The notes under the pieces were generated by a model that saw nothing but the letters and a program-made list of their open reading frames with translations, was not told the DNA's origin and searched no databases. Below, piece by piece: positions 1 through 64,000 of a DNA stretch of 64,000 nucleotides. The DNA is from an uncultured Alphaproteobacteria bacterium. GTDB lineage: Bacteria; Pseudomonadota; Alphaproteobacteria; HIMB59; GCA-002718135. Where the stretch lies: NCBI GenBank assembly GCA_902620425.1, contig CACNHX010000001.1, forward strand, positions 350,903-414,902, given 5' to 3'. Each line of letters opens with the position of its first letter. Position 1 is the stretch's first letter. The translations under genes and the position numbers were made by a program.

Positions 1-1
1 T

Positions 2-262
2 TTAGCTGAAGCATTTCAAATACCAGTTATTCCTCACGCAGGACAAGTTCATAATTTTCATATTTCTATGAGTTCTGCAAACGCTCCAATAGTTGAGTAT
101 TTTCCTTTTTGGCCTGTAGAAATTGGCAATGAATTATTTTGGTATATTTTTGATGGCGAACCTCAAGCAAAAAATGGTTTTATCGAATTAGATGAAAATA
201 AACATGGATTGGGTATTAAGTTATCAAATAAATATTTAGATAAATTTGAAATTATTGAGTAG
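2..262 (+). CDS. Enolase-superfamily sugar-acid dehydratase (L-rhamnonate dehydratase/mandelate racemase-like), C-terminal fragment cut by window edge
   Basis: Frame open from the window edge: LAEAFQIPVIPHAGQVHNFHISMSSANAPIVEYFPFWP...; the IPHAGQVHNFH...NAP..EYFP pattern fits the C-terminal barrel end of this superfamily. The ORF-track start at 68 is internal. Confidence 0.7.
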   Translation, partial: LAEAFQIPVIPHAGQVHNFHISMSSANAPIVEYFPFWPVEIGNELFWYIFDGEPQAKNGFIELDENKHGLGIKLSNKYLDKFEIIE

Positions 263-1301
263 AATTATTTGCAATTTCATCGTTATATGCAAAAACTGCC
301 GGACTACCACCAGTGAACATAAAAATGACGTTTTCACCTTTCTTAATGACTCCTTTTTCAACATAATCAATTAAAGCTGCAAAACCTTTTGATGTATAAA
401 CTGGATCTAAAATAATTCCCTCTTTATTAGCTAAAAGCTTTGTTGCTTTTATTCCATCTTCTGTAGTCGCACCATATTTTTCACCTACATAATTATTGTC
501 ATGATTAATCATTTTATGTGAAAACTCTAAATTAATATCAAGCATCTTTGCTGCATCATTACATATTCTCGCTATATCTTTTTTAATATCCATTTCCCAA
601 TAAACAGGAGAAATACCTTGAATACGAGTTGGCCAATTTAATATCTTAGCTCCTAATTCACAACCTGCTTGTGTCATATTAGCAGCAGTAACAAATAGAT
701 GATCTGCCATAAAATTTTGCTCTTTCATTTGTAAATCAATTTCAGCCATAGCATTTGCATAACTTATACCAGCAAGAGTGGTATCTTCTTTTCCAAATCC
801 TCCATAAATTAATAGAGGTTTTCGACCTTCTTTCATTAACTCATTATATTTTATATCTAAATGCTTTGGTATTTCTTCTAAATTCTCACCATCAATAACA
901 TCAACATTAGCTCCCAGAATATTATATAATAAAAAATTACCTTGCATTAAGTTTCCTTTTATTCCGTGCATTAATACTAAATAACTATCTAAATTTAGTT
1001 TATTTGCAGCAGCTACAGCTTGGCGACAAAAATTAGACTGAGATGCAGCTCCAGTTAAAATACAGTCATAATCTCCAGATAATGTTTTAGCCATTATAAA
1101 CTCTAAATGTCTTGTTTTGTTTCCCCCAAAAGCTAATGCAGTGCAATCATCTCGTTTGATATAAAGATTTATACCCAACTCTTTAGAAATATTAGGTGCA
1201 AATTCAAGTACAGTAGGTAATTGAGCTAGATTAACTCTAGGAATTTTATTTATTCTTGAAGTTAATTCTTCAGCAGACAAAGGATTAAAATTGTTATTCA
1301 T
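252..1301 (-). CDS. PLP-dependent D-cysteine desulfhydrase / ACC deaminase / L-cysteate sulfo-lyase family protein
   Basis: IKRDDCTALAFGGNKTRHLEF lysine motif and FMFTGGSPAVFAY C-terminus typical of the family. Confidence 0.8.
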   Translation of the reverse strand: MNNNFNPLSAEELTSRINKIPRVNLAQLPTVLEFAPNISKELGINLYIKRDDCTALAFGGNKTRHLEFIMAKTLSGDYDCILTGAASQSNFCRQAVAAANKLNLDSYLVLMHGIKGNLMQGNFLLYNILGANVDVIDGENLEEIPKHLDIKYNELMKEGRKPLLIYGGFGKEDTTLAGISYANAMAEIDLQMKEQNFMADHLFVTAANMTQAGCELGAKILNWPTRIQGISPVYWEMDIKKDIARICNDAAKMLDINLEFSHKMINHDNNYVGEKYGATTEDGIKATKLLANKEGIILDPVYTSKGFAALIDYVEKGVIKKGENVIFMFTGGSPAVFAYNDEIANNSTQ

Positions 1302-1320
1302 CTATTTTAATAATTTTTAA

Positions 1321-3054
1321 TTAATGACTATGTCTTTTTACTTCAGCTCCTCTTTTTCCAATAAGAAAATCTAGATCTGCTCCTTTGTCAGCTTGCATAA
1401 CATGCTCTACATACATTTTTTGATAACCACCTGTGATTTCTGGAACAACAGGTGAATAATTTTCTAGACGATTTTTTATTGTTTCTTCATTGACTTTTAA
1501 GTTCATTATACCCTGATCAACATCTACTTCTATTTCATCACCATTTTGAACTGCTGCTAAAGGACCTTTAACTGCAGCTTCTGGAGATGTATGAAGTATT
1601 ACCGTACCGTATGCTGTACCACTCATTCTAGCGTCAGATATTCTAATCATATCTCTCACACCTTTTTTAAGAACTTTTTGTGGAAGACGCATATTACCTA
1701 CTTCAGCCATACCAGGGTAACCCTTTGGCCCACAATTTTTTAAAACTAATATTGAATTTTCATCAACGTCTAAATTGGGATCATCAATCTTTTCATGAAA
1801 TTCTTCTACACTTTCAAAAACTACCGCTTTTCCAGTATGTTTCATTAATTCTGGTGATGCAGCTGATGGTTTAATAATTGCACCATTTGGAGCAATATTA
1901 CCCTTAAGAATTTTAATTCCTCCATTTTTTGTTAATGGATTTTCAAATTCTTTAATAACATCATTGTTCCAACATTTAGCATTTATATTATTCTCAGATA
2001 TAGTTTTTCCATTAACAGTCATTTCATTTTCTTCTAATAGATTTTTTTCCATTAATCTTTTTATAACTACAGGAACACCACCTGCATAATAAAAATCTTC
2101 CATTAAGTATTTTCCAGAAGGTTGTAGATTTACTAATGTTGGAATACCATCTCCACATTTATTCCAATCTTCTAAATCTAAATCTATTTCCATTCGACCT
2201 GCGATTGCTGCTAGATGGATAACTGCATTTGTAGATCCCCCTATTGCTCCATTGACCTTGATTGCATTTTCAAATGATTTCTTTGTAACAATTTTTGACA
2301 TAGTTATATCTTCCTTAACCATTTCAACAATTCTTTTTCCAGACATATGAGCTAAAGCATATCTTCTTGAGTCAACTGCAGGTATCGCAGCATTTCCAGG
2401 TAGTGACATCCCTAATGCTTCCACCATTGATCCCATTGTTGATGCAGTACCCATTGTCATACAATTACCTTTTGATCTACTCATTGAAATTTCTGCATTA
2501 ATAAAATCTTCTTCTGTAATTACACCAGCGTTTAAATCTGCATCAAGTTTCCAAACACCAGTGCCAGAACCTATTGTTTCACCTTGATGATGTCCATTAA
2601 GCATTGGGCCACCTGAAACACCTATTGTAGGAAGATCTACACTTGCAGCTCCCATCATTAATGAAGGTGTTGTTTTATCACACCCCATTAATAATACGAC
2701 TCCGTCTATAGGATTACCCCTTATTGCCTCTTCAACATCCATACTTGCTAAATTTCTAAACAACATAGCTGTAGGTCTTAAATTAGATTCACTTGCTGAA
2801 AAAACAGGAAATTCAAGAGGAAAACCGCCAGCTTCATAAACACCTTTTTTAACAGACTCTGCTATCTCTCTGAAATGACCATTACAAGGAGTTAATTCTG
2901 ACCATGTATTACAAATTCCAATTACAGGACGGCCGTCAAACAAATGATTTGGATGACCTTGATTTCTCATCCAGCCTCTATGAATAAATGTATCTCTTCG
3001 ATGTGATTTAGAATTATACCAATTAGAAGATCTAAATTTATTTTTTTTATTCAT
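1321..3054 (-). CDS. IlvD/Edd family dehydratase (sugar-acid, L-arabinonate-type)
   Basis: GICNTWSELTPCNGHFREIAE, MGCDKTTPSLMMGAASVDLPTI and GGSTNAVIHLAAIAGR motifs. Confidence 0.88.
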   Translation of the reverse strand: MNKKNKFRSSNWYNSKSHRRDTFIHRGWMRNQGHPNHLFDGRPVIGICNTWSELTPCNGHFREIAESVKKGVYEAGGFPLEFPVFSASESNLRPTAMLFRNLASMDVEEAIRGNPIDGVVLLMGCDKTTPSLMMGAASVDLPTIGVSGGPMLNGHHQGETIGSGTGVWKLDADLNAGVITEEDFINAEISMSRSKGNCMTMGTASTMGSMVEALGMSLPGNAAIPAVDSRRYALAHMSGKRIVEMVKEDITMSKIVTKKSFENAIKVNGAIGGSTNAVIHLAAIAGRMEIDLDLEDWNKCGDGIPTLVNLQPSGKYLMEDFYYAGGVPVVIKRLMEKNLLEENEMTVNGKTISENNINAKCWNNDVIKEFENPLTKNGGIKILKGNIAPNGAIIKPSAASPELMKHTGKAVVFESVEEFHEKIDDPNLDVDENSILVLKNCGPKGYPGMAEVGNMRLPQKVLKKGVRDMIRISDARMSGTAYGTVILHTSPEAAVKGPLAAVQNGDEIEVDVDQGIMNLKVNEETIKNRLENYSPVVPEITGGYQKMYVEHVMQADKGADLDFLIGKRGAEVKRHSH

Positions 3055-3086
3055 GTGTGAAAGTTTTAGCTAAATAAAGTAAAAAA

Positions 3087-3962
3087 TCAAATTTTAAATT
3101 TATTATCTTCAAGTCCAGACACATTAACATTTAATGCAAATAGACTACCATCATATTGATTTTTACCTGAATTTGTAGCACTTGTAATAAATAAAGTTTT
3201 AAGATCACTTCCTCCAAATACACAATTTGTTACATTTTCAACAGGTAGCTCATAGATTTTATCTATTCTTCCTTTAGGATCAATTCTCACTACACATGAA
3301 CCACCCCAACGACAATTCCAAATAAAGCCATCGCTATCAATAGTTGATCCATCTGGAGCACCTCTATCAAAATTGAAGAAAATTTTTTTGTCTGACAAAC
3401 TACCTTCATCTAGGTTAAAATTGTATTCTAGTAATGATCCCTCAGTTGTATCGGCAAAATAAAATTTCGTATTATCTGGACTCCAAACAAATGTATTGGG
3501 TATACCAAGATTTGTTTCAACAATATTTACCTTATTGTCAGATAGACAATATAAACTTCCAGATTTAGCATTTAAAGATTTTGCACTTCCATCTTGATTA
3601 AAATTATTTTGCATAGTGCCAAACCAGAGCCTGCCCCTAGCATCAGATGCACCATCATTAGATCTATTTGTTAAAATATCATCTTCAACATTAATTATTC
3701 TTTCGTATTTTTTAGATTGAAAATTAAATTTATTTACTCCATTATTTGAGACTAAAGCAATTTCATTCTTTGAGATTGTTGATGTTGCTGTTACAAAATC
3801 AGGTAAATCAAAAGTTTCTAATTTTTCGTTATCTAAATTAATTCTGAATAATATTGATTTTGGTTTAATATCTACCCAAAGTAAACTTTGATCAATTGAA
3901 GACCACGTGATACCCTCTCCCAAACTATTTTTTACATCTTTATATAATTCGACCTTACTCAT
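3087..3962 (-). CDS. SMP-30/gluconolactonase/LRE family protein
   Basis: LGEGITWSSIDQSLLWVDI, RSNDGASDARGRLWFGTM, GAPDGSTIDSDGFIWNCRWGG motifs. Confidence 0.88.
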   Translation of the reverse strand: MSKVELYKDVKNSLGEGITWSSIDQSLLWVDIKPKSILFRINLDNEKLETFDLPDFVTATSTISKNEIALVSNNGVNKFNFQSKKYERIINVEDDILTNRSNDGASDARGRLWFGTMQNNFNQDGSAKSLNAKSGSLYCLSDNKVNIVETNLGIPNTFVWSPDNTKFYFADTTEGSLLEYNFNLDEGSLSDKKIFFNFDRGAPDGSTIDSDGFIWNCRWGGSCVVRIDPKGRIDKIYELPVENVTNCVFGGSDLKTLFITSATNSGKNQYDGSLFALNVNVSGLEDNKFKI

Positions 3963-4006
3963 AATTTAGATAATTATAATAAAATTTAAAATTTATGAAG
4001 ATAAGT

Positions 4007-5011
4007 TTAGAGGTAATGAGCTTTATCTTTGATACGAGCCATTACTTCTTTGGTTGCTTCTTCAGAACCATCATGGAACGTACCCATTAGTTTGTCTAAA
4101 AAACTAGTATTTCCACCTGAATAATTACATTCAAAATATTTATGATGTATGTAATGCATATAATCACCTGTTGGAATTGAAACACCATTTTTGAAAGTCA
4201 TTTTCTCATATCCTGTATGTCCAGGTGTAGGGGCTAAACCAGCATGAAATACATGATACATCGCAACAAGAGGATGTGAAGGGATAATCCAATGAACTAA
4301 GATTCCTGAAAAATAGAGTATATGCTCTATTGGATGCATAGACATACCCGACCAAGCACCTGTATTCGTATTACGGTGATGAACTTTATGGGCAATTTTA
4401 TAAAGGGGTGCCCAGTGTAATAGTCTATGAGTTAAGTAAAAATGTGCGTCTCTTATAAATGGGACAAGAAAGAACATAAAACAACAATATATTGGATAAG
4501 CCTCCCAACTTACATAAGGGATTATTTGATTTGCAAATGCCCAAAATGTAATTACTTCATAAGCTGTCCACAAAGGAATAGCGCTACAAAAAGTATAGAA
4601 TAGGTTGTCTTTAGTCTGGTCATTAAATAAAAATGTTGAGTTATTTTTTTCCAAAGGTCGTGGATTATATTTAAATGAAGTTCCTTGTGTTTTTAGTCTT
4701 AAATGAAAGAAGCCTGTCCAAAGTAAAATAATAACTGCATTTCTGAAAAATATATAGGATATCCATCCTATTTCAAGAGTCTTCATTGTCTCTAAAGAAG
4801 GAGTCAAAAAAAGATATGTAGCAACTGTTATTGCTGCGAAAACAAAAGTCCATGGAAAAAAAATTCCAGGAAATTTAAAAAAATACTTTAAAAATTTTAT
4901 CGGGTTAAAAAATATATCTTTAGGTGGGTTAATACTTATTGTGCCAAAAGGTTTCCAATGACCTCTTTTATCTCTTGTACCAAAATCATTATCATTTAGT
5001 TGATTACCCAT
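4007..5011 (-). CDS. Sterol desaturase / fatty acid hydroxylase superfamily membrane protein
   Basis: Histidine boxes HFYLTHRLLH, HKVHHRN, HYIHHKYF plus multiple hydrophobic segments. Confidence 0.8.
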   Translation of the reverse strand: MGNQLNDNDFGTRDKRGHWKPFGTISINPPKDIFFNPIKFLKYFFKFPGIFFPWTFVFAAITVATYLFLTPSLETMKTLEIGWISYIFFRNAVIILLWTGFFHLRLKTQGTSFKYNPRPLEKNNSTFLFNDQTKDNLFYTFCSAIPLWTAYEVITFWAFANQIIPYVSWEAYPIYCCFMFFLVPFIRDAHFYLTHRLLHWAPLYKIAHKVHHRNTNTGAWSGMSMHPIEHILYFSGILVHWIIPSHPLVAMYHVFHAGLAPTPGHTGYEKMTFKNGVSIPTGDYMHYIHHKYFECNYSGGNTSFLDKLMGTFHDGSEEATKEVMARIKDKAHYL

Positions 5012-5049
5012 GATGTATTTATAGTATATTTTGAATAAAAAAAAAGAGA

Positions 5050-6066
5050 CTAAATTGTCGTATCTGGAACCTTCACATCAATATAATAATTTTTATCTTT
5101 AGATTGCTTAAATATTGCTGGGATTATTGATCTATAAGCTGAAATTATTCCGTTGTGAGGTTCTGGCATTTGATTTTTAACTATTTTGTGAAATTTTTTT
5201 AAATTATGGCATGGGATTTTTGGGAAAATATGGTGCTCAATATGATACTCCATGTTTGAATACAAAAAACTAAAAAAGGGATTCATAATAACAGTTCTTG
5301 TACTTTTTCTATGATCTTTAATATTATCGGCTAGTCCTGCGTGTTGAGTCATGGCACAAATCATTAATACAGTGTTGCCATAAAATGGAGGAAAAATTAT
5401 CATAATAATTGGCAACCATGATTGAAGCAAAACTGAGGATAAAATTACAAGTAGCCAAAAACTTAAATATAATCTTGAACTATTAATTATTTTTTTTATC
5501 TCCTTTTCAGGTACTGTAACTTTTACAACAGGAGTAATTATCCCAAATGAATGTTTAATAATTTCAAAATGGGTAAAATGTCTTATTTTTTGAATATTAA
5601 TTATTGGACCAAGGGGTAAAAAATTTAAAAGAAATCTGACAGGTTCTGTTGGTTTCGGACTATTATTTTCGTAATCATACACCTCCTCATGTGTAAATAT
5701 GGTGTAAGTATGGTGATGAAAATGACTCCACTTCCATCTAACTGCCTCAAAACCACCGAGTAAAGAAGTTATATGATAAAAAAATTTATTTAACGCTCTT
5801 GTTTTAAAATATGTTTCGTGATTTGTTTCATGTTGAATGCTTATGATTTTACAATAGAAAATATTTCCATAAAGTAAAAGAGCAGGTATTGACCATAAAC
5901 TACCCCAACTTATAATACACAGATATCCACTTAATATTAGAGCAACAATAAATACGGATATATCTAATAAACCTTTTATATCGGATCTCTTAGAAAGTTC
6001 CTTTAAAGTTATCTTATCTATTTTTGGTTTATACCAAGTTTTTAAATCAACTTCGCCCGCAAACAT
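5050..6066 (-). CDS. Membrane fatty acid desaturase family protein (MocD-like)
   Basis: HETNHETYF, HFHHHTYT and EYHIEHHIFP histidine boxes; hydrophobic segments. Confidence 0.8.
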   Translation of the reverse strand: MFAGEVDLKTWYKPKIDKITLKELSKRSDIKGLLDISVFIVALILSGYLCIISWGSLWSIPALLLYGNIFYCKIISIQHETNHETYFKTRALNKFFYHITSLLGGFEAVRWKWSHFHHHTYTIFTHEEVYDYENNSPKPTEPVRFLLNFLPLGPIINIQKIRHFTHFEIIKHSFGIITPVVKVTVPEKEIKKIINSSRLYLSFWLLVILSSVLLQSWLPIIMIIFPPFYGNTVLMICAMTQHAGLADNIKDHRKSTRTVIMNPFFSFLYSNMEYHIEHHIFPKIPCHNLKKFHKIVKNQMPEPHNGIISAYRSIIPAIFKQSKDKNYYIDVKVPDTTI

Positions 6067-6069
6067 TAA

Positions 6070-6897
6070 TCAAAATTTTTCTGAAAGCTTTAAAAATTTT
6101 TCAAATTCACCTTCATCAATGTTAACAGTGATTTTAGGATCATTAAATTTTTTGTTTACCGTATCATCGTGAAACTCTTTGAATGCACTTACTCTTTCAG
6201 CTTGTAGTTTTGAAAATTCTTTTTTAAAATCTCTATAAATTCGCGCATGTCTTGGAATTTTTCCTTGAGTATATCCGAGTACATCATTAGCAAATAAATA
6301 TTGCCCATCACATCCAGAACCACTTCCCATTGAGAGAGTCATGATATCAACTTTTTTTGTAATAACTTCTGCAACTTTTGGTGGAACTACTTCGAGTTCA
6401 ACTCCAATAGCACCCGCTTCTTGTAACTCAAGAGTATGTTCTAATATTCTTATGGCTTTATCTGCTGTTTTACCTTGTGCAACAAATCCTCCAATCCAAG
6501 TAGCATTTCCTGGAACTAATCCTACATGACTATTAATTGGAACATATTCATCTCTTAATGCTCTAATCCATTTGTAACTCCAATTACCACCATAGATAAC
6601 ATCTGCACCAATGTCTAAATACTTGTGTGATAGTTTCATTGCTTCGTATTCAGAAGCTACTCTTACTGCTCCTCCGGATTGCATAAAGCAAGTTGGTGCA
6701 GCCTCGCGAATTCGCTTAAGCTCATCAAAAGAATTGAAAATACCAAATTGTGGAGCATCATGAGAAGTACAAATCATGTCAATGCCTGCCTCTTCAGCTG
6801 CTGCAGCTTCATCAGCATTATGCACGAACATAACACTTAGTTGTCTTTTACCCTTGCATTGCAAATAATCATAAACTGTAAGTTTTTTTCTGCTCAT
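6070..6897 (-). CDS. Ketopantoate hydroxymethyltransferase (PanB)-family protein, divergent
   Basis: HVGLVPG, GVELEVVPPKVAEVITKK, GSGSGCDGQYLFANDVLG match PanB-family landmarks; N-terminal catalytic region differs. Confidence 0.65.
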   Translation of the reverse strand: MSRKKLTVYDYLQCKGKRQLSVMFVHNADEAAAAEEAGIDMICTSHDAPQFGIFNSFDELKRIREAAPTCFMQSGGAVRVASEYEAMKLSHKYLDIGADVIYGGNWSYKWIRALRDEYVPINSHVGLVPGNATWIGGFVAQGKTADKAIRILEHTLELQEAGAIGVELEVVPPKVAEVITKKVDIMTLSMGSGSGCDGQYLFANDVLGYTQGKIPRHARIYRDFKKEFSKLQAERVSAFKEFHDDTVNKKFNDPKITVNIDEGEFEKFLKLSEKF

Positions 6898-6917
6898 AAA
6901 ATCTCCAAAAAAAATAG

Positions 6918-7235
6918 TTAGTCTATCTTAATGAAAATTTTGTCATTATCAACTTTAACTGGATATGTTTTTAAATCCTCACACGCTGGTGGGCTTAAAG
7001 CTTCTCCGGATTTAATATTAAAAATTCCCTGGTGCATTGGACATTCAATTTCATCATCCATAACCAAACCATCTTCAAGATGTACCGCCTCGTGTGTACA
7101 AATTCCATCAGTAGCATAAAAACCATCTGTTAGCTTATACACACAAAAAGTTTTATCTTGATGATCAAATCTGATGAGATCCTCTTCTTCAATACTATCT
7201 GTAGACCCTACTTCAATCCAATTTTCTTCAGACAT
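6918..7235 (-). CDS. Rieske [2Fe-2S] ferredoxin (MocE-like)
   Basis: CTHEAVHLEDG ... CPMHQGIFNIKSG Rieske CxH/CxxH ligands. Confidence 0.85.
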   Translation of the reverse strand: MSEENWIEVGSTDSIEEEDLIRFDHQDKTFCVYKLTDGFYATDGICTHEAVHLEDGLVMDDEIECPMHQGIFNIKSGEALSPPACEDLKTYPVKVDNDKIFIKID

Positions 7236-7287
7236 AGTTTGTATATAATAGCTATTTTATGAAAATAAATACAAAATAATTAAATTG

Positions 7288-8517
7288 TTATTTTTGTATA
7301 AGTTTATTTAATTTTAGATTTTGATCTGAGAGAATTTGTTTATCTACAATGGTATCTTTCTCAGTTAATTTAGAAGTTATTCTAATGTCACGGCCTACTT
7401 TTCCTATGATTCCAACACCACATGCTCCTCTTATTTTATTATTTTTTAGGAAAAAATAAATAACACCATTATTAATATCATTACCTCTTTTGATGATTTC
7501 ATCATACTCATCACAAATACCAGTCAGTTGAAGATTCAAATTAAATTGATCAGACCACATCCAAGGAATTGAAGTGTATTCTGTTTTTACTCCAGCAATA
7601 TTTTTTCCAGCACATATTCCATGATTTTGTGCATGTTGATAAGACTCGAGTCGCATATTTCTTTCATAGAATGGATGATAAAAATTAGATACGTCACCTG
7701 CTGCAAAAACATCTTTAATAGAAGTTTCACAAAATTGATTAGTTACAATACCATTATCAAGCTTTAAATTTGTATTTTCAAATAACTTTACAGTCGGGGT
7801 TGAGCCTATACCTACAATTATAAAATCTGTTTCTATTAAAGAATTATCATTTAATAAAATTTCATAATCACCATTTTTTTTAGTTATTTTTTCTATCTGT
7901 TTATTTAATATTATTTCATTTCCATGTTCTATATGAGTGTTTTGAACTAAATCAGCAATTTGTTTGGGTATAATTCTTCCCATAAGTTGATTGCCAATTT
8001 CAATAACAATTACTTTCTTTTGAAGCTGAGATAAAGATGAAGCAATTTCTAAGCCAATGAAACCGCCGCCAATAATTGTTATTTTATTTTTATTTGAAAC
8101 TATTTCTTTAATTTTTTTGGCTTCTTCTAAATTTCTTAGATAATAAATATCATTCTTTAAATTATTATCTAAAGTAAGTTTTTTATTTTCAGAGCCTGTT
8201 GAAATAAGCAAACTATCATAAGAGTAAACATTATCATTTTTTGCAAAAAGTTTTTTATTTTCAAAATCAACTTTATTAATTGAGATATTTTCAAATTCTA
8301 TATTTTCATTTTTTAGTACGTCGCTAGAATGAAAATAAAGATCTTCTTCTTTTTTTTTATCTAGCAAAAAATCTTTAGATAAAGGAGGTCTTTCATATGG
8401 TAATAAATTTTCTTCACCTAAAATTTTAATATTTGATTTTGAATCATTTTGTCTGATCTCTCTAGCAGCATAGATTCCAGCTTGACCACCACCTAGAATT
8501 ACAATGTTATTTTTCAC
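7288..8517 (-). CDS. FAD-dependent ferredoxin reductase (MocF-like)
   Basis: IVILGGGQAGIYAAREIRQ, YERPPLSKDFLL, ITIIGGGFIGLEIA, VFAAGDVSNFYHP motifs of oxygenase-type reductases. Confidence 0.87.
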   Translation of the reverse strand: MKNNIVILGGGQAGIYAAREIRQNDSKSNIKILGEENLLPYERPPLSKDFLLDKKKEEDLYFHSSDVLKNENIEFENISINKVDFENKKLFAKNDNVYSYDSLLISTGSENKKLTLDNNLKNDIYYLRNLEEAKKIKEIVSNKNKITIIGGGFIGLEIASSLSQLQKKVIVIEIGNQLMGRIIPKQIADLVQNTHIEHGNEIILNKQIEKITKKNGDYEILLNDNSLIETDFIIVGIGSTPTVKLFENTNLKLDNGIVTNQFCETSIKDVFAAGDVSNFYHPFYERNMRLESYQHAQNHGICAGKNIAGVKTEYTSIPWMWSDQFNLNLQLTGICDEYDEIIKRGNDINNGVIYFFLKNNKIRGACGVGIIGKVGRDIRITSKLTEKDTIVDKQILSDQNLKLNKLIQK

Positions 8518-8522
8518 TCAGT

Positions 8523-9509
8523 CTAAGCGTTGCTTGGGACAGATAATGGAATTTGATAGTCAGGATTTTTTGCTTGTTTTATGAGTGCTGGAATAATTTC
8601 TTTATAAGCCCCAAGAAGGCCTTTTCTGGCAGGTGGTAATTGATCTTTAATCATAGCATGCAGCTTAGGTAAATTATGCGAGGGAACTTGAGGGAACATA
8701 TGGTGCTCAACATGATATTCCATATGCCAATATAAAAAACTTAAAACTGGATTTAAATATACTGTTCTAGTTGTATACCTATGGTCTCTTTTATCTTCTC
8801 TAAGTCCTGCGTGTTGAGTAAGACCCATAAGCATAACAAGGGTCTTTCCATAAAAATTAGGCAATAAAACATATAGAACTGGAAGCCAACTTTGAAAGTA
8901 AACTGAAGAAGCTATACTAATTATCCAAATAGAAAGATGACTCCACGCAGATAATCTACATTTCCATCTTTCATTTTTTGGAATACAAACTTTCATTACA
9001 TCAGTAGTTACACCAAATGCATGTTTTATAGTTTCCCATTGAAGAGAATTTTTAAAGAAAATAAAACCAGAGAATGGAATGTAATGAGAGAAAAACACAA
9101 TCAAGTCAGTTGGTTTTTTTACATGTATTTCAAAATCTACAGGATCATTAAATTGAGTATAAGTATGATGATGATAGTGAGAATATCTCCATCTGATAGG
9201 TTCAAAATTATCCATGAAACTAGCAATATAATAAAAGAAATCATTCCAGAATTTAGATTTAAAAGCAGTTCTGTGACCAGTTTCATGCCATATAGCATCG
9301 CTGCATCCCCAAATATTTCCGTATATTATAAAAAATAATAATGACCACCAAGTGCCCCAAGTGACATACGCAAGATATCCAAAGAGAAACAGAGATGAAA
9401 AATAAATAATCATATGCTTAAAACCCTGCCAATCAGATTTCTTGCATAACTGCTTGAATTCTTTTTTATCTATATTTGCTCGATACCATTTACCTAAATC
9501 AACATCCAT
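8523..9509 (-). CDS. Membrane fatty acid desaturase family protein (MocD-like)
   Basis: HETGHRTAF, HYHHHTYT, EYHVEHHMFP histidine boxes; clear similarity to the 5050..6066 product. Confidence 0.83.
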   Translation of the reverse strand: MDVDLGKWYRANIDKKEFKQLCKKSDWQGFKHMIIYFSSLFLFGYLAYVTWGTWWSLLFFIIYGNIWGCSDAIWHETGHRTAFKSKFWNDFFYYIASFMDNFEPIRWRYSHYHHHTYTQFNDPVDFEIHVKKPTDLIVFFSHYIPFSGFIFFKNSLQWETIKHAFGVTTDVMKVCIPKNERWKCRLSAWSHLSIWIISIASSVYFQSWLPVLYVLLPNFYGKTLVMLMGLTQHAGLREDKRDHRYTTRTVYLNPVLSFLYWHMEYHVEHHMFPQVPSHNLPKLHAMIKDQLPPARKGLLGAYKEIIPALIKQAKNPDYQIPLSVPSNA

Positions 9510-9699
9510 TATGAAAAAATAGCACTTTTTGATAATCTTATAAATATAAAAATTGCTTTAAATTGGTAAATAAGTGCGACTATTTTATCTATCAAAAGAA
9601 AGAGGGATTTAATTTGTAATAAGATCTTTAATACTTTAATTTAATTGTATTATTGATTTATTCACTTATAAATTAATGCATAAATTATTTGGAGGAATT

Positions 9700-10680
9700 A
9701 TGAAAAAAATCTTTGCTGTCATTGCTTTATTTTTTGCTTTTGCATCTACTTCAGCAGTAGCAAAAAATGATTACAGCTGTGATAAGAAATTTATATTTTT
9801 TCCAGGTGGTCCTGAAGGTGGCCCATTTGGAACTATCGTTTACAATGGTGCAGTAGCTGCTGCTGAACACACTGGTTGTGAAGTAGATTACTACTGGTCA
9901 CAGTGGAACTCAGAAATCATGATTAAACAATTTAAAGAAGCTGTTGCTCTACAGCCTGATGGAATTGCAATCTATGGTTTTCCAGGAGACGCTGCAATGA
10001 GACCTATCATTCAAGAAGCAAGAGAAATGGGTATAGTAATTACTACTATGAATACACCTCTCCCTGATCTTGAAGCAGAATATAAAACTGAAGGATTTGG
10101 TTATGCAGGGGCAGATCTATTTGATGCTGGATTCAATCTAGGTAAAAAAGCTGTTGAAGTTTGTGGTCTACAAGCTGGAGATAAAGCATTTATCTGGGGT
10201 CTTGCAAGTATGCCAAATAGAGGAGAAAGAACTAAAGGTGCAATAGCTGGTGTTGAAGCAGCAGGTGTTGAGGTAGTTTATCAAGAAATTCCTGATAATG
10301 TAAACTCAGATGCATCTCAGGGAACTCCTATGTACGTCGCTACTTATAGTGCAAATCCTGATATCAAAATGGCTATTACAGATCATGGTGGATTAACTGC
10401 AAGTTTACCAACATATATGAAGGCTGCAGGTCATGGTACTGAAGAAGTATGTGGTGCTGGATTTGATTTATCAGCTCCAATTGTTGATGGAATTAATTCT
10501 GGATACATTGACGTTGTAATTGATCAACAACCATTTATCCAAGGATATATGCCAATTGTTCAGTTATTCCTTAGTACAAAATATGGAATGGCTGGATTAG
10601 CAATGGATACTGGTGCTGCATTTGTTACAGCTGATAACGTTGATGCTGTTGCTCCATTAGCAGCAGTACAAATCAGATAA
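9700..10680 (+). CDS. Sugar ABC transporter substrate-binding protein (ribose/periplasmic-binding type 1)
   Basis: Signal peptide MKKIFAVIALFFAFASTSAVA; GGAGG at 9691-9695 upstream of ATG at 9700 (ORF-track start 9676 looks too early). Confidence 0.85.
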   Translation: MKKIFAVIALFFAFASTSAVAKNDYSCDKKFIFFPGGPEGGPFGTIVYNGAVAAAEHTGCEVDYYWSQWNSEIMIKQFKEAVALQPDGIAIYGFPGDAAMRPIIQEAREMGIVITTMNTPLPDLEAEYKTEGFGYAGADLFDAGFNLGKKAVEVCGLQAGDKAFIWGLASMPNRGERTKGAIAGVEAAGVEVVYQEIPDNVNSDASQGTPMYVATYSANPDIKMAITDHGGLTASLPTYMKAAGHGTEEVCGAGFDLSAPIVDGINSGYIDVVIDQQPFIQGYMPIVQLFLSTKYGMAGLAMDTGAAFVTADNVDAVAPLAAVQIR

Positions 10681-10694
10681 ATTAAATATTATAG

Positions 10695-10717
10695 CCTGCC
10701 TTATTTTATAAGGCAGG
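10695..10717 (+). terminator. Intra-operon stem-loop between substrate-binding protein and ATPase genes (attenuating terminator-like)
   Basis: CCTGCCTTA-TTTTA-TAAGGCAGG perfect 9-bp stem followed by TTTATTTTTT. Confidence 0.7.
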
Positions 10718-10727
10718 TTTATTTTTT

Positions 10728-11495
10728 ATGGCTGAAGAACTCTTAAAATTACAAAATATTTACAAAAACTTTGGAAACGTAAAAGTTTTAAAAGATGTGA
10801 ATATCAAAATAAACAAAGGTGAAGTAGTAGCTTTAATCGGTGATAACGGAGCTGGAAAATCTACACTTATTAAAGTTATAACTGGAGTTCATAGTCCAAA
10901 CTCGGGAAAAGTTTTTTTTAAAGAAAAAGAAGTACAAATTAAATCAGTTGCTCAATCAAGAAAAATGGGGATTGAAGCAGTGTATCAAGAAAGAGCATTA
11001 TGTGATCAGCAAGAATTATACAGAAATATCTTTGCAGGAAGAGAAATTACAAATTCATTAGGTTTTTTGGATATTAAAAAACAAAGAAAAGAAGCAGAAA
11101 AAATTTTACGCGACTATATAGGCTTTACTTCAAAAGCTATAACAGTTGACTCTCAAGTAATGGGACTGTCTGGTGGTGAAAAACAAGGTGTAGCTTTCGG
11201 TAGATCATTGTATTTTAATTCTGATTTAATCGTATTAGATGAACCAACAATGGGATTATCGATACAAGAAACAGAAAAAGTTCTTAATTTTGTAAAAGGT
11301 TTAAAGAATGAAAACAAATCTGCAATATTTATCGATCATAATATAATACACGTATATGGTGCTGCAGATAGATTTATTATTTTAGATAGAGGTGAAGTTG
11401 TTGGGGAATTTAATAAAGAAGATATTTCAAGAGAAGAACTTGTTCAGAAAATGATTCAACTTCATGAATCAGGAAAAATAAAAGTGGAAGATTAA
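10728..11495 (+). CDS. Sugar ABC transporter ATP-binding protein
   Basis: Walker A GDNGAGKSTL, signature LSGGEKQGVAFGRSL, Walker B LIVLDEPTMGL. Confidence 0.92.
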   Translation: MAEELLKLQNIYKNFGNVKVLKDVNIKINKGEVVALIGDNGAGKSTLIKVITGVHSPNSGKVFFKEKEVQIKSVAQSRKMGIEAVYQERALCDQQELYRNIFAGREITNSLGFLDIKKQRKEAEKILRDYIGFTSKAITVDSQVMGLSGGEKQGVAFGRSLYFNSDLIVLDEPTMGLSIQETEKVLNFVKGLKNENKSAIFIDHNIIHVYGAADRFIILDRGEVVGEFNKEDISREELVQKMIQLHESGKIKVED

Positions 11496-12473
11496 ATGAA
11501 TAATTTATTAAATAGTTATTTTGTAAAAACTCACAAACTTGAAATTAGTATTACTATAATTGCTGTAGTACTATTCCTAATTTATTTTCTTGGCGCACCA
11601 CATGTATTTACAAGATTTCCTATTTATAGAGCTTTTATGCAATCAATGCCTTTTTTTGGAATTATTGCTATATCAGCAACATTTGTTGTTACACTTGGTG
11701 AAATTGATTTATCATTTCCATCTATAGTTGGAATTACATCTCTCATATTTGGAATTATAATGACATCGACTGATGGTAACTTTTTTATCGCATTTATTTT
11801 GGCAACTTCACTTGGAATGTTTGCTGGATTAGTAAATGGATTACTTGTTACTAAAATTGGTATACCTTCAATAGTTGCCACTATAGGTACATTATTTTTT
11901 TGGCGTGGATTAGTTAATGTAATTTCTCAAGGTAGCGGTATTGCAATCGTGGATGTAGCAGATGGAACATGGCACCATATGATATTTGTTGAAAAATTAT
12001 TTGGAAAAATTCCAATGCAATTTATTTGGTTCATTGTATTAACTGGATTGATGCAATGGGTTTATCGATACCATAAATTTGGAAATCATATCCACTTTGT
12101 AGGCGATAACAAAGCAAGCGCTCAAATGATGGGAATTAACGTTGATAATGTAAAAATTATTGCTTTTGTTCAACTAGGATTTTTCTCTGCATTAGCAGGA
12201 ATTTTTACAATGTATGAAATGTTATATTTCTGGCCTACACAAGGTGAAGGTTTGATGTTAACAACACTAGCAGCCGTCTTTGTTGGTGGCACTTCAGTCT
12301 TTGGTGGTAAAGGTACTATTTTTGGAACTTTTATTGGAGTATTAATTATTGGATCATTAGAATCAGGAATAGTTGCTTTAGGCTTATCTGGTTTTTATGT
12401 AAAATTTATTAACGGTCTAATGATTACAGTAGCCGTAACAGTCTACGCTCTAATACAAAGAAGAAAAAATTAA
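11496..12473 (+). CDS. Sugar ABC transporter permease (RbsC-type)
   Basis: Multi-spanning protein with GEIDLSFPSIVG and FVGGTSVFGGKGTIFGTFIG motifs. Confidence 0.9.
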   Translation: MNNLLNSYFVKTHKLEISITIIAVVLFLIYFLGAPHVFTRFPIYRAFMQSMPFFGIIAISATFVVTLGEIDLSFPSIVGITSLIFGIIMTSTDGNFFIAFILATSLGMFAGLVNGLLVTKIGIPSIVATIGTLFFWRGLVNVISQGSGIAIVDVADGTWHHMIFVEKLFGKIPMQFIWFIVLTGLMQWVYRYHKFGNHIHFVGDNKASAQMMGINVDNVKIIAFVQLGFFSALAGIFTMYEMLYFWPTQGEGLMLTTLAAVFVGGTSVFGGKGTIFGTFIGVLIIGSLESGIVALGLSGFYVKFINGLMITVAVTVYALIQRRKN

Positions 12474-13207
12474 TAAGTAGCTCTACCTCCACTCAAGTCA
12501 AAAGTTGATCCAGTGGTATAAGAATTTTCTTCAGAAGACATCCATGCAACTAAAGAAGCTAATTCTTCTACTAACACAAATCTATTTCTTGGAATTTTTG
12601 ATAACATATAATCAATATGTTCTTGTGTAATTTGATCAAAAATACGCGTCTTAGCAGGTGCAGGGGTAACACAATTAACTGAAATGTTATTTTCAGCCAA
12701 TTCTTTTCCTAAAGATTTGGTAAGTGCAATAACTCCGGCTTTTGCTGCACTATAAGGCATTGCATTAGGATTACCCTCCTTACCAGCTATCGAGGAAATA
12801 TTAACGATACGTCCATAATTATTTTTGATAAAATGAGGAACTATAGTTTTACAGCAATAAAATACTCCAGTTAGATCTATGTCTATAACTTTTTGCCATT
12901 CCTCAAGTGGATAATCCCATGTCTTAAAATTTGGTCCAGCTATTCCTGCATTATTTATTAAAATATCAATTTTGTTTTCATGAGTAAGACTTTCAGCAAA
13001 TGCATTCTCTACACTTTTATAATTTGAAACATCAACTTGAATTTTGTGAGTATTTTTTAGATCAACTTTATTTAAATATTCTGTATCTTTATCCCATATT
13101 AGTACTCTTGCACCTGACTCTATAAATCTTTTTGTAATTGCTAACCCAAAGCCTTGCGCTCCACCCGTTACAATTGCTACTCTATTTTCTAAATTAATTT
13201 TATTCAT
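12470..13207 (-). CDS. Short-chain dehydrogenase/reductase
   Basis: VTGGAQGFGLAI, NNAGIAGPN, YSAAKAGVIALTKSLGKELA motifs. Confidence 0.92.
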   Translation of the reverse strand: MNKINLENRVAIVTGGAQGFGLAITKRFIESGARVLIWDKDTEYLNKVDLKNTHKIQVDVSNYKSVENAFAESLTHENKIDILINNAGIAGPNFKTWDYPLEEWQKVIDIDLTGVFYCCKTIVPHFIKNNYGRIVNISSIAGKEGNPNAMPYSAAKAGVIALTKSLGKELAENNISVNCVTPAPAKTRIFDQITQEHIDYMLSKIPRNRFVLVEELASLVAWMSSEENSYTTGSTFDLSGGRATY

Positions 13208-13680
13208 TAAATTTGTTCTAAAATATATTCAGCTGAACTAACACGGTATTCACCATCATTTTCAATAAACTTGTTTATAATCATATTATTCTCAATGATC
13301 ATGGCAAACCTTTGACACCTAAAACCCATATAATTTTTTGTCTTATCAGATAGCAAATTAAAATATTTTGTAATCTCAGCATTTCCATCCGCAATTCCAT
13401 TGATTATTTCTCCGTTTGAATAACTCAATAACCAAGATTTCATCACATGCTCATCATTTACAGATAGACAGTAAATGCCATCAATATTTTTATTTATAAA
13501 TGAATTATATAATTTTATATAACCTGGAAGATGTTTCTCAGAACAAGTTGGTGTAAATGCTCCTGGCACACCAAATAGGATAATTTTTTTATTTATAAAT
13601 TCTTTTTTTAATGAAGATATTGATGAAACACCTTTTTTAATAATAGGTACTTTAAAATCATCAATATTCATGTTTATCAT
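13207..13680 (-). CDS. Peroxiredoxin (Prx5-like)
   Basis: GVPGAFTPTCSEKHLPGY peroxidatic Cys motif. Confidence 0.88.
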   Translation of the reverse strand: MINMNIDDFKVPIIKKGVSSISSLKKEFINKKIILFGVPGAFTPTCSEKHLPGYIKLYNSFINKNIDGIYCLSVNDEHVMKSWLLSYSNGEIINGIADGNAEITKYFNLLSDKTKNYMGFRCQRFAMIIENNMIINKFIENDGEYRVSSAEYILEQI

Positions 13681-15731
13681 TTAACTTTATTATATGTTTC
13701 AAATATTTTTTTCTCAGTCAATATTTCATTCATTACTATGCCTTCAGGAAACTTTGAAGAATAAAATGCATTAAAAGGTATGCCAAATTTATTGTATTTT
13801 TTTAAAAATTTATTTATTTTTTCATTTGGTTGTGTCCAATCAGCTTTTATCAATGTCACTTCTTGTAAATCAAAAAAATCTGAAACTGTTTTTGAATTTA
13901 AAACATTAATTTTATTAAACTTACAGGTAATGCACCAATCTGCTGTTATATCTAAAAAAACAATTTCATTATTTGCTATTATTTCAGGAATACTTTTGGA
14001 ATTAAAATCTAACCAATTATTACTTTTATAATTTTCTTCATTAATTTTTTGAAAAGAATTTAAATACGGAGTTAAAAAGAAAATAATTATTAAAGAAATA
14101 ATTAAGGGAGTTTGATAAATTCTAAATTTTAAAATTGCTGATATTAAGATCAATAAAACAGTAAATGTAGCTATAAAAAAATAATTGAAATAATTATTTA
14201 ATATACTTAAAAGCCAAACAATTGTTATGAATAATAAAATAGATAAAAAATATTTAAAATAAATCATCCATTTTCCAGATCGAGGTAAGAAGGAAATCAG
14301 ACCTGGAAAAAAAGCTATAATCAAATAAGGTAAACTCATTCCTATACCCATAAAACAGAATATTAAAAATAAATATGTTGTTGATTGAGTAAAAGCAGCC
14401 GTTACAGCTGTTCCTAAATAAGGTGCAGAACATGGTGTAGCAAGTAGTGTAGCAAAAAAACCATTAAAAAAATTCTTTGTATAAAAATTGTTTCCTGAAT
14501 TTAAAATTTTTGATGAAGATAAAAAACTTGGTAAATTTATTTGGAAAAGACCAAGAGTGTTCAAGAAAAACATTGATATAATTATCAAAATGAACATTAA
14601 AAAGTAGGGTTCTTGAAATTGCATACCCCATGATATTGAAATATTAATTTGTTTCAGGATAGCAAAAAATGCACCAAGTATTAGAAAAGAAGAGATAATA
14701 CCCAATACGGTTATAAAAAAACTACTTTTAATATTTTTATCCTCAGTATTAATTACAGATAATAATTTTAAGGATAATACTGGAAAAACACATGGCATAA
14801 GATTCAAAATAAACCCGCCTAATATTGAAATTAAGAGTAAGTATATAAGACTAGTTTTTATAGAGATATTTTTATCTATATTTTCAATTTCTACACTTTT
14901 TTCAACTTTAAAGCTGTGATTATTATCATAAAAAAATATTTCTATTGGAAATTTTTTTTCATTAAACTGATCGGCACTGTAATATAAAGAGGTATTCAAT
15001 TTTTGGAAATCGAGGGAATAATTATTTATTGGTTCTACAACAGGTAGTCCAAATGGTGTGTGAATAAAAATTTTTGGATCATCAAAAAAAGAGGTAGTTG
15101 ATATTTCTATGTCAAAAATAACACTATTGTTATTTTCAATAGCCTTGAATGAGAAATTAGAAATAGGTGTAAAATCAATATTATTATTTAATGTAGTAGA
15201 TAGAACTTTTTCAATTTCAAAAAAATAATCTGTATATTCACCATCTCCAGATGGTATATTTAGAAAAATATCTGCACTACCTGGAATGCAAACATCTTTA
15301 CAAACTAAATAATTAATATTTAAATTTAAATTTGTTTGTTTTTGATTATCTTCTAGATCTACAATCAAAGGAAAGATAACTTTATCTTTATATCCAATTG
15401 ATTTTAAACCTAGTATTTCAAATTCTATTGGCTCTGGCCATAGTATTTTTATATCTTTAACGTTCGAAGAATTATTCCATATAATTTTTTGAGGAAAACC
15501 TCCTCCTCCAGGAGATTTCCAATATGTTTTCCATTCATCTTCTAGTTCGTATTCTAATGCTAAAATTAATTGATTATTATTTGATGAAGTCATTGGTGAA
15601 ATCAATCTAACTTTTGATTTTTCACTAATTGCCCAATCTGAAGATAAGGAGTATCCAGCTGTACTAAATAGTCCAAGAGCAAATATTATTGCAATTTTTA
15701 ACAGATTTATAGCTTTTATTACCTTGTCCAT
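13677..15731 (-). CDS. DsbD/ScsB-type thiol:disulfide interchange protein with C-terminal thioredoxin-like domain
   Basis: Periplasmic N-terminal domain (VCKDVCIPGSADI), LNLMPCVFPVLSLK and ATPCSAPYLGTA membrane Cys motifs, DITADWCITCKFNK thioredoxin motif. Confidence 0.87.
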   Translation of the reverse strand: MDKVIKAINLLKIAIIFALGLFSTAGYSLSSDWAISEKSKVRLISPMTSSNNNQLILALEYELEDEWKTYWKSPGGGGFPQKIIWNNSSNVKDIKILWPEPIEFEILGLKSIGYKDKVIFPLIVDLEDNQKQTNLNLNINYLVCKDVCIPGSADIFLNIPSGDGEYTDYFFEIEKVLSTTLNNNIDFTPISNFSFKAIENNNSVIFDIEISTTSFFDDPKIFIHTPFGLPVVEPINNYSLDFQKLNTSLYYSADQFNEKKFPIEIFFYDNNHSFKVEKSVEIENIDKNISIKTSLIYLLLISILGGFILNLMPCVFPVLSLKLLSVINTEDKNIKSSFFITVLGIISSFLILGAFFAILKQINISISWGMQFQEPYFLMFILIIISMFFLNTLGLFQINLPSFLSSSKILNSGNNFYTKNFFNGFFATLLATPCSAPYLGTAVTAAFTQSTTYLFLIFCFMGIGMSLPYLIIAFFPGLISFLPRSGKWMIYFKYFLSILLFITIVWLLSILNNYFNYFFIATFTVLLILISAILKFRIYQTPLIISLIIIFFLTPYLNSFQKINEENYKSNNWLDFNSKSIPEIIANNEIVFLDITADWCITCKFNKINVLNSKTVSDFFDLQEVTLIKADWTQPNEKINKFLKKYNKFGIPFNAFYSSKFPEGIVMNEILTEKKIFETYNKVK

Positions 15732-15788
15732 ATAAAATAAATCAATACAATATTGAAAAATATAAATTAACGCGAATATATATACTAT

Positions 15789-16340
15789 ATGAATTTAACT
15801 GGTCAGTTCTTAATTTCAATGCCTTCATTAGAAGATGATAGATTTGAAAAAACGGTAATTTATATGTGTGCTCACTCAAAAGATGGGGCTATGGGTATAA
15901 TAATCAACAAAAAAATTGATTATGATCTTTACCCAGATTTGCTTGAACAATTAGGTATAGATAAGCCATTAGAAGATAAGAAACTTTATATCCGCTATGG
16001 TGGTCCTGTCGAAAGTGGCAGGGGATTTGTTTTACATTCTGACGAAGTTATTCAAAAAGAAACCCTAACAATAGATAAAGGGGTGGCGTTAACTAGTACT
16101 TCAGAGTTTTTTGAAGACCTTTCTAAAGGTAATGGTCCAAAGAATAGTATTCTAGCTCTTGGATATGCAGGATGGGGTCCAGGACAAATTGAAAAGGAAT
16201 TAGCGTCAAATAGTTGGATGACGCTAAAAACAAATAGTGATTTTATTTTTGATGAAAAAGTTAACAATAAATGGAATGATGCATTTAATTTATTGGGGAT
16301 AGATGCAAGTAAACTTTCAATATTTTCAGGTAGTTGTTAA
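15789..16340 (+). CDS. YqgE/AlgH family protein
   Basis: LTGQFLISMPSLEDDRFEKTVIYMCAHSKDGAMGIIINKK and YGGPVESGRGFVLHS motifs. Confidence 0.92.
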   Translation: MNLTGQFLISMPSLEDDRFEKTVIYMCAHSKDGAMGIIINKKIDYDLYPDLLEQLGIDKPLEDKKLYIRYGGPVESGRGFVLHSDEVIQKETLTIDKGVALTSTSEFFEDLSKGNGPKNSILALGYAGWGPGQIEKELASNSWMTLKTNSDFIFDEKVNNKWNDAFNLLGIDASKLSIFSGSC

Positions 16341-16532
16341 TTATAGAATAATATCAAAAACCCTTTCCTTATCTTTTTCTGAAACTTTTTTTATTTTAAA
16401 CTTTGTAGTTTTTACAAGTTTAATACCTTTATTGGTAACAAATGATTTCATTTTTATTACCTCTTTTTCAGGCATTTTTCTTTCATATTTTAAAATATGC
16501 TTCTTTCCATTAATCATAAATGCTGTCTTCAT
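16341..16532 (-). CDS. Small basic hypothetical protein (63 aa)
   Basis: Strong SD (AAAGGAGAT) 7 nt before ATG; stop directly abuts yqgE stop; downstream of amt1. Confidence 0.55.
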   Translation of the reverse strand: MKTAFMINGKKHILKYERKMPEKEVIKMKSFVTNKGIKLVKTTKFKIKKVSEKDKERVFDIIL

Positions 16533-16550
16533 GTTTTATCTCCTTTATTT

Positions 16551-16585
16551 TAAGAGAGGTATGATTACCTCTCTTAATTTTTTTT
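16551..16585 (+). terminator. Intrinsic terminator-like hairpin
   Basis: TAAGAGAGGTA-TGAT-TACCTCTCTTA perfect 11-bp stem, then a T8 tract on the + strand. Confidence 0.7.
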
Positions 16586-16590
16586 AAGTA

Positions 16591-17877
16591 CTAGTCTCTA
16601 ATTGAATAAGCTACTACTCCAACCTCGGCTTTATCAGTGCCAAGTTTTTCAGCTTCTTCACTAATTCTTAATCCCATAATATTTTTAATTAGATATATTA
16701 CAATATATGAGAAAACAAAAACAAAGATACACACTGAAGCAACACCCAATAATTGAATTGAGTATGATGCATCAGGATTAGTTAGAGGGACAACTAATGT
16801 TCCCCAAATACCTGCAAACATATGTACAGGTATTGCGCCAACAACATCATCTAGTTTTAATGAGTTTAAGAAGTTAGTTCCATAATACATTATTACTCCA
16901 CCAACTGCTCCAATTCCAATTGCAAGCAATGGACTAGGCATCAATGGCTCAGCTGTTATTGAAACTAAACCTGCAAGAGCTCCATTAAGCATCATAACAA
17001 TATCAGTTTTGCCACCAATCAATCTTGTTATTGCGGCACCAGCCATACATCCACCACAAGCTGCAAGTTGAGTATTCATGAAAATTTTTGACATTGCTGT
17101 TGCATCTTCATAAGAACCTAATGCAAGTTGGGATCCACCATTAAAGCCATACCACCCCATCCATAAAATAAATGTTCCTAATGTAACTAAAGGAATGGAC
17201 GATGGAGCAAATGGGGCCATATTAGCTGGTTCTCCACTCACACTGAATCTTCCAAGTCTTGGACCTAAAAGAATTACTCCTGCTAAAGCTGCAGAACCAC
17301 CACAAGCGTGAACTAATGTCGACCCGGCGAAATCTGCAAATCCTAGGGCGTCTAACCATCCTCCACCCCATTCCCAACCCATTTGAATTGGATAAATTAC
17401 TCCTCCAAGTACCGCTGCAAATGTAAAGAAAGGCCAAATTTTTATTCGCTCTGCTACAGCACCTGATACAATAGACACAGTAGCACAAACAAATAAAGCT
17501 TGAAAAAACCAGTCCGAAGCATCTGAGTAACCTGTTTCCATAGAAGTATTATCAGTCCATATGGATGGTGTACCAACATAGCCTCCTTCAGGGACAGAAT
17601 ATCCAAGATTGTATCCAATTAAATAGAAAACAATTGAAACTATTGCGAATTTTCCAATATTTTTAGCAGCTATAGTTGATACACTTCTGGTGGTAACAAG
17701 TCCTGATTCTAAAAATAGAAATCCTGCAGCCATCCACATGACTAAGAACCCACAAACTAAAAAAGAAAATGTATTAAATATATATGCTACTTCTGCATCA
17801 ACCTCTGCTCTCACAGAAGAACTTAGCAACAAAATAAAAGAGAGAATTGTAAAAAGACTAAAAAATTTTTTATACAT
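16591..17877 (-). CDS. amt: Ammonium transporter (Amt family)
   Basis: VMWMAAGFLFLESGL, GSTLVHACGGSAALAG, GWYGFNGGSQLA, GAIPVHMFAGIWGT motifs; GGAG SD favours ATG at 17877 over the ORF-track start 17889. Confidence 0.93.
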   Translation of the reverse strand: MYKKFFSLFTILSFILLLSSSVRAEVDAEVAYIFNTFSFLVCGFLVMWMAAGFLFLESGLVTTRSVSTIAAKNIGKFAIVSIVFYLIGYNLGYSVPEGGYVGTPSIWTDNTSMETGYSDASDWFFQALFVCATVSIVSGAVAERIKIWPFFTFAAVLGGVIYPIQMGWEWGGGWLDALGFADFAGSTLVHACGGSAALAGVILLGPRLGRFSVSGEPANMAPFAPSSIPLVTLGTFILWMGWYGFNGGSQLALGSYEDATAMSKIFMNTQLAACGGCMAGAAITRLIGGKTDIVMMLNGALAGLVSITAEPLMPSPLLAIGIGAVGGVIMYYGTNFLNSLKLDDVVGAIPVHMFAGIWGTLVVPLTNPDASYSIQLLGVASVCIFVFVFSYIVIYLIKNIMGLRISEEAEKLGTDKAEVGVVAYSIRD

Positions 17878-17966
17878 TATTAACTCCATATAAAATTATA
17901 GACACATAACTAACCTTTAGTTACGCATTGCATCATGCTTAGCTATGGAAATTAATTACTAAGATC

Positions 17967-18017
17967 CGCGTTCCTTCGGGTACACCTACTTCCGATTTGC
18001 ATGCTGCAAATTGAACG
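17967..18017 (-). ncRNA. Glutamine riboswitch aptamer (glnA RNA motif), promoter-distal copy of tandem pair before amt1
   Basis: Minus strand CGUUCA-AUUUGCAGCAUGCAAAU-CGGAAGUA-GGUGUACC-CGAAGGAACGCG: P1 CGUUC/GAACG, P2 AUUUGCA/UGCAAAU, conserved CGGAAGUA and GAAGGAACG, P3 GGU/ACC. Confidence 0.88.
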
Positions 18018-18034
18018 ATTTTATAACTTTGCAT

Positions 18035-18085
18035 GCGTTCCTTCGACTTTCGTCTACTTCCGTCACTCTAAAGGAGTGATGAACG
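18035..18085 (-). ncRNA. Glutamine riboswitch aptamer (glnA RNA motif), promoter-proximal copy of tandem pair before amt1
   Basis: Minus strand CGUUCA-UCACUCCUUUAGAGUGA-CGGAAGUA-GACGAAAGUC-GAAGGAACGC. Confidence 0.88.
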
Positions 18086-18093
18086 TGATTTGA

Positions 18094-18121
18094 CTTATAA
18101 CTATAATTCGGAAAGTATCAA
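18094..18121 (-). promoter_or_regulatory. Candidate sigma70-type promoter for the amt1 riboswitch transcript
   Basis: TTGATA (18121-18116), 16-nt spacer, TATAAG (18099-18094), placing the likely start a few nt before the first aptamer. Confidence 0.5.
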
Positions 18122-18153
18122 TAAATAGTATTAAAATTAATTATTAAATCTGA

Positions 18154-18528
18154 CTAATTTTCTAAGCTCATTTTATTAAAAAATGTACCTTCTTTTTTTA
18201 ACCAACTATTAATCATATCAAGAAAATTATTACTTAAGTAGTAATTCTTAATTCGTTTATCAGATTTACTTTGTTCTTTTACAAAAATATTTTTTTCCAA
18301 GGCTTCGTTTAAAATTGATTGAATAGAAGATCTAGAACCAATAGATTTAGGTATATTTGCACAAATTGTTTCAAATGAAATTCCATTTAATCTATTATTT
18401 TCATAGATCTCAAGAGAGATAACATGGTGTAAAATTGATTTAAATAAAAATTTTGAAACATAATCTTCAGAAAAGAAGCTTGAATATATGTTTCTTTTTT
18501 TTTCTTTAATAATTTCTGTTTCAGTCAT
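18154..18528 (-). CDS. Small putative winged-helix/MarR-like DNA-binding protein (124 aa)
   Basis: GISFETICANIPKSIGSRSSIQSILNEALEKNIFVKEQSKSDKRIKNYYLSN resembles an HTH-wing with RxxxxYYLS end; SD GGGAGGG before ATG. Confidence 0.5.
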   Translation of the reverse strand: MTETEIIKEKKRNIYSSFFSEDYVSKFLFKSILHHVISLEIYENNRLNGISFETICANIPKSIGSRSSIQSILNEALEKNIFVKEQSKSDKRIKNYYLSNNFLDMINSWLKKEGTFFNKMSLEN

Positions 18529-18556
18529 TTGACCCTCCCACTAGTTTAAGAGTTTT

Positions 18557-18583
18557 GGGAGAGCAAATGCTCTCCCATTTTTT
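18557..18583 (+). terminator. Terminator-like hairpin downstream of amt2
   Basis: GGGAGAGC-AAAT-GCTCTCCC perfect 8-bp stem followed by ATTTTTT on the + strand. Confidence 0.55.
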
Positions 18584-18626
18584 AGTGACCAACTATAAGG
18601 AGTTGATGTGCTAATCACTAAATTCA

Positions 18627-19913
18627 TTAGTCTCTGATGCTATAAGCCATTACGCCTACTTCAGATTTATCAGTACCAAGTTTTTCAGCTTCTTCACTTA
18701 TTCTAATACCAAAGAGCATTTTCATGATGTACCAAATTATAAATGATACGACAAAAACGAAAACGTTAATTGCTATTATACCGTAAAGTTGAGCTCCAAA
18801 ACTTGCTGCGCTGTTTGAAATTGGAACAACTAATGTTCCAAAAATTCCAGCAAAACCGTGTACAGGAATTGCTCCAACAACATCATCAATTTTAAGTGAT
18901 ATTAAAAGTCTTGTACCATAGAAGACAATTAATCCACCAATAGCACCAATGATCACTGCCAAGAGTGGAGAAGGAGCTAATGGTTCTGCAGTAATTGCTA
19001 CCAAACCACCTAATGCTCCGTTAAGCATCATAACAACATCTGTTTTACCAGTTACTAGTCTTGAAATTACTGCACAAGCCATTACACCTGCACCAGCTGC
19101 CAAGTTAGTATTAATATATATTGTTGCTACTGCTGTAACATCATCAAATGTACCCATTGCAAGTTGTGATCCACCATTAAATCCGAACCATCCAAGCCAT
19201 AGGATAAATACACCAAGAGTTGCAAGAGGTATTGAAGAATTTGCAAAAGGCTCCATTGGAGCTGCTTCACCACTATCAGTGAATCTTCCTAATCTTGGGC
19301 CTAATAAAATTGCACCAGCAAGTGCTGCTGCTGCTCCTGCACTATGTACTAGAGTTGAACCAGCAAAATCTGAGAAACCAGCTTCCGCTAAGTATCCTCC
19401 GCCCCACTGCCAACCCATTTCGATTGGATAAATGAAACCAGTTAATAAAGCACAAAAAATAAAGAATGGCCAAATTTTGATTCTTTCAGCTAGTGTTCCA
19501 GATACAATTGAGCATGTTGTTGCACAAAATACCATCTGAAAGAACCAGTCAGAACCGTCTGAATAACCTGTATCAAGAGCGCTACCATCACTCCAAGGAA
19601 GTGGAGATCCGATAAAACCGCCTGCAGGGATTCCATATGCCATATTGTATCCTACTAACCAGAACATTAAACCAGCTATTGAATATAAGCCTATATTTTT
19701 TGCAGCAATTGTTGCTACACTTTTGGACGTAACAAGTCCTGATTCAAGCATTGCAAATCCTGCTGCCATCCACATGACCAAGAACCCAGATACAAGAAAT
19801 AGGAATGTATTTAAAATGTATTGCACTTCACCATCAACTTCGGCTCTTGCATATGAACTAAAGAGCATAAAGACGGCAATGATGCTAATAAAATATATAG
19901 ATTTTTTTAACAT
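18627..19913 (-). CDS. amt: Ammonium transporter (Amt family), second copy
   Basis: Same Amt motifs as 16591..17877 (GSTLVHSAGAAAALAG, GWFGFNGGSQLA, GAIPVHGFAGIFGT); GGAGG SD before ATG. Confidence 0.93.
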   Translation of the reverse strand: MLKKSIYFISIIAVFMLFSSYARAEVDGEVQYILNTFLFLVSGFLVMWMAAGFAMLESGLVTSKSVATIAAKNIGLYSIAGLMFWLVGYNMAYGIPAGGFIGSPLPWSDGSALDTGYSDGSDWFFQMVFCATTCSIVSGTLAERIKIWPFFIFCALLTGFIYPIEMGWQWGGGYLAEAGFSDFAGSTLVHSAGAAAALAGAILLGPRLGRFTDSGEAAPMEPFANSSIPLATLGVFILWLGWFGFNGGSQLAMGTFDDVTAVATIYINTNLAAGAGVMACAVISRLVTGKTDVVMMLNGALGGLVAITAEPLAPSPLLAVIIGAIGGLIVFYGTRLLISLKIDDVVGAIPVHGFAGIFGTLVVPISNSAASFGAQLYGIIAINVFVFVVSFIIWYIMKMLFGIRISEEAEKLGTDKSEVGVMAYSIRD

Positions 19914-20004
19914 TAATCCTCCATTATAAATTTCACGTTACATGACTCACATTGAGTCATGCGTTACTTTTCATGCTTAGCTATGGAAATTAAATAATAA
20001 GATC

Positions 20005-20056
20005 CGCGTTCCTTCGGTTTAAACCTACTTCCGATTTGCTTAAGGCAAATTGAACG
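20005..20056 (-). ncRNA. Glutamine riboswitch aptamer (glnA RNA motif), promoter-distal copy of tandem pair before amt2
   Basis: Minus strand CGUUCA-AUUUGCCUUAAGCAAAU-CGGAAGUA-GGUUUAAACC-GAAGGAACGCG. Confidence 0.88.
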
Positions 20057-20073
20057 ATTTAATAACTTTGCAT

Positions 20074-20125
20074 GCGTTCCTTCGACTTTCGTCTACTTCC
20101 GTCACCCAAAAAAGAGTAATGAACG
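20074..20125 (-). ncRNA. Glutamine riboswitch aptamer (glnA RNA motif), promoter-proximal copy of tandem pair before amt2
   Basis: Minus strand CGUUCA-UUACUCUUUUUUGGGUGA-CGGAAGUA-GACGAAAGUC-GAAGGAACGC; P2 shows C-G to U-G and U-A to U-G changes relative to the amt1 copy. Confidence 0.87.
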
Positions 20126-20233
20126 TGAAAACTGATTTAGTTTAATATTAATTTTTAGTAAGATTATAATCGTTAACATTAATATGCAAAAAATGCATAT
20201 AACAATATTTCCAAGTTATATGGGAAATATTAG

Positions 20234-21385
20234 CTATTTTATTGTTGATAAATCAGTCCAAGCGGAATTATTGTTGCTAGAGTTTACACTAGCATTAATG
20301 AATTTCATAATATGCAATCCATCATCAATATTTGGAAGTATCTTTAATAATTCTTCCTTATTTTCCTTATTTTGTATAACATCAGCAGCATCTGAATAAA
20401 TTTGTGCAAATGCTTCAAGATAGCCTTCTGGATGACCAGCAGGGATTCGCACGTTAGCTTCAGTTCCCTCAACTTTGATAGAACCACCTCTAGTTATTAT
20501 TTGGCTAGGTTCTCCTACTTGACTGAAGGTTGCATAATTTGGATTTTCTTGACTCCATTTTAGTGCTCCCTTGTCTCCATAAATAGCTACAGTAAAATTA
20601 TTTTCTTCTCCTGTCGCAACTTGAGAGATAGATAATGATCCCTTAGCTCCGTTATTTAATCTTATCATTATCGAAGCGTCATCATCTAATTTTCTTCCTT
20701 CAACAAAAGTTGTAAGATCTGCACTAACTGATTGTAGTTTTAATTGAGTTATAAATTCTAATAAATGCATAGTGTGACTCCCAATATCACCTACACCTCC
20801 TGCAGCTCCACTTCTTGATGGATCTGTTCTCCATTCTGCTTGTTTATTTGAACCAGAATCCTCCTCTTTTGATCCGAGCCATCCTTGCAAATAAGATCCT
20901 TTGACAATTCTTATTTTTCCAAGTGCTCCATTTTCTATAAGTGATCTCATACCTCTAACGACTGGATAGCCAGAATAATTATGAGTTAAGAAAAAATGAG
21001 CATCAGATTTAGAAACTGCGTCAACTAATTTATGGGCATCTTCCATTGTAGAGGTCATAGGTTTGTCACAAATGACATGAATATTTTTATTTAGAAATTC
21101 AATTGCTGGTGCAGCATGCATATGATTTGGTGTAACAATAGATACTACATCAATACCATCATCTCTTTTAGCTTCTTCCTCAGCCATAGTTTTAAAATCA
21201 GGGTAACTTCTTGAAGGATCGAGACCAATTTCTTCAGCAGATTTTGCAGCTTTTTCAGGGGTTGAAGATAAACAACCAGCAACAAATTCATATTTATCAT
21301 CCATTCTTGCACATAGACGATGAACAGCTCCTATAAAAGCTCCTTGGCCACCACCTATCATTCCTAATTTTAATCTTTTTGTCAT
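20234..21385 (-). CDS. Gfo/Idh/MocA family oxidoreductase
   Basis: LGMIGGGQGAFIGAVHR Rossmann start, NIHVICDKPMTSTMEDA motif. Confidence 0.92.
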   Translation of the reverse strand: MTKRLKLGMIGGGQGAFIGAVHRLCARMDDKYEFVAGCLSSTPEKAAKSAEEIGLDPSRSYPDFKTMAEEEAKRDDGIDVVSIVTPNHMHAAPAIEFLNKNIHVICDKPMTSTMEDAHKLVDAVSKSDAHFFLTHNYSGYPVVRGMRSLIENGALGKIRIVKGSYLQGWLGSKEEDSGSNKQAEWRTDPSRSGAAGGVGDIGSHTMHLLEFITQLKLQSVSADLTTFVEGRKLDDDASIMIRLNNGAKGSLSISQVATGEENNFTVAIYGDKGALKWSQENPNYATFSQVGEPSQIITRGGSIKVEGTEANVRIPAGHPEGYLEAFAQIYSDAADVIQNKENKEELLKILPNIDDGLHIMKFINASVNSSNNNSAWTDLSTIK

Positions 21386-21397
21386 TGAAATTCCCTC

Positions 21398-22450
21398 CTA
21401 AATACCCAAAAGTTTTTTATTAGTTTCTTCATCCATTCCTGAGTCAGCAAAATCATCAAATGCTTTTTCAGTTACATCGATGATATGTTCTTTTATAAAT
21501 TTCGCACCTTCTTCTGCCCCTTGTTGAGGACTTTTTATACAACATTCCCATTCTAGAACTGCCCATCCATCAAAATTATAACCAGATAGTTTTGAAAAAA
21601 TAGATTTAAAGTCAACCTGACCGTCTCCTAATGATCTAAATCTGCCTGCTCTATTAATCCATGATTGAAAACCTCCGTATACACCTTGTTTCCCACTTGG
21701 ATTTAATTCAGCATCTTTTACATGAAACATTTTTAATTTGTCATGATAGATATCAATATGATCTAAATAATTTAAATGTTGAAGAATAAAATGACTTGGA
21801 TCATAAAGCATATTACATCGTGGATGATTGCCAACCTTTTCTAAAAACATTTCAAAAGTAATACCATCATGTAGATCTTCACCAGGATGAATTTCATAAC
21901 AAAGATCTACCCCAGCTTCGTCGAATTTATTTAAAATTGGTTTCCATCTTTTTGCAAGTTCATTAAAAGCTTCATCTACTAATCCTTCTGGTCTTTGAGG
22001 CCATGGATATAAATATGGCCAAGCTAGTGCACCAGAAAAAGTTGCATGTGCATTTAGTCCAAAGTTCTTTGAAGCCATTGCTGCTTGCATTAATTGATCA
22101 ATGGCCCATTCTTTTCTTTTACTTGGATTGCCTCTTACTTTCTCATCTGCAAATCCATCAAAAGGAATATCGTATGCAGGATGAACAGCAACAAGCTGAC
22201 CTTGAAGGTGAGTAGATAGCTCTGTCAGTTGTAAATTATTATTTTCAAGAATTCCTTTTATATCATCACAATAATCTTTACTTTCAGATGCTTTTTTTAA
22301 ATCTATTAATCTTGAATCCCAAGAAGGTATCTGTACGCCTTTATATCCTAAGTTAGATACCCATTTTGATATTAACTCTAAGGAGTTAAAAGGTTCATCA
22401 TCACTTACAAATTGGGCAAGAAATATTGCAGGGCCTTTTATTTTTTTCAT
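21398..22450 (-). CDS. Sugar phosphate isomerase/epimerase (xylose isomerase-like TIM barrel)
   Basis: DLCYEIHPGEDLHDG, MLYDPSHFILQ, FHVKDAEL, WAVLEWECC motifs. Confidence 0.88.
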   Translation of the reverse strand: MKKIKGPAIFLAQFVSDDEPFNSLELISKWVSNLGYKGVQIPSWDSRLIDLKKASESKDYCDDIKGILENNNLQLTELSTHLQGQLVAVHPAYDIPFDGFADEKVRGNPSKRKEWAIDQLMQAAMASKNFGLNAHATFSGALAWPYLYPWPQRPEGLVDEAFNELAKRWKPILNKFDEAGVDLCYEIHPGEDLHDGITFEMFLEKVGNHPRCNMLYDPSHFILQHLNYLDHIDIYHDKLKMFHVKDAELNPSGKQGVYGGFQSWINRAGRFRSLGDGQVDFKSIFSKLSGYNFDGWAVLEWECCIKSPQQGAEEGAKFIKEHIIDVTEKAFDDFADSGMDEETNKKLLGI

Positions 22451-22484
22451 ATTAAATCTCCATAATTATTTAAACACGAAACAG

Positions 22485-23213
22485 CTAGGTAGTCATTAAA
22501 TTTTTAAAATTTTCGTATAATTTTTTAGTATTATAGTTCATTTCTTGAATATTATTTCTAAGCAATTTATCTAGTTTATCAATGGAGTTTTTGCCTAAAT
22601 ATTTTTCTAAAGCATTTTTTAATTCAGGAATTTTGGACCATTTAATGATTGTGTTTTCATCTACTTCCATATGAAATTGAATGCCATAAGCATGATTTTT
22701 ATACTTAAAAATTTGAAATTTTGTAATATCTGATGAACCTAAAATTGTAATATCAGAATTATTTAGTTCACTAACCTCGTAACTATGCCATTGTAATGCT
22801 TTAATCTGATTATCAAAATTTTGAAAAAGTTGATCCTTTTTTTTATTATCTAAAATATTAATATTTAGAACCCCAATTTCTGGAGGATTAGATTTAATTA
22901 CTTTACCGCCAAGAATTTCTCCTAAAAATTGACAGCCTAAACAGATTCCGAGATATGGTTTTTGATTATTGAGAACAAATTCCTTTATCTTATTTTTTTC
23001 ATCAATCATCCACGGATATTGTTCTTCCATCCAAGTATCCATTGGTCCACCTAAACAGATCATTCCATCATATATATCAAGATTAACAGGTATCTTTTCT
23101 CCTTTATCCAATCGAATTATATTTGTTTCTACTAAGTCTTCATTCATTAACTTTGTAAAGTATCCAGGTGTTACTAAAGGCGTATGTTGAAGAATAATTA
23201 TTTTATGAGACAC
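22485..23213 (-). CDS. Type 1 glutamine amidotransferase (GMP synthase-like)
   Basis: YLGICLGCQFLGEILGG nucleophile motif, YGIQFHMEVDE. Confidence 0.88.
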   Translation of the reverse strand: MSHKIIILQHTPLVTPGYFTKLMNEDLVETNIIRLDKGEKIPVNLDIYDGMICLGGPMDTWMEEQYPWMIDEKNKIKEFVLNNQKPYLGICLGCQFLGEILGGKVIKSNPPEIGVLNINILDNKKKDQLFQNFDNQIKALQWHSYEVSELNNSDITILGSSDITKFQIFKYKNHAYGIQFHMEVDENTIIKWSKIPELKNALEKYLGKNSIDKLDKLLRNNIQEMNYNTKKLYENFKNLMTT

Positions 23214-23643
23214 TTTGTTCTAAGTTGAGTAATCTTTTTTTTAACTTACCCCCCCCTCTTCCAGAAAATCCTCCAAGTTTACCATCGCTACGAATTATGC
23301 GGTGACAGGGAATAATAAGCAAAAGTTTATTTTGTCCACAAACATTACCTACATATCTTGGAGACGTACCAACTTTTTTTGCAATTTCTCCATATGTTGA
23401 AAGTTTACCATATTGAATTTTAGACAACTCTTTCCAAATTTTTTTTTGCAAAGGGGTGCCTTCAAAAGAATAGTTAATCTTAAAATTTTTAAGTTTTCCA
23501 GAAGCATATAAATTAATCTGATTCTTAATATTAATTAAATCGATTTTTTTATTTGTTTTCCCAAAACTCAGTGCAAAGACGCTGCCACTCTTTTTTTTTA
23601 CCGTAATCCAACCGAGTTTAGTTTTAAAAGAAGCAGTTTCCAT
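23203..23643 (-). CDS. ogt: Methylated-DNA--[protein]-cysteine S-methyltransferase
   Basis: LLIIPCHRIIRSDGKLGGFSG active-site motif. Confidence 0.93.
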   Translation of the reverse strand: METASFKTKLGWITVKKKSGSVFALSFGKTNKKIDLINIKNQINLYASGKLKNFKINYSFEGTPLQKKIWKELSKIQYGKLSTYGEIAKKVGTSPRYVGNVCGQNKLLLIIPCHRIIRSDGKLGGFSGRGGGKLKKRLLNLEQSVS

Positions 23644-23696
23644 ATAAAATTAATAACATTATTGAATGAATCTATCAAAATAATTTATAGTAAATC

Positions 23697-23903
23697 ATGG
23701 ATGAAGATAATTTAAATCTAGAAATTAGAAAATTTCTTAAACAAGTTGGTATTAGTTCTCAGCGTGAAATAGAAAATTACATACGAAAAAAATTTACTGA
23801 AGGAAGTATCAAAATTGGTGAATCCATAAAAGTATCTATGAATTTATCATCTGAAGATGGAGAACTTAATCATTCAATTAAAGAAGATTTAAAAATAAAA
23901 TAA
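23697..23903 (+). CDS. Small conserved protein (DUF6494-like)
   Basis: MDEDNLNLEIRKFLKQVGISSQREIENYIRKK recalls the DUF6494 family. Confidence 0.6.
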   Translation: MDEDNLNLEIRKFLKQVGISSQREIENYIRKKFTEGSIKIGESIKVSMNLSSEDGELNHSIKEDLKIK

Positions 23904-23924
23904 TTTTTTAAATTTGTTGAAGAT

Positions 23925-25178
23925 TTAGTTAATACGACTTTGTATTTTATCAATATTTTCAAGTTTAGATAATGGCCCAATACTTGATATAGTTATTGGT
24001 CCTTTTACAATTTCATTAGCAATTTTTTGAACAGTTTCTTTAGAGACTTTATCTATATTTTTAATAGTTTCAGATGGGTCAATTATTCTATCAAAGACTA
24101 GAAGTTGTCTAGCAGCACTCTCACATCTTCTAAATGCACTTTCCCTCCCCATCATTAAGCTTGCTTTCAATTGAGCTTTACCTCTATTTATTTCTTTTTC
24201 TGTAATTGAATTAGGACTTTCATTTAATTGATCACATAAAACAGGTATGAGCTCTTGGATTTGATTTTCACCTGTTCCACAATAAATACCAAAAACACCA
24301 GTGTCAGTGTAAGAAGAACTAAAAGAGGAAATACCATATACAAGACCACGTTTCTCTCTTATCTCTTGAAACAATCTTGATGACATACCTCCACCTAATA
24401 AAGAAGAGTAAACCAATAAAGAATAGTAATCATCATGGTGATAATCTACGCCTTCAAAACCAAGTAGTAAGTGAATCTGTTCTAATTTTTTATCTTCTCT
24501 GTATTCTCCAGATTTGTAATTAGCTTTTTGTCTTTCAGTAGATAATCCAGATGGTAGGTTAGTGCATGTTTTTTTAATTGATTCTACAAATTGATCATGG
24601 TCAATTTTTCCAGCTGCACTTATAATCATTTTTTTTGGATTATAATGATTCATCATGAAGTCTTTAACTTCATCTCTTGAAATATTTTTAATAATATCAG
24701 TTTTACCCAATATGGAACGTCCCATTGGCTGGTTTGGATATGCTTTTTCTTGCCAATAATCAAAAATCATATCATCAGGTGTATCAAGGTACATGCCAAT
24801 TTCTTGAATTATGACTCCTCTTTCTCGATTAAGTTCATCTTCAGCAAATGTAGAATTTTGCAAAATATCTGTCAGAATATCTATTCCATAATGTAGGTCA
24901 TCAGCTAAGAGTTTTACATAATAAGCTGTTATTTCCTTTGAAGTATAGGCATTTATATCTCCGCCAACATTTTCAATTGTTTCAGCAATTTGAAAAGCAT
25001 TTTTAGTTGAGGTACCTTTAAAAGCCATATGCTCTAAAAGGTGAGCAACACCATTTATATCTTTTGTTTCATCTCTTCCACCAACAAAATTCCATATACC
25101 CATTGATACTGTTTCCAGCCCTGGCATATTCTGGGTTACTATTCTTAATCCGTTTTCTAGTGTTGTAATTTTATGCAT
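23925..25178 (-). CDS. M16 family zinc peptidase (MPP/PqqL-like)
   Basis: HLLEHMAFKGT inverted zinc motif, GGGMSSRLFQEIREKRGLVYGI. Confidence 0.93.
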   Translation of the reverse strand: MHKITTLENGLRIVTQNMPGLETVSMGIWNFVGGRDETKDINGVAHLLEHMAFKGTSTKNAFQIAETIENVGGDINAYTSKEITAYYVKLLADDLHYGIDILTDILQNSTFAEDELNRERGVIIQEIGMYLDTPDDMIFDYWQEKAYPNQPMGRSILGKTDIIKNISRDEVKDFMMNHYNPKKMIISAAGKIDHDQFVESIKKTCTNLPSGLSTERQKANYKSGEYREDKKLEQIHLLLGFEGVDYHHDDYYSLLVYSSLLGGGMSSRLFQEIREKRGLVYGISSFSSSYTDTGVFGIYCGTGENQIQELIPVLCDQLNESPNSITEKEINRGKAQLKASLMMGRESAFRRCESAARQLLVFDRIIDPSETIKNIDKVSKETVQKIANEIVKGPITISSIGPLSKLENIDKIQSRIN

Positions 25179-26547
25179 TGCTTATTTTTTCTAAGATGAA
25201 GTTTTTTACATCCTTAGCACTATTGGGTAATATAGTCATCTTTTCCTCTTTATCAAAGAGATTGCTCAATTCTTTTGGTATATCAATTTCTTTATTAATT
25301 GCTTTATTCACAGCATTGTCAAATTTTGCAGGATGTGCACAAACCAAAGATACCCAGGCTTCATCATCTTTTTTATCTAATAATACTTTTAGTCCTGTTG
25401 CAGTATGTGGATCAGCAATATAATTATATTTTTCATATACATGTTTAATTGTTTCCAGAGTCTGATTATCATCAATTGAGGAAGCCTTATATATTTGCTG
25501 AAACTTAGCTAAAACAGAGTCATCAAATTGATAAAAACCTGTTGATGAAAAGCTTTCAAATACTTCATTTACTCTTTTGCTATCTCTATTTAGGCTTTCA
25601 AAAATTTGCCTCTCAAAGTTACTTGAAACTTGAATATCCATACTAGGGCTATATGTTTGAGAAACAGATTTTTTTTTCATTTCTCCAGTTTCTACTATGG
25701 ACTTCAAGATATCATTAGAATTAGTTGCAATATGTAAATGACCAATAGGTAATCCCATTTGTTTAGCAACAAAGGCAGAAAAAATATTGCCAAAATTTCC
25801 CGAAGGAACAATAAAATTTATTTGATGCTTATCAGTTTGTAAATAAGACCAAAAATAATAAACTACTTGCGCAATTAATCGTGCCCAATTTATAGAGTTT
25901 ACAGCAGTTAAAGAGGTAGACTGTTGTATTTCATCATCAACAAATAATTCTTTGACAATTTTTTGACAATCATCAAAATTACCATCTATAGCAATATTAA
26001 AAATATTCTTATCAATTACTGTAGTCATTTGTTTTTGTTGAATAGGCGATACTTTATTATGAGGATGTAGAATAAATACATTTATATCTTTTTTTGATTT
26101 AAAAGAATGAATTGCAGCTGAGCCAGTATCACCAGAAGTTGCGCCTAAAATAGTAATTTTTTTTGGAGAAATCTCTAAACTTGTAGAAAATAAGTTACCA
26201 AGAAATTGTAAAGCATAATCTTTAAAAGCATAAGTAGGCCCATAAATTAATTCTAATAAAAATTTATTATTTTCTAATTCTACTAATGGAGCTATTTTTT
26301 CATGATTAAAATTTGCATAAGTTTCATTTAAAATTTTTTGTAATTCTAATTTTTTTATATTTTCAATTACATAAGGAAAAATAATTTCGCATGCCACTTG
26401 TTCGTATGATTTATTTTTTAAACTTAGTAAGTCTATTTTGGGCCAGGTTTGGGGTAAATATAGACCGCCATCTCTTGATAATCCTTGATAAAGAATGTCG
26501 TTGAATGATCTGCTTAGAGAATCATCTCTTGTGCTTAAATATTTCAT
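25171..26547 (-). CDS. thrC: Threonine synthase
   Basis: MKYLSTRD N-terminus, PTYAFKDYALQFLG PLP lysine motif, LGATSGDTGSAAI. Confidence 0.95.
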   Translation of the reverse strand: MKYLSTRDDSLSRSFNDILYQGLSRDGGLYLPQTWPKIDLLSLKNKSYEQVACEIIFPYVIENIKKLELQKILNETYANFNHEKIAPLVELENNKFLLELIYGPTYAFKDYALQFLGNLFSTSLEISPKKITILGATSGDTGSAAIHSFKSKKDINVFILHPHNKVSPIQQKQMTTVIDKNIFNIAIDGNFDDCQKIVKELFVDDEIQQSTSLTAVNSINWARLIAQVVYYFWSYLQTDKHQINFIVPSGNFGNIFSAFVAKQMGLPIGHLHIATNSNDILKSIVETGEMKKKSVSQTYSPSMDIQVSSNFERQIFESLNRDSKRVNEVFESFSSTGFYQFDDSVLAKFQQIYKASSIDDNQTLETIKHVYEKYNYIADPHTATGLKVLLDKKDDEAWVSLVCAHPAKFDNAVNKAINKEIDIPKELSNLFDKEEKMTILPNSAKDVKNFILEKISNA

Positions 26548-28025
26548 TAAAGATAGCGATTAGTAATATATTCTTTGAAATATTTAGCATTTAAAGGCGA
26601 CTTTGTAACCTGTTCTAAAACCTCATTAGTTGAAAAAAAACTAGCTTTTTCATGAATATTTTTTTTAAGCCAATTTACTAAATTTGAAAATTCACCATTT
26701 TCTATTTCCTGATCTAATTCCTTTTGATTAGTTCTTAATTGAGAAGCAAATTGAGCAGCAGTGAGTGCTCCTAATGAATATGTTGGAAAGTATCCAAATA
26801 ATCCGGCAAACCAATGAATATCTTGTAAACATCCATCCGTGTCTTTATTTATCGATAAATTAAATAATTTATTAAATTCATCATTCCAGGCATCTGGAAT
26901 GTCTGCAATATTTATTTCATTGTTAAAAATTTTTCTTTCTAAATTAAATCTTAATATAATATGTAAGGGATAGGTTACTTCATCCGATTCAACTCTTATA
27001 AACGATTTATTTACTCGAGTACCTAATTTGTAAAGATTGTCTGGATTTGTAGCTTTGTCTTTAATATTAAATTTTTTATTTAAAGTATTAGATAAAAATT
27101 TTTTAAAAGCTAAAGATCTAGTGATTTGCATTTCAATTAATAGTGATTGACTTTCATGCATGGCCATCCCTCTAGATTTACCTGCTGGCTGATGCATCCA
27201 ATCTTTTGGTAAGTTTAGCTCATATAATGCATGTCCAGTTTCATGCATAACACCATCTAAAGATGAAAATGGATTTTCATTATTATATCTAGTTGTAATT
27301 CTAACATCATTTGTAGATCCTCCACAAAAAGGGTGGACACTTTTATCAAGTCTTCCTCTTGTAAAATCAAAACCTATTTGTTTCATTATATATTCAGAAA
27401 TATTTTTCTGCTTTTCTTCATCAATACTTGTTTCAAATTGAAATGTTTCTTCTTTTTTTTGCTTATCAATAATTTTATCAATAAGTGGTGTCAGAAATTT
27501 TTGTAAATCACCAAATACTTCAGATATTTTATTTTCTTCTGAAGAAGGTTCAAATTTATTTATTAGTGCTTCATAAGGAGAAACTTTAAAAGTTTCCCCT
27601 AGAATATTTGCTTCTTCTTTTGTTAAATTTATAAGTTCTTTTAAATCTTTTTTTACTAAATTAAAATCTGACTTTTCCCTTGCCTCTTGCCAAACACCTT
27701 CACATTTAGCTGAAGATTTTGAAATTTTTTCTACAAGCTGCGTTGGAATAGCAGAAGCTAATTTATATTCTCTATCCATTTCATTTAAGTTTTTCTGATC
27801 GTTGTTATTTAGATTAAGATTCTTTGAGTCTTCAATTAAATCACCAACTTCAGAAGATGAAATTTTACTATGACTAAGTTTTGATAAATAGGCTAATTGA
27901 TCTGATCTTTGATCTCTTGAGCTACTCGGCATCATTGTTGCCATATCCCAGTGTAAAATACCTGCAATATCTGATGCCAGTGAAGCTTCATGAAAGATCT
28001 CTTTAAGTTTTAAATATGTTTTCAT
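26547..28025 (-). CDS. Carboxypeptidase M32
   Basis: GVMHETGHALYE HExxH motif, HPFCGGSTNDVRITTRY. Confidence 0.94.
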   Translation of the reverse strand: MKTYLKLKEIFHEASLASDIAGILHWDMATMMPSSSRDQRSDQLAYLSKLSHSKISSSEVGDLIEDSKNLNLNNNDQKNLNEMDREYKLASAIPTQLVEKISKSSAKCEGVWQEAREKSDFNLVKKDLKELINLTKEEANILGETFKVSPYEALINKFEPSSEENKISEVFGDLQKFLTPLIDKIIDKQKKEETFQFETSIDEEKQKNISEYIMKQIGFDFTRGRLDKSVHPFCGGSTNDVRITTRYNNENPFSSLDGVMHETGHALYELNLPKDWMHQPAGKSRGMAMHESQSLLIEMQITRSLAFKKFLSNTLNKKFNIKDKATNPDNLYKLGTRVNKSFIRVESDEVTYPLHIILRFNLERKIFNNEINIADIPDAWNDEFNKLFNLSINKDTDGCLQDIHWFAGLFGYFPTYSLGALTAAQFASQLRTNQKELDQEIENGEFSNLVNWLKKNIHEKASFFSTNEVLEQVTKSPLNAKYFKEYITNRYL

Positions 28026-28711
28026 TTTTTCTTCCTAAATAAATAAATTATAAAAATAATCAAAAAAGAAAAACTCATCAAAAACCATGTAATTGCATAC
28101 TGCAAATGATTATTTGAAAAATTATGATTTTGAGATGACGGTATTAAGAAATTCTCTGCATAATTGCTCATATTTTTAATGAAAAATTTTTGATTGATGT
28201 TAACATTTAAGAAAGTTTGAATTTGCTCCAAATCATAATAATACCATTCATTTGAAGAGATAGAATTCTCGGGAGTAAACATCTTTTTTTGAGTTGGATA
28301 TCGGATATATCCTAGAATTTCAGCATTTATTATTTCATTATTGTCTTTAAAATAATCATATCTACTTTGTTCAAACCAGCCCTCATCAATTAAATAATTA
28401 TTACCATGATTATCTGACAATAAACTAGCTATTCTAACACCAGAAATCCCATTCATTGTTTTAGCAGGGAAAAAAATTTTTTTACTTCTGTCAACACTTC
28501 CTAAAGTGATTACTTTAGTAAATTCATCAATATTTGGATACTTCATTTTTCCCATAGAGAGTGAAAGAGGTTTTTGATCTTTAAGTTCGTTAAATTCAGC
28601 TATTATTTTTTCTTTCCATTCAAGTCTTTGCAATTGCCAAATTCCTAAAAATATTGTCAGAGCAATACAAAATGAACTAAATAAAAAAAATTTTATTGGA
28701 AAGTTTTTAAT
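28022..28711 (-). CDS. surf1: SURF1 family cytochrome oxidase biogenesis protein (extended N-terminus, probable ATT start)
   Basis: Upstream in-frame extension IKNFPIKFFLFSSFCIALTIFLGIWQLQRLEWKEK restores the TM helix and LGxWQLxRxxWK motif; the ORF-track start (TTG at 28633) is inside that motif. Confidence 0.85.
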   Translation of the reverse strand: MKNFPIKFFLFSSFCIALTIFLGIWQLQRLEWKEKIIAEFNELKDQKPLSLSMGKMKYPNIDEFTKVITLGSVDRSKKIFFPAKTMNGISGVRIASLLSDNHGNNYLIDEGWFEQSRYDYFKDNNEIINAEILGYIRYPTQKKMFTPENSISSNEWYYYDLEQIQTFLNVNINQKFFIKNMSNYAENFLIPSSQNHNFSNNHLQYAITWFLMSFSFLIIFIIYLFRKKK

Positions 28712-29557
28712 TTATGCACCCCAAACATAAACGCAGACAAACAAGAACAGCCAAACTACATCAACAAAGTGCCAGTACCATGCTGCAGCTTCTAAACCAA
28801 AATGCCTATCTGGGGTAAAATGATTTTTATAAACACGATACAAACAAACAGCTAAGAATGCTGTTCCAACCATTACATGGAATCCATGAAAACCAGTAGC
28901 CATATAAAATACTGATGGATAAATTCCATCAGTAAAACTAAAATAATGATGAGCTGCCTCGTAATATTCTACACCCTGCATAAATGAGAAGAAAATTCCG
29001 AGACCAACAGTACACCATAATGCCTGAATAGCTTGATCTCTATGACCTTCTCTAACAGCATGGTGAGCCCATGTACAAGTAGTACCTGACATTAACAATA
29101 TTAATGTGTTTAAAAAAGGAACATCAAGTGGATCAAAAGTTTTAATACCCTCTGGTGGCCAAATTCCAACAGCGCCATTACTGTCAAAAGTTTCTGAGAA
29201 TTCCTCTATAGGTAATTTAGGTGTTAAACTTGCATCAAAGAAAGCCCAAAAGAAAGCAACAAAGAACATTACTTCTGATGCAATAAAAAGTGCCATTCCA
29301 TATCTTAATCCAAGTTCTACAACAGGTGTGTGAACTTTTTGAAAAGTTGATTCTTTAATTACATCTCTCCACCAAAGGAACATAATAGTCAACAAACCGA
29401 TAGTTCCAAGAATTAAAAGCCAAGAGGTTCCATAATGCATATAAAATACAAGACCGGCAGCCATTGCAAGACCAGCTATTGATGATAAGAATGGAAGAGG
29501 GCTTGGATCAACCAAGTGATATGGATGTTTTTGACCTGTTGTTGATTTATTACCCAT
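28712..29557 (-). CDS. ctaE: Cytochrome c oxidase subunit III
   Basis: HPYHLVDPSPLPF, FHGFHVMVGT, WYWHFVDVVWLFLF motifs. Confidence 0.97.
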   Translation of the reverse strand: MGNKSTTGQKHPYHLVDPSPLPFLSSIAGLAMAAGLVFYMHYGTSWLLILGTIGLLTIMFLWWRDVIKESTFQKVHTPVVELGLRYGMALFIASEVMFFVAFFWAFFDASLTPKLPIEEFSETFDSNGAVGIWPPEGIKTFDPLDVPFLNTLILLMSGTTCTWAHHAVREGHRDQAIQALWCTVGLGIFFSFMQGVEYYEAAHHYFSFTDGIYPSVFYMATGFHGFHVMVGTAFLAVCLYRVYKNHFTPDRHFGLEAAAWYWHFVDVVWLFLFVCVYVWGA

Positions 29558-29560
29558 TGG

Positions 29561-30076
29561 TTATTCTATATATTTAAAAAAGGTATATGACAATGTTATC
29601 TCTTCAACATCATTCATTGTTGGATCTTCATTAATTGAAGGGTCAATATAAAACACAACTGGCATTTCAATTGTTTCTCCAGGTTTCAAAGCCTGCTTTT
29701 CGAAACAGAAACACTGTGTTTTAATAAAATATGGACCAACCTTTTCTGGTAGAACATTAAATGTCGCAGTTCCAATTGTTTCTTCGTCAGATTGATTGGT
29801 AGCTTTATAATTAACGAGTTTATTTTCACCAACTTTAAATTTAATATTTTCTGGTGCAGTAAAAGTCCAATTTATACTATCATTAACATCAGCATTAAAT
29901 TTAAGATCAATATCTCTTTCTAAAATTGATGATGAGAGGAACTCAGATGTACTTGTCTTACCACCATAACCAGTAACTCGACAAAATAAGTCATATAGGG
30001 GTACAGAGAAAGCAACTAAAGTAATCATTGTTAAAACAATTAATGATAATCCTAAAGCTGTTCTAGTATTAGTCAT
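29561..30076 (-). CDS. ctaG: Cytochrome c oxidase assembly protein CtaG/Cox11
   Basis: VPLYDLFCRVTGYGG, KTQCFCFEKQALKPGE copper-binding motif, PVVFYIDP. Confidence 0.95.
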   Translation of the reverse strand: MTNTRTALGLSLIVLTMITLVAFSVPLYDLFCRVTGYGGKTSTSEFLSSSILERDIDLKFNADVNDSINWTFTAPENIKFKVGENKLVNYKATNQSDEETIGTATFNVLPEKVGPYFIKTQCFCFEKQALKPGETIEMPVVFYIDPSINEDPTMNDVEEITLSYTFFKYIE

Positions 30077-30183
30077 TATACTCCAAAAATATTAGCCTTG
30101 AATAGAGTCCATAAATAAAAGAATGCAACTATACAAAGTAAGATTATTAAAGTGATAATATTTTTTCTTCTTCTGTTTTTCAT
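30076..30183 (-). CDS. 35-aa single-TM protein in the cox operon (CoxF-like position)
   Basis: ATG overlaps ctaB TGA (ATGA); TAA overlaps ctaG ATG (TAATG). Translation MKNRRRKNIITLIILLCIVAFFYLWTLFKANIFGV. Below the ORF-track size cutoff. Confidence 0.78.
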   Translation of the reverse strand: MKNRRRKNIITLIILLCIVAFFYLWTLFKANIFGV

Positions 30184-31100
30184 CCTAATACCACATGATC
30201 AATCAACAATGCTGAAAATAAACTAAATAAGTAAAGGATTGAAATAGCAAAAAATTTTAATCCTTCAGAATTTGGTATGGATTTTTTTTCTTTAGATTTT
30301 TTTAACTTTAAAGAGCTATTAAATAATAATAAATTTAATATAGAAACTATAGCTAAGTATATTGTTCCAACATTGCTATCTAAGTATGGAAGATAACTCG
30401 ATAAAATTAATATTAAAGCATAATAAACAATCTGTTTCTTTGTATCTTCAATACTACTAACATTTGGTAACATAGGCACATTAGCATTTTTATAATCATT
30501 ATATCTATATACGGATAGGGCCCAAAAATGAGGTGGAGTCCAAAAAAATATAATTACAAATAAACTAATTGGTAAGAAATTTAATTCAGGAACAACTGCT
30601 GTCCATCCAATAATTGGAGGAATTGCTCCGGCTGCTCCTCCAATAACTATATTTAATGAAGTTGTTCGTTTAAGCCAAAATGTATAGATAAATACATAAA
30701 ACAGAATTGTAAAAAGAAGTAAGCTTGTTGCTAATGAGTTTGAGAACCATTGCATCAAAATTAAAGAAATAGTACCTGTAAATATTCCTACAACTAAGGC
30801 TTCATTTTTAGAAACTATTCCTAGAGGAATTGGTCTTAGTTTTGTTCTTTCCATAGTTTTATCTATATCTTCATCAAACCACATATTGATTGCTGCTGAA
30901 GAACCAGCTCCTAAAGCAATAGCAACTATTACAAGAAAACTATTAAGAAATGTTATCTGCCCAGGTGCCAAAAACATTCCAACAAACGCTGTAAAGATAA
31001 CCAAAGACATAACTCTTGGTTTCATTAGTTCGTAATAACCTTTAAATTTTCTTAAGAGAAAATTATTGCTATAACCAGCTTCTAAGGATTTAGCATCCAC
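30180..31100 (-). CDS. ctaB: Protoheme IX farnesyltransferase
   Basis: YYELMKPRVMSLVIFTAFVG, NMWFDEDIDKTMERTKLRP, GGAAGAIPPIIGW, FWTPPHFWAL motifs. Confidence 0.96.
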   Translation of the reverse strand: MDAKSLEAGYSNNFLLRKFKGYYELMKPRVMSLVIFTAFVGMFLAPGQITFLNSFLVIVAIALGAGSSAAINMWFDEDIDKTMERTKLRPIPLGIVSKNEALVVGIFTGTISLILMQWFSNSLATSLLLFTILFYVFIYTFWLKRTTSLNIVIGGAAGAIPPIIGWTAVVPELNFLPISLFVIIFFWTPPHFWALSVYRYNDYKNANVPMLPNVSSIEDTKKQIVYYALILILSSYLPYLDSNVGTIYLAIVSILNLLLFNSSLKLKKSKEKKSIPNSEGLKFFAISILYLFSLFSALLIDHVVLG

Positions 31101-31105
31101 TTATA

Positions 31106-33515
<2,410 letters not shown>

Positions 33516-33613
33516 CTTAATTAATTATTGTATACACTAATAAATAAATTATTCAGTAAATTAACCAGTGATTTAGAGGCAAAATTCTAGGACAGGTTGT
33601 CGCTCATTATGAT

Positions 33614-34345
33614 TTATTCAATAACCGATTGAATAGAAAAAATTGCAGCAGTAGTTGCAGTGTCTGATCGTAGAATTCTTTTTCCCAAAGAGACGGATAT
33701 ACATGAAGACAAAGAAGAGATGGTTGTTCGTTCCTTTTCAGAAAAACCACCTTCAGGTCCAATAATGACAGACCATTTTTTGTATTTTTTTGTTTCATTA
33801 ATTAATGCATTGTAAATAGTTGGTAAATTTTCATTTCCTTCGTCACAAAATACTAACCCTCTATCAGACGGAAAATTGTCAACTAAATCATCTAGTTTAA
33901 TAGTTTTTTCTAAAGTCGGAATTGACAATCTCTCAGATTGTTCTGATGCTTCAATCATATTTAATTCAAAATTTTTAAAATTTATTTTTGATTGATTTGT
34001 ATATTCTGTCAAAATTGGAATAAATCTAGAAATGCCAAGCTCGGTAGCTTTTTGAATGGTAATATTCATTCTATAAGATTTGATTGGAGCAAATATTAGC
34101 CATAAATCAGTTTCTTGAGGAATATCTCTCAATTTGTTTTGTATTTGTAAAACAATATTATCTCTATTGATAGAAATTACTTTAGATAGCCATTCACCTG
34201 TCAAACCATCGAATAAATTTATGTTATCTTCTTTTTTGATTCTAAGAACATTTTTCAAAAAGTGGTGCTGCTTATTTTTTATATAAATTAAAATATTGGC
34301 TGATAATTTTTTTGATACAAATAATCGTGTTTTAGACATTTTCAT
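33614..34345 (-). CDS. rsmE: 16S rRNA (uracil1498-N3)-methyltransferase
   Basis: IIGPEGGFSEKE and SLGKRILRSDTATTAAIFSIQ motifs. Confidence 0.92.
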   Translation of the reverse strand: MKMSKTRLFVSKKLSANILIYIKNKQHHFLKNVLRIKKEDNINLFDGLTGEWLSKVISINRDNIVLQIQNKLRDIPQETDLWLIFAPIKSYRMNITIQKATELGISRFIPILTEYTNQSKINFKNFELNMIEASEQSERLSIPTLEKTIKLDDLVDNFPSDRGLVFCDEGNENLPTIYNALINETKKYKKWSVIIGPEGGFSEKERTTISSLSSCISVSLGKRILRSDTATTAAIFSIQSVIE

Positions 34346-34380
34346 TACAATAGTTTAGAATTATAACATTATATTCAAAT

Positions 34381-35244
34381 ATGTGGGATAACTTAGTTGT
34401 AAAAAAAATATTTGATTATTGTGAGTTAATCAGACTTAACAAACCTATTGGCTTCCTTCTATTAATGTGGCCTTGCTGGTTTGGTTTAGCGTTATTAAAA
34501 ACAGAAACTTCTAAACTAATATTTTGGTATGTACTTTTTTTAATTGGTTCTTTTTTAATGAGAAGTGCAGGTTGTATAATTAATGACATCATTGATATTG
34601 ATTTTGATCAAAAAGTTACACGTACCAAATTTAGACCTTTAGCGTCAAAAAAGATTTCTATTACTGAAGCGATATTATTATTAATAATATTATTAGTAAT
34701 TAGTTTTTTCATTCTTCTCGAGTTTAATTTTAAGTCAATTGTATTGGGTTTGTTAAGTATGCCATTTGTTATTTTATATCCTTTTATGAAAAGAATTACT
34801 TTCTTCCCACAGTTATTCCTTGGAATTATTTTTAGTTGGGGGGTGCTAATAGTTTCAATGCAATTTAATACACGAATTACATTCGATTTTCTTTTATTGT
34901 ATTTTGTATGTATATTTTGGACATTAGCATATGATACTATTTATGCCTACCAAGATAAGGCAGATGATATTTTAAATAAGATCAAATCTACTGCAGTTTA
35001 TTTTGATAAAAATGGTAAAAGATTTGTTCAAACATGCTATCTTATTATCTTAATTATATTGTCTTATTTTGTATGGAATTCCTCAAATTTTTTACTAAGT
35101 TCAATTATTATAGCAACTATCGCAATTTGTACGTATATAGCAATCCAGAAATGGGATATAACATCACCTTCAAGCTCAAATTATTATTTCAGACAAAATA
35201 ATATTTTTGCAATTATGTTGTTTTTACTTTTACAAACTTTTTAA
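34381..35244 (+). CDS. ubiA: 4-hydroxybenzoate polyprenyltransferase
   Basis: RLNKPIGFLLLMWPCWFGL, INDIIDIDFDQKVTRTKFRPLASKKI, YDTIYAYQDKADD. Confidence 0.94.
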   Translation: MWDNLVVKKIFDYCELIRLNKPIGFLLLMWPCWFGLALLKTETSKLIFWYVLFLIGSFLMRSAGCIINDIIDIDFDQKVTRTKFRPLASKKISITEAILLLIILLVISFFILLEFNFKSIVLGLLSMPFVILYPFMKRITFFPQLFLGIIFSWGVLIVSMQFNTRITFDFLLLYFVCIFWTLAYDTIYAYQDKADDILNKIKSTAVYFDKNGKRFVQTCYLIILIILSYFVWNSSNFLLSSIIIATIAICTYIAIQKWDITSPSSSNYYFRQNNIFAIMLFLLLQTF

Positions 35245-36992
35245 TGTCCTCAGAAAAAAAACAATCAGTTACTTCAAGAATAGTTTTTCATTATTTAATG
35301 GGTCATAAACTCAAAATAATATTAGCTTTATTGATGATGGTTATCTCAGCAGCAGCAACAGGTTTACATGCTTGGTTAGTAAGACCTGCGCTTGATGAAG
35401 TCTTAATCAAAGGGAATAAAGAAATGTTATTTTTAATTCCAATTGCAATTATTGTAGTGACCCTTTGTAAAGGATTGGCAACATATACTCACTCTTATCA
35501 AATGAGTAAAGTTGCACATTCTATTATTGCAAAACTTCAAACTCAGATGTTTGAAAAACTTATGTATTTGAATATGAAATTTTATAATGACTCTAAGTCA
35601 GGTAATTTAATTTCAAGACTCATAAATGATACTTACTACTTAAGACTTGCAATAGTTAAATCTGTAACAGGAATTATAAAAGATGTTTTAGTTATTATTT
35701 TTTTACTAGGTAATATGTTTTACCAAAGTTGGACTCTAACTCTTTTTGCTTTTTTTGCATTCCCTTTGGCAATCTGGCCCATAAGAAAAATTGGAAAGAG
35801 TATAAGAAAAATTACTTACACTATCCAAAACGAAATTGCAGTTTTTTCTAATGTATTAGCTGAGAGCATTAAAGGTATTAGACAAGTAAAAGCATACTCA
35901 AGAGAAAACTATGAAAAACAAAGAGCTTTTGAAACAATTAGTTTCATTCAAAAATATTTTACAAAATCTGCTTTTATTAGCAACCGCTTAAGCCCTTTAA
36001 TGGAATTTATTGGAAGTTTAGCTGTAGCACTCTCAATTTATGCTGGGGGTGTTTTTGTCTTAAATGAAAGTATGACTACAGGTCAATTTATGAGTTTTTT
36101 AGTAAGTCTTCTTCTAGCTTATCAACCGGTAAAGGCACTTGGCAATCTAAACATTAGTGTCCAAGAAGGACTAGCTGGAGCTGAGAGAATATTTAAACTT
36201 TTAGATACAAGTGAAAAAAATATAGAAAATATTGCTCCAAAAAAAACCATAGATCTAGATGGAGACATTGTTTTTAAAGACGTTTCATTTGCATATAACG
36301 ATAATACAGTACTTGATAAAATAAGTTTAAGAATACCAAAAGGAAAAAAAGTTGCATTAGTTGGCTTATCTGGATCTGGTAAATCAACTATAGCAAATAT
36401 AATTTTGCGATTATATGATAATTATTCAGGCTCTATATTAATTAATTCTAAAGATATAAAAGAACTAGATCTGACAGATGTAAGAAATAGTGTTTCAATA
36501 GTAACTCAAGAAACAATTTTATTTAATGAGAGTATATTTAATAACATTAAATATGGAAACCTTGAAGCAACTGATGAAGAGATTAATTTAGTTGCTAAAA
36601 ATGCTGGGATAAATAGTTTTTCAGAAGAATTGGATCAAAAACTACACACTATTATTGGAGAAAACGGCATAAAATTATCAGGTGGACAACGACAAAGAAT
36701 TGCTATTGCCCGAGCTCTAATAAAAGATGCTCCACTTTTAATTATGGATGAAGCTACATCTTCTTTAGATAACATAACTGAAAATAAAATTCATGAAACA
36801 ATAAATAGTCTTATGAATAATAAAACCAAATTAATAATTGCACATAGATTAAGCACAATAGAAGATGCAGACATTATCTACGTTTTAGATAAAGGCAAAA
36901 TTGAAAGTCAGGGTAAGCATGAAGAGTTAATTTCAAAATCAACAATTTACAAAAAATTACAACTAAGAGAACAGTTGGAAAATGAGTTTTAA
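35244..36992 (+). CDS. ABC transporter permease/ATPase (MsbA-like)
   Basis: Six-TM domain plus GLSGSGKSTIAN, LSGGQRQRIAIARAL, LLIMDEATSSLD; adjacent lipid A genes. Confidence 0.9.
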   Translation: MSSEKKQSVTSRIVFHYLMGHKLKIILALLMMVISAAATGLHAWLVRPALDEVLIKGNKEMLFLIPIAIIVVTLCKGLATYTHSYQMSKVAHSIIAKLQTQMFEKLMYLNMKFYNDSKSGNLISRLINDTYYLRLAIVKSVTGIIKDVLVIIFLLGNMFYQSWTLTLFAFFAFPLAIWPIRKIGKSIRKITYTIQNEIAVFSNVLAESIKGIRQVKAYSRENYEKQRAFETISFIQKYFTKSAFISNRLSPLMEFIGSLAVALSIYAGGVFVLNESMTTGQFMSFLVSLLLAYQPVKALGNLNISVQEGLAGAERIFKLLDTSEKNIENIAPKKTIDLDGDIVFKDVSFAYNDNTVLDKISLRIPKGKKVALVGLSGSGKSTIANIILRLYDNYSGSILINSKDIKELDLTDVRNSVSIVTQETILFNESIFNNIKYGNLEATDEEINLVAKNAGINSFSEELDQKLHTIIGENGIKLSGGQRQRIAIARALIKDAPLLIMDEATSSLDNITENKIHETINSLMNNKTKLIIAHRLSTIEDADIIYVLDKGKIESQGKHEELISKSTIYKKLQLREQLENEF

Positions 36993-37653
36993 AAAAAAAA
37001 TTTTTAAATTTTCTATATCTCAAAAAATTTTGGCATTTATAGGTTACCTATATATCTTATTTGTATGTTACACTTCTAAAATACAGATTATAAACTCTGA
37101 ATTACCGGAAAAATTGTGGAGAGAAAATAAACCTTTTATTTTAGCATTTTGGCATGGTCAATTGATGATGATAGGACATGTATGGAAAAGTAAAGCTGTG
37201 TTAAATATGTTAGCATCTAGCCATAGTGATGGTCGATTTGGTGCATATATTGCAGGTCATTTTAATTTAAAAAATGTTTCTATAATGTCAAAAAATAAAT
37301 CACCCTCATTGAGGAAAGTATTTAAAATTTTAAAAGATAGAAATTATATTGGTATTACTCCTGATGGACCAAGAGGACCAAATAAGAAAGTCTCAGAAGG
37401 AATTATAAAAATTGCAATTCATTCTCAAGTCCCAATAATACCTCTTGGTTTTGCCTCAAATAAAAATCTTAAACTTAAATCTTGGGACTCATTTTTAATA
37501 ACATATCCATTTTCAAAATGTAGATTTGTCTGGGGTGAGCCAATTATTATTCCTTCTTCTACTAAAGATGATGATTTAGATAGATATAAAAATTTCTTGG
37601 AAGAAAAAATTAATGATTGCATAGAATCAGCAGAAAAAAATCTAAATGTTTAG
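36982..37653 (+). CDS. Lysophospholipid acyltransferase-like protein (DUF374)
   Basis: FWHGQLMMIGHVW, SSHSDGRFGAYIAGHF, GITPDGPRGPNKKV. Confidence 0.88.
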   Translation: MSFKKKIFKFSISQKILAFIGYLYILFVCYTSKIQIINSELPEKLWRENKPFILAFWHGQLMMIGHVWKSKAVLNMLASSHSDGRFGAYIAGHFNLKNVSIMSKNKSPSLRKVFKILKDRNYIGITPDGPRGPNKKVSEGIIKIAIHSQVPIIPLGFASNKNLKLKSWDSFLITYPFSKCRFVWGEPIIIPSSTKDDDLDRYKNFLEEKINDCIESAEKNLNV

Positions 37654-38866
37654 AATATATCAAATACTAAGTACTCTTCTAATACCATTAATTATTTTTA
37701 ATATATTTATTCGTATTTATAGAAAAAAAGAGGATAGGCTAAGATTTATTGAAAGGTTTGGAAAACCAACGATAAAAAAAAATACTGAGAAAAAAACTTT
37801 ATGGATACATGCTGCAAGTATTGGCGAATTTAAATCTTCAGATTTAATTATAGAACGATATCATAAAATATTTGATATTTTAGTTACAACAACAACAAAA
37901 TCTTCAGCGGAATATATTGAGGAGTTTTATAAAAATAAAATTATCCATCAGTACATCCCATTTGATGTGTCTCTGTGGTGTTCAAGGTTTTTAAACTTTT
38001 GGAAACCAAATCTAATTCTATGGATAGAGTCAGATATTTGGCCAAATATGCTTAATAAAATCAGAGTTAAAAATATCAATTGTTTATATTTAAATGCAAG
38101 GATTTCCCCAACATCTTTTAAAAAATGGAAAACTACTAAAAATTTCTACAGAAATTCATTAATGAGTTTTAATAAAATTTTTGCGCAAAGCAAAGATGAC
38201 AAAAAAAGAATTCAAGAATTAACAAACTTACAAATTGACTATGTTGGAAATTTAAAATTAGCTAATAACAAAAACAATTATTCAATAAATAAAGATCAAT
38301 CAAATACAATCATGATTGCAAGTACTCATTCTAATGAGGAAAAAGAAATAATTAAATGTATTAAAAAAACAATTCGTGAATTTAATTTAAAAATTTATCT
38401 TGCACCAAGGCATCCAGAAAGAATTAGTATAATTAAGCAAGAATTAAATAAAGAAGGATTTAATATTTCTTTAGAATCTAAAAAAGAATTTGAAGAAAAT
38501 AATATCGTAATAATTGATAGTTTTGGAAAATTAGATCAATATTTTAAAATTAGTGATTTAGTTATTTTAGGTGGTTCTTTTTTAAAAAATATTGGTGGAC
38601 ATAACCCTATTGAGCCTGCAAGTTATGGATGTGCAATTATTAGTGGTAATAATGTTGATAATTGGACTAATATTTATGAAGATATGGTAAAAGCAAAATC
38701 ATGTATAATAGTAAATAAGTTTGAAGATATTGATATAAAGATGAAAGAATTACTAAATAATAATTTGGAAATAAAAAAAATTCAAGCAAATGCAATTGAG
38801 TTTTCTAATAGATCTTTCTTTGAAAAAGAAAAGCTTTTCAAAGACATCGAAAAGTACATTAATTAA
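37646..38866 (+). CDS. waaA: 3-deoxy-D-manno-octulosonic acid transferase
   Basis: LWIHAASIGEFKSSDLII, WIESDIWPNML, LNARIS, GGHNPIEPASYGCAII. Confidence 0.93.
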   Translation: MFRIYQILSTLLIPLIIFNIFIRIYRKKEDRLRFIERFGKPTIKKNTEKKTLWIHAASIGEFKSSDLIIERYHKIFDILVTTTTKSSAEYIEEFYKNKIIHQYIPFDVSLWCSRFLNFWKPNLILWIESDIWPNMLNKIRVKNINCLYLNARISPTSFKKWKTTKNFYRNSLMSFNKIFAQSKDDKKRIQELTNLQIDYVGNLKLANNKNNYSINKDQSNTIMIASTHSNEEKEIIKCIKKTIREFNLKIYLAPRHPERISIIKQELNKEGFNISLESKKEFEENNIVIIDSFGKLDQYFKISDLVILGGSFLKNIGGHNPIEPASYGCAIISGNNVDNWTNIYEDMVKAKSCIIVNKFEDIDIKMKELLNNNLEIKKIQANAIEFSNRSFFEKEKLFKDIEKYIN

Positions 38867-38867
38867 A

Positions 38868-39866
38868 ATGCTTAAAGCTCCTAAATTTTGGTATAAAAAA
38901 AATGACACATACTTATCAAATTCCTTATATCCACTCTCATTACTATTTAGATTTGGAACTAAAATAAGAAATTTTGTTAGTAGAAAAACATCTTCTGGAA
39001 TTCCTGTAATTTGTATTGGGAATATAGTGGTGGGGGGAGCAGGTAAAACACCCGTTGCTTTAAAAATTGGAAATTTATTAAAGCTTAATGGATATAATCC
39101 TCACTTTGTTTCAAAAGGTTATGGTGGTGTTGAAAGATCTAATGTTCTTGTTGAAGAGTGGCACTCAGCAAAAAGTGTTGGAGATGAATCTTTGTTGCTT
39201 GCTGAAGTTGCTCCAACTTGGATTGGACAGGATAGAAATAAATCCTTTATTTTAGCTAAAGAAAAAGGTGCAGACTGTATAATTATGGATGATGGTTTTC
39301 AAAACCCAACTCTACAAAAAGATTTTTCAATAATTGTAATTAATGGAGAACAGGGTTTTGGAAATAAGCGAGTAATTCCATCTGGTCCTCTGAGAGAGAG
39401 TATTTCAAGAGGTATTTCCAGAGCAAATCTTGTCATCGTAATTGGAGAAATATCACAAGATGTAAAAGCTAAAATTCCTAGCACTGTTCCTATTATTCAT
39501 GCAAAATTTCAAATAAGTACAGATAATAAAATATATAAAAATCAAAAAGTAACAGCTTTTGCAGGTATTGCTTACCCTGAAAAATTTTATAATTCGCTTT
39601 CTGAACAAGGTGCTATTTTAGAAAAAAAAATTAGCTATCCTGATCATCATATATTTGATGAGAATGATATGTTAAATCTTGCAGAAAATGCTAACCTTAC
39701 AAAATCTATATTAGTTACTACAAAAAAAGATTTTGTAAGAATTCCAAAATCATATCGATCCTTAGTCAGCACTCTAAATGGTGAAATCGAATTTGAAGAT
39801 GAAATTTTACTTAAAGAGATTTTGAGCAATATACTAGAAAATAAAATTAATGATTTAGTATTATGA
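38868..39866 (+). CDS. lpxK: Tetraacyldisaccharide 4'-kinase
   Basis: IGNIVVGGAGKTPVALKI Walker A, DDGFQNPTLQKDFSIIVINGEQGFGNKRVIPSGPLRE; start at ATG 38868 (MLKAPKFWYKK) rather than the overlapping track start. Confidence 0.94.
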   Translation: MLKAPKFWYKKNDTYLSNSLYPLSLLFRFGTKIRNFVSRKTSSGIPVICIGNIVVGGAGKTPVALKIGNLLKLNGYNPHFVSKGYGGVERSNVLVEEWHSAKSVGDESLLLAEVAPTWIGQDRNKSFILAKEKGADCIIMDDGFQNPTLQKDFSIIVINGEQGFGNKRVIPSGPLRESISRGISRANLVIVIGEISQDVKAKIPSTVPIIHAKFQISTDNKIYKNQKVTAFAGIAYPEKFYNSLSEQGAILEKKISYPDHHIFDENDMLNLAENANLTKSILVTTKKDFVRIPKSYRSLVSTLNGEIEFEDEILLKEILSNILENKINDLVL

Positions 39867-40726
39867 AATACGTATTTTATTTTTTGCAGTATATCGGTTT
39901 CATTTTTATTTATTTTTTATATAAAATTTTACCACTAAATTTATCTGTAAAGTTTTCATCTTTTCTATTTAGATTTTTTGGTAAATTTTCAGGAGCGAAT
40001 AAAACTGCCATTAATAATTGTAAACATGTTTTTCCAAATCTTAAAGATGAAGAAATAAAAAATATTATTAAAAAGAGTTGGAATAATTTAGGAATAACAA
40101 TTTGTGAACTTTTGAGAATTAATGATATTTTCAATAAAAATAAAATTAAATATAACAAAATAGAGAATATTGAAGATTTTATCAAAAATAATAAACAAGC
40201 AATTTTTATCAGTATTCATCAATCTAATTGGGAAGTTTTAGTGCCAAGTCTAGATAGAATTGGAATTAATATTGTTGGTATTTATAGGCATATAAATAAT
40301 AATTTTATAGATAAACTAATACTAAATATTAGACAAAATTCACTTGTCTCTAAAAATAGTTTTTACACTCCCAAGGGAAAGAAAAGTGCTAAAGATATTT
40401 TAGATGCAATAAATAATTCTTTATCAATTGTATTATTGATAGACCAAAAAGATTCCTCAGGAGAAGAAGTGATGTTTTTTAACAAAAAAGTTAAGACACA
40501 AACGGGTTTTTTAAAAATAGCTAGAAAATATAATTTACCAATAATTCCAATACAAAATAAGAGAATTAATGATGGAAATATTGAACTGACATTTTTAGAA
40601 CCATTTTATCACAATAATTTAGAAGTAAATGATACTCAGATGATGGAAAAAATTCATAATAAGATTGAAGAGTGGATCAAAGCAGAACCAACTCAATGGT
40701 TCTGGCAACATAAAAGATTTAGTTAA
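39863..40726 (+). CDS. Lipid A biosynthesis lauroyl acyltransferase (LpxL/HtrB family)
   Basis: ISIHQSNWEVLVPSLDRIG HX4-type motif; adjacent lpxK. Confidence 0.87.
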   Translation: MKYVFYFLQYIGFIFIYFLYKILPLNLSVKFSSFLFRFFGKFSGANKTAINNCKHVFPNLKDEEIKNIIKKSWNNLGITICELLRINDIFNKNKIKYNKIENIEDFIKNNKQAIFISIHQSNWEVLVPSLDRIGINIVGIYRHINNNFIDKLILNIRQNSLVSKNSFYTPKGKKSAKDILDAINNSLSIVLLIDQKDSSGEEVMFFNKKVKTQTGFLKIARKYNLPIIPIQNKRINDGNIELTFLEPFYHNNLEVNDTQMMEKIHNKIEEWIKAEPTQWFWQHKRFS

Positions 40727-42050
40727 TTTTTTTTACCTTAATATCAATTGTTCCATCAATAAGCTTAACAGATAACTGATCATTAGTAGCAATTTTTTTT
40801 GTAGTCTTAACAATTTTCTTTTTATTCATCAAAATAGCGTATCCCTTTTTAAGATTTGAAGAGATAGAATTTGAATAAAGAAGTCTCATATTTGCTTTGT
40901 ATTTTGCAAGATTAACTTTGTAGTTATTAGCAATATTTAAATGTAGATTTTTTGAAAGATTATTTATCTTTGTTTTTGTTAAGTTAACTAAAGAATCTGG
41001 AGAAATTACAGATTTACCTAAATTTATGAATTTTAATTTAGAAATGCTAAATTTGTTTTCAATTGATAAAGTTAAATTTTTATAATCATCTAAAAGCTTT
41101 TCCTTGTAATTATTAACTATTAAGCTTGGTGATTTAAGAAACTTATTTAAATATTCGTAATTTTCCTTTTTGGACTGAATTTGTGAATTAACCTTTGTGT
41201 TTAATCTTAGTTGTAAATTTTTAATTTTTTCTATTAGTTCAAATCTAACTGGGGTAGCTTTTTCAGCTGCCGCAGTTGGTGTAGACGCTCTTAAATCTGA
41301 TACTAAATCAATAATTGTTGTATCTGTTTCATGACCTATTGCTGAAATAATTGGTATTTTTGAATCAAAAACACTTGTTGCAAGATTTTCATCATTAAAT
41401 GCCATTAAATCTTCCGTACTTCCTCCACCTCTAGCAACAATAAGAATATCTGGTTTGCCTAATTTAAGTTTATTGAAACCTTCGATAGCATTTATAATGC
41501 TATATGCTGCGTCAACACCTTGTACAGAAACAGGCCATATATCTAAAGGCATTGGAAAACGATCATTCACTCTATTAATTATATCATATATTACAGAACC
41601 AGTGGGAGATGTAATTATACCTAATCTCTCAGGCAAAAAAGGTAATGGAATTTTTTTATCTTCATCAAAATAGCCTTTTTTTTGAAGTCTTTTTTTTCTT
41701 TCTTCAATGATTTTTAAAAGTGCTCCCTCTCCTGCAATTTCAATTTTATCAATATCTATCTGGTAAGTAGTTTTATAGCGAGACCAAGTAGTGATTCTCC
41801 CAGTTGCAATTATTTCTAGTCCTATTTCCGGATTTATATCTAAATATTTTTTTTTCTGATCCCAAATAACTCCACTTAAAATTGAATCTTCGTCTTTAAG
41901 TGTTAGATAAATTTGCCCTCTTGTTGCGGTTTTTACCTCAGAAATTTCTCCTTTAATTCTTACATAATTAAAATTGGACTCAATTACTTCTTTAAATGCT
42001 TGATTAAATTCTGAAACTTCAAATTCTGGTATATTAATTTTATCTATCAT
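40719..42050 (-). CDS. xseA: Exodeoxyribonuclease VII large subunit
   Basis: VRIKGEISEVKTATRGQIYLTLKDEDS, GIITSPTGSVIYDI, VARGGGSTEDLMAFNDE, SAIGHETDTTI. Confidence 0.96.
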   Translation of the reverse strand: MIDKINIPEFEVSEFNQAFKEVIESNFNYVRIKGEISEVKTATRGQIYLTLKDEDSILSGVIWDQKKKYLDINPEIGLEIIATGRITTWSRYKTTYQIDIDKIEIAGEGALLKIIEERKKRLQKKGYFDEDKKIPLPFLPERLGIITSPTGSVIYDIINRVNDRFPMPLDIWPVSVQGVDAAYSIINAIEGFNKLKLGKPDILIVARGGGSTEDLMAFNDENLATSVFDSKIPIISAIGHETDTTIIDLVSDLRASTPTAAAEKATPVRFELIEKIKNLQLRLNTKVNSQIQSKKENYEYLNKFLKSPSLIVNNYKEKLLDDYKNLTLSIENKFSISKLKFINLGKSVISPDSLVNLTKTKINNLSKNLHLNIANNYKVNLAKYKANMRLLYSNSISSNLKKGYAILMNKKKIVKTTKKIATNDQLSVKLIDGTIDIKVKKIN

Positions 42051-42507
42051 GCTTATTTTTAAAAAATTTTTTTAATAAATTACTACATTCTTTTTCCATA
42101 ATGCCACCATAAATAGTTGGCATAAATATATTTTCTCTTTGAAAAGCAACTCGGAGTTTTTCAATTCCTCCATTTTTTTCATCATACGCCCCAAAATATA
42201 GATCTTTAATATGTACTTCACTTATTGCGCTAGCACACATTGTGCATGGTTCCAAGGTAACAAATAATGTCATATTTTCTAAATATTTAAGTTTTAGTCT
42301 TTCACACGTTTCTTGAATAAGATTTAATTCACAATGTTTGATAGCATTTTTATTTTTATTTACTGTGTTGTAGCTTCTAGCTACAATCTTCTTCGTTTTA
42401 TTATCAACAAGTATTCCTCCGACTGGAACTTCATTTAAATTATAAGCTTTATCTGCTTCAATAATTGCTTCTTTCATAAAAAAATCAACGTTCATTCTGG
42501 AACACAC
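42040..42507 (-). CDS. tadA: tRNA-specific adenosine deaminase
   Basis: KHCELNLIQ and LFVTLEPCTMCASAI zinc motifs; start may be the internal ATG at 42495. Confidence 0.9.
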   Translation of the reverse strand: MCSRMNVDFFMKEAIIEADKAYNLNEVPVGGILVDNKTKKIVARSYNTVNKNKNAIKHCELNLIQETCERLKLKYLENMTLFVTLEPCTMCASAISEVHIKDLYFGAYDEKNGGIEKLRVAFQRENIFMPTIYGGIMEKECSNLLKKFFKNKHDR

Positions 42508-42535
42508 TTATGTTGTACATTATAATTGAATTATA

Positions 42536-43234
42536 ATGAAAAAACCAATTATTGGAATAACTCTTGATAGCGAAAAAAAGAAAACATACTCAAAATTTCC
42601 ATGGTATGCATTGAGGGAAAATTACTTAACTTCCTTAACAAAATTTAATGCTATTCCTTTTCCTCTTTTACATGAAAAAAAATATATTGGTGATTTTTGT
42701 GATTTAATTGATGGTCTAATTATTACTGGAGGTGATTTTGATATTAATCCTAAATTATATAAAACAAGTAATACTCAATCTAAAAATATAAAAAATAAGA
42801 GAACAAATTTTGAATTAAATATTTTCAATAATTTTTTTAAATATAACAAACCTATATTGGGAATTTGTGGTGGTGCGCAACTTATCAATGTTGCATGTGG
42901 TGGAACATTAATACAAGATTTAAAAAGAGATCCGATAAACCATGAACAAGTAAATCCAAGAAATCAAACTAGTCACAGTGTTAATATTTTAAAAAAAACT
43001 CAATTATATAAAATATGTGGGACTCAAAAAATAAAAGTTAATAGTGCACATCATCAGTCAGTAAAAAAAATTGGTAAAGACCTTAATGTTTCATGTGCAG
43101 CCAATGATGGTGTTATTGAAGGAATAGAGCACAAAAAACATAAATGGTGTATTGGCTTGCAATGGCACCCTGAATTTTTAATTACAAAATCTGATATAAA
43201 AATAATAAAAAATTTTATTAATGAAGCAAAGTGA
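42536..43234 (+). CDS. Gamma-glutamyl-gamma-aminobutyrate hydrolase family (class I GATase)
   Basis: ILGICGGAQLINVACGGTL, NSAHHQSV, IGLQWHPEFL. Confidence 0.88.
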   Translation: MKKPIIGITLDSEKKKTYSKFPWYALRENYLTSLTKFNAIPFPLLHEKKYIGDFCDLIDGLIITGGDFDINPKLYKTSNTQSKNIKNKRTNFELNIFNNFFKYNKPILGICGGAQLINVACGGTLIQDLKRDPINHEQVNPRNQTSHSVNILKKTQLYKICGTQKIKVNSAHHQSVKKIGKDLNVSCAANDGVIEGIEHKKHKWCIGLQWHPEFLITKSDIKIIKNFINEAK

Positions 43235-43923
43235 ATATTAGAATTTCAAAATATCTATCAAGTGCTGGAATTTGTTCACGAAGAGATGCAGAAAAATTAA
43301 TTATTGAAAAGAAAATTAAAATTAATAATGAAATATGTGCTCACCCAAGTCATAAAGTAAGTAATTTAGATATTATTAAAGTTAATAATAAAATTGTTAA
43401 AAAAATAAATAAAGTTGAAGTATGGAAGTTATACAAACCAATTAAATATATTTGTAGTACAAAAGATAATTTAGGTAGGAAAAAAATTTTTGATTTATTA
43501 CCAAAAAATATTGGTCAATTGATATGTGTAGGAAGATTAGATTATATGAGTGAAGGGTTGATCTTGCTTACTAATAATGGTGATTATTCAAGATATTTAG
43601 AACATCCATCTTCAAACGTTGAGCGGATCTATAGAGTTTGTATAAATAGCAAAGTACAAAATATTGATCTGCAAAAAATTAATAAAGGCATTACAATTAA
43701 GGAAATTAGTTATAGAAAAATTAAAGTTACCTTTGAAAAAAAATTAAAAAATCAGAGTTGGTTAATTTTTAAACTAAAAGAAGGAAAAAATAGAGAGATT
43801 AGAAATATTTGTAATTATTTTTCATGGAATATAGTTAAGTTAATAAGAATAGGATATGGCCCTTACAAGCTTGGTAAGCTTAAAGAGGGGCAATTTCAAA
43901 AATTAAATACAATTATAAAATGA
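43231..43923 (+). CDS. 23S rRNA pseudouridine synthase (RluB/RsuA family)
   Basis: S4 domain start RISKYLSSAGICSRRDAEKLI, CVGRLDYMSEGLILLTNNGD, GKNREIRNIC; GTG start. Confidence 0.92.
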   Translation: MNIRISKYLSSAGICSRRDAEKLIIEKKIKINNEICAHPSHKVSNLDIIKVNNKIVKKINKVEVWKLYKPIKYICSTKDNLGRKKIFDLLPKNIGQLICVGRLDYMSEGLILLTNNGDYSRYLEHPSSNVERIYRVCINSKVQNIDLQKINKGITIKEISYRKIKVTFEKKLKNQSWLIFKLKEGKNREIRNICNYFSWNIVKLIRIGYGPYKLGKLKEGQFQKLNTIIK

Positions 43924-44480
43924 TAAGGATTACTGGAGGAAAGTTTAAACAAAAAAAATTAGCTAGTATTAATGATTTTGTAAGACCAACTTCTTCTCTA
44001 AAAAGAGAAGCTTTTTTTTCAGTTATTGAAAGTTATGCAATCAAAAATTCAATTGAATTATATAAAAATAAAATTTTTTTAGATCTTTTCGCAGGTATTG
44101 GCACAATGGGTTTAGAAGCAATTTCTAGAGGCATGAGTGAAGTAATTTTTTTTGAAAATAATATTGAGGTTATTAATATTTTAAGAACAAATTGTTTAGA
44201 TATTTGTAAAAATAATCAATTTAAAATTTATGAAGAAGACCTTATTAATTCTAAATTAGAAATAGAATTTCAAAATATTTCAGTTGTTTATATTGATCCA
44301 CCATATGCAAAGTATAATTTAACAAAGTTTTTAGAAAAATTATCAAATAAAATTAAAGATACTACTTTGATTGGTTTGGAGACGAGTGAGAGAGATGATA
44401 TTGTAATTCCAGAAAATTTGAATCTACTTCAAAAAAAGACTTACGGTAAAACAATAATTTATTTTTTAAAATTATCTTAA
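43920..44480 (+). CDS. rsmD: 16S rRNA (guanine966-N2)-methyltransferase
   Basis: MIRITGGKFKQKKL, RPTSSLKREAFFSVIE, FLDLFAGIGTMGLEAISRG, YIDPPYAKY. Confidence 0.95.
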   Translation: MIRITGGKFKQKKLASINDFVRPTSSLKREAFFSVIESYAIKNSIELYKNKIFLDLFAGIGTMGLEAISRGMSEVIFFENNIEVINILRTNCLDICKNNQFKIYEEDLINSKLEIEFQNISVVYIDPPYAKYNLTKFLEKLSNKIKDTTLIGLETSERDDIVIPENLNLLQKKTYGKTIIYFLKLS

Positions 44481-45671
44481 ATAAGTTTTCGTTAGTTTTT
44501 TACCTTGTTCAACAGCAGGTTGATCAAAAGGATCTACATCTAAATACATACAAGAAGCAATTGTTTCTATAATACTAAAAGATAATAATTTACCTAAGTT
44601 TTGTTCATCTATTTTAGGAATATAAATTTCTCTAAAACTAAAATTATTTAATTTAAAAGTTTCGATGGTTGCACGCTGTTCAGCCTCCATTAAATCACCC
44701 ATTGTTTTATCTTTAAAATAGTCAATATCAGTACCTTGAAACATATCATTATTAATTTTTATGCCCTTATTTGAATGATCTGTAGTGATAAAGGTGAAAT
44801 ATTTATCTTTAGGTCCATCTAAATACAATTGTAATTGACTATGTTGATCAGTGGTCCCTACTGAATGAATTGCCGTAATACCTTTATTATTTTTTCCAAT
44901 ACTTTCTGCCCAAAGTTGAAGATACCATTTTCCAAAAAAATAAAGTGAATCAGAATATGTCATTAAAACATTATTAGTAAATTTTACATTTTCTTTTTGA
45001 GTTAAATATCTTCCAAGATCATAAGGTCTGTAGTTATCAATATTATTAATTACTTCAGATGCTCCACCAAAAAGTGCGTCTATATTTAATCCAGAAATGA
45101 TTGCAGGAACTATACCTACATTAGTAAATATAGAGTATCTGCCTCCAACATCTTTATGATGCTCTAATAGTAAACAATTATTATATTTTGCAATTTTAAA
45201 AAGTGGTGATTCTTTAAATTCAGTTATAATTAGAGTATTTGAAAAAAAATCTTCAACTTTGTTAGCTTCCATTGCCTTTTGATAGAGACATGAAAATTGA
45301 GATAATGTCTCTGGTGTAGTACCCGATTTTGAAATAACCAAAAAGCCAGTTAGCTCAAAATTAATATTTTGAAAATTTTTTTCAAAATTAATAGGATCAA
45401 CATTATCATAAAATTCTAAAATAATTTTATTATTGGAAATAATATTATTTAATGCTCTAGCTCCTAAATTTGAACCTCCTGTACCAAATACAATTATTTT
45501 TTCCTTTTTCTCTTTAAATTGTTTTGAAATTTTTATGGTTTCTTCTAATAAATTTTTATCTGAAATAATATTCAGAGAAGGAAGTTTTTCTATTAAATTA
45601 GTTATACTTTGATCAGTATCTTTATTTTGAGTGATTTTGTCAAAATTTGAATTAAAGTATTTTATTTCCAT
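44472..45671 (-). CDS. pgi: Glucose-6-phosphate isomerase
   Basis: VFGTGGSNLGARAL, ISKSGTTPETLSQF, DPFDQPAVEQGKKL. Confidence 0.92.
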   Translation of the reverse strand: MEIKYFNSNFDKITQNKDTDQSITNLIEKLPSLNIISDKNLLEETIKISKQFKEKKEKIIVFGTGGSNLGARALNNIISNNKIILEFYDNVDPINFEKNFQNINFELTGFLVISKSGTTPETLSQFSCLYQKAMEANKVEDFFSNTLIITEFKESPLFKIAKYNNCLLLEHHKDVGGRYSIFTNVGIVPAIISGLNIDALFGGASEVINNIDNYRPYDLGRYLTQKENVKFTNNVLMTYSDSLYFFGKWYLQLWAESIGKNNKGITAIHSVGTTDQHSQLQLYLDGPKDKYFTFITTDHSNKGIKINNDMFQGTDIDYFKDKTMGDLMEAEQRATIETFKLNNFSFREIYIPKIDEQNLGKLLSFSIIETIASCMYLDVDPFDQPAVEQGKKLTKTYLR

Positions 45672-45679
45672 TTATAAAA

Positions 45680-46180
45680 TTAAAAGAAGAAAAATCTTTT
45701 TTTCTTTTTAGGTTCACCTTCTTCGTCATCTTCATTTTCTTCTTTACTGTTGAAAAAGAAAAATCTTTTCTTCTTTTTTGGCTCTACTATATTTTCACTT
45801 TCAACATCTGTATTATCTTGGCTTATTTCATCTTCTAAGTTTCCATCAAGATCTTCCCTGATACTATTATCTACTTGATCTGCTTCAGTTTCTTTTAAAA
45901 TATTGTCGATAACGGAATTTTCAGAAGGCGTTTCATCACTTTCTTCATCCAGGCCGAAAAGAATTTCTTTGGCAAGCTCGCTATCTGTATCATCAATATC
46001 TTTTGATTTAATTTGATCTGGTGGTAGTAAATTAAAATTTGGCGGAATTACTAATGGAGGATTTTCAACTACATTATATTCATCTATTACTTTTCTTTCT
46101 ACGCCGGCACTACTTCTTATAGTATTACAAGAAGATAGAAAAATTGAGGAAATGATTATTACAAAAATAACTTTTTTCAT
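45680..46180 (-). CDS. DUF3035/BamF-like lipoprotein with repeated Lys-Arg-Phe tail
   Basis: Lipobox LSSC; YNVVENPPLVIPPNFNLLPP DUF3035-like; KKKKRFFFF occurs twice at the C-terminus. Confidence 0.75.
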   Translation of the reverse strand: MKKVIFVIIISSIFLSSCNTIRSSAGVERKVIDEYNVVENPPLVIPPNFNLLPPDQIKSKDIDDTDSELAKEILFGLDEESDETPSENSVIDNILKETEADQVDNSIREDLDGNLEDEISQDNTDVESENIVEPKKKKRFFFFNSKEENEDDEEGEPKKKKRFFFF

Positions 46181-46629
46181 TTTACTGTTTTTGATTTTAT
46201 AAAAAAACTTATTATTAACATGATAATTCCAATTGTAATATAGATATCTGCTAGATTAAATGCTGGCCAATAAAAATTTTCATAATGTAGTAAGATAAAA
46301 TCAACAACATAACTATTTATCAATCTATCAATTATATTTGATAATGCGCCAATAATTACAAAAAAATAAGCCAGTTTTTCAAGTTGTTTATCTGATTTAA
46401 TAAATAAATAAAAAATTAATATAACAACTATCAATGCTATAAATATTAGTATCCAATGAGAAACATAACCAGAGAATAAACCAAAAGAAACACCAAAGTT
46501 CTGAACATAAACTAAATCTAAATATTCATTGATTTTTATTGATTGATTTAAAAACAAATTATCTTGAATTAAATACTTAGTTAGAAGATCAAAAAAAATT
46601 AATGATACTAGTATAGCTATCTTTATCAC
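46177..46629 (-). CDS. lspA: Lipoprotein signal peptidase
   Basis: VYVQNFGVSFGLFSG, GALSNIIDRLINSYVVDFI, FNLADIYITIG. Confidence 0.94.
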   Translation of the reverse strand: MIKIAILVSLIFFDLLTKYLIQDNLFLNQSIKINEYLDLVYVQNFGVSFGLFSGYVSHWILIFIALIVVILIFYLFIKSDKQLEKLAYFFVIIGALSNIIDRLINSYVVDFILLHYENFYWPAFNLADIYITIGIIMLIISFFIKSKTVK

Positions 46630-49404
46630 TTAACTTATTGCATCATTACAACGATTGCAAATTTCATTTTTCACTAATTCTTTTTCATATTTCCAGCATC
46701 TTTGACATTTTTGACCACTAACTTTTGATGCTTGTACCTTTACATTTTCAATTTCATCTATTGAAAAACCCTGGCTATTTTCATCAAGTACATAAAGTTT
46801 ATATGATGAGGTAATAGCAATTTCATCAAACATGACTTCATTAACTTTATCAAAATTTTCTTTTGAAATAAATATATCCAAATGAGCTTCTAAACTTGAA
46901 CGTATAATTTTTTCTTCTCTTATTTTTTCAATAGCTCCCGTAGAAACTTTTCTTATATTTTTAATCAAATTCCACTTTTCATTTAATTGATCATTTTGGT
47001 ATTCTTTTTTACAATTTAAGAAATCTTGAAGATGTATACTTTCAGTATTTCCCATAGCTTTCCATGCTTCTTCAGAAGTAAAAGAAATAGAAGGAGCAAA
47101 CCACCTAACTAAATGGTTAAAGATAATATTTAAAAGAGTTCTTGTAGATCGCCTTTTGATTGAATTTTTACTATCACAGTAGATGGTATCTTTTCTAATA
47201 TCAAAATAAAAGGCTGAAAGATCATTAGAACAAAAATTTAAAAGTGTAGTAAACATTAAATGAAAATTAAAAGTTTTTACACATTTTTGAATAATTTGAT
47301 CAACTTCCCACAATCTATGAAGAAGATATTGTTCTAATTCAGGAAACTCCTTCTCATCTATCGACTCTTCATTTTTAAAATTATTTAAATTGCCAATTAA
47401 AAAACGAAAGGTGTTTCTTATTCTTCTATAAGACTCTGCTTGGGATTGGAGAATAGCATTATCAAGTTTAAGATCATCGTAATAATCAGAAGCAACGACC
47501 CACAATCTTAAAATATCTACACCATATTTTTTTAATATATCATCTGGAGAAATAACGTTACCTAAGGATTTAGACATTTTTCGTCCTCTTCCATCAACAA
47601 CAAATCCGTGTGTTAGAACACTTTCGTATGGTGCTTTTCCTCTAGTGCCTGAAGATTCTAAAAGAGATGAATGAAACCATCCTCTATGTTGATCACTTCC
47701 TTCTAAATACATTGATGCAGGCCATTTCAAATCTTCTCTTTGTTCTAGACAAAAAGCATGTGTAGAACCACTATCAAACCATACTTCAACTACATCTTTT
47801 ACTTGTTCATAATCATTAATTGAATATTCATCCCCTAAAAATCTTTGTGGATCTTCAGTAAACCACGTATTGCTTCCTTCTTTTTCATATATGTCAGCTA
47901 TTCTATTGATAATATTTTTATCTCTTAAAGGTTGACCTGTTTTTTTACTTACAAATAATGGCAAAGGCACACCCCAAACTCTTTGTCTAGATACACACCA
48001 ATCTGGTCTAGTCTCAATCATTGATCTAAGCCTTGTTTGACCTTGAGGAGGATAGAAAATAGTTTCATCAATTGATTTAAGAGCAATGTCTCTTAAATTA
48101 TTTTTTTCCATAGAAATGAACCATTGTGGAGTATTTCTATAAATAAGAGGGGCTTTAGACCTCCATGAATGTGGGTAGCTATGACGAAGAGTGCCCTTAA
48201 ATAATAATTTTGAAAATTCTTCTAATTTATCTGCAATTTTATGATCTACTTTATAAATATGCTCGCCCTCAAAACCAACAGCATGTTGATTATATTTTCC
48301 ATCATCTTGAACTGTCTGGATAATATCAATGTTATTTTTTATACCTAAAACATAGTCGTCATCTCCGTGTCCAGGAGCTATATGCACAACTCCTGTTCCT
48401 TGTTCTAAGTTTACAAAATCCCCATGAAATGGTTTTACAATAAAATCGTATCCCAATTGTTTAAATGGATGTTCACATTCACAAGAAGATAAATTTTCTC
48501 CTTTAAATTCCTTTTTTATACTAAATTTTTTAATTCCAATTTCTTTAGTTACATTTTCTAAAAGTTCTGAAGCAAATATTAATTTATCATTTTTTTTGAC
48601 TAAACTATTTTCTTCTAATTCTTCAGCAACAATTAGTGAATAATCTAATTCTTTACCATAAGCCAAAGCTCTATTACCTGGAATAGTCCAAGGAGTTGTT
48701 GTCCAAATAACAATATTAGAATCAATTAAATCTTTATCGGTAGAATTTTTAATTAAAAATTTAACATAAATAGTGTTAGACGTATGATCTTCATATTCAA
48801 CTTCTGCATCAGCAAGAGCTGTCTTTTCTACAACGGACCAGAGAACTGGTTTTGCTCCTTTATACAAACTTTCATCAAGAAGAAATTTTCCAAGCTCTCG
48901 AACAATTTGTGCTTCTGCTTGATTTGACATTGTGAGGTAAGGATTTTCCCAATCACCTTCAACACCAAGTCGTCTAAATTCTTTTTTTTGTATATCGATC
49001 CATTTTTCTGCAAATTCTCTACACTCATTCCTAAATTGAACAGTTGGAACATCATCCTTGTTCTTTCCTTTTTTTCTATATTCTTCTTCTATTTTCCATT
49101 CAATTGGTAAGCCGTGACAATCCCATCCAGGAACATAAATTGAGTCTTTACCTGCCATTTGTTGTGTTCGCACAATAACGTCTTTTAGAATTTTATTAAG
49201 AGCAGTTCCCATATGAATATGTCCATTTGCGTATGGCGGACCATCATGAAGAACAAATTTTTCTCTACCTTTAGATTTGTCTCTTAGCTTTTTAAAAATA
49301 TTTTCTTTATCCCACTCCTCTAATATTGCAGGTTCTTTTGCTGGAAGGTTAGCTCTCATTTCAAAAGATGTTTTGGGAAGAAAAATTGTATCTTTATATT
49401 CCAT
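46630..49404 (-). CDS. ileS: Isoleucyl-tRNA synthetase
   Basis: DGPPYANGHIHMGTALNKILKD HIGH motif, GRKMSKSLGNVI KMSKS, C-terminal CQRCWKYEKELVKNEICNRC zinc motif. Confidence 0.98.
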   Translation of the reverse strand: MEYKDTIFLPKTSFEMRANLPAKEPAILEEWDKENIFKKLRDKSKGREKFVLHDGPPYANGHIHMGTALNKILKDVIVRTQQMAGKDSIYVPGWDCHGLPIEWKIEEEYRKKGKNKDDVPTVQFRNECREFAEKWIDIQKKEFRRLGVEGDWENPYLTMSNQAEAQIVRELGKFLLDESLYKGAKPVLWSVVEKTALADAEVEYEDHTSNTIYVKFLIKNSTDKDLIDSNIVIWTTTPWTIPGNRALAYGKELDYSLIVAEELEENSLVKKNDKLIFASELLENVTKEIGIKKFSIKKEFKGENLSSCECEHPFKQLGYDFIVKPFHGDFVNLEQGTGVVHIAPGHGDDDYVLGIKNNIDIIQTVQDDGKYNQHAVGFEGEHIYKVDHKIADKLEEFSKLLFKGTLRHSYPHSWRSKAPLIYRNTPQWFISMEKNNLRDIALKSIDETIFYPPQGQTRLRSMIETRPDWCVSRQRVWGVPLPLFVSKKTGQPLRDKNIINRIADIYEKEGSNTWFTEDPQRFLGDEYSINDYEQVKDVVEVWFDSGSTHAFCLEQREDLKWPASMYLEGSDQHRGWFHSSLLESSGTRGKAPYESVLTHGFVVDGRGRKMSKSLGNVISPDDILKKYGVDILRLWVVASDYYDDLKLDNAILQSQAESYRRIRNTFRFLIGNLNNFKNEESIDEKEFPELEQYLLHRLWEVDQIIQKCVKTFNFHLMFTTLLNFCSNDLSAFYFDIRKDTIYCDSKNSIKRRSTRTLLNIIFNHLVRWFAPSISFTSEEAWKAMGNTESIHLQDFLNCKKEYQNDQLNEKWNLIKNIRKVSTGAIEKIREEKIIRSSLEAHLDIFISKENFDKVNEVMFDEIAITSSYKLYVLDENSQGFSIDEIENVKVQASKVSGQKCQRCWKYEKELVKNEICNRCNDAIS

Positions 49405-50333
49405 TATAGTTGATAATATTCTTTAGCTGTATTTATATCTTTGTTGATTTGCTTGGTTAATTCTTCAAAATTATTAAATTTTTGTTCAGACCTAATAAAT
49501 GTAAGGAATTCAACAGTCAATTCTTTACCATATATTTCTTCACTAAAATTAAACATATGTGTCTCTAGAAGGAGTTTGCTTCCATCAACTGTTGGTCTTA
49601 AACCAAAATTTGAAACACCTTTGTATTTTTTGCCTTCTAATATCACTTCCACACAGTAAACACCTCTTTTTGGTAATATGTGTTGATCTGGTATCATATT
49701 AGCAGTTGGAAAATTGATTTCTCTAGCTCTTTTATCACCTTCAATTATTGTTCCATGCATATGCCAGGGCCTACCTAAAGACTCAGTAACATCATCCATA
49801 TAACCATCTTTTATTTGTGATCGAATTATTGAAGATGAATATTTATCAGATTTATCAGCAAGCATAATAGGATCAATTAAATGAATATTAAAATTATTTT
49901 TTTCAGCATACTTTTCTAATGTTTTAAAATTACCTTTTCTGTCTTTTCCAAACTTAAAGTCAGTACCTATAACTAAGTATTTAATATTTAATTTATCAAT
50001 AAGAATTTTAGTTACAAAATCATCAGCTGATAATACTGATAGATTGTTATCAAAAGAAAAATCTATAAATATATCTAAACCCAATCTTTCAAGAAAATTT
50101 ATTTTATCATTTTGAGTATAAATATTAAAAGGCTCATTTATTTGATTAAAGTAAACACGAGGATGAGGATTAAAACTCATTATAGAAGATAATAAATTAT
50201 TGTTTGATGCAATCTCCTTAATTTTATTTATTATTTCTTGATGCCCTTTATGTATTCCATCGAAATTACCTATTGCGAGACAAAGGTTTAATTTTTCAAA
50301 ATCTGATGCTGTATCTAATTTATAAATTTTCAT
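49404..50333 (-). CDS. ribF: Bifunctional riboflavin kinase/FAD synthetase
   Basis: AIGNFDGIHKGHQEII, SSIIRSQIKDG, GRPWHMHGTIIEGDKRAREINFPTAN. Confidence 0.95.
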   Translation of the reverse strand: MKIYKLDTASDFEKLNLCLAIGNFDGIHKGHQEIINKIKEIASNNNLLSSIMSFNPHPRVYFNQINEPFNIYTQNDKINFLERLGLDIFIDFSFDNNLSVLSADDFVTKILIDKLNIKYLVIGTDFKFGKDRKGNFKTLEKYAEKNNFNIHLIDPIMLADKSDKYSSSIIRSQIKDGYMDDVTESLGRPWHMHGTIIEGDKRAREINFPTANMIPDQHILPKRGVYCVEVILEGKKYKGVSNFGLRPTVDGSKLLLETHMFNFSEEIYGKELTVEFLTFIRSEQKFNNFEELTKQINKDINTAKEYYQL

Positions 50334-50375
50334 AATATTTATAAATCAATTAGTATAGAAACTTATGGTTAGTAA

Positions 50376-51689
50376 CTACAAATATTTATTTAAGATATTT
50401 TCCAGATATTCTTGTCTTCCTGAACGAGGTTCTGGTTCAATATTATCATCGATTACTTTTTTATTTATATCATCTAATCCAGTATATTTATTATGAATAA
50501 ACTGGCCCAAACTTTTATTCCAGTCTTCATATCTATCTTCAATAAACTTAGGAATAACATTATCATTCATCATTTTTTCAACAGCAATAAGTGTTTTTGC
50601 ACATACATCCATACCCCCAATGTGAGCATGAAATAAATCTTCAGCATCAATAGATTGTCTTCTTATTTTTGCATCAAAGTTCATGCCTCCTTGGCCTAAG
50701 CCACCATTCTTAAAAATAAAATAAAAGGACATAATTAAGTCGGCAGGATTATTTGGGAATTGATCAGTATCCCAACCTATCAAAGTATCGCCTCTATTAA
50801 TATCAATACTTCCTAAGGCATTGTTTGAAGTAGCGTAAGCAATTTCATGTTCAAAATTATGACCAGATAAAGTTGCATGATTAACTTCAACATTTAGTTT
50901 AATCTCATTTTCTAAACCTGCCTTTCGTAAAAACGCTAAACAAGTTGCAGAGTCAAAGTCATATTGATGTTTAGTTGGTTCATGAGGTTTCGGTTCCAAT
51001 AAAATTTGACCTTTAAATCCTATTTTGTGTTTATAATTAACGACTAATTCTAAAAATCTTTGAAGATTAGCTGTTTCCTTAGTCATGTCAGTATTTAGAA
51101 TAGTTTCGTATCCTTCTCTTCCACCCCAAAGAACATAGTTTTGACCACCCAATCTCATCGTTGCATCCATACAGTCTTTTACTTGTGCAGCTTTATATGC
51201 AAAAACTTCTGGGTTTGGATTGGTAGAAGCACCACTCATATATCTTTTATGTGAAAAGGCATTTGCTGTTCCCCACAGTAATTTCATTCCTGAATCATTA
51301 ATTTTTTGTTCCATTAAATCTATAATATGAAAGAAATTTTTTTGTGTCTCAGCATAATTTGAACCTTCAGGAGAAATATCTCTATCGTGAAAGCAGAAAA
51401 AAGGTGTTTTTATTTTAGTGAAAAAATCAAACGCAGCATCAAGTTTCATTTCAGCCATTTTCATTTCATCACCTGCTTGCATCCAAGGTCTATCAAATGT
51501 TTGACCACCAAATGGATCAAGACCAGGCCAAGTAAATGTATGCCAATAACAAGTAGCAAACCTTAAATGCTCTTTCATAGACTTGCCTAAAACTTTTTTA
51601 TTTTCATCGTAAAACTTAAAAGCAAATGGATTTGTACTTTCTTCGCCTTCAAATTTAATCTCTGGTATTTTACTAAAGTATTCTGTCAT
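50376..51689 (-). CDS. xylA: Xylose isomerase
   Basis: RFATCYWHTFTWPGLDPFGGQTF, FFCFHDRDISPEG, LWGGREGYETILNTDM, LEPKPHEPTKHQYDFD. Confidence 0.97.
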   Translation of the reverse strand: MTEYFSKIPEIKFEGEESTNPFAFKFYDENKKVLGKSMKEHLRFATCYWHTFTWPGLDPFGGQTFDRPWMQAGDEMKMAEMKLDAAFDFFTKIKTPFFCFHDRDISPEGSNYAETQKNFFHIIDLMEQKINDSGMKLLWGTANAFSHKRYMSGASTNPNPEVFAYKAAQVKDCMDATMRLGGQNYVLWGGREGYETILNTDMTKETANLQRFLELVVNYKHKIGFKGQILLEPKPHEPTKHQYDFDSATCLAFLRKAGLENEIKLNVEVNHATLSGHNFEHEIAYATSNNALGSIDINRGDTLIGWDTDQFPNNPADLIMSFYFIFKNGGLGQGGMNFDAKIRRQSIDAEDLFHAHIGGMDVCAKTLIAVEKMMNDNVIPKFIEDRYEDWNKSLGQFIHNKYTGLDDINKKVIDDNIEPEPRSGRQEYLENILNKYL

Positions 51690-51717
51690 ATGATTTCCTA
51701 TATTATATTATATTACT

Positions 51718-52431
51718 CTATCTTGATGCCCAAAGTAAACCACGTTTATAAATTTTATTCATTTGTGGATGGTTTAATTCATGAGCAAAATGACCAAGAG
51801 AGATATAAAAAATTTTTCCTTTCCCAATTCGTCTTTTCCAAGCAACTGGCATTTCTACACCCTTTAACCATTCTGTTGTATATGCGTCACCACTTGATGA
51901 ACCAGGTTCTTGTTCAAGCTTCCAAACTTCATTACCTTTAAAAGTTGTCGTTGCTAAAACTTCATTTAATGGATCCACATGCATATAATATTGCTCTGAA
52001 TGATAATCAAAATCTTCAATGCCTTCCATGATTGGATCATCTTTTTTTGTTATATTTACTTTGTAATCATGAATACCATTTGGGTGACTTACCCATTGAC
52101 CACCAGTTAAGAACTGCCAATCAATTGATTGTCTAAATGCATCACACATTCCACCGTGATGACCAGCAAGACCGCAACCGTTGTGAACGGCTTTAATAAC
52201 ATTATTAACAGCAGTTTTTTTTATTTCTCCTCTTGGATCAAAATGAAAAGCCATAGTCACTATAGGTATAAGTAAATCCATTTCATGAACATAGTCTTCT
52301 GCAAATGCAGAAGTTTGATATTCTGCCCTAACCTCATATCCTTCAGGCTCTAACATGCCTTTGATTATTTCAGTACATTTCTCTGGCTCATGTCCTGGCC
52401 AACCTCCATAAACAATTAAAGCTTTTTTCAT
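51718..52431 (-). CDS. ThuA-like domain protein
   Basis: ALIVYGGWPGHEPEKC, GHHGGMCDAFR, YHSEQYYMHVDP, GKIFYISLGHFAHE. Confidence 0.9.
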   Translation of the reverse strand: MKKALIVYGGWPGHEPEKCTEIIKGMLEPEGYEVRAEYQTSAFAEDYVHEMDLLIPIVTMAFHFDPRGEIKKTAVNNVIKAVHNGCGLAGHHGGMCDAFRQSIDWQFLTGGQWVSHPNGIHDYKVNITKKDDPIMEGIEDFDYHSEQYYMHVDPLNEVLATTTFKGNEVWKLEQEPGSSSGDAYTTEWLKGVEMPVAWKRRIGKGKIFYISLGHFAHELNHPQMNKIYKRGLLWASR

Positions 52432-52441
52432 TTTATTCCTT

Positions 52442-53611
52442 TCACTTTAGTAAATTACTAATCTCATCTTCAGAGAAGTAATTTAAATTTTCAATAGAAC
52501 TTCTAAGTTCTATTTTCTTATTTTCTTTTGATGATGTAATAATACTATCTAGTATATCTAAAACGTGAAGGCTTAATTCTCCACTACATCTATTTAAACG
52601 ATTATTTTTTATTGCATCAACTGTTTCGCTGACACCAATACCTCTATAGTTCGCAATACCTGCTGACTCATTTGCTTTTTCAGATTTATTTTTAATATTT
52701 ATTTTACCTAAATTATTATTCTTGGTATCTATATTTTCCCAATCTCCATTTTTTGATTTACAAACTAGAATATCGCCTCCAAACATATTTGGATCAGGAA
52801 TATTTATTGAACCTTTATCACCGTATAACTCAATGTGATTCTTACTGTGTTTCCAAACATCAAAAGAAAAAAATGAATCAATTAATGCACCATTTTGAAA
52901 TTCTATTTGTGAAACTAATGTTGTTGGGATTTCAACTTCTATTTCTTGCCCTTGTCTATCGCCACTACAAATAACTCTTTTTTGATAAACTGTTCTTGAT
53001 TGCGTAAAAACATTTTTTGCAGAACCTAGTAAGTTTACTAATGCAGTAAAGTAATAGGGGCCCATATCAAGAATTGGGCCGCCACCATATTTGTAATAAA
53101 AATCTGGATTTGGGTGCCAAATTTCATGTCCGGCCACACCCATGGAAATACTACCAAGGTTTATTTTACCTATTTCATTTTGATCAATAATTTTTTTTGC
53201 TTCCTGAATACCAGCTCCAAGAAAAGTATCTGGAGCACAACCCACGTGTAAACCTTTTGAATTACCTAAATTAACCAACTCTTGACCATGCTCAAATTTT
53301 ATGGAGAGTGGCTTTTCTGAATAAGAATGTTTACCAGCTTCAAGAATTGATTTTGAAACTTCAAAGTGAACATCTGGGATTGTTAAATTTATAATTAATT
53401 CAATTTCTTTATTAGATAATATCTGATCTACAGATAATTGTTCTACCTCATACTTTTCTGCATAGTTTTTTGCAGCTTCATTTCTTATATCAGCACATGC
53501 AACTATTTGAAAATTATTAAAGTACTTCTGGGAATTACTAAAATATATATCAGCAATATTTCCACAACCAATAATTCCTACTTTCATAGTGCTATTCCTT
53601 AACTGCTCCAC
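52442..53611 (-). CDS. Gfo/Idh/MocA family oxidoreductase
   Basis: VGIIGCGNIADIYF, KHSYSEKPLSIKFEHG, GGGPILDMGPYYFTALVNLLG. Confidence 0.93.
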   Translation of the reverse strand: MEQLRNSTMKVGIIGCGNIADIYFSNSQKYFNNFQIVACADIRNEAAKNYAEKYEVEQLSVDQILSNKEIELIINLTIPDVHFEVSKSILEAGKHSYSEKPLSIKFEHGQELVNLGNSKGLHVGCAPDTFLGAGIQEAKKIIDQNEIGKINLGSISMGVAGHEIWHPNPDFYYKYGGGPILDMGPYYFTALVNLLGSAKNVFTQSRTVYQKRVICSGDRQGQEIEVEIPTTLVSQIEFQNGALIDSFFSFDVWKHSKNHIELYGDKGSINIPDPNMFGGDILVCKSKNGDWENIDTKNNNLGKINIKNKSEKANESAGIANYRGIGVSETVDAIKNNRLNRCSGELSLHVLDILDSIITSSKENKKIELRSSIENLNYFSEDEISNLLK

Positions 53612-54422
53612 CTGTTAAACCTGCAACAATATATTTTTGTAAAGCAAAAAAGAAAACTACTGCTGGTACAAGAGTTAATGATACATAAGCTAATATTTTA
53701 CCCCAATCAGTAAAGTACTCACCCCTAAAAACCATTATACCCATAGGCCATGAATAAAGAGATTCATCATTAATCATTATAAGTGGCAAAAGATAATTAT
53801 TCCAACTTCCTGTAAGAGTAATAACACTAACTGTTGCTAAAATTGGAGTTGATAAAGGAAGAGTAAACCTAAAATAAAATTGGGTATAGCTACAACCATC
53901 GCAAACAGCAGCTTCAAATATCTCTTTTGGCATTTGCCTAAAAAATCCTCGAAAAAGAATTATCGAAAAACCAAGTCCAAATGCAATTTGTGGAATTATA
54001 ACAGCCCAGCTTGTACCTAATAAACCAAAATCACGAACTCTTAAAAACAAAGGCAGAATTGCAGTTGCAAAAGGAAACATCAGTCCTAGTAAAAAATAAT
54101 TATAGAGAAATTTATTTGCCACGAATTTTACATGAGCAAAAACGAAAGCCGTCATTGAAGCAAATAAAACTACAAAAAAAGTGGTTCCAACTGCGTACAC
54201 TGTAGAGTTCCATAAAAATAGCCAAAAATCTGAATTAGCCAAAAGAGATGTATAATTTTCAAACTTCCAATCTATTGGCAAACCTAACGAGTTTGTTCTT
54301 AATTCACCTGTATGTTTAAATCCACCAATTACTGAAACATATAAGGGAATGATAATTACTCCAGCTAAAAAAAATAGAAGAAGGTATAAATAATAAGTTC
54401 TAAAATTTGTTTTCATTATCAT
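53592..54422 (-). CDS. Carbohydrate ABC transporter permease (MalG-type)
   Basis: EAAVCDGCSYTQFYFRFTLPLSTPILATV EAA loop; multi-TM. Confidence 0.92.
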   Translation of the reverse strand: MIMKTNFRTYYLYLLLFFLAGVIIIPLYVSVIGGFKHTGELRTNSLGLPIDWKFENYTSLLANSDFWLFLWNSTVYAVGTTFFVVLFASMTAFVFAHVKFVANKFLYNYFLLGLMFPFATAILPLFLRVRDFGLLGTSWAVIIPQIAFGLGFSIILFRGFFRQMPKEIFEAAVCDGCSYTQFYFRFTLPLSTPILATVSVITLTGSWNNYLLPLIMINDESLYSWPMGIMVFRGEYFTDWGKILAYVSLTLVPAVVFFFALQKYIVAGLTGGAVKE

Positions 54423-55299
54423 CTCTCATTAATGTTCTTTGATAGCCGATTGCAATAAATAAACAAATTAAAAATATTACAACTCCTACTGCACTTCCAA
54501 AACCTACTTTCATACGCATTACACCAAAGTAATACAAATATGAGACCATAGAATGTGTTACATTTGAAGGTCCTCCTCCAGTCAGCGGCATTATAATATC
54601 AAAAAGCTGTAAACTACCTAATAGTGATAAAAAAACTGAAAGCTTAATTGTTGGAATAAGCATTGGTATTTTAATTCTAAAGGCAGTTGTTATTGGGCCT
54701 GCCCCATCTACTTTAGCTGCTTCTAAAACTTCTTTAGAAATGGCTTGTAATCCTGCAATATAAATCATCATATGAATGCCAAAAAATTTCCAAAAAATAA
54801 CAATTAAAATTGCTACTAATGCCCAATCTTTATCACCAAGTACAAATGGTGCTTCTGCACCAAAAAATCCCCATATTGCTGCAACTAAACCATAATTACC
54901 ATCATAGATGTATGCCCAGATTAACGCTGTAACTATTTCTGCTAAAATAAATGGAAGAAAAAAAACTGTTCTAAAAAAAGCTGCTCCTCTTAGTTTATCT
55001 GAAATCATTAAAGCAATTAAAAGAGCAAATGGTAACTGAACAAATAATGATATAGCAATTATGTAAAAATTATTTTTGAGTGACATAATAAACACTCTAT
55101 TTTTGAATAAAAATTCATAATTTTTAAAACCAACAAATTTTTCTGGTGCACCATAGCCATTCCATCTAAAAAAACTGTAATAAGCAGCTTCTCCTATTGG
55201 AAGTACTACAAACAAAGTAAATATTGTTAAAGCAGGTATTAAAAAAATTATTATTGTATAATATCTACTAAGTAGTGCATCTAATTTTGGTGATCTCAT
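54400..55299 (-). CDS. Carbohydrate ABC transporter permease (MalF-type)
   Basis: EAAKVDGAGPITTAFRIKIPMLIPTI EAA loop; multi-TM. Confidence 0.92.
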   Translation of the reverse strand: MRSPKLDALLSRYYTIIIFLIPALTIFTLFVVLPIGEAAYYSFFRWNGYGAPEKFVGFKNYEFLFKNRVFIMSLKNNFYIIAISLFVQLPFALLIALMISDKLRGAAFFRTVFFLPFILAEIVTALIWAYIYDGNYGLVAAIWGFFGAEAPFVLGDKDWALVAILIVIFWKFFGIHMMIYIAGLQAISKEVLEAAKVDGAGPITTAFRIKIPMLIPTIKLSVFLSLLGSLQLFDIIMPLTGGGPSNVTHSMVSYLYYFGVMRMKVGFGSAVGVVIFLICLFIAIGYQRTLMRDDNENKF

Positions 55300-55309
55300 A
55301 GCAATGAAG

Positions 55310-55334
55310 AGGGCTCTTTAATTTAAAGAGCCCT
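55310..55334 (-). other. Near-perfect inverted repeat between substrate-binding protein and permease genes
   Basis: AGGGCTCTTTAA-T-TTAAAGAGCCCT; short U-poor tail on the - strand. Confidence 0.7.
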
Positions 55335-55343
55335 AAGATTTTG

Positions 55344-56594
55344 TTATTGATTAAATTCCCAAGCTTCTTGAACAGCTTGAGTAGCCTCTTCAGGAGTAAT
55401 GATTCCTGCAGCTAAATCCGTAGATACATCATTTACAACTCTTCCAATGTCAGCTCCTAAAAACTGATCATAGAAAATTTGATGATATTCTGAATTTGCA
55501 ATATTCTTAGCTACTTGTTTAAGAAATGGGTTTTGAATAGATGCATCTGCACCTTTTACAATTGGAATATAAGCACCTGCAGCAGCATCAGCTGATTGAA
55601 TTTGCTTATTTGTATAATGCATTATAAGCTCAACCGCTGAGTCAGGTGCGGAACTTGAAAATAACCAACCATTAATACCACCTAGTGTATCTCCAGGATT
55701 ACCGAGACCACCAGCTGTCATTGGCATATTAAACATTCCCATGTTATCATCACCAAGGCCTTCACCGCTTGCACTGTTTCCTTTTTGAGCTCCGTACATC
55801 CAGTTACCCATGAATGCCATAGCGCATTTTCCATCACCAAAGAAACCAGCTTGATCGGGCCAAGTGTGTGCTAAAAATCCTTTTTGGAAAGGTTCTAAAG
55901 CGACAAGCTCAAGCATTTGCTCACCTGATTTTATGTATTCTGGTCTGTCCCATCCTCCATTATTTAGAGAATCTAGGAATAAAGCTTTACCACCATTTCT
56001 AATATGAAGATGAGTCCATATAAAATGCACAGGCCATTTATCTTTACCGCCTAGACAAATTGGAGTTATTCCAGCAGCTTTAATTTGCTTTACTGCTGAC
56101 AAAAGATCATCCCACATTTTAATTGATGAAACATCAACTCCTGCTTGATTGATTAAATCTTTATTATACCACCAAGCTACTTGTGCTACTTGTTTTGGCA
56201 AACCTACTCTTTGTCCATTATATGTAAACGCATCAGCTGCTGCAGCACTAACAGTATCAAGATAACTATCTGGAACAAGATCAGATATGTCTCTTAAAAA
56301 TCCTGCTTCAGCTTGATCATACATAACTCCACCACTCCAGCTATAAAAAATATCAGGTCTATCATTTGATTGAAGCATAGTTGGTAACTTTGCTTTAAAA
56401 GATTCATTTTCTAGATACTGCATCTCAACAGTATGTCCTGTTTTTTCTTCAAACTCTTTTACAGCCTGCAACATACCAGGCATATTTAAATCGTCATCAG
56501 AAAAAAGATGTAGCCACTTAATAGTATCAGCTTTAGCTGAACTAAAAGAAGCTAAAATTATAATTGAAAAAAATAACTTAATTAATAATTTCAT
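55344..56594 (-). CDS. Extracellular sugar-binding protein of ABC transporter (MalE-like)
   Basis: Signal peptide LLIKLFFSIIILASFSSAKA; KWLHLFSDDDLNMPGMLQAVKEFEEKTGHTVEM, GGINGWLFSSSAPD. Confidence 0.92.
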   Translation of the reverse strand: MKLLIKLFFSIIILASFSSAKADTIKWLHLFSDDDLNMPGMLQAVKEFEEKTGHTVEMQYLENESFKAKLPTMLQSNDRPDIFYSWSGGVMYDQAEAGFLRDISDLVPDSYLDTVSAAAADAFTYNGQRVGLPKQVAQVAWWYNKDLINQAGVDVSSIKMWDDLLSAVKQIKAAGITPICLGGKDKWPVHFIWTHLHIRNGGKALFLDSLNNGGWDRPEYIKSGEQMLELVALEPFQKGFLAHTWPDQAGFFGDGKCAMAFMGNWMYGAQKGNSASGEGLGDDNMGMFNMPMTAGGLGNPGDTLGGINGWLFSSSAPDSAVELIMHYTNKQIQSADAAAGAYIPIVKGADASIQNPFLKQVAKNIANSEYHQIFYDQFLGADIGRVVNDVSTDLAAGIITPEEATQAVQEAWEFNQ

Positions 56595-56720
56595 CTAATC
56601 CTCCCATAGATTATCGTATTCTAAATTTTATAACACTTAACAATCTTTTTTAAACTAAAAAAAGTCAATTTTTAGCTTAAAACCTGCGATTTATGCTGTA
56701 AGATTAACGAAAGGTTTTTA

Positions 56721-58226
56721 ATGAAGAATAAACCAAACATATTAATATTTAATCCTGACCAGTGGAGAGGGGATATGCTTGGATATCTTGGATATCCTGG
56801 CGCACAAACCCCTAATTTGGATAGTATAATCAAAGAAGACGCAGTTGCATTTAAAAATGCTTTTTGCCAAGCAACAGTTTGTACACCAAGTCGTTGTTCA
56901 TTTATGACTGGCTGGTATCCACATGTACATGGTCATAGAACAATGCATTATATGCTACATACTGATCAAGGAGACTCTAGTATTTTATCCGAACTAAAAA
57001 ACAAAGATTACTTTATATGGTGGGGTGGAAAAAATGATTTGATAGCAGGACAAGAGGGTTATCGTAATCATTGTGATATTTATTTTGAACCAACGGATAG
57101 AGATTTTCAAAATTGGGGCTACACTCAACAACCTGGTACTCATGGAGGAGATCTATCATGGCGAGGACCTGAAGATGGAGATAATTATTATAGTTTCTTC
57201 AAAGGAAAATTAGATAAAAAAGATAAAGATATTTATTTCGATGACGATTGGTCCATGGTTTATGGAGCAATAGATTTTATAAAAGATTATAAAGAAAATA
57301 AACCATTCTGTTTATTTTTACCACTTGGTTATCCGCATCCTCCTTACTGTGTAGAGGATCCATGGTTCTCTTCAATTGATCGAAGCGTAATACCTAATAG
57401 ATATCAATACAAAAATTGGGAAGACAAGCCAAGTCTTTTAAAAGGAATTATGGATGGACAAAGAATGCAAGATTGGACCGATGAACGTTGGAATGAATTA
57501 CGAGCGGTATATCTTGGTATGTGTGCAAGAGTAGATTATCAATTTGGACTTTTGGTCAATCAACTAAAAAAAAATAATTTGTATGACGATACTTTAATAA
57601 TTTTTTTATCTGATCATGGTGACTTCACAGGTGATTATAATTTAGTTGAAAAAACACAAAATACTTTTCAAGACTGTCTTACTAATGTTCCTCTTATTAT
57701 TAAACCGCCAAAAAGTGAAAATACAATAAATGGAGTAAGCGATACAATGATTGAATTAATTGATATTGCTGGAACCATATATGATTACAGTAATATCGAG
57801 CCCTCATATTGGCATTTTGGCAAAAGTATTAAAAATTTTATTGAACAGAAAACTGATAATCATAGAGAAGAAGTATTTACGGAGGGTGGTAGACTTAGAT
57901 TAGAAAGACAAGCAAGTGAAAATCAAAGTCTTCAATTACCCCATGGTCTTTATTATCCTAGAGTTAGTTTACAAGGTCAAGAGGATGAAATTTTAATGCA
58001 TACTAAAGCAACAATGTGCAGAAATAAAAAATTTAAATATATTAAAAGAGCTTACGAGAAAGATGAGTTTTATAATTTAATCGAAGATCCTGGAGAAATT
58101 AATAATGTTATTGATGATCCTAAATATGGGTCAGAACTTAAAAAACTAAAAGATAAAATGCTTTCATGGTATCAAGAAACTTGTGATGTTGTTCCATTAA
58201 AAGGTGATGAAAGAGATTTCAATTAA
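56721..58226 (+). CDS. Sulfatase (Cys-type, alkaline-phosphatase superfamily)
   Basis: ILIFNPDQWRGDMLGYLG, VCTPSRCSFMTGWYP (C-x-P-x-R), IIFLSDHGDFTGDYNLVEK; no obvious signal peptide. Confidence 0.93.
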   Translation: MKNKPNILIFNPDQWRGDMLGYLGYPGAQTPNLDSIIKEDAVAFKNAFCQATVCTPSRCSFMTGWYPHVHGHRTMHYMLHTDQGDSSILSELKNKDYFIWWGGKNDLIAGQEGYRNHCDIYFEPTDRDFQNWGYTQQPGTHGGDLSWRGPEDGDNYYSFFKGKLDKKDKDIYFDDDWSMVYGAIDFIKDYKENKPFCLFLPLGYPHPPYCVEDPWFSSIDRSVIPNRYQYKNWEDKPSLLKGIMDGQRMQDWTDERWNELRAVYLGMCARVDYQFGLLVNQLKKNNLYDDTLIIFLSDHGDFTGDYNLVEKTQNTFQDCLTNVPLIIKPPKSENTINGVSDTMIELIDIAGTIYDYSNIEPSYWHFGKSIKNFIEQKTDNHREEVFTEGGRLRLERQASENQSLQLPHGLYYPRVSLQGQEDEILMHTKATMCRNKKFKYIKRAYEKDEFYNLIEDPGEINNVIDDPKYGSELKKLKDKMLSWYQETCDVVPLKGDERDFN

Positions 58227-59143
58227 TATAATTCGTTTTCAATTCTTGTAAGCCAATAGTCGACATCCATTTTCTTGTGACCAGTTAATAACCTCCAAAA
58301 CTTGACAACATTTATTTTATCAAGTCTATTAGTATCTGCTTCTTGCCAAGGATAGGACCTCATTAAAATATCATTGATAGTTTGATCCTTAGTTTCATCA
58401 GTCCAATACAAAGCTCGGTTTGGTAAAGGTTGATATTTTTTTTCAGGATCCCATAATAGTTCCTGTTTCTCAGTAGGCTGTAATCTTACTTTAAACATAT
58501 ATCTGATATCATCTGAAAAATTAACTCCAGCACCATGCCACAATCCATTATGAAAAATTCCTATTGTACCTGCTTTACATATGATATTTTTTTGTCCTTT
58601 TATATTTTGATATTTTGCGATTCCCATTTCATTTACAATTCTTAAATGTGTACCAGGAATATATCTTGTACCACCCATTTCTTTAGTAACAGCAGTTGGA
58701 AAGTAAAATAATTGGATATCGAAAGTAGTTCTTGGATCAATTGTGCTATCTTGATGATTAACTTGTGACATTTGTCTTTGATTTGCTTTTGCATAATATT
58801 TAGAAGGAAATGTTAAGTGAAGAAATTGATGGTCAACTACAGTTTTTGAACCAACTAAACTATTGATTGCTCCTGAGACAATTTCATTTTTAAATATTTT
58901 TTCCAAAGGAGAGTTTAAAGGGTAGGCATCTTTCAATGCAGTCCCAGCAGGTATTCTAGGTATACTACTAGAGGATTTTATATTTTGAAAGTAGTGCTGA
59001 ATATTATCAACATCATCAATATCAGTATGCCCAATATCATTTAAAAATTCTTTATTGATATCTTCATCAATTAAACCTTCAAAAAAAAGACAGCCACTAT
59101 TTGCAAATTCTGCCATTTGCTCAGTTGACAATAATTTTGTCAT
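58223..59143 (-). CDS. Phytanoyl-CoA dioxygenase (PhyH)-family Fe(II)/2OG oxygenase
   Basis: NHQDSTIDPRTTFDIQLFYFPTAVTKEMGGTRYIPGTHL...GIFHNGLWHGAGVNFSDDIRYMFKVRL: HxD...H facial triad and Arg. Confidence 0.85.
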   Translation of the reverse strand: MTKLLSTEQMAEFANSGCLFFEGLIDEDINKEFLNDIGHTDIDDVDNIQHYFQNIKSSSSIPRIPAGTALKDAYPLNSPLEKIFKNEIVSGAINSLVGSKTVVDHQFLHLTFPSKYYAKANQRQMSQVNHQDSTIDPRTTFDIQLFYFPTAVTKEMGGTRYIPGTHLRIVNEMGIAKYQNIKGQKNIICKAGTIGIFHNGLWHGAGVNFSDDIRYMFKVRLQPTEKQELLWDPEKKYQPLPNRALYWTDETKDQTINDILMRSYPWQEADTNRLDKINVVKFWRLLTGHKKMDVDYWLTRIENELY

Positions 59144-59144
59144 T

Positions 59145-59423
59145 TTAAAAATCTCCTTCTTCTATTTTTTCAAAAAAAAACTCATGCTTTAAATATGAAG
59201 TTCTAAATTCTTGACCAGGATGCTCTGGAATAGATTGACTCGATTGAAACAATCTCCATCCATCCAATAAAGCGTCAAGACCAGTGGGATAAGGTGGTTC
59301 ATCACTATCCCCTGTCATATGAAGTTTTTTTCCTGTCCCATCAAATGTTGCCCAAGAAATAACTTCTGCTTCTAGACTTGGAAACTTTAAATAAAGAACT
59401 AAAACTTTTTGTCTTTTAGTCAT
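59145..59423 (-). CDS. Small hypothetical protein (92 aa) between sulfatase and PhyH genes
   Basis: Open frame abutting both neighbours (1-nt and 0-nt gaps), same strand. Confidence 0.65.
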   Translation of the reverse strand: MTKRQKVLVLYLKFPSLEAEVISWATFDGTGKKLHMTGDSDEPPYPTGLDALLDGWRLFQSSQSIPEHPGQEFRTSYLKHEFFFEKIEEGDF

Positions 59424-60935
59424 TTAGTTTTCTTTAAAATAATTTTTTAATAATTCCTTTGGAGGATCATATGTTTTAATTTCATTCAGCATAAGATTTT
59501 TATATTTGTTTATCAAATCTTCATCATTAATAGGGTTTAATTGGCCAGGATCTTCCTTCAAATTATAAAGAGCACATTTAGTATCTTCTAATGATTTATG
59601 TGGATCCGATTTTCTAAGAATTCTATTAACTTTCATTACTGGAATATTTTTAGTAAAATTAAATGGCTCATGCATTGTAGCAGTTTGCAACTCTTCGTGT
59701 GAAAAAAATTGCCTCATATTGGTTGGCATCAATGTATATTGAAATCTACTTCTATCGTATTGATCAAAATTTTCTGGAAAATGAAAATATGTATAATTTC
59801 CATCGGATATATTTATTCCCCCGCCCCAATATCCATACAAAGCAAAATGCTCATTTTCACTGTCTTTATCTAGAAAGTTTAATATAGATTTACCTTTAAC
59901 CTCTTTAGGAAGATTGTGACCATGCATTGTCATGAATGTTGGCATCAAATCAATATTTTGAGTTACAACATTTCTTTGCTCGCCAGAATATTGTTTGTAT
60001 TCCGGGTGATAAAAATAAAAAGGTATATTTGCAATTTCATTATACAAAGGCATTCTGTTTTTAGCCCACCAATCATGTTCTCCGAGCATGAAACCATGAT
60101 CTGTAGTTAAAATCAATGCAGTATCATTCCATAAATTATTTTCATCAAAATAATCTAAAACCGTACCAAGTAAATAATCACATAGACCAACTAAAGCAAT
60201 GTAATTGGCTTTTAACTCTGCAACCTCATCATCTGTTTCTTTCACTCTATCATACTGAGGCCAATCTAATCTTGGGCCAGTATAATTTGTTTTTAGTTTT
60301 TCTCTAAATCGCTCTGGCGCAAAAAAAGGTTCGTGAGGATCAAAAGTTTCTAGTTGAAGAAACCAATTATCAGCATCTTTATTAATATTTATAAAGTCTA
60401 AACCAGATTCAAAACATTTAACTGAAGGAAAATCTTTTTCTTCTTTAATAAATTCACTATTGATTGCGTAATGATAATAACCTGTTTCCCTATCAGTTAA
60501 ATTTAATTGTGATTGATGATATTTTTCTCTTAATTTTTCAAGTGGTGGTTGAACCATGGCTTTCCACGGGTCACTCTCTTGTCCTCTAATAAAATCCCAT
60601 GAGTTAAATCTATTATGATAGGTTGCGCCACCATCTTCAAAGTAATGATAATGATCAGTCACAAGATGAGTATACGTATTATTTAGTCTTAAGATTTCTG
60701 GAAATGAATTATCAAATGGTTCTAATGGACCCCATGCACGGTGAAGAAAACTTAATCGACCTGAATGCATATCACGTCTTGCCGGCATACAGGGCATACT
60801 ACCAATATAATGATTATTAAATTGAACTGATTTTTTTGCTAATCTGTTAAAATTTGGTGTTTCAATATATTTACCACCATAAGAATTTAACATTCTTTTA
60901 TTTAATGAATCAAATAAAAGAAAAACTGTTTTCAT
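59424..60935 (-). CDS. Sulfatase (Cys-type)
   Basis: VFLLFDSLNKRMLNSYGG, SMPCMPARRDMHSGR (C-x-P-x-R), LILTTDHGFMLGEHDWWAKN. Confidence 0.92.
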   Translation of the reverse strand: MKTVFLLFDSLNKRMLNSYGGKYIETPNFNRLAKKSVQFNNHYIGSMPCMPARRDMHSGRLSFLHRAWGPLEPFDNSFPEILRLNNTYTHLVTDHYHYFEDGGATYHNRFNSWDFIRGQESDPWKAMVQPPLEKLREKYHQSQLNLTDRETGYYHYAINSEFIKEEKDFPSVKCFESGLDFININKDADNWFLQLETFDPHEPFFAPERFREKLKTNYTGPRLDWPQYDRVKETDDEVAELKANYIALVGLCDYLLGTVLDYFDENNLWNDTALILTTDHGFMLGEHDWWAKNRMPLYNEIANIPFYFYHPEYKQYSGEQRNVVTQNIDLMPTFMTMHGHNLPKEVKGKSILNFLDKDSENEHFALYGYWGGGINISDGNYTYFHFPENFDQYDRSRFQYTLMPTNMRQFFSHEELQTATMHEPFNFTKNIPVMKVNRILRKSDPHKSLEDTKCALYNLKEDPGQLNPINDEDLINKYKNLMLNEIKTYDPPKELLKNYFKEN

Positions 60936-60966
60936 AAATACCAGACTAATACGAAAAAAATAATTA

Positions 60967-62334
60967 TTAAAGTTTTTTCTTTAATCTATGAAAAGAATCA
61001 GGATTTAATCCCATTTGACCAGGATTATTTACATTTTTAGCTTTTGTAATTTTAGTTGTTATATTTTCAACTTTTTTAATTTTACTTTTAATCTTTTTTC
61101 TTAAGGAGGTTACTATTTCATCATAAGTACTAATACCAATTAAGTTATTTAATTCATACGGATCAGCATCAAGATCGTATAAATTTGTCTCTGTGTATTG
61201 ATTAGATAAAGGTTTATCACTCCCATTAGAGTCTTGATCAGCAATACAATATTTCCATTTTTCAGTTCTTAAACTTCTAGCTAATTGACTCTCACTTATT
61301 TGAACAAAAATTTCATTTTCCCATTTTTTTGATGTTTTATTTACCAAGGGCAATACTGATCTACCATCACAATGAGAGGTATTTTTGACTTTTGCCAAAT
61401 CTAAGATTGTTGCATGAATATCTAATATATTGGTTAGTTCTTTTATACGTCCACCTTGTTGGAAAACATTTCCAATTAAAGAAGTAGGAACCCGTATTGA
61501 ACTTTCATGACATGAACGTTTATATTCTCTATTTCGTGTTTTAAAATTATTTCCATGATCTGATGTAAAAATAATTGCACTATCATCAAATAATTTTAAG
61601 CTTTTAATTACATCAATCATTCTTCCATAAGCTTCATCTATTCTCTTCACCATTCCATAATAACCTCCTAAATGTCGAGGAGAAGATCCAACCAGAGATG
61701 AAAGATCTGGAGGAGACCACTTACCTGTATATTTTTCTCTGTATCCAATAGGTGGTGGATAATCATCTGTATTGTTTTGGTGATGTGGCTCAATAAGAGA
61801 AACGAAAAGAAAAAATGGTTTTTTTTGATTTAGTTTTATAAAATTTATAGCTGCATCAGTTATTGCATCAACTCTATATCCCGGAAGAAATACTTTTTTA
61901 TTTTGTCCATCATAAACATATGTTTCATAAGCATCGGAAGTAAATTCTAAAAGATTTGATCCCAACCAATAATCATAACCACCTCTATCCTCTTTTTTAA
62001 CCGGTTCAGATGAGCCGAGGTGCCACTTTCCAATATATCCAGTAGCATATCCTTCTTTTGATAAATGTTTTGCAAGAGTTTTAATATTTTTTTTTAAAGG
62101 TATTCTATTTTTAAAACATCCAGTCTTTGTTGCATACATTCCTGATTGTAATGAAGCTCTTGCAGGCCCACAAACTGGTTGGCATGTAAATGAGTTATAA
62201 AGATGTGTACCTTCAACTGCATAATGATCGAAGTTCTCCATCAAGGATAATGGATTGCCATGTAAACCAGAAGTATCCCAGCGTTGTTGATCAGTAAAAA
62301 ATACAATAATATTTGGTTTAGATTTAATATTCAT
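60967..62334 (-). CDS. Sulfatase (Cys-type)
   Basis: PNIIVFFTDQQRWDTSGLHG, PVCGPARASLQSGMYATKTG, IIFTSDHGNNFKTR. Confidence 0.93.
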   Translation of the reverse strand: MNIKSKPNIIVFFTDQQRWDTSGLHGNPLSLMENFDHYAVEGTHLYNSFTCQPVCGPARASLQSGMYATKTGCFKNRIPLKKNIKTLAKHLSKEGYATGYIGKWHLGSSEPVKKEDRGGYDYWLGSNLLEFTSDAYETYVYDGQNKKVFLPGYRVDAITDAAINFIKLNQKKPFFLFVSLIEPHHQNNTDDYPPPIGYREKYTGKWSPPDLSSLVGSSPRHLGGYYGMVKRIDEAYGRMIDVIKSLKLFDDSAIIFTSDHGNNFKTRNREYKRSCHESSIRVPTSLIGNVFQQGGRIKELTNILDIHATILDLAKVKNTSHCDGRSVLPLVNKTSKKWENEIFVQISESQLARSLRTEKWKYCIADQDSNGSDKPLSNQYTETNLYDLDADPYELNNLIGISTYDEIVTSLRKKIKSKIKKVENITTKITKAKNVNNPGQMGLNPDSFHRLKKKL

Positions 62335-62346
62335 TATTATTTAGAT

Positions 62347-63846
62347 TTATTTACTAAAAGGTTTTCCTTTATATTTCCTAAGATTGTCAGCGTGTTTTTT
62401 TCTATCTGTTTTTTCAAGACGCTCAACATATGTATTCCAGACTTTTGAATAAATATTTGCATGATGAGGACCACCTTCTCTAATTACACCTTGAAGTGGA
62501 TCTCCTCTATCAGCCTCATACATATTTTCTTCAATCCACTCATCGATTAAAAACATACCATGAGCTACGAGATCTTTATGCTGATTTGCTAGGTTATTCA
62601 ACTCATGCGGATCTTTTTCAATATCAAACAGCATATATTTTGGAAAATCTTTTAAACCAGTATCGTACGTTCTTATTAGTAACCAATTATCCCATCTTAC
62701 AGATCTTTGACAACTCCAAGCACCATGACTAATAACTAAATAATCTCTTCCATTTGATGATTTACTATTTGTTAAATTTTCAGTGAAATTAATACCATCC
62801 CATCTGTCAGGTTGAGAAGATGAAGTAATTTGAGAAATAGTTGAAGTTAAATCTAAATTATAAAATTTATTTTCTATAGTACTTCCTTTATTTGTATCTG
62901 TTATCCCCGGCCATCTGATTATTAATGGAACTCTATTAGTTATATGATCAGCTGTTTGGTGATCTCCCCATACATTTAACTCACCTTGATTTTCTCCGTG
63001 GTCTGCTGAAATAATTATTGCAGTATCATCCCAAAGATTCATTTTTTTTAAATCTTCAAAAACTTTATTTAAATAAAAATCTGCGTATTTAATTCCAGTG
63101 TCATACGCATCAATTTGTTCTTTAGCATCAGAAGTATTTTTAATTTCGCCCACTCCCATTGTATACTTTCCTCCAAGATCTTCATCAAATCCTGGAACTT
63201 CTCTAGCGCTATGCGGTCCAAAACTATTCCTTTGTTTTTTAATTAATTCTTCTGTCACCCATTCTTCAATAGGATCATCTTTAAAAGGATTTCCAAAGTC
63301 TTCAGGTGTATCATACGGAGTATGGGGATCCCACATATTTACATGTAAGAACCAATTTTCTTTTTCTCCATTATTTTCTAACCACTTTTTTATGACAGGG
63401 TAGACTTCATCAGCATTTTCTAAACCACCTTTTCCAGTGTCATATGTTTCGGTAAAACCAAACCAAACTTGATAAGCTGTATGTCTTTCAGGAAAAGGAC
63501 TGATACTTGCTGTATAATATCCTGCATCTCGAAGAACTTTTCCAAGAGATGTAAAAGCATATTCTCCTCTTAAGCCGCCTTTAAATTCTCTATTCCAAAT
63601 ATTTTTTCTAGGAGCAATATCAGAGAATTCACCGCCATGATTAACAACTCCAGTTTTGAAACCAAAATTGCCACCGAACAAAGCAGTTCTACTAGGTAGG
63701 CATGGTGTGTCAGTTGAATAAAAATTTGTAAACTTAACTCCTTCTTTTGCTATTGAGTCAATCGTAGGAGATGTGTTTCTATGATAACCATAACATCCTA
63801 AATGATCAGGTCTTAAAGAGTCTATGTCTACGTATAAAATTCTCAT
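62347..63846 (-). CDS. Sulfatase (Cys-type)
   Basis: ILYVDIDSLRPDHLGCYGYHRNTSPTID, TPCLPSRTALFGG, IIISADHGENQGELNVWGDH. Confidence 0.93.
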   Translation of the reverse strand: MRILYVDIDSLRPDHLGCYGYHRNTSPTIDSIAKEGVKFTNFYSTDTPCLPSRTALFGGNFGFKTGVVNHGGEFSDIAPRKNIWNREFKGGLRGEYAFTSLGKVLRDAGYYTASISPFPERHTAYQVWFGFTETYDTGKGGLENADEVYPVIKKWLENNGEKENWFLHVNMWDPHTPYDTPEDFGNPFKDDPIEEWVTEELIKKQRNSFGPHSAREVPGFDEDLGGKYTMGVGEIKNTSDAKEQIDAYDTGIKYADFYLNKVFEDLKKMNLWDDTAIIISADHGENQGELNVWGDHQTADHITNRVPLIIRWPGITDTNKGSTIENKFYNLDLTSTISQITSSSQPDRWDGINFTENLTNSKSSNGRDYLVISHGAWSCQRSVRWDNWLLIRTYDTGLKDFPKYMLFDIEKDPHELNNLANQHKDLVAHGMFLIDEWIEENMYEADRGDPLQGVIREGGPHHANIYSKVWNTYVERLEKTDRKKHADNLRKYKGKPFSK

Positions 63847-63862
63847 CTTTATCCTTTCTTAA

Positions 63863-64000
63863 TTAAGCGCCTGAAACTCTTTTCATTTTTGATGTTTCAT
63901 CTTTTAATGTGGCTTGCGCAAACTTAAATAATAAATCTTTTTTTAATGTTTGTGCGTTCGTATTATCCCATAAATTATTATATTCGTTTGGATCATTTTC
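63863..64000 (-). CDS. C-terminal fragment of a probable further sulfatase, cut by window edge
   Basis: ENDPNEYNNLWDNTNAQTLKKDLLFKFAQATLKDETSKMKRVSGA*: the DPNEYNNLWDN pattern is typical of sulfatase C-termini. Confidence 0.6.
   Translation of the reverse strand, partial: ENDPNEYNNLWDNTNAQTLKKDLLFKFAQATLKDETSKMKRVSGA

Follow-up and report, generated by a model that had tools for sequence, protein, structure and literature searches.

Introduction

Type 1 glutamine riboswitches (glnA RNA, Rfam RF01739) are the closest described relatives of the leaders reported here, with which they share the aptamer, its core, tandem copies, and association with amt, GS, and PII genes (Weinberg, 2010; Ames and Breaker, 2011; Klaehn, 2018). 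Ammonium transporters, GS, and PII were described behind glnA RNAs from marine metagenomes, and tandem copies were noted (Weinberg, 2010; PMC2864571). Glutamine doublets (157) and triplets (4) have been tabulated (Sherlock et al., 2022; PMC9481103), and a glutamine riboswitch was published in a methylophage and a pelagiphage (PMC9004378). The aptamer class binds L-glutamine and functions as a riboswitch in cyanobacteria, and the characterized switches, gifB and DP type, turn genes on with glutamine (PMC6316151). The same 2018 review described the class as restricted to cyanobacteria and its amt- and glnA-linked copies as restricted to environmental samples.

Two other systems are similar in part. 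The tandem glycine riboswitch has two aptamers, one ligand, one output, and inter-aptamer pairing, as predicted here, but its aptamer is unrelated to the glutamine aptamer, and cooperativity of the present leaders is hypothetical. Like the proposed riboswitches, the GlnD-PII system of Proteobacteria senses glutamine inside the cell and regulates GS as well as ammonium uptake. Its sensor is a protein enzyme, whereas the sensor here would be an RNA in the leader, in a family from which GlnD is absent.

Compared with known RF01739 members, the present ones have an alphaproteobacterial host rather than a cyanobacterial one, four tandem pairs in one genome, and a predicted helix (P0) of their own; OFF control is expected, whereas ON control was shown for gifB. 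The novelty is less than was supposed in an earlier reading of this DNA (the sequence-only reading), because the amt association and tandem copies of the motif had already been published from marine metagenomes, and doublets are numerous in the tabulation cited above. The RNA class, tandem form, and ammonium transporter link are known; the host range and the control of a whole nitrogen regulon in one group are new. A literature search, with many subscription papers outside its coverage, found no description of the four-target regulon or of the GlnD contrast.

Identification of Tandem Glutamine Aptamers

The window (the whole 64 kb stretch of DNA that was analyzed) was compared with all of Rfam using cmscan at gathering thresholds, with a cut-off of 35 bits for RF01739. 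RF01739 (Glutamine) was the sole Rfam family matched. It gave four full-length matches, all on the minus strand, at 53.2 to 64.6 bits, which is 18 to 30 bits above the cut-off. In the amt1 leader, aptamer 1 lies at 18032..18087 (62.5 bits, E 1.9e-11, all pairs standard) and aptamer 2 at 17965..18019 (53.2 bits, E 7.3e-9). The sequence-only reading had placed two consecutive glnA RNA copies in this minus-strand leader at 17967-18085, and the matches at 18087-18032 and 18019-17965 bear this out, with borders that agree within 2 bases. The covariance model comparison that it had proposed put both copies above threshold, and the assignment to the type 1 glutamine aptamer class held. Pairing of P1, P2, and P3 was as it had described except in the 3' copy (aptamer 2) of amt1, where the model alignment has two non-standard P3 positions. 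It had listed the amt1 pair and overlooked a second one (20127-20003, minus strand) before amt2, in which aptamer 1 occupies 20071..20127 (56.6 bits) and aptamer 2 occupies 20003..20058 (64.6 bits).

All copies have a three-helix junction with the core CGGAAGUA plus GAAGGAACG. Just 6 of 385 genomes sampled across the class have any RF01739 match, so the matches found here are not due to chance. An RNAalifold consensus was built for 15 amt leaders of several lineages; it shows no variation in P1 and compensatory changes in the P2 stems of both aptamers. The core bases are unchanged in both copies of these leaders, which argues against the idea that one copy is a relic, or a binder of another ligand, with a single working aptamer in control. 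That idea can draw on the amt1 3' copy, with its lowest score and two odd P3 positions, and on the one-aptamer versions that precede CP-ATP-grasp and another amt type, but we consider it improbable.

Target Genes and Regulon

Ammonium transporter genes follow both tandem pairs of the window. The gene amt1 (16591..17877, minus strand) encodes 428 aa and matches PF00909 at 323 bits, which together with synteny substantiates the earlier naming of an ammonium transporter downstream. An alternative reading of amt1 starts at 17889 and gives 432 aa. Its Shine-Dalgarno sequence (SD), GGAG, was read from the sequence at 17884..17887 (minus strand). The second gene, amt2 (18627..19913, minus strand), also encodes 428 aa (PF00909, 327.7 bits). 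Between amt2 and amt1 lies a frame of 124 aa (18154-18528, minus strand), which is conserved at this position, with 73-99% identity, in 17 or more relatives. A Pfam search with this frame gave no match; by eye it looks like a small winged-helix regulator.

The marine host has a tiny genome (1.54 Mb, 91% complete) with a total of eight aptamers, which form four tandem pairs on amt1, amt2, glnA, and an operon for a circularly permuted (CP) ATP-grasp protein. The nitrogen metabolism genes with aptamers in the 5' leader are thus amt1, amt2, and glnA. The glnA pair, outside the window, is inside a glnB-glnA operon whose glnA product has Gln-synt_N and Gln-synt_C domains. The fourth pair, also outside the window, precedes an operon of CP-ATP-grasp, alpha-E, and transglutaminase proteins. 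A 96% complete congener has the identical four pairs with the same targets. Since the same device stands before all four targets, these would form a small regulon, and the lineage has no GlnD. NtrC was considered as an alternative regulator and rejected; the sole strong protein of the sigma-54 activator type is NtrX beside NtrY (named by position and architecture).

In the CP-ATP-grasp leader, an upstream frame of 16-22 codons stops at the main start codon or close by in 11 of 11 readable leaders, which suggests translational coupling. This frame sits after the tandem riboswitch and often overlaps the main frame as TGATG, as at 9569-11020 (minus strand) of stretch L010 and in 11 further stretches. 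Some congeners have a different, more distant amt type, preceded by a single glutamine aptamer at G034:C3:49089-49146. Aptamers before the distant amt type also occur at G001:C1:46285, G011:C1:87782, and G032:C9:11232, apparently single in the match list.

Leader Architecture

Leaders of all four operon types are built alike: aptamer 1 is joined by a linker of 17-18 nt to aptamer 2, which is followed by a conserved 3' element; then come a variable hairpin (P4) and the start region. The 3' element is kept in all four types and in several lineages. As read from the sequence, the linker has neither a terminator nor a ribosome site, and the computed layout leaves no room for an inter-aptamer platform. 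The linker sequence CAUGC-AA(A)-AGUUAU is complementary to AUA(A/G)CU-A(G)A-GCAUG within the 3' element; the helix predicted from this pairing is named P0. In amt1, the 5' strand of P0 (CAUGC-AA-AGUUAU, 18023..18035, minus strand) pairs with 17946-17934, the position of the 3' strand (AUAGCU-AA-GCAUG, 17934..17946, minus strand) within the 3' element. The corresponding strands of amt2, from complementarity and RNAalifold, are at 20062..20074 and 19972..19984 (minus strand).

Shuffling the 3' strand of P0 gave an equally stable duplex in 0/2000 cases for amt, 0/2000 for glnA, and 1/2000 for CP-ATP-grasp. P0 was also kept in the RNAalifold consensus of the 15 amt leaders, where a single sequence has lost one outer pair. 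Within these leaders P0 is nearly invariant and its few consistent changes are one-sided, so its support is conserved complementarity and not covariation. Considering conservation, shuffles, and consensus together, P0 is quite likely to exist; it would enclose aptamer 2 and abut P1 of aptamer 1. Such a helix around aptamer 2 suggests one shared platform for both aptamers, and one 3' platform was observed per amt leader in the RNAalifold consensus.

Two independent switches in series, each with its own platform, would be pseudo-cooperative and gain steepness by multiplication, and glutamine doublets were tabulated in this way by Sherlock et al. (2022; PMC9481103). Amt leaders do not have an expression platform after each aptamer, the mark of such an arrangement: besides having no terminator or ribosome site, the short linker is itself part of predicted P0. 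We therefore regard series switches as an unlikely description of these leaders. Under the preferred reading, the linker would be too short for an output of its own, and both aptamers would feed the same one.

Hairpin P4 of amt1 (17903..17926, minus strand) lies between the 3' element and the SD and has compensatory changes among the 15 amt leaders. In amt2, P4 is CAUGACUCA-AUG-UGAGUCAUG (19941..19961, minus strand) and has no U-tract on the minus strand. A transcription terminator was rejected as the output of the amt leaders, since neither contains a hairpin with a U-tract on the minus strand. The glnA leader contains GGGUA...UACCC-UUUU, a possible terminator; elsewhere P4 has no U-tract.

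The 3' element may have an alternative partner, predicted to be the SD in amt and the start codon in glnA. In amt1, UUUCCAUA (17944..17951, minus strand) is a tentative anti-Shine-Dalgarno candidate, which pairs with UAUGGAG at the SD; shuffled sequences paired equally well in 37/1000 cases. In the glnA version, the upstream half of the 3' element, AUUUCAUA, is complementary to the start UAUGAAAU. Of about 80 background initiation regions, 5-15 paired as well as or better than the leader's own SD/start region. Anti-SD pairing does not stand out clearly from this background and was rejected as proof, so occlusion of the translation start region by the 3' element is put forward tentatively. The amt1 candidate overlaps P0 by AUA, and because P0 and start pairing use these same bases, they should compete.

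Other arrangements were seen in other lineages. In SAR86 and others, tandem aptamers with a 9-nt linker stand directly 5' of a short hairpin containing the SD (seven stretches). The stem of the SAR86-type hairpin changes as CAUCU/AGAUG, CACC/GGUG, and CACU/AGUG, and this is a simpler SD-occluding platform. Three stretches from SAR86-like genomes have triple glutamine aptamers before a predicted outer-membrane protein. Downstream of a tandem match labelled Cellvibrionales lies a hairpin that resembles a terminator, AGCCCATC-TTT-GATGGG-TTTT.

Proposed Mechanism and Direction of Control

Tandem aptamers upstream of amt point to direct sensing of glutamine by the leader. We propose that each amt leader acts in cis as a tandem glutamine riboswitch of type 1 and that its two aptamers share a single output, presumably at the level of translation; glutamine-responsive cis control of amt by the tandem leader is very probable. 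Glutamine, the ligand expected from the aptamer class, would upon binding decide whether the 3' element pairs within P0 or with the start region, and translation of amt would depend on this choice.

The likelier sign is OFF at high glutamine, which would provide feedback on ammonium uptake; physiology makes this direction probable. The opposite sign, ON, would have glutamine binding stabilize P0, free the start region from the 3' element, and raise translation. Secondary-structure ensembles agree with ON in part. When both aptamers were forced, the start site was not closed; instead, P0 rose (from 0.78 to 0.97 in amt1 and from 0.14 to 0.42 in glnA), and the start became slightly freer, with start codon exposure in glnA increasing from 0.11 to 0.36. 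However, these shifts are small and were computed without ligand energy or tertiary contacts, and folding was rejected as an arbiter between ON and OFF. The known glutamine riboswitches, cyanobacterial gifB and DP, activate with glutamine (PMC6316151), which together with the rise of P0 without start closure keeps ON a serious rival. Against it, glnA and amt are nitrogen-scavenging genes and would be expected to be repressed rather than induced at high glutamine. In SAR11, AmtB and GlnA reportedly increase under nitrogen limitation (Smith, 2013), and this also counts against ON. On balance ON seems rather unlikely, and OFF is the direction that we retain.

Distribution and Contrast With the Sister Family

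RF01739 matches were found in 36/37 genomes of the host's own genus and in 0/24 genomes of a sister family of the same order. The one congener without aptamers also has no amt and PII matches, so gaps are likely. The four targets recur throughout the genus. A scan for the exact tandem pattern in 84,980 species genomes found at least 118 stretches. The matches listed come mostly from single-cell genomes of uncultured Alphaproteobacteria, with SAR116, SAR86, and other Gammaproteobacteria labels also present; among them, the downstream gene, where nameable, is mostly glnA, amt, or CP-ATP-grasp, and most are tandem pairs ahead of one of these targets. The weakest glnA assignments (22-39 bits) are other proteins and were left uncounted.

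The host order, which has two families, is probably HIMB59/AEGEAN-169, and the riboswitch-bearing family would be its second subclade. Both cultured strains named in PMC10308909 belong to one subclade; if the subclade assignment holds, that source lists no isolate of the riboswitch-bearing family. Amt- and glnA-linked copies thus occur in this two-family order and in genomes labelled SAR116 and SAR86.

Protein sensing of glutamine separates the two families. The GlnD_UR_UTase domain (PF08335) was found in 24/24 sister family genomes and in 0/38 own-genus genomes, among them genomes of 91% and 96% completeness. Two operons of the sister family, glnK-amt and glnB-glnA, both encode the canonical PII T-loop HTELYRGAEY. 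Own-genus genomes have one PII match at most, with the T-loop STGGMDANDAYDDEF, which has a one-residue insertion and retains the tyrosine at the Tyr51 column while its surroundings are replaced. The gap between glnB and glnA is 245-248 nt in the own genus, where it holds the tandem pair, versus 40-44 nt in the sister family. In one own-genus genome (G034:C1:54444-56884), PII adjoins a long Amt frame of 708 aa, unlike relatives, and both were possibly acquired.

We regard as possible rather than probable a wholesale sensor swap in one family of this order. In this reading, the family lost GlnD and GlnK, acquired an altered version of the uridylylated PII T-loop, and came to sense glutamine directly by RNA, through tandem riboswitches on amt, glnA, and the CP-ATP-grasp operon; its sister family, which has none of these riboswitches, retained the protein cascade. 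The known glutamine-sensing enzymes are absent from cyanobacteria as well, which fits a swap and is no proof of it (PMC6316151). The difference between GlnD and riboswitch is a single evolutionary contrast, not many. A general rule that a riboswitch means no GlnD was rejected, the distribution being mixed elsewhere. A more distant family of Alphaproteobacteria, whose sole aptamer precedes the CP-ATP-grasp operon, has a diverged GlnD in 3/4 genomes, and GlnD is present in 9 of the 29 genomes that carry tandem aptamers among the matches listed. Of 44 riboswitch-free alphaproteobacteria, 12 have no GlnD domain, and SAR11 likewise has no GlnD (PMC10030771).

Biological Significance

Glutamine riboswitches linked to amt and glnA, once known from environmental samples only (PMC6316151), gain a host. 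P0, if real, is a new way of joining two aptamers to a single output. The sister families would represent a protein and an RNA sensor of the same metabolite, replacing each other in abundant ocean bacteria, and the replacement of a protein regulator by an RNA during genome streamlining becomes testable.
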